Assembly (NCBI RefSeq): GCF_910596095.1
Contig: NC_056543.1
Span: 21,786,542-21,850,541, forward strand
DNA length: 64,000 nucleotides
Reading direction: 5' to 3'
Source: Thunnus maccoyii
Lineage: Eukaryota > Chordata > Actinopteri > Scombriformes > Scombridae
Below, one piece after another: positions 1 through 64,000 of the stretch; within the stretch, counting starts at the first letter, position 1; every line of letters starts with the position of its first letter. The position numbers were made by a program, and so were the translations under genes. The notes beneath the pieces are model-generated. The model was given only the letters and a program-made list of their open reading frames with translations. It searched no databases and was not told the DNA's origin.

Positions 1-326
1 TAACTATTATAGCCTCAAGCCAGCTAGCCTTGAATGAGTCATTCTTCAAATGAATGAAATGCTGCAATACTTTATCAACATTCAAGCTCTAGTTAATGTA
101 GTTAATGAAAGCTTCTTAGCAATAATGTATCTTTTACTGAACCTATACCGCACACAATAGGCTGCCTGGTCTAATTGATAGTCGGGTGGGGGGGGTATCA
201 GCTGCCTGGATACACCAGATGTTTTCCTCAACACAGTTATAAAGCGTTTAATTCAAAGTTTAGTTAAATTCAAATTGTTTTGTATAAAAAAATACATGTA
301 TATATATGTACATACATATAATGTAG

Positions 327-389
327 TACAGTGGAAACCCCTTATAGTGATCACTGTAACTGGGATCACTTTAAGTGGTTTCCATTGTA
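327..389. repeat. Short palindromic DNA-transposon relic
   Basis: The two halves are inverted copies. The left end reads TACAGTGGAAACCCCTTATA and the right end is its near-complement, ending TGGTTTCCATTGTA. The arms meet at an internal TGATCACTGTAACTGGGATCA. This looks like the two terminal inverted repeats of a Tc1/pogo-type element with almost nothing left between them. The family assignment is a guess from the TACAGTGGAA terminus. Confidence 0.5.
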
Positions 390-863
390 TATATGTATAT
401 ATATATTTTTAGGAAATAATTACCGAGGTCCGAACCTCTGTGACATCATAGCTGGCTACGGCCATGCCTAAAAATCTGATTTTTGGTGAGTGCAGAGAAA
501 CTTTCCTCCTTCAGCAGATGAATGTGAAAAGAGGTTTCTAGTGTCAAACTCTGCACATACACAACACATCCTTATGATTAAACAACAGTATAAGTCTAAA
601 ATTCAGCTGGCAAAATTTAAAAAAAAAAAGAAGTTACATTTACACCATCTAGCAGCCGTAGTAATGCACTCCAGAATGTCCCATAGGACTGTAATATGTG
701 GCTTTACAAAACCGTTACAAATCACTGTTAAAAAATAATTATCTTTTATGGTGTGACAACATTGTGGTTTAGGGCTAGTTAGGTTTAGGCACAAAAACCA
801 CTTGGTTAAGGAAAGATCATAGTTTGGGTTTATGTGATCACTTGAAACGTGGTTTATACTTCC

Positions 864-1304
864 TTAAAGGTGCAATATACAACATTCAGCCCCACTAGAC
901 ATCGTACTAGAGCACCAGCATGTCAGACCAAAACAAATGCGCACTTTGTTTACTTAATAAAGTTGGGGAAAAAAAGCAGCATCTGAACACATGGCTCACG
1001 AAACTCAGATCAAACTGTCAAACTAGGCAGTGCTGATCAAATATGCCTCAAATGTTTTCAGAAACATATTTTAGTGTACTGTTTAGCTGTAATATCAGAG
1101 ACTTTGTGACCTGGCAGTCATGTTGAAGATGGGAAGGACAGGGAGGGACTCATGTGCACTAACATGTAAATGTGGCCAGACCAACCTCCAAAACAAAGAA
1201 TGGAGATTCTCTGCTCAGGCTGCATTACTAAACAATATCTTTACATAGCAAATAGCTGTTTTCTGACATCTAGTGGGGCTGAATGTCATACATTGCACCT
1301 TTAA
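864..1304. mobile_element. TTAA-ended MITE, about 440 bp
   Basis: The left terminus (TTAAAGGTGCAATATACAAC...) and the reverse complement of the right terminus (TTAAAGGTGCAATGTATGAC...) match over 36 bases with about three differences, both running into CATTCAGCCCCACTAGA. Both ends carry TTAA, which fits a piggyBac-like insertion. The interior has no coding capacity, so it is nonautonomous. Confidence 0.75.
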
Positions 1305-1649
1305 TGTTACACAACCTTCTGTGTCATGACAAAAATAAACACCACAATGTTATATTTAAAAAAAAAAAAGTCCTGACTCACGGTTGGAAATGGAGGCGAA
1401 CAATGGTCTCCTGCAGCAAAGTCTACTTTTTGCCACCTAACCCTCTAGCCATTCACCCAACCCACCTCCTCCTAATAAGGCAAAATCATCTTATCAAGTC
1501 ACCTTATATCAATGTCATCTGAACTGTGTCACCACCCTGGGTCATAATTACTACAGCTGCTGGAGGAAGTAAATGTAATGGTTGTTTTTACCAGCCTGAA
1601 TTTTAGACCTATACTGTCATTTTTCTGGTGAGGACAGGCTGGCATACAT

Positions 1650-1731
1650 CATTCTTCACAGGTGAAGCTCAAACATCCAACTGTAGGAACAAGAAGAAAC
1701 ATGTTTTTGACTGGAGGGGGACTTTAAGTTG
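1650..1731. repeat. Fragment of a foldback MITE family
   Basis: It contains 'gaagctcaaacatccaactg' followed by 'ggagggggactttaa', matching the arms of the complete foldback element at 54128-54911. Only one arm is present here. Confidence 0.55.
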
Positions 1732-2834
1732 CGCAACTTGACAAATTTCCAAAGAATAAATTACCAAAACCATTTGACAAGCAGTGAACCTGGGATTTTT
1801 GATGTCTCTAAGATTCTGGGGCCTTGGTCCAGTGGTTGGCTGTTGTTATCGTGGAGCTCTGTAATCAACAACAATGAACTTCGAGTCTACATTAACTTTT
1901 GTCAGTGTTACATCATTGCATGGTAATGCAGTTGAATTTGAGTATGGGTGGGATCTAACTTGTTCAACTACGGGCATTTTATATTCTTTGTATGTCAGAT
2001 CACAGTGCTTTGTCTGCTGGAAAAAATCAATAAAAAAGATTTAAGAAGAAATAGTTAGTTTGACCAAAAACACAAGGTCCATTTATTGGACTTTTTTCTG
2101 TATCTTTCAGTTTGTAAAATGGTTGGCGAAGGTATTTCAGATTGGCAATAAATGGTCTAAAATATGCAAAACATTACTATGGTCCTTTAAGATTTAAAAA
2201 TGCACACATTTAATCTGTTAATCTGAACACTGGGTGAGTCAAGGAAGGTTATGTAATCCAGTGGGTTATCTTGGTATCTAAAGTACAGATTAGTGGGCAA
2301 AATGCAGGAAGTGGCTGGGATGACAGGAAATGCGTCCCCACTTCACATCCCTATATATTAGAGAAGTGAAATTCCTTCTCTAAGGTCAAGGAAAAGTCAC
2401 CAATACATCTTACAATTTGTCTGAAATTGGTGTTTGTAGGATGGATGTTAAAATATATAATATAAGAATATATAATAAAATAAAATGTATTATAATAGAA
2501 TAGAATAGAATATGACTAAATAAATTGTAAATAAGACTTTACTGATCCCCAGAGGGGTAATTCGCATGTTACAGTAGTGCAGAAAACAAGTTACCAGATA
2601 AGTACTAGGAGTAATAAACAAAACGAAATAAAAAGTCAAATTCTCTAGAGTTCTTGGATCAATCTCTGCTCTTTTAAGTCCAAATTCACAATTATCTAAT
2701 TATCCAGATTTTTCTTAGAAAAATCTAGATAATTATTTACGTATGTAAATAGGCCACAGCTAACAACACCCTGCACACACCTCACTCTGCACAGGTTCTG
2801 GTAAGTTTGCGCGTGACTGTACTCATGCCCGCCT

Positions 2835-2882
<48 letters not shown>

Positions 2883-2925
2883 GTCTGTCCATCTTTGTGA
2901 GAACTAATTTCAGTTGAAAACCAGC

Positions 2926-3115
2926 ATTGTGAGGACATTTCTGAGTTGTGAGGACACTGCTGCATTGTAAGGACATTTCTGAGTTGTGAGGACATTTCTG
3001 CATTGTGAGGACATTTCTGCGTTGTGAGGACATTCCTGAGTTGTGAGGACACTGCTGCATTGTAAGGACACTTCTGTGTTGTGAGGACATTTCTGTGTTG
3101 TGAGGACATTTTGGC
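2926..3115. repeat. 19-bp minisatellite, about ten copies
   Basis: The unit is close to GAGGACATTTCTGCATTGT, repeated head-to-tail with point changes (ACATTTCTGAG, ACACTGCTGCA and similar). It produces two overlapping pseudo-open frames on the minus strand, rich in SSQ/LTTQKCPHN, which are not genes. Confidence 0.85.
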
Positions 3116-3233
3116 CAGCCCTCGCTACTTCTAAGGGCAGTTTGAGAGTTCAAGACTTGGTTTCAAGGTTAAGGTTAGAATTGGGTTTAGGTTCAGTTGA
3201 GAGGAATTGGCTTTAGACATTTAGTTATGATGG

Positions 3234-4651
3234 TTAAAGGGGAACTTTTTTCAACCTGGACCCTATTTTCCTATTGAAGTGATTAATGGAGACGACGTTT
3301 TTAAAATTGGACCAGTATTGAGCGAGAGTGCTTCAGCTGGCAGCTGCGAAATAGGCTCAAAGTAATCCTTTAGGGCAATTGTGCATGTCAAAGTACGTCC
3401 ACTAAACGTGCTTGTTTTTGCCACTGACAGGCTCAGATTTCTATTATAATATGTGTCTGACATCAAAAGTAATGTTAAACACAGGAACTAGCTGCCTGTA
3501 GCAGCATTATGGCTAACTGCATAGGGATCTGTATCTGGGGCAGCTTGCAGGCTAACCAACCACATATTCATCTGCGCATGCCGGTTTGTTTACATCTGAG
3601 GTTGTGCATAACTCAGCATCTGTTCATGCTAGAGAAGTAGTGTAGTAACTTAATAGATGTTATGTTATAGTTCTTCATGTCTGAAAGTTTCCGAATTGCG
3701 AAGATAAAATGACCAGATCCACACTGAGCAGTATTGATGGATTACCGCTGGATGATAGAGACTTACATACTGTAATTCCTCACACAGTTACATGTTGTAA
3801 TTGCATTTTTTACCATGTGGAGCTGAACATTTGGTCCAACCAGCCTTGCTCTTTTCATGCTCTTTTCATCCAGTTGCTTTTGCGGATCTGAAACAGTCTC
3901 CAGGATGACGATGTTGATAAACGCTGTAAATCAATTTGTAGTAGTTTCACAGCTGGGATTACTCCATGGACACTTCTAGATTTTCCGAGTCTGGCAGCAA
4001 CAGGTCCAACTATGCAGAAAAAGTTTTCCTCTTCACTCATCAGGAGCAGTAACTGCAGCAACACCAGCAATTTCTCTGAGCTAACCGTTACTGTATGTCT
4101 TTCAGTCATTTTACCTCCTTTCTGTGTACTCCAGCTCAAGTAAATATGCTTGGCCATTCAAAGTGTAATGACTCATGATCGTCCTCATAATAGTCCATGG
4201 GATAATATGTCATTACACTTAGTTTTATTAGTTTCATTACAGTCTAATGGCTGTGAAAGTCATCCTCATACATGTAAACAAACTGCATGGATTAATATAT
4301 GGGTGGTTCGGTTAGCCTGTAAGCTGCCCCGGATACAGATCCCTATGCAGTTGGCCATAATGCTGCTACAGGCAGCTAGTTCCTGTGTTAAATGTTACTT
4401 TCTATGTCAGACACATATTATAATAACAATTTGAGCCAGTCAGTGGCAAAAACAAACACTTTTAGTGGACATACTTTGACATGTGCAATTGCCCTAAAGG
4501 ATTACATTGCAGCTCGTCTTGGGGCAGCTGGATGCAACGCTCTTGCTCAATACTGGTCCAATTTTAAAAATTGTTGTCCTCATTAGTCACTTAGAAACAA
4601 AATGATGGGAAAATGGGGTCCAGGTTGAAAAATACCGAAGTTTCCCTTTAA
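3234..4651. mobile_element. TTAA-ended foldback element with about 330-bp inverted arms
   Basis: The left arm (3234 to about 3560) and right arm (about 4300 to 4651) are long inverted copies. For example, 'ctagctgcctgtagcagcat' on the left corresponds to 'atgctgctacaggcagctag' on the right. The outer termini are TTAAAGGGGAAC and the inverse of TTTCCCTTTAA. The two arms give related short translations on opposite strands, which is why paired spurious reading frames appear. It is nonautonomous and inserted in the larger repeat at 2841-4798. Confidence 0.75.
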
Positions 4652-4716
4652 GGTTAAGATAAGGGGCCAAGGAAGGCATGTCAACTAGGGTCCTCACAAC
4701 GATAGAAAGACAAAAC

Positions 4717-4718
<2 letters not shown>

Positions 4719-4798
<80 letters not shown>
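4719..4798. repeat. (GT)40 microsatellite beside the POU2F1 start
   Basis: Eighty bases of uninterrupted GT dinucleotide end 50 bp before the POU2F1 ATG. The tract therefore lies in the 5' UTR or core promoter. Such tracts can adopt Z-DNA and vary in length between individuals. Confidence 0.95.
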
Positions 4799-4800
<2 letters not shown>

Positions 4801-4845
4801 CAGCAGTGTGGTAGGCTCAGGGCTGGGATTTCGGGTTAAATATTC

Positions 4846-4856
4846 AAAATGGCGGA
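4846..4856 (+). promoter_or_regulatory. YY1-like motif overlapping the POU2F1 start codon
   Basis: AAAATGGCGGA matches the YY1 consensus (AAnATGGCGGC) except the last base, and the motif's ATG is the translation start. YY1 sites overlapping the first codons are common in broadly expressed genes. Occupancy here is inference. Confidence 0.45.
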
Positions 4857-7800
4857 CGGAGGAGCAGCGAGTCAAGATGAGAGTTCAGGACCAGGTAATG
4901 ATTACAGCATTTTACATATTCATACTCATATTCAAACGGTGTTACAATTTATGATAAGCGGAGTACAGACAACACGCAGATGGACGGACAGATTAGGATG
5001 ATATTTAGTCCTGTTTCAGCTCACACAGCGAGCCAACTGTAATTTGACAGAGGAGGAAACGAGCAGTGCGACGGTGAATTACATGGAAACATGCCTCCCC
5101 CCTTTGTGTGATTACACGGCCGTACGCCGCTACATATTCATACCTCTGTCGACAAATACGGTTTAGCATATTTTATTAGTAATCGCCGACGTGACTCTGG
5201 TTCATATGTGACATATTTAGATATTTCAGTAACGCAGTTTGATTGAAATGAGGATGCTAGCAGCGTTAGCTCGCCTGCTAGCACCGCCTTGGCTTTGTGT
5301 TGATGCACACAGCGGCTTTTGAAAGAGGTTTGCATATTCATTTGAGCGAGCCGGGCAGTGGCTTGTTTTCCTTTTCAAGCGCTACTTGCGGGGGACAAAT
5401 AACCCGAAATGCTGCAAACGTGTGTTTTGTTAAATACAGTGTCAGCTCGGCTCGGCGTGGTATTTTTTATACAAGAGCGTTTTTCCCCCTCTTCAGCCTT
5501 TTGTGCTCGGCCACAGCGAAGCCACCACGGCAGCCTGTTGTGTTATTCATGCGGGCCTGCCTCAACCAGAGTGCGGGGTTCAGCATGTTCCTCCAGCCGA
5601 CCAGGAGCCGGAGCTCCCCTGGCGCCGCACAATCAACGCACGTCAACAGTTTGTGGCGATAATGAGCGAAAAGCTTTTCATAAAATAAGACGTGGTTTAC
5701 TCAAATTAAAACTGTTGTCCTCAGAGTGGCGAGCTGGCTGCCTCCTCTAACTTGGTCCAGTCGTTTAGAGGCTAACTTTGTTTTCTGCAACTCAAGCTTA
5801 TGTTTATGCAGTTAAACGCAGTTTGATTGAAGTTGGGCACTTTTATTATTTGAAGTAGGAGTCTTCTGTTCTGTGCTGCTCTGTTCATCCATCTCATTAG
5901 AATATTTCATTTATTTGTACAACTTTTCATCATCATGCCCTTCGTTGTTGCGGCAGTTTCTGACCGACCGAGCTTGTGCTGAATACAAAGATTGTACCTG
6001 TGTATCCCCCCCCGGCACAGGGAGGGGTGGTGAGGCCCACTTCCGGAAGGCCACAATAATAACAGGCAGGGCAGTCATACTATTCACTCTGCCGGTTTCA
6101 TGACCAGGCAAGACACAGCTTGATGGCACTTTTTTTTAACTCCATGTGATTGAGTTTGCCATTTAGGAACCAGTTTGAAGACTGTTGTAGTAACACTGCA
6201 GAGGATGGGCTTTGTTTCATGTCATACAGGAATCTCTTCTTTTTGGCTTTAAAGTTAAAGCCAATTGTATTTGTATAGCCCAATATAAATCACAAATTTG
6301 CCTCAGGGGGATTTCACAGTCTGTACAGCAATACAGCGTTCTTGGTCCTCAGACCCTCGATTCGTGGAAGGAAAACTGTTAAAAAAAACCTTTAACGGGG
6401 GAATAAAATAGACCAAGAAACACAAATTACTGAAATATGGCATGGAGAACAGGAAACATGTAACTATTTTCATAAATGTATAAATATGATGCACTCTGGC
6501 CATGATGTATTCAGTTTGGGGTTTTATGCAGTTGCAGGGGTAAACGCTGAGGAAGACATGCCTATCTTTGCAAGTCAAAACAGGATATTGAATGCAACTG
6601 CAGTTTCTTGTCTTTCTGTGCTTGACTTGTTTTGATAATGAGATTCAGCTTTATGTATTGGGGTGATTTGGATAGTATTATTTGTGATGTAAATATACTA
6701 AACTTACACCCCTCCTATTTTGTTAGTAGGGGTGAGAATTACAGGGTAACTATTGCCCACAGCAATAATAGTATCACATTACAGGTTATTTTGTGATATG
6801 GCAAAATGGTACTAAAAGCTGTCCTTTATTTTAAGCCAAACCAAAAAAGAGGTTTAAGTATTTTATTTTATCAATATTTAAAGGATGTTGTCTAAATTAA
6901 GTTTATGTTTAAGTTTTCTGTTTGTTAGCATTGTGTGAAATTATACCCACTGTCTGAATATAACCTCACTTACTTAAGAAAAAATATAATTGACTTATTA
7001 AGCTGTTCTACATAACGAACAGATGAGAAATAAATCTTGCATCCTCACACTTAGGCTACTTTTCTCATTTAATCAGTTTTACAGTTCCACCCTCATTCCA
7101 GCCTTGTAGTTCCATCATGAATATTCATTGATGTAAACACAGCTGTTATGAATAATGCATCATTCGCAGTAATAAATTCAAGACATGCCATCTCAAAAGT
7201 ACTGAGGAGGCCTCCATGAAGGCTCCAGTCAAACAAGCTTTTTCACAGTGGAGGAAGAAAATCATAACTAATAAGAGCAGTGTGGTGTGCTCAAAACAGA
7301 TAAGTGCTTGTTTCTGGTGATCTGCAGTAAAGTGAGTCATTCATGACTAAACAATGCAAAGCGAGACTTCCTTATTCTGAATATAGCAAGGTAAAGCAGA
7401 TGTTAGGCTAAAAGATTGTTTGTATGCAAAGGATTTCTTTCTTTCTAACATACTTACCTGTGACATTATGAGGATTTGTATTTAGGTCAGTATGTCCTCA
7501 CACTATTGCAACATAGTTTTACACTGTTGTCAGTACAGAAATGCGTCAACATATCTCAATACCCTAATTATTGTGATATGATCAATTTTATCACATTAAG
7601 ATTCATACTCCTAATGAACCCCTAGTCTTAAGTATTCAGAAGAGGTACAAGTATGTCTTCAGGAAATACCCATGAGTACAAGTCAGGATCTAAGATTGTG
7701 TGCCATGTAGGGTCGGGAATTAATCTACAAAATGGAGGCCTTCAGGAAATGGAGACAAAGGCCAAAATCACTCTGTGTTTACCATATTGTGATGCATACA

Positions 7801-10800
7801 TATTTTCTGTGTGCCATTTTATTCAGTGTGTAAACTTATCCAGTATAAAGTGCTTTCAAAAATAACAAAAACAGCAGCATTCATGGTATGTACGCTACTT
7901 TCTGCTGACAATCCCGTAATTTAATGCGCTGCATTTTATAGATGTGAAAATGACTGTTTTGTGTCTCCACAGCAGTCAGTGCAGATGCAAAAAGATGATG
8001 ATGATAATTAGTGAGTGTCCAAAATCTCAATTTACTCCTCACTATTGACTAAACTATTCAGTGTCTATTATTAAGGGAGTGGTGGATGAGGGAGTGATTT
8101 TTGGACACCGCCACAGCTGTGTGGGTGACCTACAGGTTGTTACATTACTAAGCAACAATTGCTATGTTGTCCCTGATGACTCTCATGTGTCTGCCATTAT
8201 TAATAGCATCATTTTAATGAAAGGTTTTTAAGCTACAAACCAGACAGAACTATTTTAAAAGCCAGTGCATGTTGTGGAAACAGAGGGAATATACAGTCTA
8301 TTAAAGAATATTGCTCTGCAGTTGCAATCATGTGCCAGCTTTTTAAAAAGATGAGGTAAACAGTCATGATCCTTGGTAAAACCTGAAAAAAAGTTGTTTT
8401 TTTTGCTATTACAAGAAAGTGAAGTGCACACTACATGAATAACCAGCAGTTAATGCAAATATCATCTTGCCAGGCATTGAATTTATTTGAGAGTTTGCAC
8501 CAAGAAACTGTTGGTGAGGTGGCTGACCTCTGCATGTGCTGATTGGAAGAGAGATGCATATTCCTACTCGTCACTCCCTAGAAACTTCACTTTCATTTCT
8601 TTAGATTAAATTTTCCACCTACTCTGTAGACAGCCGGCTAATGACTGCCCAGGAGAATCTACGGTAGCGTACAGTTGAATTAGCCCCATCACTGTTTATC
8701 AAATTACCCTGTGTGTTCATTTGTGGGCTCAGTATAATGTTGCTGTTTCTTCACTCTGTTGTCGGATTTTGCTGGTGACAAGTATTAAATGCTATTTTTA
8801 AATTGGATATTTATAATGATTCTGCGTTGAACTAGCAAGCTTCATGCTGTTTTGGTTATTAATTCCCTCAAACTGAAAGATGATCTGTTGTGACTATACA
8901 TCCTGACGGTTCCAACATCTGCTCAGCGCTCAGACCTGCTCAGACTTGTCCAGATTTGGAAAAAGTTGTCTCGATGTATTCTGTGTGTAAGATGTAGAAT
9001 ATAAGTAGTGGAGGAGAATGTGGATTTCCTAATTAAGTTTTGCTCTGTCTCACATCGAATCTCTCCCCTCACATTAACAGCTCCCCAGTATTCAGCCAGA
9101 CTCCCCATATAACGGTGCTAATTAGATAACTATTTAAAATTCTCCATGCAGGGTAATAATATAACGCATTGTTCCATAGCAGGGTTTTGCCAACCATTCA
9201 ACCAAGTAACTGTACATGTGTTGAAGTACACTGCTGATAACTGCCTTTGCATTCACTTTGTTTTCTCATTTGGTTGTATGATGTGATTGTGAAAGAGGTC
9301 AGAAGGACAGACTCATTTCTTGACCCCCCTCAACCACACTTTGTTGGAATGACCTCTTTCAGATTTCTTACACCAGTGTGGCATCTGTATGTTCCCTGCA
9401 GTAGCCACCTTGGTAAACAAAAGGCCTGCAGTTAAAGTAAACACTGTGTTGTTCGGAGGGATCAACAGCGGAGAGTGGTGTGGAGTTTAGTGTGGTGTTC
9501 ATTTATTGTCACGGAAGGCAAGTTTATTTGTATAGCACATTTCAACAACAAGGCAATTCAAAATGCTTTACATAAAACATGAAAGGCATCAAGTTAGAAT
9601 GTAAAAGCAACACAGGGCAGTGATTTCCTTAACAGGGGTACTTATGCAGGTGCTTAAAGAAATTATGATTTATGTAAAAAAAAAAAAGTATACTCACATA
9701 TGTGTTTAGGAGGAAATTAAACACACAAATAAGATTGGTGTCAGCCTGATCTTTAGTATATTTATTGCCATTATAATCAATAAACTACCGGGTATGATTG
9801 GCCACAAAAGAGGTAAAAATACGATTCTGGTTGAGCTCTTGAGCAGAGACACTGAAACATATTGCTGAAAGTAAACTGGTCTAGCTTCTGCCACTCCAAG
9901 TCACTGTAGTATGAATATCTAACTAAACTAGACAGAGCCTAACTGGCAACTTCAGGATCATTATGTCTTATAATAAAAGTATTATAACAATATCCATTTT
10001 TATGTAATTAATAGTGTTAAATGATATCCGATTTATAATCAGTTCAAATAAATGCAGTTTTAACATGAAGGGTCACTTGAACTCTTTTCATGGTACATCT
10101 GACAAAAAAAGGATGGGAACCGCTGTTTTAGTGTCTGGTTGTCCGTCATAAAAACACACTGCTGTTTACAAACAGCTGCCAACTTTGCTCGTGACTGAAG
10201 ACTTGTCTCTTATTTCCTCATACTGCCGTTTCTGAGAAAGGTCTGTTTGTTTTTCAGTATTCACTGTGTTAACGCCACCAGTGCCCTCTTGGCATTGTTT
10301 GATTTGGTCAACAAGTATGTAAATGCCTTTCTTTAGGCGGTGGGGATAAGTGAAGAAGTTGATTACAGCTTTAGCCAGGAGAAGTTGTTGTGGAGTTAGA
10401 TGGTAAGCCCCTTTCCCCTGTAGACGACAATACCGCTCTACATTCCAGTCCAGTCATTCTGATTCACTGGACACCTGTGCTGCTCCATGGCAAGGCTGTT
10501 TCCCCACTGTATTAACTCTCAGAGCCTGGTGAAAATGAATTTAAAAGGGCTCCAAAATGAAATACTAATGGAATGTAAAGCTAATCTAAATATGCTAATC
10601 CCCTAACACTTCATAAACATAGACAGCAACAGCCCACCACCCACTCTCTGTAGTTGCTCGCTGTGGAATGCTTTAGCCACAGGGGGTCTAGCAGTAATGA
10701 CAGGCTTGTGGTGGATTAATGTGGAGTTATTTATTTCCGATTGAGCGAATCCCCCTCCCACTAATAACCCAGACCCCCCCCTCCTCCCTTTTTAGCAGTT

Positions 10801-13800
10801 TGGCCCAGTCTCCATGACTCCTGGAGATGCTCCGAACGAGCAGTCTTAGACTTTTTTTTTTATTAATGCGATCCGCCTTGCTAACATGCCCAGACCACCG
10901 CCGACAGGCCTCACACTGCATTCTGGGATATCTTCAGCCCTTTACCTGCTCTTAGCTAATTACTTTTTAGCCGTGCACTCGCACAATAATTGGTCTTGTG
11001 CTGCTGCTTCCCCTCCCTCTGCTGCACCGAGTGCTGATTTGTGCACTTTTTTTCCCCTCTCTGTGTCGTCCTTATTCCCCTGTTTTTTTTTTTATCGTCC
11101 TCCAAAAGCCATCCAATTAATATGCTAATGAGCTGATAAATATTTATAGGGGTTTAAATTATGCAGAAAGCTTTCAGAGCCTTGTGTGAAATGCGTCGCT
11201 CGCAGGACTTCAAAGCCTTGCATTGCTAACGAGGAAGGGGGCAGATTTGCATACGGCTTTAATCAGCTGAATACTGATTATGCTTCATTATAGAGTTGGA
11301 GGGGGGGAGCCGGGTTGGAGGAGGCTGCCAGCTGCACTTGTCGTTTGTTTCATTCCAGCAAGAGAGGGAGAGGGTGAACTTTTTCAGAAGTACTGACAAT
11401 CTTGGCACAGGAGAAAGAGAGAGAGAGGCAAGGAAAGAGGGAGAGTGAGTGCACTGTAAAAGAGAAAGGGGCTGAGCTATAAGAAAAGAAAAGAGAAAGA
11501 GTGCAGACTGAGGGAAGGAGAGCTGTTTGCCTAAACCCTGCTGGCTTTCCCTGTGTGCGTATCCTGGTGTTGTTCAGTGAACCGTGTGGTGGACAGTGCC
11601 ACTGTGTCTGTGTGTAGCTCTGGTTGTATTGAACTCTGCTCGTTGACCAGTGGAGAGTGAAGAGAGGGGGGAGTGGGAGGAGGAACTGAGTGCCCGACAC
11701 CCTGTCGGTGGGTTTGCCCAGCACAGGCCGTTTTCCTTGATAGGCTCTGCAACCATGCTGGAAAACACGGGTGGAGCAAAAGCGGGTGAGTTTTTGATGA
11801 GGTCGTGATGGAGCTCAGCTGGGTTTTATTGTTGCTTGCCGTCCTTGTGCGAAATAGGAGAAGCCAAGCTGGCACACTTTGCATTTTTGTGTTAACAAAC
11901 AATTTTTTGTAGTGTTGCCCTTGACTGTAAAAACCATTGTATTGGTGGTTAAGTTTGCTGGATCATGTAGTTTGCTGCTTTGAACCGTGAATGTGATCAT
12001 GCGGTTATGGGATATATTGGGGTGACGAAAGTGAGAGCACTCCTTAAATAATTGAGAAAGAGCTGTTATGTTTTAACTGGCAGTCTCATTATGTGTCTCT
12101 GTCTGGCTCTTCCAGATGCTAAAGTGAATAATCAGTCAGAAACTACTAAATGTGCAATGGAAAGTGGTGACGGGAACACCGGTGAGTGACCTACAGCTTT
12201 TTTTTTTTTTCTCCTGCTTTTTTTTTTTCTTTACTGGACTGGAATCAGGGTGTCGAGTTTTACCTACTCATTCAACAGGTTTCAAATTCTTAGCCAAAAA
12301 TTTCAATTTTTGTGTTACTGACTCATTTTTGAAAAAAAAAAGAGATGGCAGCTTTCCAAAATCCTTGTGAGCAGTTCTCTTTTTCAAATTAATTGTTTAC
12401 CTCACAGGGCAGTTTCCCTTATTTGTGCCTAATGAATATCACACTAATTTGCTGCGTCTCAGTGCTTCAGTGATTTTGTGATGAAAATGATCAAACTGAA
12501 AGTTAACGTTGTAGATTCACTGCACAGTGTTATATGTGTATTGTGCAATGATGAATTAAGTAAATATTAATGACACTGTATGCTTCCCATTTCCATGTAA
12601 GCCTGTAGTGTTAATATTTAATTCTGTGATGATTCGCCAGCCTACATTTGAACAGATTCACGCAGCTGTGTTGGATCACTTATATATATATATTTATATT
12701 ATATATGCTGTCATTTTAAAAGTATGTTTTTACTCAAACCCAGTCTTCATTTCACCTGAAAACTGTGCTGTTTGTTTTCCTTCACTATTCTTCTGCAGGG
12801 TCACTGTGGGCTTCTAGTATTGTGTTCCTCATTCTTCTGTTAAACCAACAACAGTGTAGATTATGTTGCCTGCTAAACCACGCTCAAAACATCTTTGAAC
12901 TGCTCTGACAACATGTTTCATGTATTATATTTCTGTCCGTAGGAATCCAAATCAATGGATTGGACTTTCAGAGGCAGACGGTGCCAACCACAAGTGCAAT
13001 CACTAGCGCACATGCACAAGCCCTCCTCCAACAGGTAACGCGTGAGGCACACCACCACCACCACCACCACACGAGCACACACTTTATCTTCAGCAACTTT
13101 GTGCTCCTGTTTTTGTGGGAGGAGCAGATCATTTTTAGATTTAGTGACAGTTATTTTTTAGATAGTTTTTTTTTTTTGGCACAATTGAACAAATACACAA
13201 AAATGACATTTACAGTGTAATTTAAGTAATTTACAGTGCAGGGAGAGGCTGAAAACCCAGTCGGCTTATTTGAATCCACACCTAAATAATGTTAAAAATT
13301 TCACAGTGTTATAGAGAACACAAAATCAACATACAGAAAATAACATGACTACATAATATGACACAGATTAGTTTTACAATGAAATATGAAGTTTGAACAG
13401 AGGAATGTTCATCTCCACTCATATATGCACAAGCAGAAAGAGTTAATTTAAATGAGCCAGGCTCTCCTGGTGTCGCCTGGCAACAAGGCAGATTAATCAA
13501 CCCTGTATGCTAATTAGCTGCTCTGCGGTTGCTCGGAAACAGATGGCCGAGAATATGCAAATCTATGCAGAATTTACATGCACTGCATAACAGTTATTTT
13601 AATTAGCATCTCAACTCTCCCCTCCCTTCCCTTCACTTTCCATGTCTCTGAAGGCTGCGGCACATTTTAAATACCCACTTTCTCACTCCCTTTTTAATTC
13701 AAATCCTCTCCCTGCCCAAAGACTGAAGGCTCATTCTCAGGAAAGCCGCTCAGGTAGCACAGAGATATAATGTTTCATTGTGTTTTCAGTTTTATGCTTT

Positions 13801-16800
13801 TTAAAAAATTAAACTGGTAGTTTTTGTCTGAATTAAATATTCTTTCAAATTGCTTCCAGGTAAGAGCTTCTCATTTTTTTATGATAACAATAATAATATT
13901 TAATTGATTAGCTTACATGGTCAACAATGCTCAGTTATGCCTCTAGGAAGGTTTCCTCTAAGCCCCGTCTTTGCTTCACCTCCACTAGTCTAAGTCGGAA
14001 GACTCGAGTGCTCTTCCGACCTCCGTCCAGCAGAGCGTATTGCCTCAAACCCAGCTAATGTTGGCCGGGGGACAGATTGCAGGAGTAAGTGGCCCGTTGC
14101 CTCTCTGCTTTGAGTTAAAACCAGGTTGTAGCCACGTATCTGAGGTGACACCTTAAAACATTTAACCCTGGCTGAAAAAGTGGGTGATGAAATGATCGCT
14201 TGCCCTGATTCTGTGGCTAAGGCTGGTGTCTCCTCTGCCTGTTTGCCTGTTCATCCTTGTGGTTGTTAGGCTTATGTTCAAATTCCTCCATAACAGAAAT
14301 GTTTGGACATAACCTCGGTGTGTCTGTACACTCGTGATCAGGCCAATCACGTCACATTGGCTACATTTCATTTCCATGTTTCTCCCATTTACAGCTCAGG
14401 CCATGTTGTAGTTGCAGTGATCAGTCGGGTTGAATGCGGCCGCTTTTGTGCTGTGCGGGAGTAGATGTGCATGTGGGTTTGAGTTTGAAACATTACATCA
14501 ACATGCTCATTTGCACTTGTGCCTGGCTCAGCTGCATGAGTCTTATCCCCATTTGCCTGTCTGGGCTCATATTAGTGTTGTCACGATAGTCAAAGTTTCA
14601 GTACTAATTTGATACCTATGTGAAAAGTTTAATTCAATGGCATTGTGACCTAATGTATTCATATGTAACGTAAGATGGTAAATCCACTTCACCATCATCT
14701 GTACGGGTGTGTACTGTCAAGTTGGCGTAATAAAAAGCTGTTAAATAGTTGTTGGCAACAGCATCAAACACTGCAGTCCACCTGTTGTTGTTAATAAAAC
14801 TCAAGTGTTTTTCTTTAAGTACTTAAAGACAGATCTCATGCCAACATGCCAAGACTATTAATATAATATTACACAACTACATTATGTTTTTTTTGTAAAA
14901 TGTTGCTGTGGTATTATAATGGTTACCAATATGTTGGATTTTAAACTTTGCACATGTATCAAACCCAAAACTGAGGTATCATGACAACACTAACTCATCC
15001 AATGACACTTGAATTGTATGAATCCTACTTACTTATGTCTTTCTCTTTCCCCTTTTCCTCTCTGTAACCTCCTGTATTCAGTTGACCCTGACCCCAGCAC
15101 ATCAGCAGCTGTTGATCCAGCAGGCACAAGCTCAGATCCTGGCTGCAGCCGTGCAGCATTCAGCTAGCCAGCAGAACAGCACCACTGGGGCCAGTATCTC
15201 AGCCTCCGCAGCCGCACCCATTACCCAGCTACCCCTGTCACAGCCAATCCAGATTGCTTCTGTAAGATCACACAATCAGCCATCAACCAGTTGTTTTTTT
15301 TTTTTCTGCAACTCATAGAAACAATATTTTAACAAAACTTCCTGTATGTAAACTTGTAGCCCTGAATTCTTTTTTTTTTTTTTTTTTAATGAAGCTGACT
15401 GAATAATGTGGATACCTGAATTCTATTTTCGTTGAATTATTTTAATTGTATTTCACTTTTGAAACAGGACTTAGTTTTTGATTAATGTTTTTTTTTTAAA
15501 ACTAAACTAATGTGGATGAAGATGTAAGATAGTTGTTATCTGGCTTTAAATTAGTTGGGTAAGGATTTTAAATCAAAATTTTCATTATTGTGAAAATTAT
15601 TTGCACTGTAGGAGACATCCAGAGTTTCTGTGTTGAGTAAACAAAAATCAGGTTTAAAAACTACATTCATAAATGTACTGCATCTTATTTTAAAGGTATA
15701 CTATGTGAGATTTTCCTTAAAAAAAAAAAAAAAAGGATAGATTCATACAAAAAAAACAATTAGAAGTGTGTGGTGGTGTATTTCTCCACAGAGACCCTGA
15801 CCCTGCCTGTATTTTCTTATTATTTTGCTGTGTGTGGGACGCTTCTGGGTGTCAACTTTTGGACAGTGGGTGTGTAGCCCCCAGCCAATAACAGCACGCA
15901 GGGTGTGAAGTCGGGACTAAAAATTTAGCGACCAGGTTACATCGCTGTCTCTGTGTCTCTCCTCTGCTCCGCCCTGCTCTCTATCTCGTGGATGTATAAA
16001 GAGCTGCGGGTCTGTGTATCTGCTTTACCGAAGGCAGGGCCGATCTACACACACGCAGAGCAGAGAGGCCACAGTGGACAAGATGAAGCTCTGCATTCAC
16101 ACAAAATCCCACAATGCGGCACCTGCGCGGGTCTGGGCGTGTTTATTTGTGCTTTAGAACGTAACTGCCGTGAAACAATCAGAAAATAACATTTTATCTG
16201 TTTCACGGCTTTGTTCTTGCCAGCACTGCTCGCTCTCTTCAGTCAATCTATAGCTCGCTCAACCACCCCTGCCGCTGCCAATGCAGCATTTGCATATATT
16301 TTCCAATTATGACAAAGTCGGTTGTGATGGTGCCACAATTAAACTTTGGGTGATGAGAGCTCATAGCCACAATGCTGCGGTGATGTAATTTAGTCTGGTA
16401 TATGGTGTAAACATCTATTTTTACAACATCATTCTAGAGGCCATTTGATTTGTCTTGCAGCAGCTACAGCAGCAGAATCTTGGTCTGCCTCAGTTTGTTC
16501 TCGTGCAGCCAGGTCACCCGATCGCCACATCACTGCAGCCTCAGTTCATCATCTCACAGACACCGCCTGCCCAACAAGGTAAGCGCTACAGGGGGTTGCA
16601 CTGTTTGATTTACATGCAGAATTAAGAAAAGATTTAGTTACCAAGTATGGGATTTATAATTGAAACTTTCTTTTTATCTTCCCTCCCCTGACTGTCTTTC
16701 ACTCTGCAGGCATATTGCAAGCCCCGGGTTTTCTAACTCAACTACCTCAAAGCCAAGCTAACCCCCTGCCGACTCAACAAAGCATCACCCTCACAACTCA

Positions 16801-17180
16801 GGTTGGTAATGATGCAAGCATCTCTTTTAAACTCTGAAAAATGATGGCATTTCTTTCAGCTGTACCAGGTGTTTGAATAAAAAACAACTTTTATAGACTG
16901 ACTGTGCATTTTGTTTGACCGCATGTTAATCTCCTACATTACTGCGTTTTTATTTTCCTTCTCAGACTCTTAATCTTAATTGTAATCACATTTTGTGTTT
17001 TGCAGCCTGCAACTCCAACCCGCACAACAGCAGCCACACCTATTCAGACCCTGCCCCACAGTCAGACACCACCCAAACGGTTGGACACCCCCACTCTGGA
17101 GGAGCCTAGTGATCTGGAGGAACTGGAGCAGTTTGCCAAGACCTTCAAACAGAGGCGTATCAAACTGGGCTTCACGCAGG

Positions 17181-17211
<31 letters not shown>

Positions 17212-20200
17212 CTAAATACATTTGATTGATCATTAAGGGTCCAGTGATTTGTAATTCCATGTGTTTTGCTTTTGGCAAATGAACATCAGTGGATAATCTC
17301 ATGTCATGTTCAGATTCTTAGGCCCAGTTCACACTTTGCATTAACATGTGTCTCCACATGTGTCTAAAGTGACCACTTGTGATCAGATCTCACTTCCCCG
17401 CTCAATATGCAAATAAACATGTACATCATTTCCGTTTGCAAAGACCAAATGTGGTGCAGAGGAGAGCAAAACTCAGTTAGGAGCAGCTGAGATTGTCACT
17501 AAAATGAAAATAGCTGATCCGCCTTAAAGGTCAGTCCACCTTTAGTGAGCCTAACCCATTGTCGCTAACTTTGGGACTAAGCCTTCTTCACTTTAATCAG
17601 CAGGTGGCAGGCAAGACACGGGAACTTGGCTTAGGTCTTGTTGTAGCATTTATTCACTGACAAACAGCCTAAACTGTGCACACACTGCACTGCGACGTTC
17701 ACAGCTGTACTGCTAACTTCATACTCTGCTCAGGTTGCCTGGCGTGAATGAGTATGTACTTCCGCTTCCGCAGAGGATGTCAGTTGAGTAGGTGGTCCTT
17801 CAATGTGGCCCAGGACACATTCAGTATACTCTGCTAAAAGAATGTGGCCATATACAGCCCAGACCACCTCTGAGTGATTGGATCGCATTGCGTCCTCAAT
17901 GCGCCTAGTACAGGTGTGCGTTCACACCTGTACTTGTGCACTTGTGATTGGATCACCCAAGATGCATTTTAATGCTGGGTGTGAACAGGGCCTTAATGCA
18001 TATAGCAATCATTAACAACATATTGGTGAGTCTTTTCCTGCAATACCTCCCTGTAGAGAACCAGAGTGAAATTGCTCATGATGCTGGTGCTTACATTATT
18101 CATATTTCTCTGTCCCTTCATTCTTGGTCCGTCTCTCCGTTTCTCTCCTTCTCACCAGGGGGATGTTGGCCTGGCCATGGGGAAGCTGTACGGAAACGAC
18201 TTCAGCCAAACTACCATCTCTCGCTTTGAGGCCTTGAATCTGAGCTTTAAGAACATGTGCAAACTCAAGCCATTGCTGGAGAAGTGGCTCAATGATGCAG
18301 GTTTGTCCCTGAACCCACCCAATTGACTGCTATCGAGGCAATTGCCACGGGAGTAGTAGTGTGGGCACGGGCTGTGTATCTTTACATTACCTTGTCTTTA
18401 CCTCCCTCCCCTTTCTTTGTGTCGGTGCTGTTTGTGCAGAGAACCTGACATCTGACCAGGGCCTGTCCAGCCCCAGTGCCCTGGGCTCCCCAGGCATGGG
18501 CATAGAGGGGATCAACCGCAGACGGAAGAAGAGGACCAGTATTGAGACCAACATCCGAGTGGCCTTAGAAAAAAGCTTTCTTGAGGTGAGAACAGTTAAC
18601 AGTATTGACCTGATCAGAGAAAATGAACTTCCCATCAAGCAAACATTAGAGGTTAGATGTTACCTGTTGTTGTGTACCGTGCCAGCTAAAAAATGAAGCA
18701 GTTTTTTTTTGCAATATATTGGTATATTTTCGAGAGAGTAGGATTTGAAATAAAAAAGGAAGTTTGAAACATAATGAGCATATGAATGGAAAGTGGAGCA
18801 GTGGATTATGCAGCAGGAACGGTTTTGGAGGTTTCTATTCTGCCTTGAAAACTTGTCACTATTGTCAGGAAACCCCAGTTGTAGTTTGTAAGTATGTAAT
18901 GTTATCATGGTATAAATCTTTGGTCATAATGTCTAACCTTTTAATAGATGTTATCTGAAATAAAAATGACATAAGCTGTGCTTATAGTGACAGAAGTAGT
19001 CTCCTTAGTGCTGACAGGGCATCTCTGGCTTCTTTGCCCTCTTCAAGCAGAACCAAAAACCTACCTCTGAGGAGATCACCATGATCGCTGACCAGCTCAA
19101 CATGGAGAAGGAGGTGATTCGGGTCTGGTTCTGCAATCGCCGGCAGAAAGAGAAGAGGATTAACCCCCCGAGCAGTGGCAACAGCGGAGGAGGCAACACC
19201 CCCATCAAAACCATCTTCACACCCAGTAGCCCTTTGGTAAGGATAGACACAACTTGCTCATAAGTGTTTCTTGAGGGATTATTCTTTAAGAAGTAAAGGA
19301 AAGATTGTCACAGGGTCACGCATATTTGTCACTTGTATTTGGAGGCTTGTCACGACATGTGGATATTTGTTCATTAAGCTCTTATAATTGGTTCTTTGGG
19401 CAAAGCTGCCATGACAAAAGGTTTATTATATTTGCGTGTGTAGCTGTAGCTAAATGACTCTCTAACACACATTATCTCATTCAATCCTCCCTCCTATTCT
19501 GTTGCCCAGGTGGCCAGCACAGCAAGCCTTGTGAGCAGTCCAACTATTAACACACCCACCACTCTGACTGTAAATCCAGTGATGCCTCTCACCAGCACCA
19601 GCGTCTCCAGTTTGTCTTTCACAGGTGTGTGTGCTCAACCGTATTTGCTTTTAGGAAAGTGTTAGAATTTTTAGAATTTAAGGTTAACTTTGTCGTGTTT
19701 TGTCAAATAAACCCCAATGACCCACGTTTCTCCAAAGGCACGACAGTTGGAGCCACAAACACTGCATCTGTCATCTCCACTGCACCTATGGTTACCACAG
19801 CAACCAGCTCTCCATCATTAAGCCCGTCACCAATGAGTATTCAGTCCACGACTGCAGAGAGTAAAGCTGGTGTTCATGCGCATACCGTCGTCACCCAGGC
19901 CCCGTCGTCTATAGCCACCACTTTAGGGACGGGTCAGGTGATGGTGGCGACTTCAGGGCTGTCTGCGGCGCTGCAGGGTGCCCAGTTACCCACCAGCGCC
20001 AGCCTTGCTGCTATGGCTGCTGCTGCAGGGCTCAACCCAGGACTGATGGCCCCCTCCCAGTTCACCCCAGGGTTAGTATTGGGCATGTTCAAACAGGTCC
20101 TCCAGTTATCACTTCTGTGGATTTCACTCAATTGTTCACGTCCTCTTTATTGATCAATATCCTTTTGTCTGTGTGTTCAGGGGGGCCCTGCTCAGTCTGA

Positions 20201-21402
20201 CTCCTGGTGGCCTTGGCAGTGCGCTGAGTCCTGCCCTCATGAGCAACAGCACCCTTGCCACCATCCAAGGTGTGTAGCAATGTCATGACAATACATTAAC
20301 AACTTACTGTACAAATATCTTGTAGTCTGCTACAGAAATACAGTTTCATAGGTAGTCACATGGGATGGAGCAGAGCTTCCCAACCTGTTTGTACTGCAGA
20401 CTGTTTTTATATTGACAAATTGGTTGCAGATGGGCTGAGAAAAGACAGAGCAAGAGAAAGAGAGGGCAAGCTTAAAAACCAAACCAGAAGCTGATATTAA
20501 CTTAGTTTGCTCTGTGTAAATATTTATTTACTAAATTTGAAGAGTACGGATAGACCTCTCAGCAACATCCAGGATGTGTCCTCACACACATTTTGTGTAC
20601 TTCTGAATGGCCTGTTAGTTTCTGTGCCTGTGAAAAATCAAAGAACTTCCTCAAGTCCCTCTGCAAGCCTGCAACCTGAGGGTTGGGAACCTCTGTTATG
20701 AGGACCAAACCTGACTCATTAGGAAAAACACAAATTAATGAATCAATAAATAAAACGGTGAAATAAATTCAAGAGTATATCAATGAACAAAAAGTAGATG
20801 AAATATTTCTAACACATACAAAGAAAATTAAAATCCATTATAGGGTTATCAGGAGAAATAATTACCCTAATTATTAGTATAATGACAACAAAAATTTAAT
20901 GAGGCCACCATTAATTTGCATATTGTGGACCACAACCATGAGGTTAACGCCACCGAGAAAAAATTTCATCTATGAATATAAAAAATCCTGCTGAGTGGTG
21001 ATTCGTTTTTAATGATAGAAAAACAAATCCTGCAGAAAGAAAAGTCCTGCAATGACAGTAAAAAGTGAAATAAACTCTGTGTTATTCATTTGATAACTGA
21101 TATTTGATCATTTGATCATCTGATGATTCTCCACAGCTCTGGCATCGGGTGGGACGATCCCCATCACTTCTCTGGACGGTGGTAACCTGCTGTTTGCCAA
21201 CACATCTGCTGGTAACACACCCAACCTGGTGACCACGCCGCTCTTCCTGAGCCCCCAGAACCTGTCGCTGCTCGCCAGCAACCCCGTCAGCCTGGTGTCC
21301 GGGGCGGGGGGGCTGCAGCTCACTGCTGATGCTCATCATCAAGCCACCACGGCTGTGCCTGTGCAAGCCTCGACCATTACCACTGCCTCCAAGGCTCAAT
21401 GA
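4849..21402 (+). CDS. pou2f1: POU domain class 2 transcription factor 1 (Oct-1)
   Basis: Nuclear transcription factor that binds the octamer ATGCAAAT and acts at snRNA, histone H2B and immune genes. I join 15 exons: 4849-4894, 12116-12181, 12943-13034, 13989-14084, 15082-15261, 16461-16578, 16710-16801, 17006-17179, 18159-18300, 18440-18585, 19051-19236, 19510-19624, 19738-20071, 20181-20269, 21137-21402. All junctions are GT..AG, phases agree, and the product is 713 aa (human about 743). The start [13 protein letters not shown] matches the Oct-1 N-terminus. Residues about 70-260 are Gln-rich. The POU-specific domain is about 262-336 ([20 protein letters not shown]). The homeodomain is about 363-422 and ends in [12 protein letters not shown], with the POU-class Cys at 412. 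The rest is Ser/Thr/Ala-rich and ends in ASKAQ. The block VQLAGTSLQ..., found in mammals after exon 3, is not visible. Identity is very secure; the exact orthologue (a/b duplicate) is not decided. Confidence 0.95.
6254..6420 (+). repeat. Fish interspersed repeat (TTTGTATAGCCCAATAT family)
   Basis: The text 'attgtatttgtatagcccaa' followed by 'caaatttgcctcaggggga' and 'cagaccctcgattcgtgga' is a motif string recurring in percomorph genomes. A second copy in reverse orientation lies at 39345-39435 in this window. Confidence 0.65.
9517..9600 (+). repeat. Fish interspersed repeat (TTTATTTGTATAGCACATTT family)
   Basis: It reads 'aagtttatttgtatagcaca' then 'aaggcaattcaaaatgcttt', a common fish dispersed repeat. 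Only a short piece is present. Confidence 0.6.
11100..11340 (+). promoter_or_regulatory. Candidate POU2F1 internal promoter/enhancer with octamer sites
   Basis: It carries an ATGCTAAT octamer variant at 11122-11129 and a canonical octamer in reverse orientation (ATTTGCAT) at 11245-11252. It lies 0.4-0.65 kb upstream of the alternative first exon at 11755. Between the sites the sequence is rich in homeodomain-like TAAT/ATTA cores. In mammals POU2F1 has a distal ubiquitous and an internal lymphoid promoter and is autoregulated by Oct factors; that this region is the fish counterpart is inference. Confidence 0.4.
11755..11785 (+). CDS. pou2f1: Alternative first coding exon of POU2F1
   Basis: ATG CTG GAA AAC ACG GGT... 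encodes [10 protein letters not shown] plus one base, followed by a GTGAGT donor at 11786. The phase is identical to exon 1 (4849-4894), so it joins exon 2 at 12116 in frame and gives [19 protein letters not shown]. The 400 bases before it are GA-rich and look like a 5' UTR. Mammalian Oct-1L isoforms also begin with a short distinct exon starting ML at an internal promoter. The motif in the sequence is clear; use of the exon is inferred. Confidence 0.6.
13500..13615 (+). promoter_or_regulatory. Octamer cluster in POU2F1 intron 3
   Basis: Within about 105 bp lie ATGCTAAT (13507-13514), canonical ATGCAAAT (13555-13562) and ATTAGCAT, the reverse of ATGCTAAT (13602-13609). These are Oct-factor binding sequences inside the gene for Oct-1 itself, suggesting autoregulation. 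No exon is present here. Confidence 0.4.
14573..14992. mobile_element. hAT-like MITE (TAGTGTTGTCACGATA family)
   Basis: The left end TAGTGTTGTCACGATAG and the right end, whose reverse complement is TAGTGTTGTCATGATAC, are terminal inverted repeats. Flanks share a CTCAT core (gctcatat / actcatcc), consistent with a decayed 8-bp target duplication. It lies in POU2F1 intron 4 and has no coding capacity. Confidence 0.7.
15690..16420. repeat. Probable TTAA-type MITE, right end not identified
   Basis: It starts with TTAAAGGTATACTATGTGAG, a terminus typical of fish MITEs, and continues into sequence that is GC-richer than the surrounding intron ('gccaataacagcacgcaggg'). No matching inverted terminus was found, so the right boundary is uncertain. 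An ATTTGCAT octamer lies at 16288-16295. Confidence 0.4.
17180..17207 (+). repeat. (GT)14 microsatellite forming the exon 8 splice donor
   Basis: Exon 8 of POU2F1 ends ...TTCACGCAG at 17179 and the intron begins directly with 28 bases of GT repeat, then AAGACT. The donor GT is therefore the first unit of the microsatellite. The repeat ends in GTGTAAG, itself a reasonable donor-like sequence 25 bp inside the intron. Confidence 0.9.
17319..17995. mobile_element. MITE in POU2F1 intron 8 (GGCCCTGTTCACAC family)
   Basis: The left end AGGCCCAGTTCACACTTTGC and the right end, whose reverse complement is AAGGCCCTGTTCACACCCAGC, form inverted termini. Both then run into ATTAAcATG-type sequence and GTGATC motifs. 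The interior is noncoding. It separates the two exons that encode the POU-specific domain. Confidence 0.65.
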
Positions 21403-24400
21403 AGCCAGTCAGGCTGCATCCCGAATTAACGCCCTATTCCTCATGTCGTGCACTACTCTCATCACACCATGTAGGGAATAGGGGAGGTCGTTTGATATAG
21501 GCTCTGCGCTTCACTAACCACCCCACGTTCTTTCCATTGTATCTATCATTATTTAATCCTTTTGCTGCCACCAAAAAGAATATGACCTCAGATGAGGTTG
21601 GGGTTGACTTTCCGTTTTATAGTTTGTTTCCCGTCTTTCTCTTTATGATTCTTGGATGTTTTTTCCACAAACAGTAGCCAGATGGACACTGTTGTCGGCC
21701 TGCCGCTCCTCATGAACCTTGACAAGTGTCCAGGAAGAAAATATCCTCGGTACCATCAAGCTGTTCACGTTTTGTATATATGTCTATTTCCAGCTCAGAA
21801 TTTTCTCTGAAATACTTCTAACCAAAAACTTTAGGATTTTTCTCTTTTAAACATTCAAACTTTACTGATTTTACTACTAATTTCACAATATTCATCATCA
21901 CTAATGGGGATTTGTGTGTCACCCCATCTTCAATTATCTTCTTTTGGGTTTTTTTGACAGGCCTTGACGTAAATCATATCAAAGTTATATTTTAGAGACT
22001 TTTTTTTTTCATTTATCTTTACTGTCTGTAATTTTTTTTTACATTTTCAGAACTTTGTAAGTCTAATAAGTTAAGATTTAACTATCAATTTTTAATCGTG
22101 GTTATAAGGCTTTAAAAACAAGTAATAAGTGGCCGATACAAAGGTTATCATTGCTTTAAGGGTCGGAGGGACCAGATGTGTCTCTCCGAGTCTCTCTTTC
22201 TGGAAACACTGAGTTTTACATTTTGCCTTGGTGGCGAAGTAGCCGCCGAGCTTTTGTAATATGAAGGTGTTGGTGCGGATTATAGACACTGATAGAAAAT
22301 GACTGAAAACATAACTGAGAGCTTTAATAAGAGCTGCAGACATGCAGTCCCGTGTTGGATTGAGGATTTGTTTTGGATGGTGATCCATTGGAAAAATGTA
22401 CATTTATGTTTTGGGTTCAAAGGTAGAAAGTAGAAGTCTGCATGTGTTGTCTACAGCTCAGGCAGATGCTGAGAGTTCAGTAACTGCATGACCCACAAGG
22501 CTCTGTGGCTGACTGGTCTGTTTTGAGGAGGACTTGTCAGGGGGGCATGGTCATCGTACCAAATATGTGGTGGCTTTGGCTAAATGGGGTTTATTGTATT
22601 GTGTTTTTATTTTTAATAGTAGTACCGTCGTATCTACTTGTGCACAGTATCTGTACCAAAAAACTGGATTGATGAGCTGCAGTCTGCCTGTTTTGGGAGG
22701 AATGAAATTCTGTCTTTTTTTTTTTTTTTTTTTTTTTTTGGTCTACAGTCGTTTGACTGGCTTACGTACTTTAAGATATACCAAAAATATTTGTTAAAAT
22801 AATTGCTGTGTGTAGTCAGTGTAGCTTAGTCTAGTCAATATATTTATGAGTACAGAATCTCTTCATTGTCAACAGAATATAGAAATGCAATATTTTGATG
22901 ATCATTTTCCAAAGATGACCTTTTTTTTTTTAATTTGACCAAGTGTCTCATAGCTGAACGTTTAATTGGCGGCACAACTGACCAAAAACAGAGGGATTGG
23001 CTTGGTTGGAGCTTGAGAAATTAGTTTCCTTTCACTCTTAATGAATTGGTTTTTATCACTGGGGCCTCGCCCTAACGCCTGATCCTGGTTTTTTGTGAGC
23101 CGTTTGATGGCTTGTTTTCCTTTTTTTTTTTTTTTAAAACTGTTTTGGACATTTTGGTAGCAGTTTTGGACATTTCTGAAGCATAACGGAAAAGGTCTGT
23201 TTTTTGGTTTTGTACTAATATTCAGCCATAAAACAACAGCTTGAACCAAAGTGGTTTTCCTCAGTAGTTGCTGTGCCTGTCTGAGCACATAAGTTGCCGT
23301 TTATATGATCTCTACTCTGTACACTGCTGATAAATTATTTTCCTCTCCTCCCACCTCTGTCAATAACTGATATTCCTAATTTGGTGCTGCTGGATAAGGA
23401 TCACAGAAACTTAGCTTTAACAACTTGCTGCTGAAGCTGCTGGTGGAGTTGAGCTGTTGAGAGGCCTGCATGCTTTCCTATAGCTTTATGACATGTTCTG
23501 TGAAAATCAGGTTTTGTGGTGTAGACTCTCCCGTACGGAGGGCTCAACTATGTAAATCCATAGCTCTGATCATCATACTACACCTCCTCTCATCACCAAC
23601 ATTTTGAATTAGCATATTACCAAACAAATATGCTGCTCCCCAAATCTGTCTGTGGACTAGATTTAAAACCTGCCAGATTATGTCTGAGCACTGTTCATGT
23701 GCTACACATTCAACTAAACCCCACACAACAGCATCATTGTTCTGCTACTTCCAAATAACAAAATGAATTAGTGCAGTGATTATTCAATCACTGAAACTTT
23801 AAGCAGTGAAATCTGTCCATGTTCTCCTCATGTGTACTTCTTTTCTGTTGTTGAATAATTTTGACTGAATATACCTCAGCAGCACTTAAACATAAGGTTC
23901 ACCCGTAGACATTTCTGTGTATAGAACAGTGTGGAATGTATAAGTACTGTCTGGCTCGCCATTCAAAGTTTATACTGATGAACCATACATAGGATCCATA
24001 CATAAAAGGACAACCTACTACTGCTATTTTCTAGTACTACTATTTATGGGGTATTTCCAGGTTTAAATATTGTTTAGAGATCCTTCTTGCCAAAGTAAAA
24101 GCCTTTCTCTTTGCAGCTCGGCAGGTGTCTGGCTGCTCATGTTGCTGGTTTCCCTGTTATTGAGGCCACGACGGGCCTATAGGACTCAGTCCTGTTCCAG
24201 TGCTGTTTGTAGTTACTTAAGAGGTGAACGCGTGCTAGTAAGATGAACCAGTTGCCATCGGCACCGTAGGATGTTACTGAAATATTTATCTGAGGAAAGA
24301 CTTAAGAATTAGAGAAACGATCTTTTCTTAATTCTATACATATAAATATATATATAAACACTTGTAAGATATTCATATTTTATATTTGAACCAGTATGTT

Positions 24401-24916
24401 ATCAAGACTGAATGTAGTGTTTATCATGCTTACTCAAAAATCTCCCCGAAATCTTCCTTTTTATTATTGCAAAATAGCAAAAAAAAAAATTTTTTTTTTT
24501 TGAAAACTGTCAAGACCAAAAAGTAAGAAAAGAAACCTGAGACCACGCCTCAGTGGCACGTGAGTCGCTGACACCTGAGTCTGTCGTGTATCGGTGAGGG
24601 CGCTCCTGACGGACAGGTCCTGTGGTTGGCAGGAGAACAGAGACTCTGAAGCATCTGATCTTAATCTTTTACTAGAGTTTTTTTTTGTTGTTGTTTTTAT
24701 TTTGGTTGAGTCATTGTGGACTTGATTTGCTGTGCTGTCTTTAACAATCATTTGATTTTTTTTTCTGTAATATTACTTTATGCCTTTAATTGTTTTGTAT
24801 AGTGTGAGAGGGCACGATCACTGGCTTTCTTAGTTTGACAAAGAAGATTAACATTATCATTTATGCCTTATTGTTACGTAGAAGACATGAGCATTGTAGC
24901 ATTATTGTTGTGTGTG

Positions 24917-24948
<32 letters not shown>

Positions 24949-27845
24949 AGCTCACCCGGTGCATTGTTTTCACTGAAACAAATACAGTGTACTCGGGGCA
25001 TTTTGGAGTGTGGGATGATTACGTTGCTACCTATGTTTTTTAGGTGTGACTCAGACAGGTTGACGATACCTGTGAAAAAAAGCTTTACTAATAATTCCAG
25101 CAGGTGGGTGTGTGTGTATGTATGTGTGTGTGTGAGTGAGTGTCTTAAAAAGAGAGAATAGAGAGGGCAGTCTGCAAAGCATTATGGTGCATTTTTCCCA
25201 TCTTCAAGCAGGTGTTTGAGTGATTTCTTTAAAAAAAAAAAAGAAAAAAAAAAGTTGAGACATGAGTACTTATATTTGTTTAAAGTTCTCTACTGGTTAA
25301 CAAAAGCCTCTGGCCACTGCTGAGCCAGTTTGTGGTTAATAATGGTAAAACAACAGTTTGTGGTCATAGTCTTGACTGTTTCATCTCTACTTATCTTACT
25401 CGCTGTCTAACTGTTGATCTACTTGGCACTGGCTTGGCTGTAACGCTTTAGTTTCATTTTGTGATCCAGAGATTTCAAGATGCTCTTGTGGATCAGTCAC
25501 ACGTCAAGTTGTAGTAATGTTGACCCACCACACTGGTTTGCTAGTTTTTAACGTTGATAAGAGGAAGTGTGGAGCACCAGTAAGGCAAAAGGAGCTGTTG
25601 TATACCTCATTTCTAACTCAAGACTGAGTGAAACCTGCTTTAATCTACTTAAGAAATAAGAAAAAAAAAATATTTTAAAAAAAATCACAAAAAAAAGACA
25701 AAAATACACAAACTTGTGTCATTGGAGAAGCCCGTTCACACCTGTACTTAGTGAAAGGTTGTGGATAAAAGCCACCACCAGGGGGAGACACAATACATAC
25801 CAGTACTCATGAATGTCTGCTTTCTTTCTATCACAATTTGGTGTTCTTATGCTGCACACTGATGTATTTCAGCATTGTATAGAAATTATTAGTTGAAACT
25901 TGAGATGAATATTTTTATTTAGTGTGTGTTTTAATGCTTTCTGTACATCCAGTTTAAAAGATTTCCCCTTCTGAAAAGATGCTTTCTGTTTCATAAATGG
26001 ACCCATGTTTGAACATTGATTTTTTTTTTTTCTAAGTTTGACAATCCTGCTTTAGTTTTTTTTTTTTTTTGTTAATTTACACTCCACCAAGTACTGGTGT
26101 GTTACGTGTCTTCCCAAACGACGGTGCGCTGGCACAGCCCGCTCTCGCTTTCCTATGGTAACAACATTAACCAAAGACTTCTAACTGATTGTATATGAAC
26201 GGCACCGTCTCTCACCCATCCCTGCCTCACTGCTCAGCATCTAATCCCGGCTGCACGCTCTCATCCGAGTCCTCTCACCTCCCTTCCACCCCCCCAAACC
26301 CCCACACTCCTCCCTCTCCTCCCCTCTCGGAAACACTCAGTCCGGTCTGTGCAGCGGTTTCAGTGCCTGTGGGCGGGGATTGGAGGAGGGGAGGGGGGGG
26401 TTGAACAGGGCTGAGCGGGCTTCTCCGACAGACATGTAAACGAACCAATCTGGTGGTAGCTGGGTGATGTTTGTTAATACACACTGAGGGTAAATCCTGT
26501 GCACACTGTAAATGCTCAGGACTCAATGTCTGTCTGTCTGTCTTGAGCACTGTTGCTAGGATCCACTTTTCTCCCATCCGCTGTCTCTCTCTCTCTCAAG
26601 GACTGTGGTGAAAATGCTGTTCCCGCCTCTCACAGTGCGTCTGTCTCCTCCTCATCTGTACACTGTAGTCCCCGGACATAACCCTGTTGTCTCCAGGAAT
26701 ACACATCCTGCGGTTGTTAGATTTCACTGCTGTGTCTCCCTCCCTCCCCTCCTCCTTCCTCTTCCTCTTCTACTCTCTCCTTTGACATCATCTCTTCACT
26801 ACAGACTCTTTATCAGCTGTGACACTATGCATCATGGTCCTTCACTCTGCATGGACTGTGTCCCTCCGGCTCAGACCTCTGGCCGACGGGCTTCAGTGAC
26901 ACTTTGTTTAATGCTTTACTCCAAGTGAGGTTGTAGGACCTCACAAGCGCTATCCCAAAGCAAAAATCCAAATATTTAACTTTTGACAAATGCAGATACC
27001 AAAGATCTCTCTCTGTCCTGTGTCTCTTGTCTTTCTCTCTCTCTGTTTTTCTCTTCCTTCCACCCTGCAGCATGTGTATTAAGAGACAAACCCAGCACTG
27101 GCTTTAGTCCTAGCCTCAGTAATTCCAAAGCTTAGATGTATATTTTGGTATATTTCTGAGAAAAACTTACGTGAAAAAAATGTCTGTTTCTCGTTTGTTT
27201 GTTGTAATCTCTTTTTCCTGTCACAGCATGGAACTAATTGCAGAACTGTCTTACTCTTGGTAGGTTAAAGATATAGTATTTTTGTATGTTTTTGGGTGTG
27301 TCATGTGTGTGATATCAGTTCACAGCCCAAGTGACCATGGCTTTTATCAAGAGATAAAAATGAGGAAAAAAAAAAAAAAAAAGGACGCCAACCATGTACA
27401 TATTACGTCTGTGTATCTCAAGAAATGCATTCTGTAAAACATTTAACTACTCACATTGGAAGCTTGGGCTCATCTAAAGGAATGTGTCCCTGTTTTTTCT
27501 CCCTTTTCTTATTCTGCAGTCTAATAAGAATTAACTTCCCGGAGCTCTAATGTAAAGAGTTCTGCTTTCCATCATGGACTATAATAAAACAGAGGGACAC
27601 TGCTCTGATCTGACTACAAACTCCCCCCCTCCTCCTCCCTCCCGCCTCCAGTCATGGCGGCATAGAACTGAAAGATTGTGTAGGAGTTTTAAGTATGTGA
27701 ATCAGGATACATAGTAGATTTTGATGCATTTGTCTGCTGTATTTTTGTTTTGTTTTGTTTTTATACACATATAAAGATAATCTTTTACTGTAAATGTACA
27801 GTTCTCTTTTGTTGTAAACATCATTAAACCATTTTCAAGTGTTTT
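21403..27845 (+). other. pou2f1: Probable long 3' UTR of POU2F1
   Basis: No further exons or independent genes are visible between the POU2F1 stop and the AATAAA (27583-27588) / ATTAAA (27823-27828) signals. Mammalian POU2F1 also has a very long 3' UTR. The stretch is T-rich, with many poly-T runs, a (GT)n tract at about 24909-24948, CT-rich runs near 26580-26780 and 27001-27060, and an A-run at 27365-27382. Several 60-108-codon open frames here have low-complexity translations and are not genes. Confidence 0.55.
27823..27828 (+). terminator. Candidate POU2F1 polyadenylation signal
   Basis: ATTAAA is followed about 20 bp downstream by a GT/T-rich element ('gtgttttgacatgtgctttg'). An AATAAA at 27583-27588 is an upstream alternative. 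Confidence 0.5.
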
Positions 27846-29263
27846 GACATGTGCTTTGACTTTTATTGGGAGTCAGTTTACACGATGAAGCACACCGGTG
27901 TGATTATTTACAGCAGGCACAGTAGCCAGAAAATGTATTAGTTTAAAATATTAGTTTTAAACTTTGGAAAACAAGATTTTTTTTTTGCTTTCTTGCTCTC
28001 ATATCTGTTCGTTAAGTATGGATCTTAGCTTAGCATTTCTTTTTCTTTCTTTATTGACTTATAATCAATTCCAGGTTCTTTTAACAAAATGATTATATAC
28101 AAAATACTCATCAGTCTGCAGAAGAACAGTAAAAAAAGCCTGAGTTAGAGGGAGTTATTGTTCATACAAAGATTTTAAACAAAAAAACCCAGGTATTAAT
28201 AGTTTTCACAGCCTTTGTATTACAGGAAAATTGAATCAATGTAGTTTGACCTCCTTTGTGAAAACCAACAAATTAGATTCTTAATGTTAATTTGCTTTTA
28301 TAAATAAGAAAATTAGCCAATAAAACTAAAAGATTTGTAATATATAGCTGTGAATTGAATTTAGAGTTATCTTTTTTTGGCCCAAATTAATTCCTTCATA
28401 TTGAATACGATAAGGAGCTACAGAGAGAAAGTGCAGGTTTATATGATGGGTGCCATTAGCTATAGTCGCCCAAAGTCACATTTGAGTTTGAGGCACTGCA
28501 CAGTGGCAACCCACTGCTCCTAGTACTTTCGAATTTCACTGTTCACAACTTTATGTGTGGCAAATAAAGTACCTTAACCTTTACCTTGATTGGACGCATT
28601 TTTATACATGAAGAAAGAGTAAAAACAGGGATTTTAATGTAAAAATGTAAATTTATTTATTTATTTTAACAAACATTTGGCTTATGGAGATAATTAATCC
28701 AGAGACACATGCTTAGAACTGGGAAAATGTATTATTAATTGTATTATTTTTTAGTTTTAGGGCAGTTGCTATTACAGGACAGGTTCACAATATTTCAAGT
28801 CTGCCCTAAAACAACAGTCAGGTGTCCGTATGAACATGTTGAAACATGTTTTGCTCACGGTAATCATTCCTCCTGCTCATACTGACCATTAAAAGATTAT
28901 TTCCTAATGCACTTTCAATGTAAGTGATGGGGCACAAAATCCGCAATCCACGTTTCATTCAAATAGAATTTAAATGTTTATCTGACGCTAATATGAGGCT
29001 TTATCAGTCTGAGTGAGTCAAATCAGGTGAGTGTCACAAAAAAGAAGCTGGTTATATTCACCTAGTTATATTCCAGCTACAGAAATGTGATATCTTACTT
29101 CTTTATGTACTTATTTCTGTTTTGAAGATATTTCCAGAGGCTTAAATAAGAAAATATTCATATTTTAAATACGTTTTAACCTGTTTCCCAAAGGTCACTC
29201 AATAGTAGTGCTTTAATATACTGTTTTAAAAACTCTTTTTCTCTCAGAAATTTGGTCTTGTTA
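27846..29263. other. Intergenic gap between convergent POU2F1 and CD247
   Basis: AT-rich, no gene seen. About 28775-29030 is a single arm of the foldback family whose complete copy is at 61997-62624 (shared text 'aacaacagtcaggtgtcc' or near-match, and 'cactttcaatgtaagtga' or near-match). Confidence 0.6.
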
Positions 29264-29269
29264 TTTATT
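29264..29269 (-). terminator. Candidate CD247 polyadenylation signal
   Basis: TTTATT on the plus strand is AATAAA on the minus strand, about 380 bases after the CD247 stop. Neighbouring TTTATT copies make the exact site uncertain. Confidence 0.35.
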
Positions 29270-29647
29270 TTTATTTATCTGTCTTGCACTATTATTTACT
29301 GTCCACTTTGGCCCCAGAGAAATGTCTTTTCATTCTGCTATATGTATGGTTTGAATGACAATAAACTTGAACTTGATTGATTTAAAAAAAGTTAGTCTTA
29401 GAGCCAAGCTTTTCCAAGCGTTTCCTCCTGATTATAGTCTCTATGCTAAGCTAAGCTATTTTATTGCCTCCCACCAGCTCAAAATCCATACGGCTTATCA
29501 CAGACACAAACAACACACGAGAGGAGTTGACTGTCTCACATAACAGCAAGAAATATTAAACTATTCCTGATTGTAGATGAGAACTCAGGAGTTTACAGCA
29601 GAGTTAAGAGCACTCTCTTGGGATACGAGTGACCATGCAGAAAATCA

Positions 29648-32600
29648 CTAAGGATTTGGCCGTGGAGCAGAGGTACTGGGCACCAAAGTTTCAAAGGGAT
29701 CCATATCCCTCTGCTCGGCTGGGGTAGACTGTGGAGAAGAGAGACAACATTACAGTTCTGCATTGATAAGTAGTTTTCTACCCTGTGACATCAGCGAGGG
29801 GAGACCCATCGTCTATTGCATTTGCTTTGAGGAATCTCTTTTTTTTTTTTCTCTAAAGCTTAATGTTTTATGTCATGAAAGTCTTAAACAATTTAATCAG
29901 CTGTTTTTTTGTAATGAAAACCTGTAGACTTTTGGCCCTTGATGTCACGTGTTTGGCTATTGTGTTAGATATAGTTAAAATAAAAAGACACTTGTCTAAG
30001 TCCTGCAATACTCAAGTGGTTCTTCACCACAAAGTATGAATACTTAATCATGCAAATAATCCTCTTTTCTAGCTTCCTCCTAACAAGATACGCGTCATTC
30101 TGGATTCTAAATGCATCCTTCACAGCACAATGATGCTAATGTTTTCAGTCTTTTATACAATCTGAGATCAAAAGATTTTTTTGGTTCGTCCATCAACACC
30201 AAATTAGTGATGGACCCTGGATTCATGTGGTATTTATATCCCCATATCCCCAGGTATTATATCTCATATGTGATTCTTGCTACACTACACATACTGTCTA
30301 GTATATCTTGCTGTTTCCTTTTATTTTCACCATATCCCACAGTTTAAAAAAGTTTATTTTTGTTTGACAGTAATTCCCATGTGAGTGAGTTAATAACCTT
30401 ACCTCAGTTCTCTTTTTCTTGGCAGCTTTTTTCTAGAGATAAAATACAAGATGTTGATTGACAGTTTAGCGCCAGAACAGATGAGAAGGTGAAAAATCTT
30501 TATCAACAGAAGTAGTGTCGTACCTTTCTTTTTGATGTTTCAAGCACCTGGTAAGCATCGGCATCATTCGGTCTCTCAAGTTCCTACAGGGGAAAAAAAG
30601 ACAATAATAAATACAATAAATAAATACCCCACAGTAGAGCCACAGTTAAACATAATTTGGTCATGAAATTGTGTAAGAGTCCTCCTTACCTGGTAAATTC
30701 CACCATTAGCATCCTGTTTGATTCAGTGAAAAATACAGAAAGTGAACTGAAATAAACTTGAAATGCACATATCCAAGTATGCACACACATTTTATATCAG
30801 CCAATAACAGTCAACAAAGTCATAATGAGAAAATTAAGTGAGGTTGAAAAACATAAACACTTACCGGCACTTTAACAGCTTCAGATGGGGGGTAGGAAAA
30901 CTAAACAGAACAAACACTTTATAAATGAACAGGTATGTTATTTCAGGTCTGTTTAATCCATCAATTGTTGACTAATTGTTTAGTCTATTAAGCCAATTAA
31001 TTGATTAGTCAACATAAAATTAATAACCAATTAGTTTTATAATTGTTCAATTGATAAAAAAGTCATTTATTGAGCAAAAATGTGAAACATTTGCTGCTTT
31101 TTTTCAGTTTTATATTATTGTAAATTAAATGAATTTGGTCTTTGGACAGTTTGTCTGACAAAAAGTATTGTATAGACTAAGCAAATAACCAAAAAAGCAA
31201 AGTTTTGTAAAAAAAAAAAAGAGAGAGAAAAAAGAAGAAAATAATCATTAATCATTTTAATTAGGAGCTATACAACATTTTTTTTTACTCTGTCTGATCA
31301 ACAGACAAAAGACGTAAAGCTTGTACATTTTCAATAATGTAAAAAAGAAGAAGAAATTTTCACATATTCACATCTGAGAAGTTGTAACCAAAAAAATGTC
31401 CTTTTAGTTGTTGAATGAAGAGTAAAACTAAATAATTAATCAACTAATCATTCCAGTACAGATATCTTTGCGTTCCCTGAGGCCGGATGTGCTTGTGCTA
31501 CAACTCACCTTTTCTCTAAAGAAGAAAACAGTGGCAGTGATGCAGTAAACCATCAGGATCGCATCCAGGAAATAGCAGATGACCAGGTCATTAAAAAAAG
31601 GCTCTGCAGGACAAACAGGGGAGAGAATTATTCTGCTGCAGGCAGACGTGGGGGGTAACTAACCTCTGTACTTCAATACATTTTTGAAGTTCTTCAGTAT
31701 TTCTGTTTTGTGAGACTTTTCCTCCACTACATACATTTTGGAGAGAAACCACAGATCTGACAGATGTAAATAGTGGTTTGCAGATTACGATTTGATAAGG
31801 TAAGACTTTATGTCCATGTTACAGCCGCACAAGAGACAGGCAAAGACAGCAATGAATTACGCTACATAAATGAATTGTGCAAATATTAGTGTGAATATGT
31901 TTGTGCGAAATTGAGTTTAGTATTGCAACGCTGAACTGAAATCATTATTGAGGTACAGGTAGATAAGGTAGAATAGCCTTACTTGTTTTCAGTGTTGAAA
32001 TATTTTTAATTTTGGAGATAACTTTATTCATTTGATTAAGTTCTTATATAAAAAAAAATCCCTCTGCACAACTATTACAAATAAATTGCTCTCCCCTTGT
32101 TTCAGTTTATTGAGGAGTACGAGACAGGATTGTCCCTTACATCCAAACCTGTTCTCATTGGTCATAGAGCCCTTTTCAGAATCTATTGACTTCACTTCAA
32201 CAGATTCATGTAACAATATATCACTTTACACAGATGACACCTTGTTGTATGTCACCCAGCCTGGAATTAGCATTCCAGTTATCCTTAAATTGTAAATTAA
32301 TCAATTCAGGCGTTCTCTGGATCAGCTGGACCAAAAGCAAATTGATGACTGCACGATTACAAGATTTGTTTTCGTTAAAACAATTTAACAAAATAACAAT
32401 TTCCCTTTGAAGATTCTTTTGAATCCTTTACTAATTTCTCTTCTTTTATTGGGCAAAGTCAGTGCTGTGAAAATTATATTATTATATTATTTCTTCAGCT
32501 ATTGCACCTCTTTTAGAGTCTGCCCCCATATATTTCTACACAAATCATCATTTAATCAGATGGACTCAGTCATCCTCTTGTTTCTCTGGAACCATAAGAG

Positions 32601-35600
32601 TCATAGAATTAATAATAAAATTGGTGATATCTGAAGAAGAATTTTGTGGACCCAATATGTGCAGCCAATTTTGGAAAGGCCTCACCCTCTGTTATTGATA
32701 TTTTTTTATAAATCACAAATATAGTATTATATTTATATGATGTTCTACAGTCTGTTAACCCTCCATCTATGATTATACACGTTAAGACGGGCTGGCAGAG
32801 TGAACTGAGATCTGTTTAAAATCATCCACAGACTTCAATACTCAGACGCTAAACCATACAAGATATTTTCTGAGATCTCATCATGTGACGAATGTAGTCT
32901 GCAAGAAGCTAATTTACTTCACAGTTTGGTGCTTTAAAACTGCTGACCTGAGATGTTTATGTTACTCTATGTTTGCTTGATAATCATACAAATTTTTTTT
33001 TGGTATGTAAGAATTAACAATCAAATGCAAAAAGACACAACAACAGCTTGTCTCCTAAAGCTTAATTACAACCAAAAACTCATTCTTATGTACTACAAGA
33101 AGAAGGAGGTCCCCACAGTCCACTTAGTGGCTTAATGAGTTGATCAATATCCAGGTTTTTGCTCAAGGACAGACTATCACAGTTTAATAAGATCTGACAG
33201 CCTCTTACTGATGATCCAAATCTCAACATTAATCTTCAATGACCACCTGAAAGAAGTCTTATTGGTTTTTTCCCACCAGTTTTATTTATTTGCTTGTTTT
33301 TCCCTTTTCGCCAGAGCTGGTTTGGGGAGGTAAGAGTGTGTGTGTGTGTGGCAGCAGAGGGGCGAGGGTTGTATTTTTTGGCACAAAAAAAGCATAATCA
33401 GAAATACTGTTTTTTGAAAAAAATCTGGTTGAACGAAAAATAACTTTTAGGGGTTTTCTTAATTGATGTTTAACTCTTCACATGTTACAGCAGCAAGAAA
33501 CAGGCTGAGTGGAAACAGATAAACAACTGTATAAAGTAAACAAATAAAATAAACTTAGGTATACATATAAATAAGGAATATAATATCCATAAAAAATATT
33601 CAACATAAGGAAAATATCACTGATGTTGGGTACAAATCTAGTTTTTGTTTGTGTATCTTTCATCCTGTAGTGAAAAATGATGTACCGCTATCTCAAACTT
33701 TGGAGGATTTCATTACTGATGCTTCAACTCTTTTGTTCACTTTGTTAATTTTCTTGTCAATACTTGTTTCTTTTTGCTTCAGTAAAACTGTGAATGTAAA
33801 CACTTTTACTTGTAAGATAGTTCAATATAAGACTCACATGTTACAGCAGCACAAGAGACACGCTATACAGATAATGTACTATTTGAATTATACAAATACA
33901 GTAAAACTAAACTAAATAACAAATTATGATAATTATATTTAATACATTACGATACCTCAGACTGTACCAATGAGTTGTGCAAATACAGTATATATATCCA
34001 GAAAGAATGAGTCTGATGATGAAGAAACAAGTAGCTATATTGTGTGTACTATACATGATATAAATATGGCTATATGTATAAGTATGAATAATAAATACTA
34101 TAAAGATTGAAATATATGGAAATATATACAGAGATGTTATATATAATACGTAATAGGTGTGCACTATATATAATATAATGCATGTTAAATAATGTCTGAT
34201 ATTTTTATAGTAATAGAAATAGAAAGAATATTGTGATAAGCTGTGTTATATACTATAAAATATAGTACATAAAGAATATAATAATGTTATATGTTATAAT
34301 GTAATGTTTCATGGTGGAATATTTATGATTTGTTACAATACTGGATGTAAGAGGAGTTAAGTGTTTCACTTCTCTCTGCAGCTGTAAAAAGTAGGGCCTC
34401 AGCATATGTGTGTGAATGTGTGTGTGTGACTCTGTTGCACGACATACAGGATATCCACTCAGCAACATGGGATGGAAAATAACAACATACTGAGGCACAT
34501 GAGAGAATTGAGCAAGTCCTCCTCAAACAGGAAATAAGAAACTATCTGCAGTTGAGGACTTTAAGCGTCTTCCTGTCAGCACGATAGGTTGCTCTGTGGT
34601 TTTGATGAGACTCATTTATCTCAATGTGCGGTTGGAAAAGAAGCCATGTTGTGAGAACGTAGCCGGTGGTGGTGATTCATTGGGGCTATAACTTCCTTCA
34701 TCTAATCTTGATGATCTAAAGTTGCAACATTTCTCCTAAGTTATTTTTATACTTCAAAATTCTGCAATTAGTATTACTGAGAAGGGGAGAAAACTGAAGG
34801 TCCACTGTGCTGATGTTTCCCAAAATGCTGCCACAGAAACTCTTCAGCTCACCTTTCATTTGTGCTTTATCTTGTTTTCATTTTTTTATACATAAATTGT
34901 TAATTTGTAGAAATTGTTCGGGTTGGTAACCCTTTTATAAAATCTATAATATCTTTTATCTATTCGCTTTCATATTAAGAGTGAGTTGAGCTGAGAGTGG
35001 TATCAATCTTCTCATCTAACTTGCAGCAACAAAGTGATTAAGTGTATTTTCCAAAATGTCAAATGTTCCTTTACACATGGTACTAAGTAGCAGTCTGCCA
35101 GTGGGTGTGTTGATTTAAATGTATGCATTTTTAAATGTGCGCAGCCAAACTCTGTTCACAAATTTTTATTTTTTCATCCTAAAGTTTTAAATACACCAAA
35201 ATGTCAGGTTGAATTTTGGGGAAACGTGTGTATAATAATGCACAAGAAATCTAGAATATTTTCACATGCTGCAGCCATAAAAACCTGGGTTTGTATATTT
35301 CACTCAGTGTAAACATAATTACTTCACTAAAGAGCTGGAACAAGATAATACACAATCAATATATTGTCAGTCGTCAAACTTTAAAGCCACTTAACGGGGA
35401 AACTGTATGCTGAGGGGTTAGGGATGTTGTTTTCTTCAAGCTAACATGTAGCACATTGCCTGATCAATACTGAGTGATTATTGCTTACTTGGCCTGGTGT
35501 TTTGACATGTCTCAGTATATCGCAGGATAGAATATCATCTGTAAATAAATGAAGCAATCCTGCCGTTCAAAAGGTCAGGAGGTTATGAGCATGCAGCAGA

Positions 35601-36673
35601 GTAAGTAAATATTTGAATATGTTCTTCGCAGCAACCATCCTTCGTAGTGTGTTTTTCTGCTGCAGAAGATCTGACGTTTTATCTTCTTACTCTGGAAAAC
35701 TAACAGTGAAAATTCACCATCAGTGTTTTCATACGCAGTATAGTGTCTGGAGGGAGATTATTTATTTATGCACATGCTTCCCTTCATCATGATGAATCTG
35801 ACTGAAATACATGACAGGACTTGAAAGTGTTTTTGATCATTATGAATATTTTTTTTTTCACAAACCCCACTAACTACGACATGAAGCAGAAAACCTGGGA
35901 AACATCAAATGCACACAAACTTCTGCCGATGAAAACTCAAACGTCTCAAGTTAAACCCAAAGGAAAGAAAATTATTTTACATTTCATTCTTCATTGATAC
36001 AGAGTAAGAAGAAAATGTACATTCTTATATTCTACGGTTATTATAATAACCAACGTGCCGCTGCTGTGTGGGAAGTTTCAGAGCTAAAAGGTTTTGTGCA
36101 TTGAATTGATTAATAATTGACTATAATTTTCCATCACTGGTTCCTATGTTCCAAATATAGACAATCATCTTCATGATATTAGAATGGAAACTTTACAAAG
36201 TGGATGACTGAGCGGATGACTATTACAAAATCTCTTTCCTCTCTGCTATTTTGTTTTGCATAAATCAGTAAGGTGATTCACTCTTTCCTTTATTTAAATA
36301 TCCAAAAAGTGAATAAAGAAAAAAGTAAAACTTCATTTTAAGGGTTGACTGCTCTCTCGACTGCCGATTATCTGAGCAGCGAGGGCCTGTGTTACGAAGG
36401 ACAACAAAGATTTCCGTAGGGATGTTAGAGTTTAGTTTTACTAAATAAATTCAGCATCATTCTTATAACACCTGCAGACTCCCTTCCAATACCAACCAGC
36501 TGATATACATTTCTTTTTCCATGTGTGGAAACATTTCAGGCCTTTTATCAAACTCAGTAAAGTGAATAAGATTAGAATCAAATGGCTGCTTTAGATCTGC
36601 ATCGCTTACCTGAACAGGATACAGGCACCACGAGCCCAAACAGCACAAACACACCTGTCCTCAGTGTGTTCAT
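29648..36673 (-). CDS. cd247: CD247 (CD3 zeta) family adaptor with a single intact ITAM
   Basis: T/NK-cell receptor signalling adaptor of the zeta/FcR-gamma family. Exons in coding order are 36610-36673, 31509-31603, 30865-30900, 30690-30713, 30524-30583, 30403-30432, 29648-29728; phases agree and give 129 aa (human zeta 164). Residues 1-21 are a signal peptide. The ectodomain is very short (EPFFND). The membrane segment is about 28-50 and contains Cys31 and Asp35 in the context CYFLDAIL, matching the dimerising Cys and TCR-pairing Asp of zeta and FcR gamma. One ITAM is Y72QEL-x8-Y84QVL, split between exons as in mammals. Then come a basic stretch (KKKAAKKKR) and a tail with F115ETL in place of YxxL. 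ITAMs 2 and 3 were not found in the introns. Synteny (convergent with POU2F1, as in human) supports CD247 over FCER1G; a cd247-like paralogue is possible. Confidence 0.82.
30945..31460. repeat. Degenerate hAT-like repeat in CD247 intron 2
   Basis: AT-rich sequence full of ATTAATTGATTAG-type text and ending 'aactaatcattccagta'. It resembles in inverse orientation the better-preserved copy at 51315-51612. Boundaries are approximate. Confidence 0.45.
31604..36609 (-). other. CD247 intron 1
   Basis: About 5 kb separates the signal-peptide exon from the transmembrane exon. Apart from the L1 relic it is AT-rich and noncoding; 33500-34300 is especially AT-rich with TATATA runs. No missing ITAM-coding exon was seen in it or in the 3' introns. 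Confidence 0.65.
32080..33150 (+). mobile_element. Decayed L1-type non-LTR retrotransposon (ORF2 3' half)
   Basis: Frame-broken translations give RQDCPLHPNLFSLVIEP and ISLYTDDTLLYV (the reverse-transcriptase YxDD motif) at about 32125-32260. A WISWTKSKL-like piece follows near 32320, then an LFLWNHKSHRIN-like piece near 32590. A CDECSLQEANLLHSL Cys/His stretch near 32880-32930 resembles the C-terminal zinc-knuckle region of L1 ORF2. It lies antisense in CD247 intron 1 and is dead, with several frameshifts and stops. Confidence 0.7.
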
Positions 36674-37049
36674 GGCTCTCCCTCCTTGTTTCTTTCTCTC
36701 TCCGTCTGTAGAAACGTTCTTTCTTTCTTTACCTCCTGGTTGCTTTCGGTTGCCTCACTTTTATCTTTTTTTTCCACCCCACTCTGATCAGAGGAAGTGG
36801 CTGAACTGAGTAGCTGCCAATGGACTGAGACTTGGTTGTGTGTACTTCAAAGCATCGTACAAGCTTCAACACCCACAGTAACGCTCAGTGACTGTGTCAT
36901 GTTCAGCTGCTTCGGATATTCTGTTTGATTGTGTAGCGAGAAGAATGCTTTATATGTACAAGCAGGACACCTTTTTAAAACAGACCTTCACCGTTATCCG
37001 ACAGTGAAATAAAAGACGAGTAAACTTCTTCTAGTAAACTATTAAAATT

Positions 37050-37432
37050 TTAAAGGTGCAGTGTGTAGAATTTATGGGCATCGAGCTGAATGCATGTGGT
37101 GGAAAAGGAATATAATATTCATGAGTAGGTTTTAATTAGTGTATAATCACCTGAAAATAAGAAAAGTTGTGTTTTCGTTACCTTAGAATGAGCCCTTTAT
37201 ATCTACATAGGGAGCAGGTCCTCTTCCACGAGGCCCGCCATGTTGCACCACCATGTTTCTAGAGTAGCCCAGAACAGACAAACCAAACACTGGCCCTAGA
37301 GAGGGCCTTTCACGTTTTTCGTGAGTTTCGTGGCCACCGTGGGTTCTCCGACACACTTGGAAGAGGAGGGGGATTCAGTTGGTTGCAACCTCACCACTAG
37401 ATGCCACTAAATCCTACACACTGATCCTTTAA
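37050..37432. mobile_element. TTAA-ended MITE, 383 bp
   Basis: The left end TTAAAGGTGCAGTGTGTAGA and the reverse complement of the right end TTAAAGGATCAGTGTGTAGG continue matching through ATTTAnnGGCATC, about 31 bp of inverted repeat. This element with 'caacctcaccactagatgcc' near its end is one of the most widespread MITEs of percomorph fishes. Confidence 0.8.
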
Positions 37433-39082
37433 GTGAACAATCAAAATTGACCGAATATAATATCATAAGCGGTATTCAATCAATTGTTTATATCACACTA
37501 TAATGTGGTTGTAAGCATTTTTAAGGACATTTAAAGTGTTTCTATTTGAGTTCTTAACACATTTTAAACCTGCACGTGAAAGATTTTTTCATGTGTATCA
37601 ACTATTAATATATTAAATATATGATTATACACGATTACAGCTACGTCATACTTCATTATAAACCATTCATTAACTGGTTATTCACCAGCTTGGAGGTTTC
37701 ACAGGAGAAGTTGGAGCTGTTGACAAATGCAATAATAAACATACATAATATGTCCTTGTATTGGCTTACAAATACATTACAGTGTGTTTTAAACTATTAA
37801 GTGCTATACTGCGTACAAATACTATATAAAGTAAAATGAAGTGTTACTGAAATGGTTTATTGTGCTGGATTTTCTTGAAAATCATAACATTTCGATGAAG
37901 CTCACGATTTGTATTGTAGTGCAAATTATGCTTTTATAAGTGTATTATCTTTTAAGAAAGACAACAACGTCTTGCAAAGGAAAATACAAGTAATCCTAAT
38001 TAAGGTGAATTTTGTTTCTTTAAGCATAAACCAGTCAACATTCTTTTCTGAGGTACTTAAGGGACCAAACAAACTTTAAAATGCAGCAGTTTATGTCACT
38101 TACATGTATCTAAAAATATGCCAAACAGATTAAAGTTATCAAGCAGAGAGTAAAAATCTGATTGTACAGATTATGGCGTGCAAACTGTGTCTTTCAGTTT
38201 AACAATCAAAGGGAGAAATGCCTGTTTAAGTGACTGCATGTTAAAAAGGTCAAAAGATAAGTTGCCCTTATGATACTTAAATGTTCGTGTTTGTCTGTGT
38301 AGAGGAAGGGGTTACACACACGAGACCTCTGCATCTTTCCAAAGTGTTGCATAATCACACTGATCTGTGACACTAAAGGAAACTTGCAGGCAGAGAAGTG
38401 GTCGGTTGAAGTAGCACAGAGAGGAGACTCAATTTTAACAACTGTGTGTGAAATGTTCAGGGACTTCTGACTGAGGCGTGACCTTACAGGACCTTTAATT
38501 ACATGCTCACGTTCTCTGGACCCTGTTAGTTAGTTAATAGCTTGTGCTGTGAGCTGCATGTAGTTTTGTTGCTGTTTGGAGAAACTGTTTGGAGAAACAC
38601 AAAGAAGGAATTTAATACTAAAAAGACTGTAACTTTGGAGGGCAACTAATAGATAAACAATGATATTGAGATCTAATACATTTGAATTTACACTTGTATT
38701 TTATCTAAAATACCCTGAAATAACATACAACTGATCTTAGTATATTAAAAAGAACAGTATTTCTCTCTGAAGTGAAGTGGGGTAGGTGTGTGAAGTGACA
38801 TAATATTTATTTACTGAAGTTAAAGTATAAATAAGTCTGTATGTATGCACACAAATACAGAAGCTGAGTAGAGAAAAGATAAGAATAAAGTGCAGATTAT
38901 ATGTACTTTCAACATCCCTATAGCCATGAGGGTCTGTCTGACATTCTTCCCCCAGCGAGATGTTTTTGGGCATCCCTTTATGGAGAACTGAACTGGCATA
39001 AATATATATGGTTAACTGGTGATATTGTGTTAATAATAAGGTAATTATAGTTTGTTTTAGGATTTTGGAGAAGTTTAGACTG

Positions 39083-39340
39083 GAGATTGAATATTCTTGT
39101 GAACTCTGTGGATTAGAAAGAGAAAATATTTGCCATTTGTTTTGTCATTTTATTTACACAAAACTATTCTGGATGGACATTGAACATTTTATGAGGAGGA
39201 CACGAGTGAATGATCACAGGATGACGACGTTTATCTTTGTTTAGATGGACAAAGATTTTATTTTTTTCATGCAGTTGGTTTTATAAATGGGGAAATTTCA
39301 CATAAATAAAAAGAAATGGATTAAGGGCTCAAGGACAGAG
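39083..39340 (+). mobile_element. L1-type ORF2 C-terminal fragment
   Basis: A continuous frame from 39083 reads EIEYSCELCGLERENICHLF then CHFIYTKLFW. The CxxC-x7-CH-x3-CH pattern matches the Cys/His motif at the end of L1 ORF2. Nothing upstream is retained. Confidence 0.65.
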
Positions 39341-39344
39341 GATG

Positions 39345-39435
39345 TTATATTGCTGTATGGATTGTAAATCCCCTTGAGGCAAATTTATGATTTGTGATAT
39401 TGGGCTATACAAATAGAAATTGACTTGATTTGACT
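39345..39435 (-). repeat. Fish interspersed repeat, reverse copy
   Basis: 'ccccttgaggcaaatttatg' followed by 'gatattgggctatacaaata' is the inverse of the family seen at 6254-6420. It directly follows the L1 fragment. Confidence 0.65.
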
Positions 39436-39597
39436 TGACAGACTCCAAACCAAACTTCAGACACTTTTGTCAAGAACCATCTGAACATGGCACCGCAATT
39501 AAATACGGTAAAAACAAGAAGGCAATCAAAGCTTATAGCCATGTTTTTGCACATAGTGTATTTCTTTAACTTTTTTATTTTTATATGGAAAAATGTA

Positions 39598-40098
39598 CAG
39601 TACTGTGCAAGTTTTAGGCACTAAAAGTAAAGTGAAAAATAATGCCACAAATAGCTTTTATTTATCAATTAACTTCATACAAAGTTCAGTAAACAGAAGA
39701 AACCGAAATGAAATCAATATTTGTTGTGACCACACTTTGCCTTTAAAACAGCAGCAGGTCTCCTCGGTGCACATGCACACAGTTTTTTGAGTTACTTGGC
39801 AGGTCGGTTGTTCCTGCATCTTAGAGAAGTTGACACAATTCTTCTGTGGATTTAGGCAACTCAGTTGCTTCTGTCTCTTCATGAAATCCCACACAGATTC
39901 CATGTTGTTGAGATCAGGACTCTGTGGTGGCCAAACCATCTGTTGCAGGACTCCTTGTTCTTTGTGTCACTAGTTCTTTATTACTCTGGCTGAATGATTT
40001 GGGTCATTGTCATGCTGCTGAATTAATATGGGACCAATCAGATGCCTCCCTGATAGTATTGCATAATGGATAAGAATCTAAATGTTTGCACAGTACTA
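39598..40098 (-). mobile_element. Internally deleted Tc1/mariner element
   Basis: Termini are CAGTACTGTGCAAG on the left and CTTGCACAGTACTG-like (TTTGCACAGTACTA) on the right, each flanked by TA as expected for Tc1/mariner. On the minus strand a frame starts VWPPQSPDLNNMESVWDF, the conserved C-terminal part of Tc1-type DDE transposases. The rest of the transposase is missing or frameshifted. Confidence 0.8.
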
Positions 40099-40383
40099 TA
40101 TCAGCTGTCTATATCCCTGGTATAATCACTTTTGTTTGCACGTATGTTGTATGTACATTATGGTTCTGTTAATTAAGTATATGAAATAAAAGATACCCAC
40201 TTAATTTGACTAAGTCTCATATTATCTTTGTTTGAACTTCTGAATGCATTTTTGCACAGATGGTGGACTGGACTTTGTTCCCTCTTTCTCACATTGAAGT
40301 TAGGTCAGGTAAAGGCCAGTAAGGACAGGAGGAATAATGACATTGACCAATAACTAAACATACATATGTGCATATCAGTACTG

Positions 40384-41275
40384 CAGTGGTGGAAAGTAAC
40401 TAAGTACATTTACTCAAGTACTGTGCTCAAGTACAATTTTGAGGTACTTGTACTTTACTTGAGTATTTCCATTTGAAGCTACTTTATACTTCCACTGTAC
40501 TACATTTCAGAGGGAAATACTGTACTTTCTACTCCACTACAATTTTTGACAGCTTTAGTTATTTTTCAGATGATGATTTGACACAATGACAAGCTTTTAA
40601 AACACAACAAATTGTTAAAAATGAGACCAGTGGTTTCCAACCTTTTTGGCTTTTGACGTCTTACTAAAAGCAGTGTGTCGTTGGGGTCACATTTCAGATG
40701 TCTATGAGTTGTTGACAGCTCCATCAAATAGTGATTTATCCCTCTGAACTTCTCACATGTTTTCATTTCAATAAATGTGCAAATGATCCAACATTTCACC
40801 AAAAATCAAAGATTAGAGAAACAGTCCAAAAACTGAAAACAGATTTGTGTATCAGAACTTTGTTTTTTCTTCCTTCCTCTCCCATTAATCATCTCACAAC
40901 CCCTCAAATTTATCTGGTGACCTTTTGGAGGGGCCCAACCCCTAGATTGGGAACCACTGAACTAAACTAGCTAACTGTATATAAAGTAGTTGAAACTAGC
41001 TCCACCTCCAGCAGCTACAACAGTAACATGCTGTTTACACATTGATGCTTCAGTATTAATAATCTAATGATGTCATATACAATAATAAATATGTCAGAGG
41101 GACCAAATCACTACTTTTACTGCAATACTTTAGGTACATTTTGTTGCTAATACTTATGTACTTTTGATTAAGTGGGATTTTTCATGCAGGACCTTTACTT
41201 GTAATGGAGTATTTTTACATTACTGTATTGGTACTTTTACTTATATAAAGGATGTGAATACTTCTTCCACCACTG
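40384..41275. mobile_element. hAT-like MITE (CAGTGGTGGAAAGTAACTAA family)
   Basis: It begins CAGTGGTGGAAAGTAACTAA and ends with the inverse TTCTTCCACCACTG. Flanks cagtactg and cagcattg match at 6 of 8 bases, a decayed 8-bp target duplication typical of hAT. It is interrupted by a second MITE at 40628-40959. Its right end lies only about 40 bp from the first CLEAR motif of the LAMP1 promoter. Confidence 0.78.
40628..40959. mobile_element. hAT-like MITE nested in the previous one (CAGTGGTTTCCAACC family)
   Basis: The left end is CAGTGGTTTCCAACCTTTTT; the right end inverts to CAGTGGTTCCCAATCTAGG. It interrupts the AAGTAC-rich host MITE, so it inserted later. Flanks match weakly (5 of 8). Confidence 0.75.
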
Positions 41276-41315
41276 CAGCATTGCTCGGTAAAATGTAAAC
41301 TTTAAGCAGCTCTCC

Positions 41316-41325
41316 GTCACGTGAC
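41316..41325. promoter_or_regulatory. CLEAR/TFEB E-box, perfect palindrome
   Basis: GTCACGTGAC is the exact consensus of the Coordinated Lysosomal Expression and Regulation element bound by TFEB/TFE3/MITF. It sits 347 bp before the LAMP1 start codon. Lysosomal genes including LAMP1 are known TFEB targets. Confidence 0.75.
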
Positions 41326-41350
41326 TCTCTGGGTGTTTCTTAAAGCGTCT

Positions 41351-41360
41351 GTCACGTGAT
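41351..41360. promoter_or_regulatory. Second CLEAR-like E-box
   Basis: GTCACGTGAT, one mismatch from the CLEAR consensus, 26 bp after the start of the first. Tandem sites are typical of strongly TFEB-responsive lysosomal promoters. Confidence 0.7.
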
Positions 41361-41671
41361 CCAGATGTCAGCGTTTGCAGTGGTGGCGATGATAAAGCGT
41401 TTCAGCCAAGAAACATTCACCTCACAGTTGGCATACATAGACAGAAGAAGTTAGCCACAGACGTTAGTAGCTAGATTTCGTTACGAAGAACAGCGTTTTG
41501 TCGCGTCGCTGCATCAGTGCGCTCGACTCTTATTGTTCTCCAGACTGTTGTTGTTGTGACGCTAACGTTAGCATAGCACAGCCTAGCTTCGCTCCGTCCT
41601 GTCTGCGGTTGTGTTGCTGTGATTTTCGACCTGACAAACACTGAAACCACCGGAGAGAAAACCAGAGAAAC

Positions 41672-44600
41672 ATGACGCAGATCGGCGGTGTCCAGTCACG
41701 ATGCCTGACAGTAACGTTACACTTGATTTTAGGTAAGTATTAGTTTGGCTAATCGGACAATAAGTTAACGGCTACCTCGCGACGTAAACAGTTAACGTAA
41801 CGTTACCAACTCCGAAGGTCACAGATAACCTGACAGTAGAAAAACAACACTGTTACCTAAGCAGTGGTGGGAGATATACAGCAATGTAAAAATACTCCAT
41901 TACAAGCAGAAGTCCTGCATGAAAAATCCTAACGTTACTTAAGTAAACGTATATAAGTATTGACAGCAAAATGTACTTAAAGTATTGCTGTAAAACTAGT
42001 GGTTTGGTCTCTCTGGTTGATATATTATTATATATGGCCTCATTAGAGCATTTACACTGAAGCATTAGTGCAGCATGTAACTGGTTACACTGGTTACACT
42101 GGTTTCATCTTTAACAATGTGTAAAAACTGATGAGAAAGAGAGTGGTCACAATCGATCAGCAGGGGCCGACTATTTCCTGTCTGTTCATCTCCAGTATGG
42201 GTTAAGCTCCAAAAATTTTGGATCCTACAATTCCCATAATTCACCTCCTAAATGCCCACTTCTTTCTAAGCTCACACCTCCAGTTTTCAACGCATGCTTA
42301 CTGTTCGAAATGTGTATGAAACCCAAACTAAGATAACTCATGATGACATTATCAGAGTTTAATCACTGGAAAGATAACAGGCTGAGTAGTTCTCCTCAGG
42401 GCGAGAAAACTGTACCTCCTGTGTAAAATCCTCTTGTGAACTGTACTGCAGTATTCTCAATTTATGCTACTTCTGCCCCACTATATTTAGGCTATCTGAC
42501 ATCTGTACTTACTATGATATCCTGATCCTGTTTTGATAACAGGTCAGCTGGTATTCTTTTTCTTTTTTTTTCTTTTACAGGAACTAGAACATAAACAAAC
42601 ATTTTTGATAAGCATCCCCTAAATGTATCAAATAATTGTGACCAATACATGGAGTGAAAGAGACATTTTATAGTTGAAAAATGAACTTGTGAGTGCTCTC
42701 TGGTGGACAAACTTTGTAATGGAGACGCTGTTTCTGATGGACCTCAAACACAAATATTGTGTATTTGACAGTTCTGTACTGCAAAATGTAACTTTAACTC
42801 AACCACTGTATTGTATATTCCAATATTATGTGCTTGTAATGAGGTAATATTGACAGATTTTTACATTTTATATCTTAAGTGCATCAATAATGATGATCCA
42901 ATAATATAAATTACTTTATATAATAATAATATAACGGTGTGAAAAGTGCCATTTTTCTACCTAATGAATACTTTGAGTTGGAGAATCAAAGGCAGACGAT
43001 ACATCTGTAAATCTGCAAGTAACATTTGTATTGCATGACTTTTAGATGTAAAGTTTCTGAAGAATTGAGGGTTCCTGATGCACTCTGTTGGAAACAGGTT
43101 AATTGCTGGAAGCTTCATATCAAACAGTGTATGTATATTGCCATCTGCTGGTAAAATAAATTGCACTGTTGTATTCTATGTTAGACATGAAGCCACACCT
43201 ATAATAGTGTGGTACATATCACACACAGGATCATTTGTTCAGTCATCCCACTGTGACTCAGGTGGCTCTCATTTTCCACTGCTTACGGATAATATTGCTT
43301 GTCTTGATAGGAAATATTGGACTTAAAACTAAACAAAAGTCATCCAAAAGACTTGCTATGAAGATAACAGGCTGGATTTTGTCTTTGACCTTAAGTCAGT
43401 AGCTTTGTCCAAATCGATTTTTACAGAATATAGTGTAGAGAGAATATAGAGTGTAAGTGTAGGGTACATATAATTGTCCATGTGTGTTTTATATACTGTT
43501 TCAGCAACCAAATCTACTCCTATTACAATAACTTTTCTTGTGCAGTCACAAATGACTGAGGCTCCTAAACTACACCACTGTACAACCCACTAAGTGCGTG
43601 TGAGATTCAGTGACTTCAGGGTAGAAACGCCCTGAACGAATAGTGGTTTAGACCAGTTCAAGCCACTCGCTGGTACACTGACAGGAAAGCTGTAAGCTGT
43701 GTCTATCAACATCAGTGACATCATTTTCACAGATCTGACTCAAGCACCGATACTGTGGTTTAAAAGTCACTACAGGCCTCTGAGCTCTCGTATCACTTCA
43801 TCACCTCTTGTAAGAGAGTATTTTGACATTATGTGGTCGTCAATTAGAAGGTGTAATTATTTTTCTTTCACCACTGATGAAGTGGTGCCGTCTTAACACG
43901 TGTACATATAAACCAAGCGCACCACGTAGGCACTAACCAAGTGGGAAATATGAAAGTCTAAGTTTTGGAACCGAAAAAACAACGCTCAGAAAAACACAGC
44001 AAATTTTACTCACCTGAATTTAGTACAGAAGAAGGCCCAGTTTGTTTTGATTAACAGATACAGACTCTGATTATCAGATAAACACTGCTGGACAGAAATG
44101 GGGAAGTATATGCAAAAATAGCTTGTGAAAAGACATTACTATAATTAGACATTATTTAATAACACTTTGGGTCTTTGTAGTGCTTGACTCCTAACTGAAT
44201 ACCTCTTGCAGCTGCTGCCCTGCACCAGAGTTTTGCGACTGTTGCCCCACCAGCGACTGCTCCACCACACAAGGACCCCGGCAGACCTGATAGGGGAAAC
44301 TACAAGGTCACCAGCAGCAACGGCACGGTCTGTTTACTGGCATCCATGGGCCTCCAGCTCAACATCACCTACAGCTCTGCTTCCCTGAATAAGGTGCCTA
44401 TAAATACAAACACTCAGCGGTCGTCTGAATACTTTGACATGTCTGAAATACTAAATGTGACATCATTCATGTACAGACTGTGCAGGATGTTGTGAACCTT
44501 CAGCCCAATGTGACAAAGAGCTCTGGTTCATGTGCCCCAGACGCTGCCTCTCTGCGCCTCATCACAGATGCAGAGAAAACCAACCTCACCTTTTTCTTCA

Positions 44601-46302
44601 CTCTGGTAAGAGCTCTGCCGTCACTGTTACGTATTTCCAAACCTTGTGCATAAAAAAAAGGATCATAGTTTTCATCCACTTGCCAACTTGCAGGCGGTTT
44701 TATTTTCATCTAGTACTTTCTGAAACAACCACTAGATGGCAGCTGGAGTTTTAAAGTAAACTGGTTCATTTGCTTGACTGCAGTGTTACTGACTTTTCCT
44801 CCAGAATACTACATCCAACAAGTACCACTTGAATGAAGTGTCTCTGTCAGCAGTTTTGCCAGACGTGAAAGGTAAGAAAATTCTTCCTCCCAGTATTGCA
44901 TGCTAGTGTTCAATCTGTGCTGTGATCTTAATCCACTGCTCAGTTTTTCTGGCTCAAAATGAGGGAAAGGTGGCATCACAACTGTAACATAAACAAAAAA
45001 CAGCTAAACATGCACCAGATCCTAAACCAATATGTTAGACAACATATATCATACTATAATTGACAGTAATTTGGTGTTAAAATATTTTTTATTCATACAC
45101 CGAAGGTTATCAAACAGTGAATGTTATTTTTACAGACCCTCATATATTTATCTTAAACACACATTTTCACACCTTGATGCATAAAATCTACACTGAAATG
45201 CCTGAAAAAATATATATAATAAAAATAAATGAATATATAACACCCGTCTAATATGACGTAATCAAACACAGCAGCTGTGGAAAACTGCTGATAATATAGA
45301 ATATGTATTATATATTTAAATGAAATCCTTAACATCTGATTGGATCTCATAAGTGAATTTAAATTAGACCTCAGTGGTTAAGTGCTGTTTTGTGTGACGA
45401 GCGGGGTTAACAAGTTGACCCTAAATCACATTTGATTGAATACATTTATGTATAGCCCCTGAGGGCGGGATGAGATGAAGAGAAAAGATGGATTTTGAGA
45501 TAAAACACTAAAAAAATGACATTTTGACAAACACCAAGAGACAACTAAACAGTTAACAGGGGCACAGAATCAGAATTTGGACGATGTATTTTCACTTCAC
45601 TGTCTTTATCAATCAATCATTTACTTTATTTGTCCTCAAGGGACAATTGATTTTTCAGCAGTGCAACAGGATAAAAGATTAGATAGAAGCACATGAACAC
45701 AACATGTAAACATAAACACATCAATAGATACAAAAGAAAGCGGAGTACAGAAATAAAAATAATTTAAAACCAACAGTTTCAGTATAAATAATGTAAAATT
45801 ATTCTGCTGAGTAGGTTTTATCACATTAAATACCAGAAACCTCTGTCTTGTCTTTTCATTCCTCATTCTGTCCTCTGTCACAGAGCCCTTCTCAGCCCAT
45901 AATGGCAGTCTGGACTACCTGCGAGGCACCCTGGGCTACTCATACATGTGCCGCGAGGAACAAACTCTTGATGTAGCTCCAGATTTGTCCATCAACACCT
46001 TCCAGGTGCAGGTGCAGCCCTTCGGCCTCACTGGAGATCAGTTCGGAGCAGGTAGACACATTCTGCCATTAAAAAGAGATGATTTTCTTATTCTCAAGTA
46101 GAATATGATGAAATGAATCCGCTGCTTCTCTGATCTAATTTGTCCTCTCTTTTCTCTCTCAGCTGAGGAGTGTCAGCTGGATGAAGACGACATGTTGATC
46201 CCCATCATAGTTGGAGCAGCTTTAGCTGGTCTCGTCCTCATCGTGCTCCTGGCCTACCTCATTGGCAGGAAGAGGAGCCATGCGGGCTACCAGACCATCT
46301 GA
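41672..46302 (+). CDS. lamp1: LAMP1-like lysosomal membrane glycoprotein with one LAMP domain
   Basis: Type I protein of the lysosome limiting membrane. Exons are 41672-41732, 44212-44393, 44477-44605, 44805-44871, 45884-46051, 46163-46302; phases agree and give 248 aa, against about 417 in mammalian LAMP1. Residues 1 to about 24 are a signal peptide. Residues 29-47 are a Pro/Thr hinge (ATVAPPATAPPHKDPGRP). The LAMP domain is about 50-206, with paired Cys 61/100 and 169/206 and six N-glycosylation sequons (N57, N71, N92, N117, N125, N153). The membrane segment is about 213-236. The tail RKRSHAGYQTI carries the GYxxI lysosomal sorting signal, identical to mammalian LAMP1. The match is to hinge plus the second LAMP domain; the first domain is absent and nothing like it was seen in the 2.5-kb intron 1. 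The GRTP1-DCUN1D2 neighbourhood supports LAMP1 rather than CD68 or LAMP3. Confidence 0.88.
41733..44211 (+). other. LAMP1 intron 1
   Basis: 2.5 kb, AT-rich. I looked for exons encoding a first LAMP domain (NGT/C-type starts, Cys-containing translations flanked by AG and GT) and saw none. Apart from the partial MITE at the left it holds no recognised feature. Confidence 0.6.
41862..42080. repeat. Partial hAT-like MITE copy in LAMP1 intron 1
   Basis: Starts CAGTGGTGGGAGATATACAG and runs through 'aaaatactccattacaagca' and 'tgcatgaaaaatcctaacgt', matching in reverse orientation the right part of the MITE at 40384-41275. The other end is not preserved. Confidence 0.65.
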
Positions 46303-47561
46303 GGTGGCGTGTCTCTCACACGTCCCCAGAGGCCAGAGTGCGCTATCCCACCCTTGCAATTAACCACTGTTTTACAAGACTTAACACTCTACATTGTCCT
46401 CCTCCATCCCTCAACTCCCTGCCTCTCTCTCTATGTGTGTGCTTCTACTCTGCCCTCATCGGTAACACTAGTCATTATCACTTTGTGGAGTTGGTTGGAG
46501 GTTGATATGCGCTTTCTGAACTGACTCGCTCTTTCCGTAAAAAAGGGACTTTGTTAGAAGATTGTAATGAAGAAAAACTCTTAACCGGTACCATGTATAG
46601 AAGAGGATGGATCAAAGGGTCCATGAGAGTCCTCAAATTGTATTGTACTATTTATGATTTTTGTGAAAAATGAATTTTGAGGGATTGTGGGATTTGAGGG
46701 AATTGCTACTGTAGCTTTTCTTATTGTTTATCTGTTTCCGGATAACCATTTTAGTGGTATCAACATTAAGGAGGTTTGTTACTATAAAGGGAAAATTACT
46801 GGCTGCTTAACGTCACACAGCAAAGGTCTGACATTTTATCCTGCAACTCTACATTTAGCTCAAGTAAACGTATTCTAGAGAACATACTGTACCACAGTTA
46901 ACAAACACTAACCTGTTCTTTATGAGGAGGAGGATTTCCCAAAACTATTCCTTCAGGGGATAGTAGCCACTCCTTTTGGATTCTGCTGTTACAATATACA
47001 CACATACACCAGGGATTGCTTAATCGGTCTATAAAAATAGCACATTTGGCTTAAGCTCAGGACATCACTGTAGAAACATAATAATGTTGATTCGTTATAT
47101 TCCACTGGGTGGTTATGTTTGTTTGTTTTTGTGTCCCTGAAAATGGGCTTACTTGGGATTTTGGTTGCTGTAGTGAAAGAAGTTGCACTAGAGTCCTTGG
47201 AAACAGCCCCTGGTAATGATTAAAAATGGCCAAAACGCTCTGGTCAGTGTTCATCAGTGCCTTCCCAGCTGTAACAGAGATGGGATTAAAGTAAAGCCAA
47301 TAACCACAGAGGTACTCACTCACTCACTCACTCACTGACACTGTGTGCTGCCATGTTTGGGACATTTTCTCTGTGTCTCACATAGCCTTCATGTACAGAA
47401 CTATTATTACCATAAATATGCATTGTTTGATGTAATAGGAGAAAGTACAGATATTTATGTTTTTTATGTTTTTCCTCCCCTCCCTCATCTAAATACCCAT
47501 GTAGTGATTTAATGTGGTTTTAATGGATCGTTTGAAATGTTTTCTAAAGGCGTCACAGGTC

Positions 47562-47567
47562 AATAAA
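47562..47567 (+). terminator. LAMP1 polyadenylation signal
   Basis: AATAAA about 1.26 kb after the stop, followed by GTGAATG and a GT/T-rich stretch ('ggctgtttgtctttttgttt'). It gives a 3' UTR of about 1.3 kb with a small (CTCA)n tract at 47316-47335. Confidence 0.7.
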
Positions 47568-47584
47568 AGTGAATGAAAGAGGCT

Positions 47585-49463
47585 GTTTGTCTTTTTGTTT
47601 TGCCTTTAGTCAGTTCCATCAGTCAAACCTGTTCCTGGTCGGCCCTGTTTGTTTGGACTCATTAGAAGTGGACGTACTGTATTTGAGAGGAACTGTAGTA
47701 CTGAACATTGGAAATGTATTAAATTAATTCATAGACATTTTGACATGTCCCAGTAGGAAAAGCACAGGTGTAAATAATAATAATGATGATGGCTGAAATC
47801 ATTTAGCTGCTTCAGTTTCAGGTATAGTGCCTTCTGGCTCACTATTCCACTGTTATGACTGACTGGGTGAAATACACATTGTTTCCATATAACAAAGGCT
47901 AAATTACAACAGCATTGTGTAAAGAGTCAGAATAAATGATTACTGATTCTTTATTAGTTAACCCACAGTTTTAGTCTGAGGTTTAGATAATTTAGATTAA
48001 TTACTTAATTAATTTAACTTCAGTAGTTTTTAGTCATGCAGGTTTTCTGCCAACAGGACTCAGAACCACGGTGTGTTGGTAATGTATAGTTTTATCATGT
48101 TTGGCATACACACAGCTGAACCAAAAAAAGTACAGTTCTCGGTCCATTCTCATTTTTTTCTTTTCAAGCAGTTCAGCCTGTGCATGCAGGGTGGGGGAAG
48201 GTGTTTGACAAACATGGTGGTCGACTGTTACATCAGTCCTGAGGCACATGGGGCCTTTTACAAGAAGCATGTGGAGCACTGAGTTATCTGAATAAAACCA
48301 AGTGTATTTACTTTAGTTTAGGTTTTGAATTTGAGGCGATTCTAGGTTTTACTCAGCAAAGGAAAGCAAATACCTGCCTCTGGAACACACCCCTGATTCT
48401 TCATTGCTTTTTTGCAACTGGGATCTGAATGAGCATTTTGTCTGAAAGAGTTTGATTTTCTTGTGACTGAAACATTATTAACACACATACAGTCCATGTC
48501 TCTGAATCCACAGCAACAGGAAGTTTCTGGCCTCAGCATACTGAATTAACTGTTGTTGAAGACTATCATGTAACACTGAAATGACTTCTTCTTACCTTTC
48601 TTTGGCTTAATGTTAACAAGAAAGAGTTCAACACCAGGATCTGTAAATTAAGACAGCAGTTGCCACACCAAATTTAAAACATCTTATTTTTAATTCATCA
48701 AGAGAAATGGACAGTTAGTGCACGAGAGATTAACTCCCCTTTTCCACTGGACACTTGACAGTTTTCACAGAAGTAAGATTCTCACAACTATTGTTTTCCA
48801 CTGTGACAAAGCAAATGCTGAGGATAATAAACATGACAGATTTAAAATACAAGGCGACAGGTGTGATGATCTTGAAGTATCTATAGCAGCAAAAATATTC
48901 TGAGGAACGAAAAAGACCCTCAGAAAAAGACAAGGTTTAAAAACACTGGCATCAATTGAGAAGCTTCAGCATGTATTTCAGACATTCAGTGTAAAATAGC
49001 TTGTTTATCATAGGAGTAGGGCTGGGCAATAAGGACAAAAAAATGAAATACCAATATTTTTGACCAAATACCTCGATATAGATAGTGCAACAGTATTGTA
49101 GGGATGACTATTGGTGCTTTCACAAAATATTTACACAATGAGATTTTTGATAATCATCAGTAATGTGGACGTAATGACTAAGTGTGTAAAGGCAAATAAT
49201 AGAACAACTAGAACAGTCTGGAAAATGCACAAAATTACATCATTTTACTAAAATGCAGCCTTTAAAACCAGGAAAAGACAACCTTTATGTCATATCACAA
49301 TAAAATGATATCCAAAATTTAAGACGATATCTAGTCTCATACCACGATATAGATATAATATCAATATATTGCCCAGCCCTACACAGGAATATACGGTTGC
49401 TGATAGTAGTGTTAATGACTGAAAGCCGTTACAGTCCAGTGGAGAAACGGTGGATCCAAAACT
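47585..49463. other. Gap between convergent LAMP1 and GRTP1
   Basis: No gene seen. It contains a hAT-like MITE (49017-49381) and possibly the GRTP1 3' UTR. No clear AATAAA on the minus strand was found close to the GRTP1 stop; TTTAAT (ATTAAA on the minus strand) near 48690 is a weak candidate. Confidence 0.55.
49017..49381. mobile_element. hAT-like MITE (TAGGGCTGGGCAATA family)
   Basis: Left end TAGGGCTGGGCAATA and right end TATTGCCCAGCCCTA are perfect 15-bp inverted repeats. The flanks cataggag and cacaggaa match at 6 of 8 bases, a decayed hAT target duplication. The interior is rich in GATAT/ATATC, typical of this fish family. Confidence 0.82.
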
Positions 49464-52400
49464 TCACGGCTGTCTAGATTCCTCCTCCTGGATTCGTTGT
49501 CTGAATTTGTCTCTCAGTTTATCAATAGTTGCCATAGACAGACTGCCAGGTTCTGCAAAGATTTTCTGCAAAAACAGAATTAAAGTAAACATCATGAACT
49601 GACCAAAGTTTATGATTATTCTTTTAAAGAGGCATGCACATAAAAGCTGTGTTTACATGGAGCCATTTATTCCATTCATACTCCACAAACCATAATTAAT
49701 GATCAATTGATCGATTAATGATTAACGATTAACGCACCTTGAAAGACATTCCAGGGAGTGGTTAAATGTGTCATAATCCATGAAAAGGATGAAGATGAGT
49801 CATGACACCACCTTTTCTGAGTAGTACATCTATTCTCTGTGTGAGCTTACCCAGATGAGCTAAGTCAAAGATGTTTCTCAGGAAAGATGCACCACTCTCT
49901 CCCTTGTTAGTTTGCATTTTCTACCAGTTTTAATAGTAGTGAATCTTTCCTCATCTTGAAAAATGTGATGTTTGGTAGTGTTAGATAAATTAGTACTTAG
50001 TACTAGAATGTTCTGATAATAATGTTGCTTTAGTATAAAAACACAGAGTAGTGTAAACCAATAATACAATTATGTACCTGCATGAAGGTGTGGCAGTCCA
50101 GAGTGAAAGCTCCACAGGTGATCTGTTTGAAACACTCACACACATCGGGCAAAGAACGAGCTCTCAGGATCTCAGGCTGGTGGTGAAGGATGAGAGTCAG
50201 CGCCACACGGAAAAGCACCTTGGAGCCTTCATAGAAAAGACAGTCCCAGACCCGCAGAACCGTCTGCAAGTACAGGAAGCAGGACAGAGGTCTGTAAAAT
50301 AACGCACTTCGACATCTCCATGAATTCCTGATTTGTCTATAATGCAAATTTTCACCTCAATTGGGAGAATGTCAATGAAGAGGCAGATAAACCAGCGTGA
50401 CACCAAAAGGGTCCATATGCCGGGATACTGGTTCATGAGCTGGCCTACTGCAGGTGCTTTAGTCTTCACCAAGTCCCCAAGAACCTCCTGGTCGGTCTTC
50501 AGCCCCATCATGGCCGGGCTGTAATAGTCTACAATAACGTGCATTTATAGTAGAGGAGTTCATGTTTGTCAGTCTAAACTCTTTTGTCTCAGATCAGATC
50601 AAAGTCTCAGATTTTTTATCTTTTTTAATCAGTCTTGAATTTCTTGTGTGAATTATTGGTTCATGTGGAGTGCCACAAGGCTCCAACCTTGGTCCACTAC
50701 TACTCAGCCTTTTATATTACAACGGCACTAATGGGATGCACTGCTATGCTGTTGACACACAACTTTATATAGTGATTACTTCAGAAATATTTTAGCTTTG
50801 CTCATTACTTTACATATCAGTCAATGACATCAGGGTTAGGATGCTCCTAGTGAGCCATGATAAAACAGAGGCAGATTAAGGAAGCAAAGAGACAAACAGG
50901 ATACTCCACAACATGCAAATTAATTTGAATATTATTACGAATGTGACTTTTTAGCTACATATATGGGAAATAGTTGCATCATCTTGTCTTTCTTTCACAT
51001 ATAAACAAGAAAATGTGCAGGTCTTTGTTGCAGATAGGCATAATTTCGGTACTGTATTGCTCTTAGTTCTGTCCAAACATTTATACTAGTCTAAAAGTCT
51101 GTACTTGTGTAAGATGCTGATGCTGCTGCTGCTTTAACTGCAGCTAAGCAAAGAGCTCACTGTTTTAAGGTACCTACACTTCTTCCAACTAATTTAATTC
51201 AATGTAATTAATTTTTCAAATTATAAGGCTGCCAAATTATGTCCCTGGTAGAGCCAACACATCCACAGACTTTCTGCTTCTTGTCTATAACATCTCTATG
51301 AGGACTGCTACATATAGGGCCACAACTAACAATTATTTTCATTATTGATTAATCTGCAGATTATTTTCTCTATTCTAAAGCCCAATATGACATCCTCAAA
51401 TGTCTTGTTTTGTCCCAACCAACAGTCCACAACCCAAAAATATTAAATTTATTATCATAGAGGACTAAAAGTAACCAGAAAATATCCATATCTGAGAAAC
51501 TGGAACCAGGTAATTTTGTAAAATTTTCTTTAAAAAGTGATGAATCGATTATCAAAATAGTTTGAGGCTAATGTTCTGTGGATCGACAAAACTGTTAATC
51601 GTTTCAGCTCTAGCTACATCAACTGAGTATATTACTTATTTTAGTATGTTTATGCTTTTTAATATCATGTGTTTGATTCATTCTTTATATTCCCTCTCTT
51701 GTATTTTTACTGGTAAACATTCACTTAATGTAAAGCACATTGCATGAACTGTGCTACAATAATTGTGTGTACGTGCATTGTGTCTTAATATTAAAAAGGT
51801 CTACCTGGGAGTATCCTGTCCAACAGTGCATCCATGAGCCAGAAGGATTTCTCTTCATCTTTAGTGATGATGATGAGGTAGCCTGCGATAAAGTTCATGC
51901 CCTGAAATAAACAGAGACAGCGATGATCTAACTGTGTGTGAGTCCACTGGCATGGGTCACTGACTTTACAGACGAAAGCACATGCAGCCAAATATATGAC
52001 TATGAATTTCTGCTCGACACAAGAACATATTTCCAGGTGGTAAATATTGATTTTGTCATTAATATATTGTGATAAATATATACTTGAATGTCTGATGAAT
52101 ACAGCTACTTATGTACCTGTCAATTATACCTGTATATACCTGTCTCCTCAGCTGTTATTTGGTATAAAGTGTGATTTCTCAGGTTGCATCTCCAGCCAAA
52201 GACTGTGTGACTATACAATATAACTAAATTAATTAAATTCACTGTTACCTGGTAGCTTTCATTTATTAGTAAATGCAGTACAGAAAGTAAAAAAATGTGT
52301 TTTGTGGAAAACCCCACACATGTATTTGAATAAGAAGGAAGTAGCTGATCCTGTTCTTTAGGTAAACAGATGTTCTGTTGAGTGTGAGGAGAGTCTGACG

Positions 52401-53563
52401 TCTTTTTCTTCACCTGACAATACCCCACTGCCTTATTATGGTGTCCGTAGGCCAGCAGCACATTGAACAGAGCTCTCTGCAGGCCCGGCTCTGCCTTGCT
52501 CTGGAAGAGGATGTTGTCAGGAAAGGTCCTATGCATGTCTGTCAAAAGAATTAGAAGAATTGTAGTATGGTATGGACCTATGTGTTGATACAAGTTGTGT
52601 GCTTTAATGAAAAGGAAACCTGTGTGGATGGTTTCCTTCAGCTTGGTGTCATGCTCCATGGCCAGCAGGGACTCGTAGTATCCCGGGTTGCTCTCCAGGT
52701 GTTCCTGGGCACCACTTGCTGCCATCCAGACTCTGGCGCGGTGCTCATTGGGCACACCTTTACGCACATACCTCTTCACTTCCAAAACAGATTTTTATAA
52801 AATTACGTCAATTCAACTGCAGAGCACTTGAAGACATGAAAGCAAAACAGTGTGTGTTTGTTGTTTCTTGTACCTGTCAAGTTCTTCTCAACATGGGGTT
52901 TCCCTTGAAGAAGTTTGGACCATCTCATGGATCTTCTGTTGAGGACAGCTACGTACTCATTCATCATTTCCTTGTAGGATTCAAAATCGTCATGTCTCGT
53001 GAAGCCATAGGGGTCAATCCTGCTGGGGGTGAATCCAATGCCATGTACAACTCAATGACACTGAACACTGTGATGAAAGGACTGACAGCAGGGTGAAAGG
53101 GTGGAAACCCTTCTTTCTCTTTCCTATTCCCTGATGACAGACACTACAACAGCCTCCACTGGGTAGGGTTTCTGTAGCTGGGAGATCAAATGCCCTGGCT
53201 GGGTGACTAGTAAATTTTAAATTACTTTCAAGAGGGACTAGAGGCAAGGAGCAAAATTCAAACTCCTTCGACAAACAACACTTTGCTATGATATTTCACT
53301 GAGCCCGGTAAATAAGAGATTAAGGACTTGATGAGGAAAGAAGCTGATGTAAATAACAACTAGCAGGTAGGAAAATGACAATACATCTAACCATGTAACA
53401 GCTCTCGTTTTGTAAACATTATAGTCTTAAAAAAAACAACTTGATGCTGTGAAATCTAATACAAACTTGATGAAAATGCAGTCTGAGAGAACACATATCA
53501 ACACGAGGCTTACCTGTCACTGCTGTTATTACATGAAGCATTTCCTTTTATTTCCCCCTCCAT
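49464..53563 (-). CDS. grtp1: Growth hormone-regulated TBC protein 1, Rab GTPase-activating protein
   Basis: A TBC-domain protein predicted to stimulate GTP hydrolysis by Rab GTPases in membrane traffic. Exons in coding order: 53514-53563, 52874-53019, 52620-52778, 52414-52538, 51805-51901, 50356-50528, 50078-50263, 49464-49565; phases agree, product 345 aa (human about 336). The N-terminal part has RIDPYGFTRHDDFESY, a GRTP1 hallmark. The TBC domain is about 70-290. The catalytic arginine motif IxxDxxR is I116HTDMHR122 and the glutamine-finger motif is GYCQ160G, both intact, so the protein should be active. VSRWFICLF and RVWDCLF are further conserved TBC blocks. The C-terminus is a charged helix (IDKLRDKFRQRIQEEE). 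Exon 2 has a tandem CAGCAG acceptor. Neighbours LAMP1 and DCUN1D2 match human 13q34. Confidence 0.93.
50661..50774 (+). mobile_element. Reverse-transcriptase fragment of a non-LTR element
   Basis: A short frame reads SCGVPQGSNLGPLLLSLLYY then CYAVDTQLYIV, matching GVPQGSxLGPLLF and YADDTQLY blocks of Rex1/L2/jockey-like elements with Val in place of the first Asp. Only these blocks survive, antisense in GRTP1 intron 5. Confidence 0.7.
51315..51612. mobile_element. hAT-like MITE (TAGGGCCACAACTAACAATT family)
   Basis: Starts TAGGGCCACAACTAACAATT and ends GTTTCAGCTCTA. It is flanked by gctacata and gctacatc, a 7-of-8 match that is a clear 8-bp hAT target duplication. The interior, with 'tcaaatgtcttgttttgtcc' and 'gaggactaaaagtaaccaga', is a sequence found in very high copy in percomorphs. 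Confidence 0.88.
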
Positions 53564-55600
53564 TGCGCACAAAGTACTGCAGGTACAGTAGTCCACCACC
53601 GCTATAAAAACCCTGTACTGCTGAAGTTATTTCATTTTTATTCCTTGTAAAAGAGCTGGCTGCTGTCAAGGTAAATAACAAAGCGGTCAGAGTTTCAAAC
53701 GTCTCACCTTACATGAGAGCATTTACTAAGGGGAGGGGCTAGGTTAAGAAGCACCCAGGTGCATCCACGGGTATGAGCTTTATTTGCTTGAAAAACAGTT
53801 GGAGGAAGAGGGACAGTAATGTTTACTTGTATACACTGTATGTGATGATGAAGTTGTGGTGGGGCTGACTGTGGCAGCAATAGTTGTAGTAATGGTGATA
53901 ATAGTATTAGCAATGGTAATTTCATACATTTTTAAATCCATCTTAGAAATACTGAGGTCATGAATCCGAATTCTCCCACTGCAAAAATCTAAAATCCAGA
54001 GACAATACAGAAAATATGACCACAGTGTCCTCAATTGTGGCTACGGCCCTGTTCTTGGCTTGTCTTCTTGGTGGTTGAAGATTAAAAATCTTCTGTTTGG
54101 AGTAATACATTTTGTCTGACATGTCCTTTAAGTTCCCCCTCAAAAATGGGTTTTTCCTCTTGTTCCTATAGTTGGATGTTTGAGCTTCACTGTGCAGAAT
54201 GATGTATATGCAGAGTTTGACACTAGAAGACTGTTTTCATATTCATCTGCTGGAAGTGGAAAGTCTCTCAGTGCTCATTGAAAATCTGATTTTTAGGGGC
54301 GAGCCAATGAACATGATTTGTGACATCACAACTAGTTTGGAGGCTAATCGTGGTCTAATATTAAACTTATTGATATGTTTCACATATGTTATGTGGAAAC
54401 TTGGAGCCTCCAGTGCACAAACACTGAAAATGGACTTTACAGTGAAGTAGAAGACACATCTTGTGTCCAACAGTTAAACTTCTGAGATGAAATATATTTG
54501 CATATTCACAGATTCTGGAGTTGATGTCATTTTAGGGATATTTACGAGGTAATTTTACTTTTTTTTGGAAAAAACATATTAGGAACACATTATTGTTCCA
54601 AGCAGAGTATTTTATGTCTTTAATTCATATCTGGAGGAGATCTGTAAAATGGCATCTTCTCTTTCTGCCTCATTAAAAATCCAGATCCTATGAATACGCA
54701 AATATGTGTCATTTCCAGTATTTGTGCACTGGCGGTTTCAAGTTTCCACGTCACACTTATCCAAGTTGTATGCTGGCCCTCGACTGACTCCAGACCAGCT
54801 GTGATGCAAATACTCTGCACGTCGCCTTCATCATTCTGCACAGTGAAACTCAAACATCCAACTGACAGAATAATTAACAAAACACATTTGTTGGAGTGGA
54901 GGAGGGCTTTAATAACCCACTACCTTCTGCCACTTTTCTTGTCATTCTCTATGGTATACTAGAGACCAAAATTAACTGTTAGAAATTTGTTTATAAAAAA
55001 AGAAAACTTTTTTGATGGAGACAAATTAGGGGCCTTTCACAAAAGATGGCACAACAACAACGGACAGTTAAGTTGCACCGATATAACAAAGTCATTTGGC
55101 TTTGAGTTTCTCATGGAATAAAAAACAGCAATGACAAACTTTATGACTGTACCATCATTCTGAGTGCTACGGAAATCCTGATCTAATACTGCTGATGTGT
55201 TACACCGTAAAATTGCAAACAGAGAAATAATGAAGACACAATGAACAATGTGTAGCTAACCCATAATGTTTTTTCCCCACAAAGCATCATTATCAAATGG
55301 GCCCAGTTACCATTCCCAAGTCCTATAAAAAAAAAAAAAACCTTGTTAAATCTTATTTATTATTAACAACCAACAACATGGAGGACTGGATCATATTCAG
55401 AAAAACGTAACATTAAAGCTTTGTTTCACAGAGTCACATTAACTTGTCTGGCTATCATTATAATTCTGCTAAAAGAAACACACTCTTGTCTAAGCAGCTG
55501 CATGTATGTACTGTATGCATGTGATATAAAATATGCCCATTGTCTATCTTATCAATAACAAAAGAGCTAAATACATGTATGATTATGGAAAAACTCATGC
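53564..55600. other. Gap between GRTP1 and DCUN1D2
   Basis: No gene seen; in particular no ADP-ribosylhydrolase-like (ADPRHL1) exon, the gene found here in human. It holds the foldback element at 54128-54911 and AT-rich unique sequence. The GRTP1 promoter should be just right of 53563. Confidence 0.6.
54128..54911. mobile_element. TTAA-ended foldback element, 784 bp
   Basis: The left arm contains 'gttggatgtttgagcttcac' and 'tgtgcagaatgatg'; the right arm contains the inverse 'gtgaaactcaaacatccaac' and 'catcattctgcaca'. Both outer ends carry TTAA. Arms are about 300 bp and give mirror-image spurious reading frames. A fragment of the same family is at 1650-1731. Confidence 0.72.
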
Positions 55601-55738
55601 TTTATTCATCTTTCTTAAATGAACAATATACTTAGGCTACTTACATGATGTATCAACAATATATTCTAATTTTCACTACCTTCAGTAACACTGAACAGAT
55701 GGGCTTGAACAGAAACATAAATATTGAACAGACAGGTA

Positions 55739-55744
55739 TTTATT
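55739..55744 (-). terminator. Candidate DCUN1D2 polyadenylation signal
   Basis: TTTATT on the plus strand is AATAAA on the minus strand, about 1.1 kb after the DCUN1D2 stop. A second candidate is at 55601-55606. Confidence 0.4.
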
Positions 55745-56878
55745 CTTAAGGCTTACGTTGTCGTCTTGTCGTTGCCCTCTTTAGTGTCCTGGCTTCTGAA
55801 CTAAGGGGCTTCGCGCTGATGTAACATACAGATATGTGCCATGCAATCCTAAGGGCCTGTAATTTCTTAACTTTAACTCTTAAATGCTGCTGAAAAGTCA
55901 CTTTAGCCTCACTAATGTCTCAGAGGGATCGACTGATAAAAAACAAAACTCTTTCCTTGACACTTAAAAGGAAATTATCCTTTGAAAGCAAAATTGTGGT
56001 ACTGTGGACATTTAGGATTCAAGACACGCTGTCGACTGAGATTTATCCTGACAGGTACCAAGAACTAAATTAAAACATCGCCTTTACTTTAGTGAAAATT
56101 AATTTTTGAAACCAGCCCGAGGTGAAATAAAATGTGTTAAACATGCTTTCGATGAGAAGCTCACAACTCCATTACTTGACAGATCCACCTAACAATTATA
56201 CCAACAGCATATCATCCACGATATTGAGGCATCCCGTTAGAGATCTTAGCATTGACTGTACATAAAAGAATCATCTTTTGCATTTATAAATTGAACATAT
56301 TTATATTATTCTTCATATAGCTCTCTTTGTAAACTGTCCCAATAGATACAGTATGTACAGTAAAACTGCAACAGTTCTGTTGGTGCTGGTGTAGTGAGCA
56401 CTCTGTCCCAAAGTTAGAGTAAGACATGGGAACTTTGCACAGTCACTCAGAGCTTCATATAACAAAACAAAGCCAACTAGGAAGAATCTTAAAAACACAC
56501 AGCTTTCCCTCTCCAGTCTCTTTAGAGTACACACAGCCAGTGAACCTCCTCTCAGTGCTGTGTCCGTCTCCACAGGCAGCGCTCCTGGGGCAGACCAGAG
56601 GGGCGTCCAGGATGCTGAGAATCCAACAGGAGAGACAGAGGTGGATCTGGCAATGTCCATATAACGCCTCAGTCTCATGAGGACAGAAATGTGGCCAGTT
56701 CTTCTTCTCGTAGTTTGTACTCAGCTCCCTGAAAGGTGGTTTCCTGACAGTTTCGAGTGCTTCTGTTTTCTCTCTGAAGTCTACGATTTTCACTTTTTTT
56801 TTTGTACAAGTCTTAAAAAAAACTATGAAGTCACTGTAAAAGAAACAACGTTCTGGTTTTCCAGAGTTGGGGTTTGAT

Positions 56879-59800
56879 TTAGAGAGTTTTACGTTTTGAT
56901 CCTGTTACAATCGGTCGAGCGAATTCCACAAAATCATCTATAAGGACTGGCCATGCTCCTGAGAAATAAACACCAAGAAATCATTAGTATCACGGTGATT
57001 TAAATTCCATATTCACTGCATTAACCTGAAAGCAAATGGATCAATGCTAAATCAGAAGGAATTTTACAACTCACCTTCCTCATCGTAGTTTGACATGTCG
57101 TCTGCAATCATGTTACCAAAGTCCAACAATAGGTTCCACGTGTCTTTTGGGATGGATCGTTTATGGTGTTCCTGAAATAGACAAGTGCTGGTGAACATAA
57201 AAGTACAGTATATACATGATTTCACACATCTTGGTTTCAAATTTACTCATATCTATAACCGAGATGTGTTGACAGTTTTTGCCATAACACGACAGTTAAT
57301 CACTGATGATGCCAGCATGTGTTCTGGAGGTCTGAGAATGTGCAGGTTTTCATTCCAAACAAACGCCACCTGGTTTCACTCACTGCCCCCCCAGAGAGGT
57401 GTTATGAAAGCCAGCACACCTTTTTCCATCCTTGGCACAAGTTCCACATCTCCGGGCCACATGGATTTCAATGAGGGATGCACCATTACAACGTTTTGTC
57501 TTCTGATATAGATTCTAATACCTCAACTCATGATATCTGGGATTATGGAGTACCGATCCGATATCAGTGCTTTCTTTTTTCCCCCAAATTTAAAACCTGT
57601 ACAGCTTACTGTGTGGAACTCATTGGTGTCATTTTATGGATCTGCCCAAAAAACCCAGCGAGTCAGTGAATATAAAAGCAAAAACACAGAAATTTTCATA
57701 CTGACATTGACAAAGAAACTTTGTGCTTAATGTGGATCGGTCGCGTCATGGTGGATTCCCAGACAGTGTTGGTGTGATACCAATCTGACATATTTGATCG
57801 GCGCTTCCCTAATTTCACTTTTTTGACTCACCAAAAGGAATCTATTCCAAAGATCAAGGAACTTAAATCGTCCTGACAGAACCAGGTTCCAGTAGGCTAC
57901 AGCCATCTCCAAGTCTGCAAAGACAAAAAAAACACAACACATAAACCCCTTTCAGAAATGTCCCCCTTTACTTTAATCTCACTGCACTTTAACATGTTGG
58001 TCTCATGTCGGAATAAGCACCCTGGTCACTTTTACAAAACAGTCAGGACAGCAATCTTACTAGGTCAGACATGTGCCGCAGCACAAGGTGACACGTGCAC
58101 AGTGAGAGGAGTGCACACGTCACGTCCTTTCGCCTCCTAACATCACTGTAATAAATGAATTGGTTTAATAAACTAGGAAACACTGTGAAAGGCAATTTTA
58201 AGGTGTTAAGGAGATCAATCTTCTCATATCTGATCAATAGGAGAGTGGAAACGTCCTGTCATCCAATGATTGTGCATGACGGACTTATAAAACAGGCAGC
58301 AGAATTTGCTCTCCAATAACATTTAATGATGACATTGACAGTAGTGGTGTTAGTGGATTCACTGTGAGGAGCAGTGCCGAGTTCCTCACGCTCACGATGG
58401 TCGTCAATTAAGGCTTCAACAGCAAAAGAAGTTTTAAATCTATCAGTGATACCTTGCTTTGTAACTACATTTTTAACTCACTGTGCTCTCTTTCTCTCTG
58501 CACCCTCTCGTGCACCAGGTGCCAAATATCTTACGAGCATTTTCTCTCTCCGTAAATATCCTGTCACGGCTCAGTGAAGCCTTAATGAACATTAACTAAA
58601 AGTCACCAATGTCTGAATGACATAAAGACATCACTTTACCAACTTGATGAAGCCAGAAATGTAACGTATTCCATGTCTGAAAAGTGCTTTGCGTTCAACT
58701 GTTTGCAATTTAGTGATATCATTCTGCAAATTCATCTGACTGTCACTCTTCTTACCTAAACCCTTCTGTCCAGGATTTTTGGCAAAGTTAAAGGTGAACT
58801 GGTAGAAGTCCTTGAACTTCCCGCTATCTTTGAGCTCCTGCTCTAGTCTTGGCAAAAGGGCCTTCAGTTTCTCTGGGCTGTCGCACCTACAAAGAGAGAC
58901 AATTTCAGCAAAAATGTAAACAAACAAACTGTAAATGATCACACACAGACACCTCGGACAGTTAGTACATGATAGTGTTGATGCTGATGATAAATAACCC
59001 TCAAAACACACTGCGGCTCCTCCATTGAGACATTCCACGAAGACACAGAATACTCAAGCTGTGGTTGAGAGGGTCTATAAATAGAAAACCTTCCCTCCCC
59101 GGGGCTGCACTAAGAGAACCACCATGCGAAGATACTTCAGGCACAGTGTTTATGTCCCACTTCTGAGTGTGTCTGTTGATGTCGACACTCACCCCAGCTC
59201 TGTCATTCCATCCAGAAACTCCTTCTTGGTGAACTCGCACTGAGTGGCGGCACGAAACTTCCACGCAACGACCAGCACGGTGATGCTGGCTGGATCCAGC
59301 GAGAGGTCATCACAAAACTGCTGGATCCCATCAATACCGATCTTATTCTCATCCTGAGGATCTATCAGAAGGGAAAAAAAACACACTTTCTGCAAACAAG
59401 TGGTGTCTATAAGTTTTTAGGAATACAGTCCTTTTTGGAACAAATCTACCCCAGTACATATTTAAGTTACAGAGTAAAACACTTACCTTTATAGCGATTG
59501 TAGAGCTGCTCTAGCTTTTTCCGGTCAACTGAAGTTTTCATGGATTCCTTACAGTAGAGTTCTGGGTTCTGAAAGTAGTTGTCGGTGGCCACTTCTAGTT
59601 TCCAGTCATTCTGTGTGAGGCAGTACACAGCTGTCTTCTCCCCAGCCTGTGTGAAGGACATGAACTGCCGTACCTTATCCCTCTGCGAAGACTTCAGCTT
59701 ATGCTGCGCAAGTACAGGACAGGGGGAGTCAGGCACGGGTGTGACCAGACCAGAGAGTACAGACAACAACACGCAAACACAAAGCGAGACACAGAGAAGC

Positions 59801-61422
59801 ACACACAGCGAGATACACACATCTACAGGCATTCAGGCAACGGAGAAGAGGACGAGAAAGACTGGGAGACACCCAGAGACACTCAGACACATGTTTCAAA
59901 AGGTTAGTCTGTCACACCGACAAACACACATCATAGGAGGTGAGCCAAGAAGCTGGCGTGGTGATTATGTCCTGTCCAAAGGCAACATGGGCTTTTCTGA
60001 AGGGGGATGTTGTGGATTCTCAAAGCACATGATGTACCCCGGAGGGCCCCTCAGATAACTACAGTCATAGATGTAACATGAGTAGGGAAATGGGATGCCA
60101 GCACCAGGACCTAGAGGTGCAGCAAGTCTGGAGTGTAACACAAGCACCCTGTCAGGAATAGTTGGCAATATTTTTTTTAAAAAATAAAAAATTGACTGAT
60201 ACAATATTGAATACCTCAGTAGTAATGTTTTATATTATAGGGAATGGAAATTAATACTTTCATAAGATTAGTTAACACAAACCTTTTTTAAAAAAAAAAA
60301 ATCAGTTTGAAGCAGAAGCAGTGTACATTTCACTCAGCTAGAACCAAACAAGTATGCTCTGAATACTGTATCATTAAATTGGCTTTACTATAGTATCTGG
60401 TCTCTTAACACTATTATTGATATTAGAGCTGAAATGATTACTCGATAACCCAGTTGGTCGTTTGCCAGAGAAGTCTGATAATCAACTGACTGTCCAAGTC
60501 ATTTTTAAAGCAAACATGCAAACTGTCTCCACTGACTGACTCCAGCTGCTCAAATGGTGATTTTCATGGTCTTCTATGATGGTAAACTGAATATCTTTGA
60601 CTTTTTGACTGTTGGTTGGACAGACAAACAATTAGAAGACGTCGTCTTTAGCTCTGGGAAACTTCTGATATATTTTGATCAAAGATGAATCAAGTGAATA
60701 ACCAGTAGATTAATGAGAATTAAACTAACCGTTAGTTATTATTATTCTGAAATAACCCTCTGCTCTGACTGCCCCTGCAGAGAAACCACCATGCCATCTC
60801 CTCACACCAGCTATCTGAGCACTTGCACTTCACTGAGCAGCAGCATTTCCTGAAACAGGAGACTATTAACTCTGTGAGTTCACCAACCTGCAAGAGACTT
60901 CAAAAACCGGTGCGATTACAACCACACGAAGTCAAACGTGTGCACTGGCTACGGTCCACACAGAGCAGATTATTGTGCGTCCAGATGGGTAACGTTAGGT
61001 TAGCATTGTCTACATACCACCAGCTAACGCTAGTAACTTCTGCTGGCTAACGATAGCTAAATTAGCCAGAATGTCTCACTGACATTAACAAAGGGGATAA
61101 TATCACGGGAACAGACTGTCAGTATGGGTATAAGTGTGTCAGGATTTCACTCAGTGTCTGTCTTTGAGGTTCAACGGCTGACCTACTCACAGCCGAAGTT
61201 ACCATACTGCCAAAAAGGGACATGTAACTAGCTAGCTAGCTGCTCTCAAAATATCAACTGACCTTCCCTGAAACAGCAGCGAACACCAGTAACTGATCGC
61301 TGCAAGCTTGCCAAAACGCGACACAGCACTAACTTTTAATAATGCGACAATAGGCATAAATGTAAGCCGCCACGGCACCAAAACCAGTGCCTGGGTTTGT
61401 GTTTATTTTGGTTACCTACCAT
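56879..61422 (-). CDS. dcun1d2: DCN1-like protein 2, cullin neddylation co-E3
   Basis: Scaffold that joins UBC12/UBE2M-NEDD8 to cullin-RBX and promotes cullin neddylation. Exons in coding order: 61420-61422 (the ATG alone), 59487-59703, 59193-59361, 58756-58886, 57832-57914, 57075-57171, 56879-56958; phases agree and give 259 aa, the same as human DCUN1D2. The UBA-like region is about residues 8-45 ([20 protein letters not shown]). The PONY domain is about 60-250. The three cullin-binding residues of the DAD patch are present at D211, A235 and D241. His at position 2 and the C-terminus [13 protein letters not shown] favour DCUN1D2 over DCUN1D1. An exon coding only for the initiator Met is typical of this family. 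The divergent CpG-rich sequence at 61290-61500 is the likely promoter. Confidence 0.95.
57474..57810. mobile_element. hAT-like MITE (AGGGATGCACC family)
   Basis: Left end AGGGATGCACCATTACAACG; right end GATCGGCGCTTCCCT is the diverged inverse. Flanks share ATTTCA. The interior has 'gagtaccgatccgatatcag', typical of this fish family. It lies in DCUN1D2 intron 5. Confidence 0.65.
60422..60739. repeat. Degenerate hAT-like MITE in DCUN1D2 intron 1
   Basis: It begins TTAGAGCTGAAATGATTACTC and contains 'gactgttggttggacagaca', matching in reverse orientation the family seen at 51315-51612. The right terminus is poorly preserved. Confidence 0.55.
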
Positions 61423-61729
61423 TTTCACACCCGCTGTTTGACCAGTTTGGTAGCCCGACTGCCGCTCATTGTGCGCCTGCGCGGAAGTAGTCGGCCAGAA
61501 AGATAAAGGTTTGCAATTTGCAGTCGCTACTACTTTTCCCCCCACTTTTATGTCCTAAAATTAGTCATTGTGTATGTGTGTGAGAGAAAGCGACAGCAAC
61601 GAAGTCTTACATGACTTTGTTATGACATGTAAACCACAGAAAATAGCTGTTAATGAACAGAACTGCAACCTTCACCTCTAAACACACAGTCTGATAAACA
61701 CTCACATACTATTGCCAACACAATACACA

Positions 61730-61761
61730 GACACACACACACACACACACACACGCGCGCG
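61730..61761. repeat. (AC)n(GC)n microsatellite
   Basis: About twelve AC units pass directly into CGCGCGC, an alternating purine-pyrimidine run that could form Z-DNA. It lies about 310 bp upstream of the DCUN1D2 start codon. Confidence 0.9.
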
Positions 61762-61830
61762 CTCGCACAAACCATAAAACAGTGCATCTGTTGTAATTCG
61801 TCACTCCCCCACTACACGTCACACATTGTC

Positions 61831-61839
61831 ATAATAATA

Positions 61840-61899
<60 letters not shown>
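61831..61899. repeat. (AAT)n microsatellite, about 69 bp
   Basis: About 23 ATA/TAA units with a single interruption (TAG). Confidence 0.95.
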
Positions 61900-61996
61900 T
61901 GAAGGTTGACATTACATTTCATTCATTTCGCTAATGCAATTTGTTTGGGAATGTGAACCACAACAGCACAATATTACACAATAAAGACTTGAAGAA

Positions 61997-62624
61997 TTAA
62001 AGGAAAGGTTCACAGTTTTTCAAGTGTGTCTTCAAACAACAGTCAGGTGTCCATATAAACACTGAATCATTCCTCCTGTTCATACTGGCTATTAAAAGAT
62101 CCCCTTCAAATGTGCTTTCAATGTAAGTGAAGGAGGCCAAAATCCACAGTGTGTCCACACAGTCACTTTAGGTAAAAATGCATTTAAAAGTTTATCTGAA
62201 TCTTATATGAGACCTCAGCAGTCTGAGTTAGTCTTATCAAGTAGATATCTGCCACATTTACAGTCTTTTTAGCATAAAATTGCCTCTTTGTGTTTCCTCG
62301 GACAGTGTTTCCCTGTTGAGCTGCGGTGGAAGTAAAGTAACAAAAAGAAGGACTTTGGCACTAAAAAGACTGTAATGTTGAAATATATCTACTTGATTTG
62401 ACTCATTCGAACAGCTGAAGCTTCACATTAGCTTCAGATAAACTTTTAAATACATCTTTGCAGAAGGAGGCTTGTGGATTTTGTCCCCCATCACTTGCAT
62501 TGTAAGTGTGTTACGATGGCTGGTATGAACATCAGGAATGATTATGGCATGAAAAACTTATTTCATTTGGGCACCTGACTGTTGTTTTAAGACAAACTTG
62601 AAAAACTGTGAACTTGTCTTTTAA
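61997..62624. mobile_element. TTAA-ended foldback element, 628 bp
   Basis: The left arm starts TTAAAGGAAAGGTTCACAGT; the right arm ends with the inverse 'actgtgaacttgtcttttaa'. Inner pairs such as 'cctgactgttgtttt' and 'aaacaacagtcaggtg' confirm long inverted arms. A single arm of the family is at about 28775-29030 and an interior fragment at 38590-38640. Confidence 0.78.
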
Positions 62625-64000
62625 GTACCTAATCTTGAGATCCTGCCTTGAAGTGAGTCCCTGTGTCAAATCTTGTTTCTGTTATGATTGAATAATGCGT
62701 TCAATCAAATTACCACACAGGAAACCCAGGCTAGGCAGTATTCGAGCATAGAGTGCACACATTGCAGAAAGAGTGGCAAGAACAGGGGGTTAATAGGGGC
62801 CTAGCAGCTTGGGGCCCGAGGCAGGTTAATCTGGCCATGCTAAAAGCATGTTAAGCAATATATTGCAAGTACTTAGAGGTCTTTTTTCTCTTTTAGAAAT
62901 GAGTGGCAAATAAATGCTAGCATGGGGTGTTAAGGTGAAGTCTGAAAATGTGGGGTTTCAGCCTGCAGTGGTTGATGGGCTGTGACTCAGCTGGTGTGAC
63001 GCCAGAATGTACTGTAAAAACTGTATTCACATTCAGCTCTGACATGCACAGAGACTAAGCACTTACACAATAACTATGGGTGCACCAGCTTATCACTCTG
63101 CAGTCTCTTATGCCTGTGAGCCATGTGGGCAATTTTTCCCTCACAGAGAAACCCACTCCCATCCTCCCACACATACCAGACAGCCAAGCAAGGGGATATA
63201 AAAACAGTGACAGTCAATAAATACACAATACACGCACTCAGGCTCGTCACAGACCGAATAGCCATGTGGAAGATAAAAAAGTCTAGACAAACAGATACTC
63301 TCTGCTTTCCCTTTCACATAAGACAAAGAGGAAAGACTTTCTATGCCATAAAAATTTACATGACATTCATACTATACTGTATAACTCAAAACTGACTAGA
63401 AATATATACATCTATAATTGAAGCAATTTTACTAAATGGTAGCAAAGTGGGGGGCATCTGACATCCTGATTGAAACTCTACACATTGAAATTTGTTTGAG
63501 TGGCAGATCATCTGGGCACCATGAGCAGCAACGGAGTGATCACAACTCGGCCATTGAGATTGGTCGACACAGACAAATCTGCAGAGAAAAGGAACTTTTT
63601 CAGTTCTATCAACAAGAGCAATACTTTTTGCTACACTGCAGCCTGTATAAAGACATGAGCACCAAGTTCTTTACTAAAATATATCTCAAATACCAAGAAT
63701 TTGAAACTGTCAGACCAAAACAAAATTCTGGTTCTTACCTTTGCCATTACAGTGTTTATTTATTGTTTATTTATTTATTTTTTTTTATCAATTTGTTCAA
63801 GACAATTCTTTTCCTTATAAACTATATAAAAGAGTATATTAATAAATATATGCTATGAGATATAGTTATGTATTGTGTAGTATAGTATTATGTATTTTGT
63901 GTTGTACTAGATGGCTTTTTAGCCTTTAAATGTATTAAATCAAAGAAGTCTTTAATCACATTCTGTCTCTACTATTTTGTGAACTTTGGTTGATAATTAA

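Follow-up and report, generated by a model that had tools for sequence, protein, structure and literature searches.

The window analysed here, a stretch of 64,000 nucleotides of the genome of Thunnus maccoyii, likely holds a real gene, probably expressed, that encodes a single-ITAM transmembrane adaptor and is, as judged from the DNA, a cd247-like second copy of cd247 that has diverged. We regard this window gene as a fast-evolving cd247-like paralogue lying beside POU2F1, the three-ITAM gene of the same genome lying beside a CREG-domain gene, which we take to be the counterpart of the other neighbour of human CD247. C24, another contig of this genome, carries a cd247 with three ITAMs, so the window gene is not the only zeta chain of this fish.

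The window gene was modelled on the minus strand as seven joined open exons running from 36673 to 29648, with GT-AG boundaries at all six introns and a joined length of 390 bp (129 aa plus the stop). Exon 1 (36610..36673) encodes the ATG and a signal peptide recognised by eye, MNTLRTGVFVLFGLVVPVSCS, and ends at the donor gtaagc, and exon 2 (31509..31603) encodes a short extracellular stalk and the transmembrane segment, ICYFLDAILMVYCITATVFFFREK, with Cys31 and Asp35. The juxtamembrane part, FSYPPSEAVKVP, is found in exon 3 (30865..30900; 36 bp), the first ITAM tyrosine in exon 4 (30690..30713; 24 bp; DANGGIYQ) and the second ITAM half in exon 5 (30524..30583; 60 bp; ELERPNDADAYQVLETSKRK). Exon 6 (30403..30432; 30 bp; KKAAKKKRTE) falls within a basic stretch, exon 7 (29648..29728) encodes STPAEQRDMDPFETLVPSTSAPRPNP and the stop, and an AATAAA at 29460..29465, again on the minus strand, is the probable polyadenylation signal. 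Using the pattern Y..[LI].{6,8}Y..[LI], we found one ITAM in the joined protein, Y72QEL-x8-Y84QVL; when the 76-residue tail was shuffled 20000 times, the pattern turned up 8 times. The transmembrane exon, which ends FFFREK, passes the Pfam family TCR_zetazeta (PF11628) with 32.6 bits for a cut-off of 25, and residues 90-101 form the basic stretch, with a net charge of +9. The model thus agrees with the preliminary description of this DNA, which had proposed seven exons joining in phase to 129 aa, a single intact ITAM and the retention of Cys31 and Asp35 in the membrane. The combination of a PF11628 match and a Cys with an Asp four residues on is shared by the window gene and the FcR-gamma genes. 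The search of NCBIfam assigned the protein to no family, and a match to UPF0239 (E 0.0007), below the cut-off of that family, was put down to chance.

Further exons with YxxL pairs between 29728 and 30403 would speak against a single ITAM, and the computed scans gave no second ITAM. A strict exon scan of 31508-29440, which recovers exons 5 and 6 and misses two of the four internal exons of the model, returned only two candidates, both of them these known exons, and no second ITAM. On C24 the same scan gave six candidates including all five internal ITAM exons, which were originally found with a similar filter. With looser settings, 31508-29440 yielded 30 candidates, including every internal exon of the model. 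Among the others, two that share an end, 30117-30085 and a shorter version (..NDAYL), stop in Y-x and have poor splice sites, the candidate 31443-31372 resembles a second ITAM half but precedes exon 3, and no candidate outside the model, judged by eye, forms an ITAM with downstream sequence. The loose scan of intron 1 gave 40 candidates, five of them with half-motifs. A search of the whole genome with an ITAM family, which intron-split ITAMs evade, produced two weak matches and none above the cut-off; one of the two, on C9, was inspected and no identity was assigned to it.

By profile search of the contigs, PF11628 matches were collected from four places in the genome, among which the window copy has the lowest score (32.4 bits, and 53-63 bits for the others). 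C24 encodes a cd247 with eight exons and three ITAMs with spacers of 7, 7 and 7, which is the second, three-ITAM CD247 that the preliminary description had suggested looking for in the assembly, and C22 and C12 encode two FcR-gamma genes. Where the window gene has exons of 36 and 24 bp, the C24 gene has a single exon of 45 bp, and human CD247, also of eight exons, carries the juxtamembrane part and the first ITAM half together in one. In the FcR-gamma genes, too, two small exons, a spacer and a short one, precede the second ITAM half; they measure 42 and 24 bp on C22 and 36 and 24 to 30 bp on C12, these spacer exons being choices among 3 and 4 candidates, respectively. Exon 4 of the window gene resembles exon 4 of these FcR-gamma genes in size and position.

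The window gene combines features of two known chains. Like CD247, it has a short stalk, a Cys-x3-Asp transmembrane segment with Tyr at +10 and Thr at +15 from the Cys, a phase-0 intron after Y-x that splits the ITAM halves, POU2F1 as a neighbour (as we take to be the case in human) and an ETS core ahead of the ATG; basic stretches are also carried by the tail of human CD247. It differs from CD247 by its one ITAM instead of three, its seven exons instead of eight, its split juxtamembrane part and first ITAM half, and its ITAM spacer of 8 (7, 7 and 7 on C24). With the FcR-gamma genes of C22 and C12 it shares one ITAM, a spacer exon (36-42 bp) followed by an exon of 24-30 bp ending G-I-Y-x, and a similar ITAM segment, so that the FcR gamma-like design noted before extends to exon layout and ITAM segment and is stronger than was stated. 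By contrast, it has two extra 3' exons encoding the basic stretch and a 26-residue end, lies on another chromosome, has a spacer of 8 instead of 7, and its transmembrane segment ends FFFREK and not LYCR, the ending found in C22, C12 and human FcR-gamma. FCER1G has five exons and a short tail, against seven exons and 76 tail residues here. DAP12 (TYROBP) also has one ITAM, presumably starting YQEL in human, but its segment scores no better than shuffles beyond the motif (z 0.4) and its transmembrane segment is unlike the window type.

In a search of solved structures with the window protein, CD3-zeta chains came best (E 1.7e-6; 4.5e-4 for the best FcR-gamma), with alignments that start ahead of the transmembrane segment and take in ITAM1. 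Identity in the transmembrane exon is 10-12 of 26 residues to each of five relatives (10/26 to C24 cd247) and 11-19 among those five. A tree of six rows gives the window gene an end branch of 8.05 changes per column and has no starred inner branch; it lends no support to a grouping of the window gene with C24 and does not reject it either (p-AU 0.349). The window ITAM segment scores best against C12 FcR-gamma (39, z 4.2), and 21-22 against the C24 ITAMs. Among the CD247 ITAMs, human ITAM2, which also has a spacer of 8, fits best (34 vs 24 and 22), a weak fit whose score is reached by 6% of shuffles; this likeness is not repeated by C24 ITAM2 (score 22, spacer 7). Exon 3 was compared with five candidate exons and none beats shuffles, the best being human FcR-gamma (11% of shuffles). 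We also considered whether exons 6-7 (..KKRTE, ..RDMDPFETL) could be an eroded ITAM3 whose Tyr had become Phe and rejected this, as C24 ITAM3 scores below the shuffle mean (z -1.1); human ITAM3 gives z -0.6 and the best of ten targets, C24 ITAM1, z 1.4, which 10% of shuffles reach. No remains of lost ITAMs are recognisable in the tail by alignment to these ten targets.

The window gene is flanked by POU2F1 and a LAMP-type gene. The coding parts of POU2F1 (glutamine-rich, POU-specific, homeodomain and later), read by eye, extend over approximately 16449..20153 on the plus strand and form a convergent pair with the window gene, as the preliminary description had it. Human CD247 is, we take it, located between POU2F1 and CREG1 and convergent with POU2F1; in the tuna, the POU2F1 side of this placement is found at the window gene and the CREG side at the C24 copy, where a CREG-domain gene adjoins cd247 on the same strand. 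The segments of C11 (the window) and C24 both carry genes presumably placed on human 13q. A simple C11-C24 duplicate pair does not fit the LAMP-type neighbour, whose closest second copy is on C1 (91%) and not on C24. The FcR-gamma genes of C22 and C12 are surrounded by Ig-domain frames (seen by eye only), and such an fcer1g-type neighbourhood is absent around the window gene, which has POU2F1 and the LAMP-type gene instead.

These data can be read in other ways. It is possible, but rather unlikely, that the window gene belongs to an old third zeta/gamma lineage, split off before the juxtamembrane part and first ITAM half of CD247 shared one exon, kept at the fish POU2F1 locus as an FcR-gamma-like one-ITAM adaptor and absent in tetrapods. 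The FcR-gamma-type exons (36 + 24 bp against one of 45 bp), the ITAM segment closest to C12 FcR-gamma and the very long branch fit such an ancient branch, which would have its FcR-gamma-type layout, 8-residue spacer and strongly basic tail in the service of fish-specific innate receptors, a doubtful prospect to the same degree; against it, the gene sits by POU2F1 as human CD247 presumably does, CD3-zeta chains outscore FcR-gamma in the sequence search, and dropping one exon of an eight-exon CD247 gives the same layout. Still less probable is a decaying copy, open so far and functionless, on its way to a pseudogene: its score is the weakest of the four (32.4 bits vs 53-63), its branch is long and its tail lacks recognisable ITAM remains, but the seven exons are open with GT-AG introns, the ITAM is intact with both tyrosines, the polar transmembrane residues are kept, the ETS core stands at the family position and a polyadenylation signal follows.

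We consider it very improbable that the window gene is the working TCR zeta of this fish, fewer ITAMs giving a weaker TCR signal. POU2F1 adjoins it, and PMC4428620, which uses engineered mice to probe why zeta has three ITAMs, reports that inactivation of the zeta ITAMs impairs responses dependent on strong TCR signals; against this stands the three-ITAM cd247 of C24. The reduced signalling inferred earlier, if the TCR was meant, is not supported because the genome holds this canonical zeta gene, and the outcome for the window is a modest one, with no sign of a reduced fish T-cell receptor. Receptor signalling is tuned by ITAM number, and an animal that carries both a zeta paralogue with one ITAM and an intact zeta with three constitutes a natural experiment on that number. 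The window gene could also help to date the divergence of FcR-gamma and CD247.

For the preferred cd247-like paralogue, the likeliest origin is ITAM loss from a duplicated CD247. The POU2F1-CD247-CREG segment would have been duplicated, with the teleost genome duplication as the probable occasion, and the window copy would then have lost ITAMs, perhaps by dropping one CD247 exon, leaving an ITAM2-like pair. The teleost duplication is no more than a probable origin, because the tree does not place the gene and the near copy of the LAMP-type gene is on C1, not C24. Of the two possibilities offered earlier, a distinct cd247-like paralogue stands, given the three-ITAM gene on C24, and a zeta gene that lost ITAMs is kept as the likeliest origin. 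Going by its sequence features, the protein is predicted most likely to serve innate activating receptors as an adaptor with one ITAM. Through Cys31 it would form disulphide-linked dimers with itself, zeta or FcR-gamma. In NK-like, T or myeloid cells, its Asp35 would bind activating receptors by way of a basic residue in their transmembrane segment; the single ITAM of each chain would then bring in Syk or ZAP-70, and the basic stretch of +9 would keep the tail at the membrane. By description only, the gene compares with cd247l and CD3-zeta-like of zebrafish and channel catfish, which are cd247-like adaptors of fish leukocytes. In PMC5340972 zebrafish cd247l belongs to the differentially expressed genes of NK-like cells, and catfish cd247l is described as high in a T/NK cluster (PMC11955638). 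For catfish CD3-zeta-L, PMC4810170 reports co-precipitation with the receptor LITR 2.6b, in which it can also take part as a heterodimer with FcR-gamma-L, and no rise in LITR 2.6b surface expression.

An ACTTCC (GGAAGT, the ETS core) is present at 36793..36798 on the minus strand, 125 bp ahead of the ATG of the window gene. The window copy is probably alive in leukocytes because this core is common to all four family genes as modelled, in the same orientation at -125 to -137 from the ATG, positions that hinge on exon-1 choices from several candidates. The site was picked out after trying a panel of five motifs. The longer form ACTTCC[GT] is found in three of the four genes, at -125, -126 and -128, an arrangement matched by none of 20000 shuffle sets, which preserve base composition only, and the C22 FcR-gamma gene has the plain ACTTCC only, at -137.

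The gene was rebuilt from the sequence as seven in-phase exons on the minus strand (exon 1, 36673-36610; exon 2, encoding the transmembrane segment, 31603-31509; exon 3, 30900-30865; exon 4, 30713-30690; exon 5, 30583-30524; exon 6, 30432-30403; exon 7, 29728-29648), separated by GT-AG introns, followed by a probable polyadenylation signal at 29465 and leaving an open frame of 129 aa. The protein starts with a signal peptide (recognised by eye) and a stalk, followed by the transmembrane segment ICYFLDAILMVYCITATVFFFREK, which carries Cys31 and Asp35 and is matched by Pfam PF11628 (32.6 bits against a cut-off of 25), the single ITAM Y72QEL-ERPNDADA-Y84QVL, a strongly basic stretch (residues 90-101, net +9) and a 26-residue end. 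Shuffling the protein tail 20000 times produced the ITAM pattern in 8 cases. Model, motifs and domain match agree with the preliminary description of seven exons, 129 aa, one ITAM and conserved Cys31 and Asp35. Intron 1 also holds two 27-nt direct copies (31815-31841 and 33837-33863, 93% alike), perhaps part of a dispersed repeat, and upstream of the gene lies a stretch (37050-37435) that looks like a repeat of the short interspersed or MITE type common in fishes.

Extra exons between 29728 and 30403 encoding further ITAMs had been named as the finding that would overturn the single-ITAM reading. We scanned 31508-29440, downstream of the transmembrane exon, for in-phase open stretches bearing an acceptor and a donor, and found no exon completing a second ITAM. 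The strict filter returned only exons 5 and 6, missing exons 3 and 4; applied to the cd247 gene on contig C24, it recovered 5/5 internal ITAM exons plus one overlapping extra, although these exons were originally identified with a similar filter. The loose filter gave 30 candidates in the same interval, and exons 3 to 6 were all among them. Between 29728 and 30403, a pair of weak stretches, one nested in the other and both ending at 30085, terminate in Y-x and, by eye, no downstream candidate exon completes an ITAM from them. Since the scans offer no ITAM-completing exon, this gene most likely encodes one ITAM. In intron 1, the loose scan listed 40 candidates, five with half-motifs.

Searching the 782-Mb genome (54 contigs) for the zeta transmembrane family, we obtained four places, on C24, C22, C12 and in the window, the last scoring lowest (32.4 bits vs 62.5, 57.2 and 53.4). 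The C24 gene (C24:1043060-1058082, minus strand; exon 1 at 1058082-1058022, chosen among four listed candidates) is a canonical cd247 of eight exons, one of them for the transmembrane segment, and has three ITAMs (YTDL..YAPL, YTDL..YKEL and YQGL..YDSL), and is thus the second, three-ITAM CD247 for which a search had been proposed. With this gene in the genome, nothing suggests that the fish TCR is limited to one ITAM per zeta chain, and the reduced signalling output initially proposed, if meant for the TCR, is not supported. The C22 and C12 genes (C22:5419.5-5427.1 kb; C12:24354.2-24356.2 kb) encode FcR-gamma with one ITAM apiece; frames for Ig domains were seen by eye near both.

Members of the zeta/FcR-gamma family dimerise through a cysteine, pair through an aspartate with basic residues of receptors and recruit Syk or ZAP-70 by their ITAMs. 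By analogy, Cys31 would form disulphide-linked dimers, Asp35 would pair with a basic residue in the membrane segment of a receptor and the ITAM would recruit Syk or ZAP-70. Fish cd247-like genes are already in print: cd247l is among the differentially expressed genes of zebrafish NK-like cells (PMC5340972) and high in a T/NK cluster of catfish (PMC11955638). In catfish, CD3-zeta-L and LITR 2.6b co-precipitate, CD3-zeta-L also in heterodimers with FcR-gamma-L, but surface expression of the receptor is not raised by CD3-zeta-L (PMC4810170). Mice with all zeta ITAMs inactivated are impaired in innate-like and follicular helper T cells but not in general responses (PMC4428620). If the window gene corresponds to those fish genes, a role as a one-ITAM chain for innate receptors would be in keeping with these findings. 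The portion of the literature surveyed on fish cd247l and CD3zeta-like chains gave no ITAM number for cd247l.

Among solved structures, CD3-zeta chains were the top matches of the window protein (E 1.7e-6), with an alignment that begins ahead of the transmembrane segment and runs to the end of ITAM1; FcR-gamma came lower (best 4.5e-4). We favour, without claiming proof, a history in which an eight-exon CD247 would have dropped one exon and retained an ITAM2-like pair. A more ancient lineage that has the exon layout of FcR-gamma also fits: ahead of the second ITAM half the gene has exons of 36 and 24 bp, resembling the C22 and C12 genes, which have a 24-30 bp exon there, whereas C24 cd247 has one 45-bp exon in place of the two. 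Taken alone, the ITAM segment best fits C12 FcR-gamma (score 39, z 4.2), followed by human ITAM2 (34), C22 FcR-gamma (31) and human FcR-gamma (29), with only 21-22 against the C24 ITAMs. A six-row tree had no starred branch, and the branch leading to the window row was 8.05 changes per column long. Exons 6-7 were also considered as a worn ITAM3, which failed the alignment test.

The human genes are arranged as POU2F1 (+), CD247 (-), CREG1 (-). Each cd247 copy adjoins one such neighbour: POU2F1 (+) lies beside the window gene (-), and a CREG-domain gene (-) lies at about 1067.5 kb, ~9 kb before exon 1 of C24 cd247 (-). A 50-residue POU2F1 query matched the window at 100% and three other places, none on C24, at 65, 67 and 58%, which we took for POU2F2/POU2F3. 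Duplication of a single segment is the simplest reading of both copies, probably in the teleost genome duplication, but the closest second copy of the LAMP-type transmembrane exon (46117-46299, plus strand) is on C1 (C1:26118332-26118469, 91% identical), not C24, which counts against a simple segment duplication and suggests that this part of C11, the contig of the window, has its duplicate counterpart on C1. By eye, the window side continues with LAMP-type, TBC-domain and DCUN1D2-like genes, then a GRK-like gene beyond the window end; C24 cd247 is flanked by SETDB2-like, ADP-ribosylglycohydrolase-like and Gla-domain genes in one direction and by DNAJC27- (about 1036-1037.5 kb), ADCY3- and XDH-like genes in the opposite direction. 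Pfam placed CREG, LAMP, TBC, RGS and Gla over cut-off; matches to ADP-ribosylglycohydrolase and to the GRK kinase domain fell below it, and the DCUN1D2-like frame had no match. The SETDB2, DNAJC27, ADCY3 and XDH names were given by eye. Left of the window on C11, an Ig-like open frame (L027:6700-7209, minus strand), also without a Pfam match, looks by eye like ILDR2, a neighbour of POU2F1 in human.

Finally, the ETS core ACTTCC precedes the modelled ATG in one orientation in all four family genes, at -125 (window), -128 (C24), -126 (C12) and -137 (C22), the last three ATGs having been chosen among several candidates before promoter inspection. ETS sites also occur in the human CD247 and FCER1G promoters, and the element is possibly an ancestral proximal promoter element of the family. 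Taken with the open seven-exon frame and the polyadenylation signal, it suggests that the gene is probably alive. The extended form ACTTCC[GT] is found in three of the four genes, being absent in C22, and its occurrence in three of four within 4 bp, noted after five motifs had been tried, was seen in 0/20000 sets of composition shuffles.
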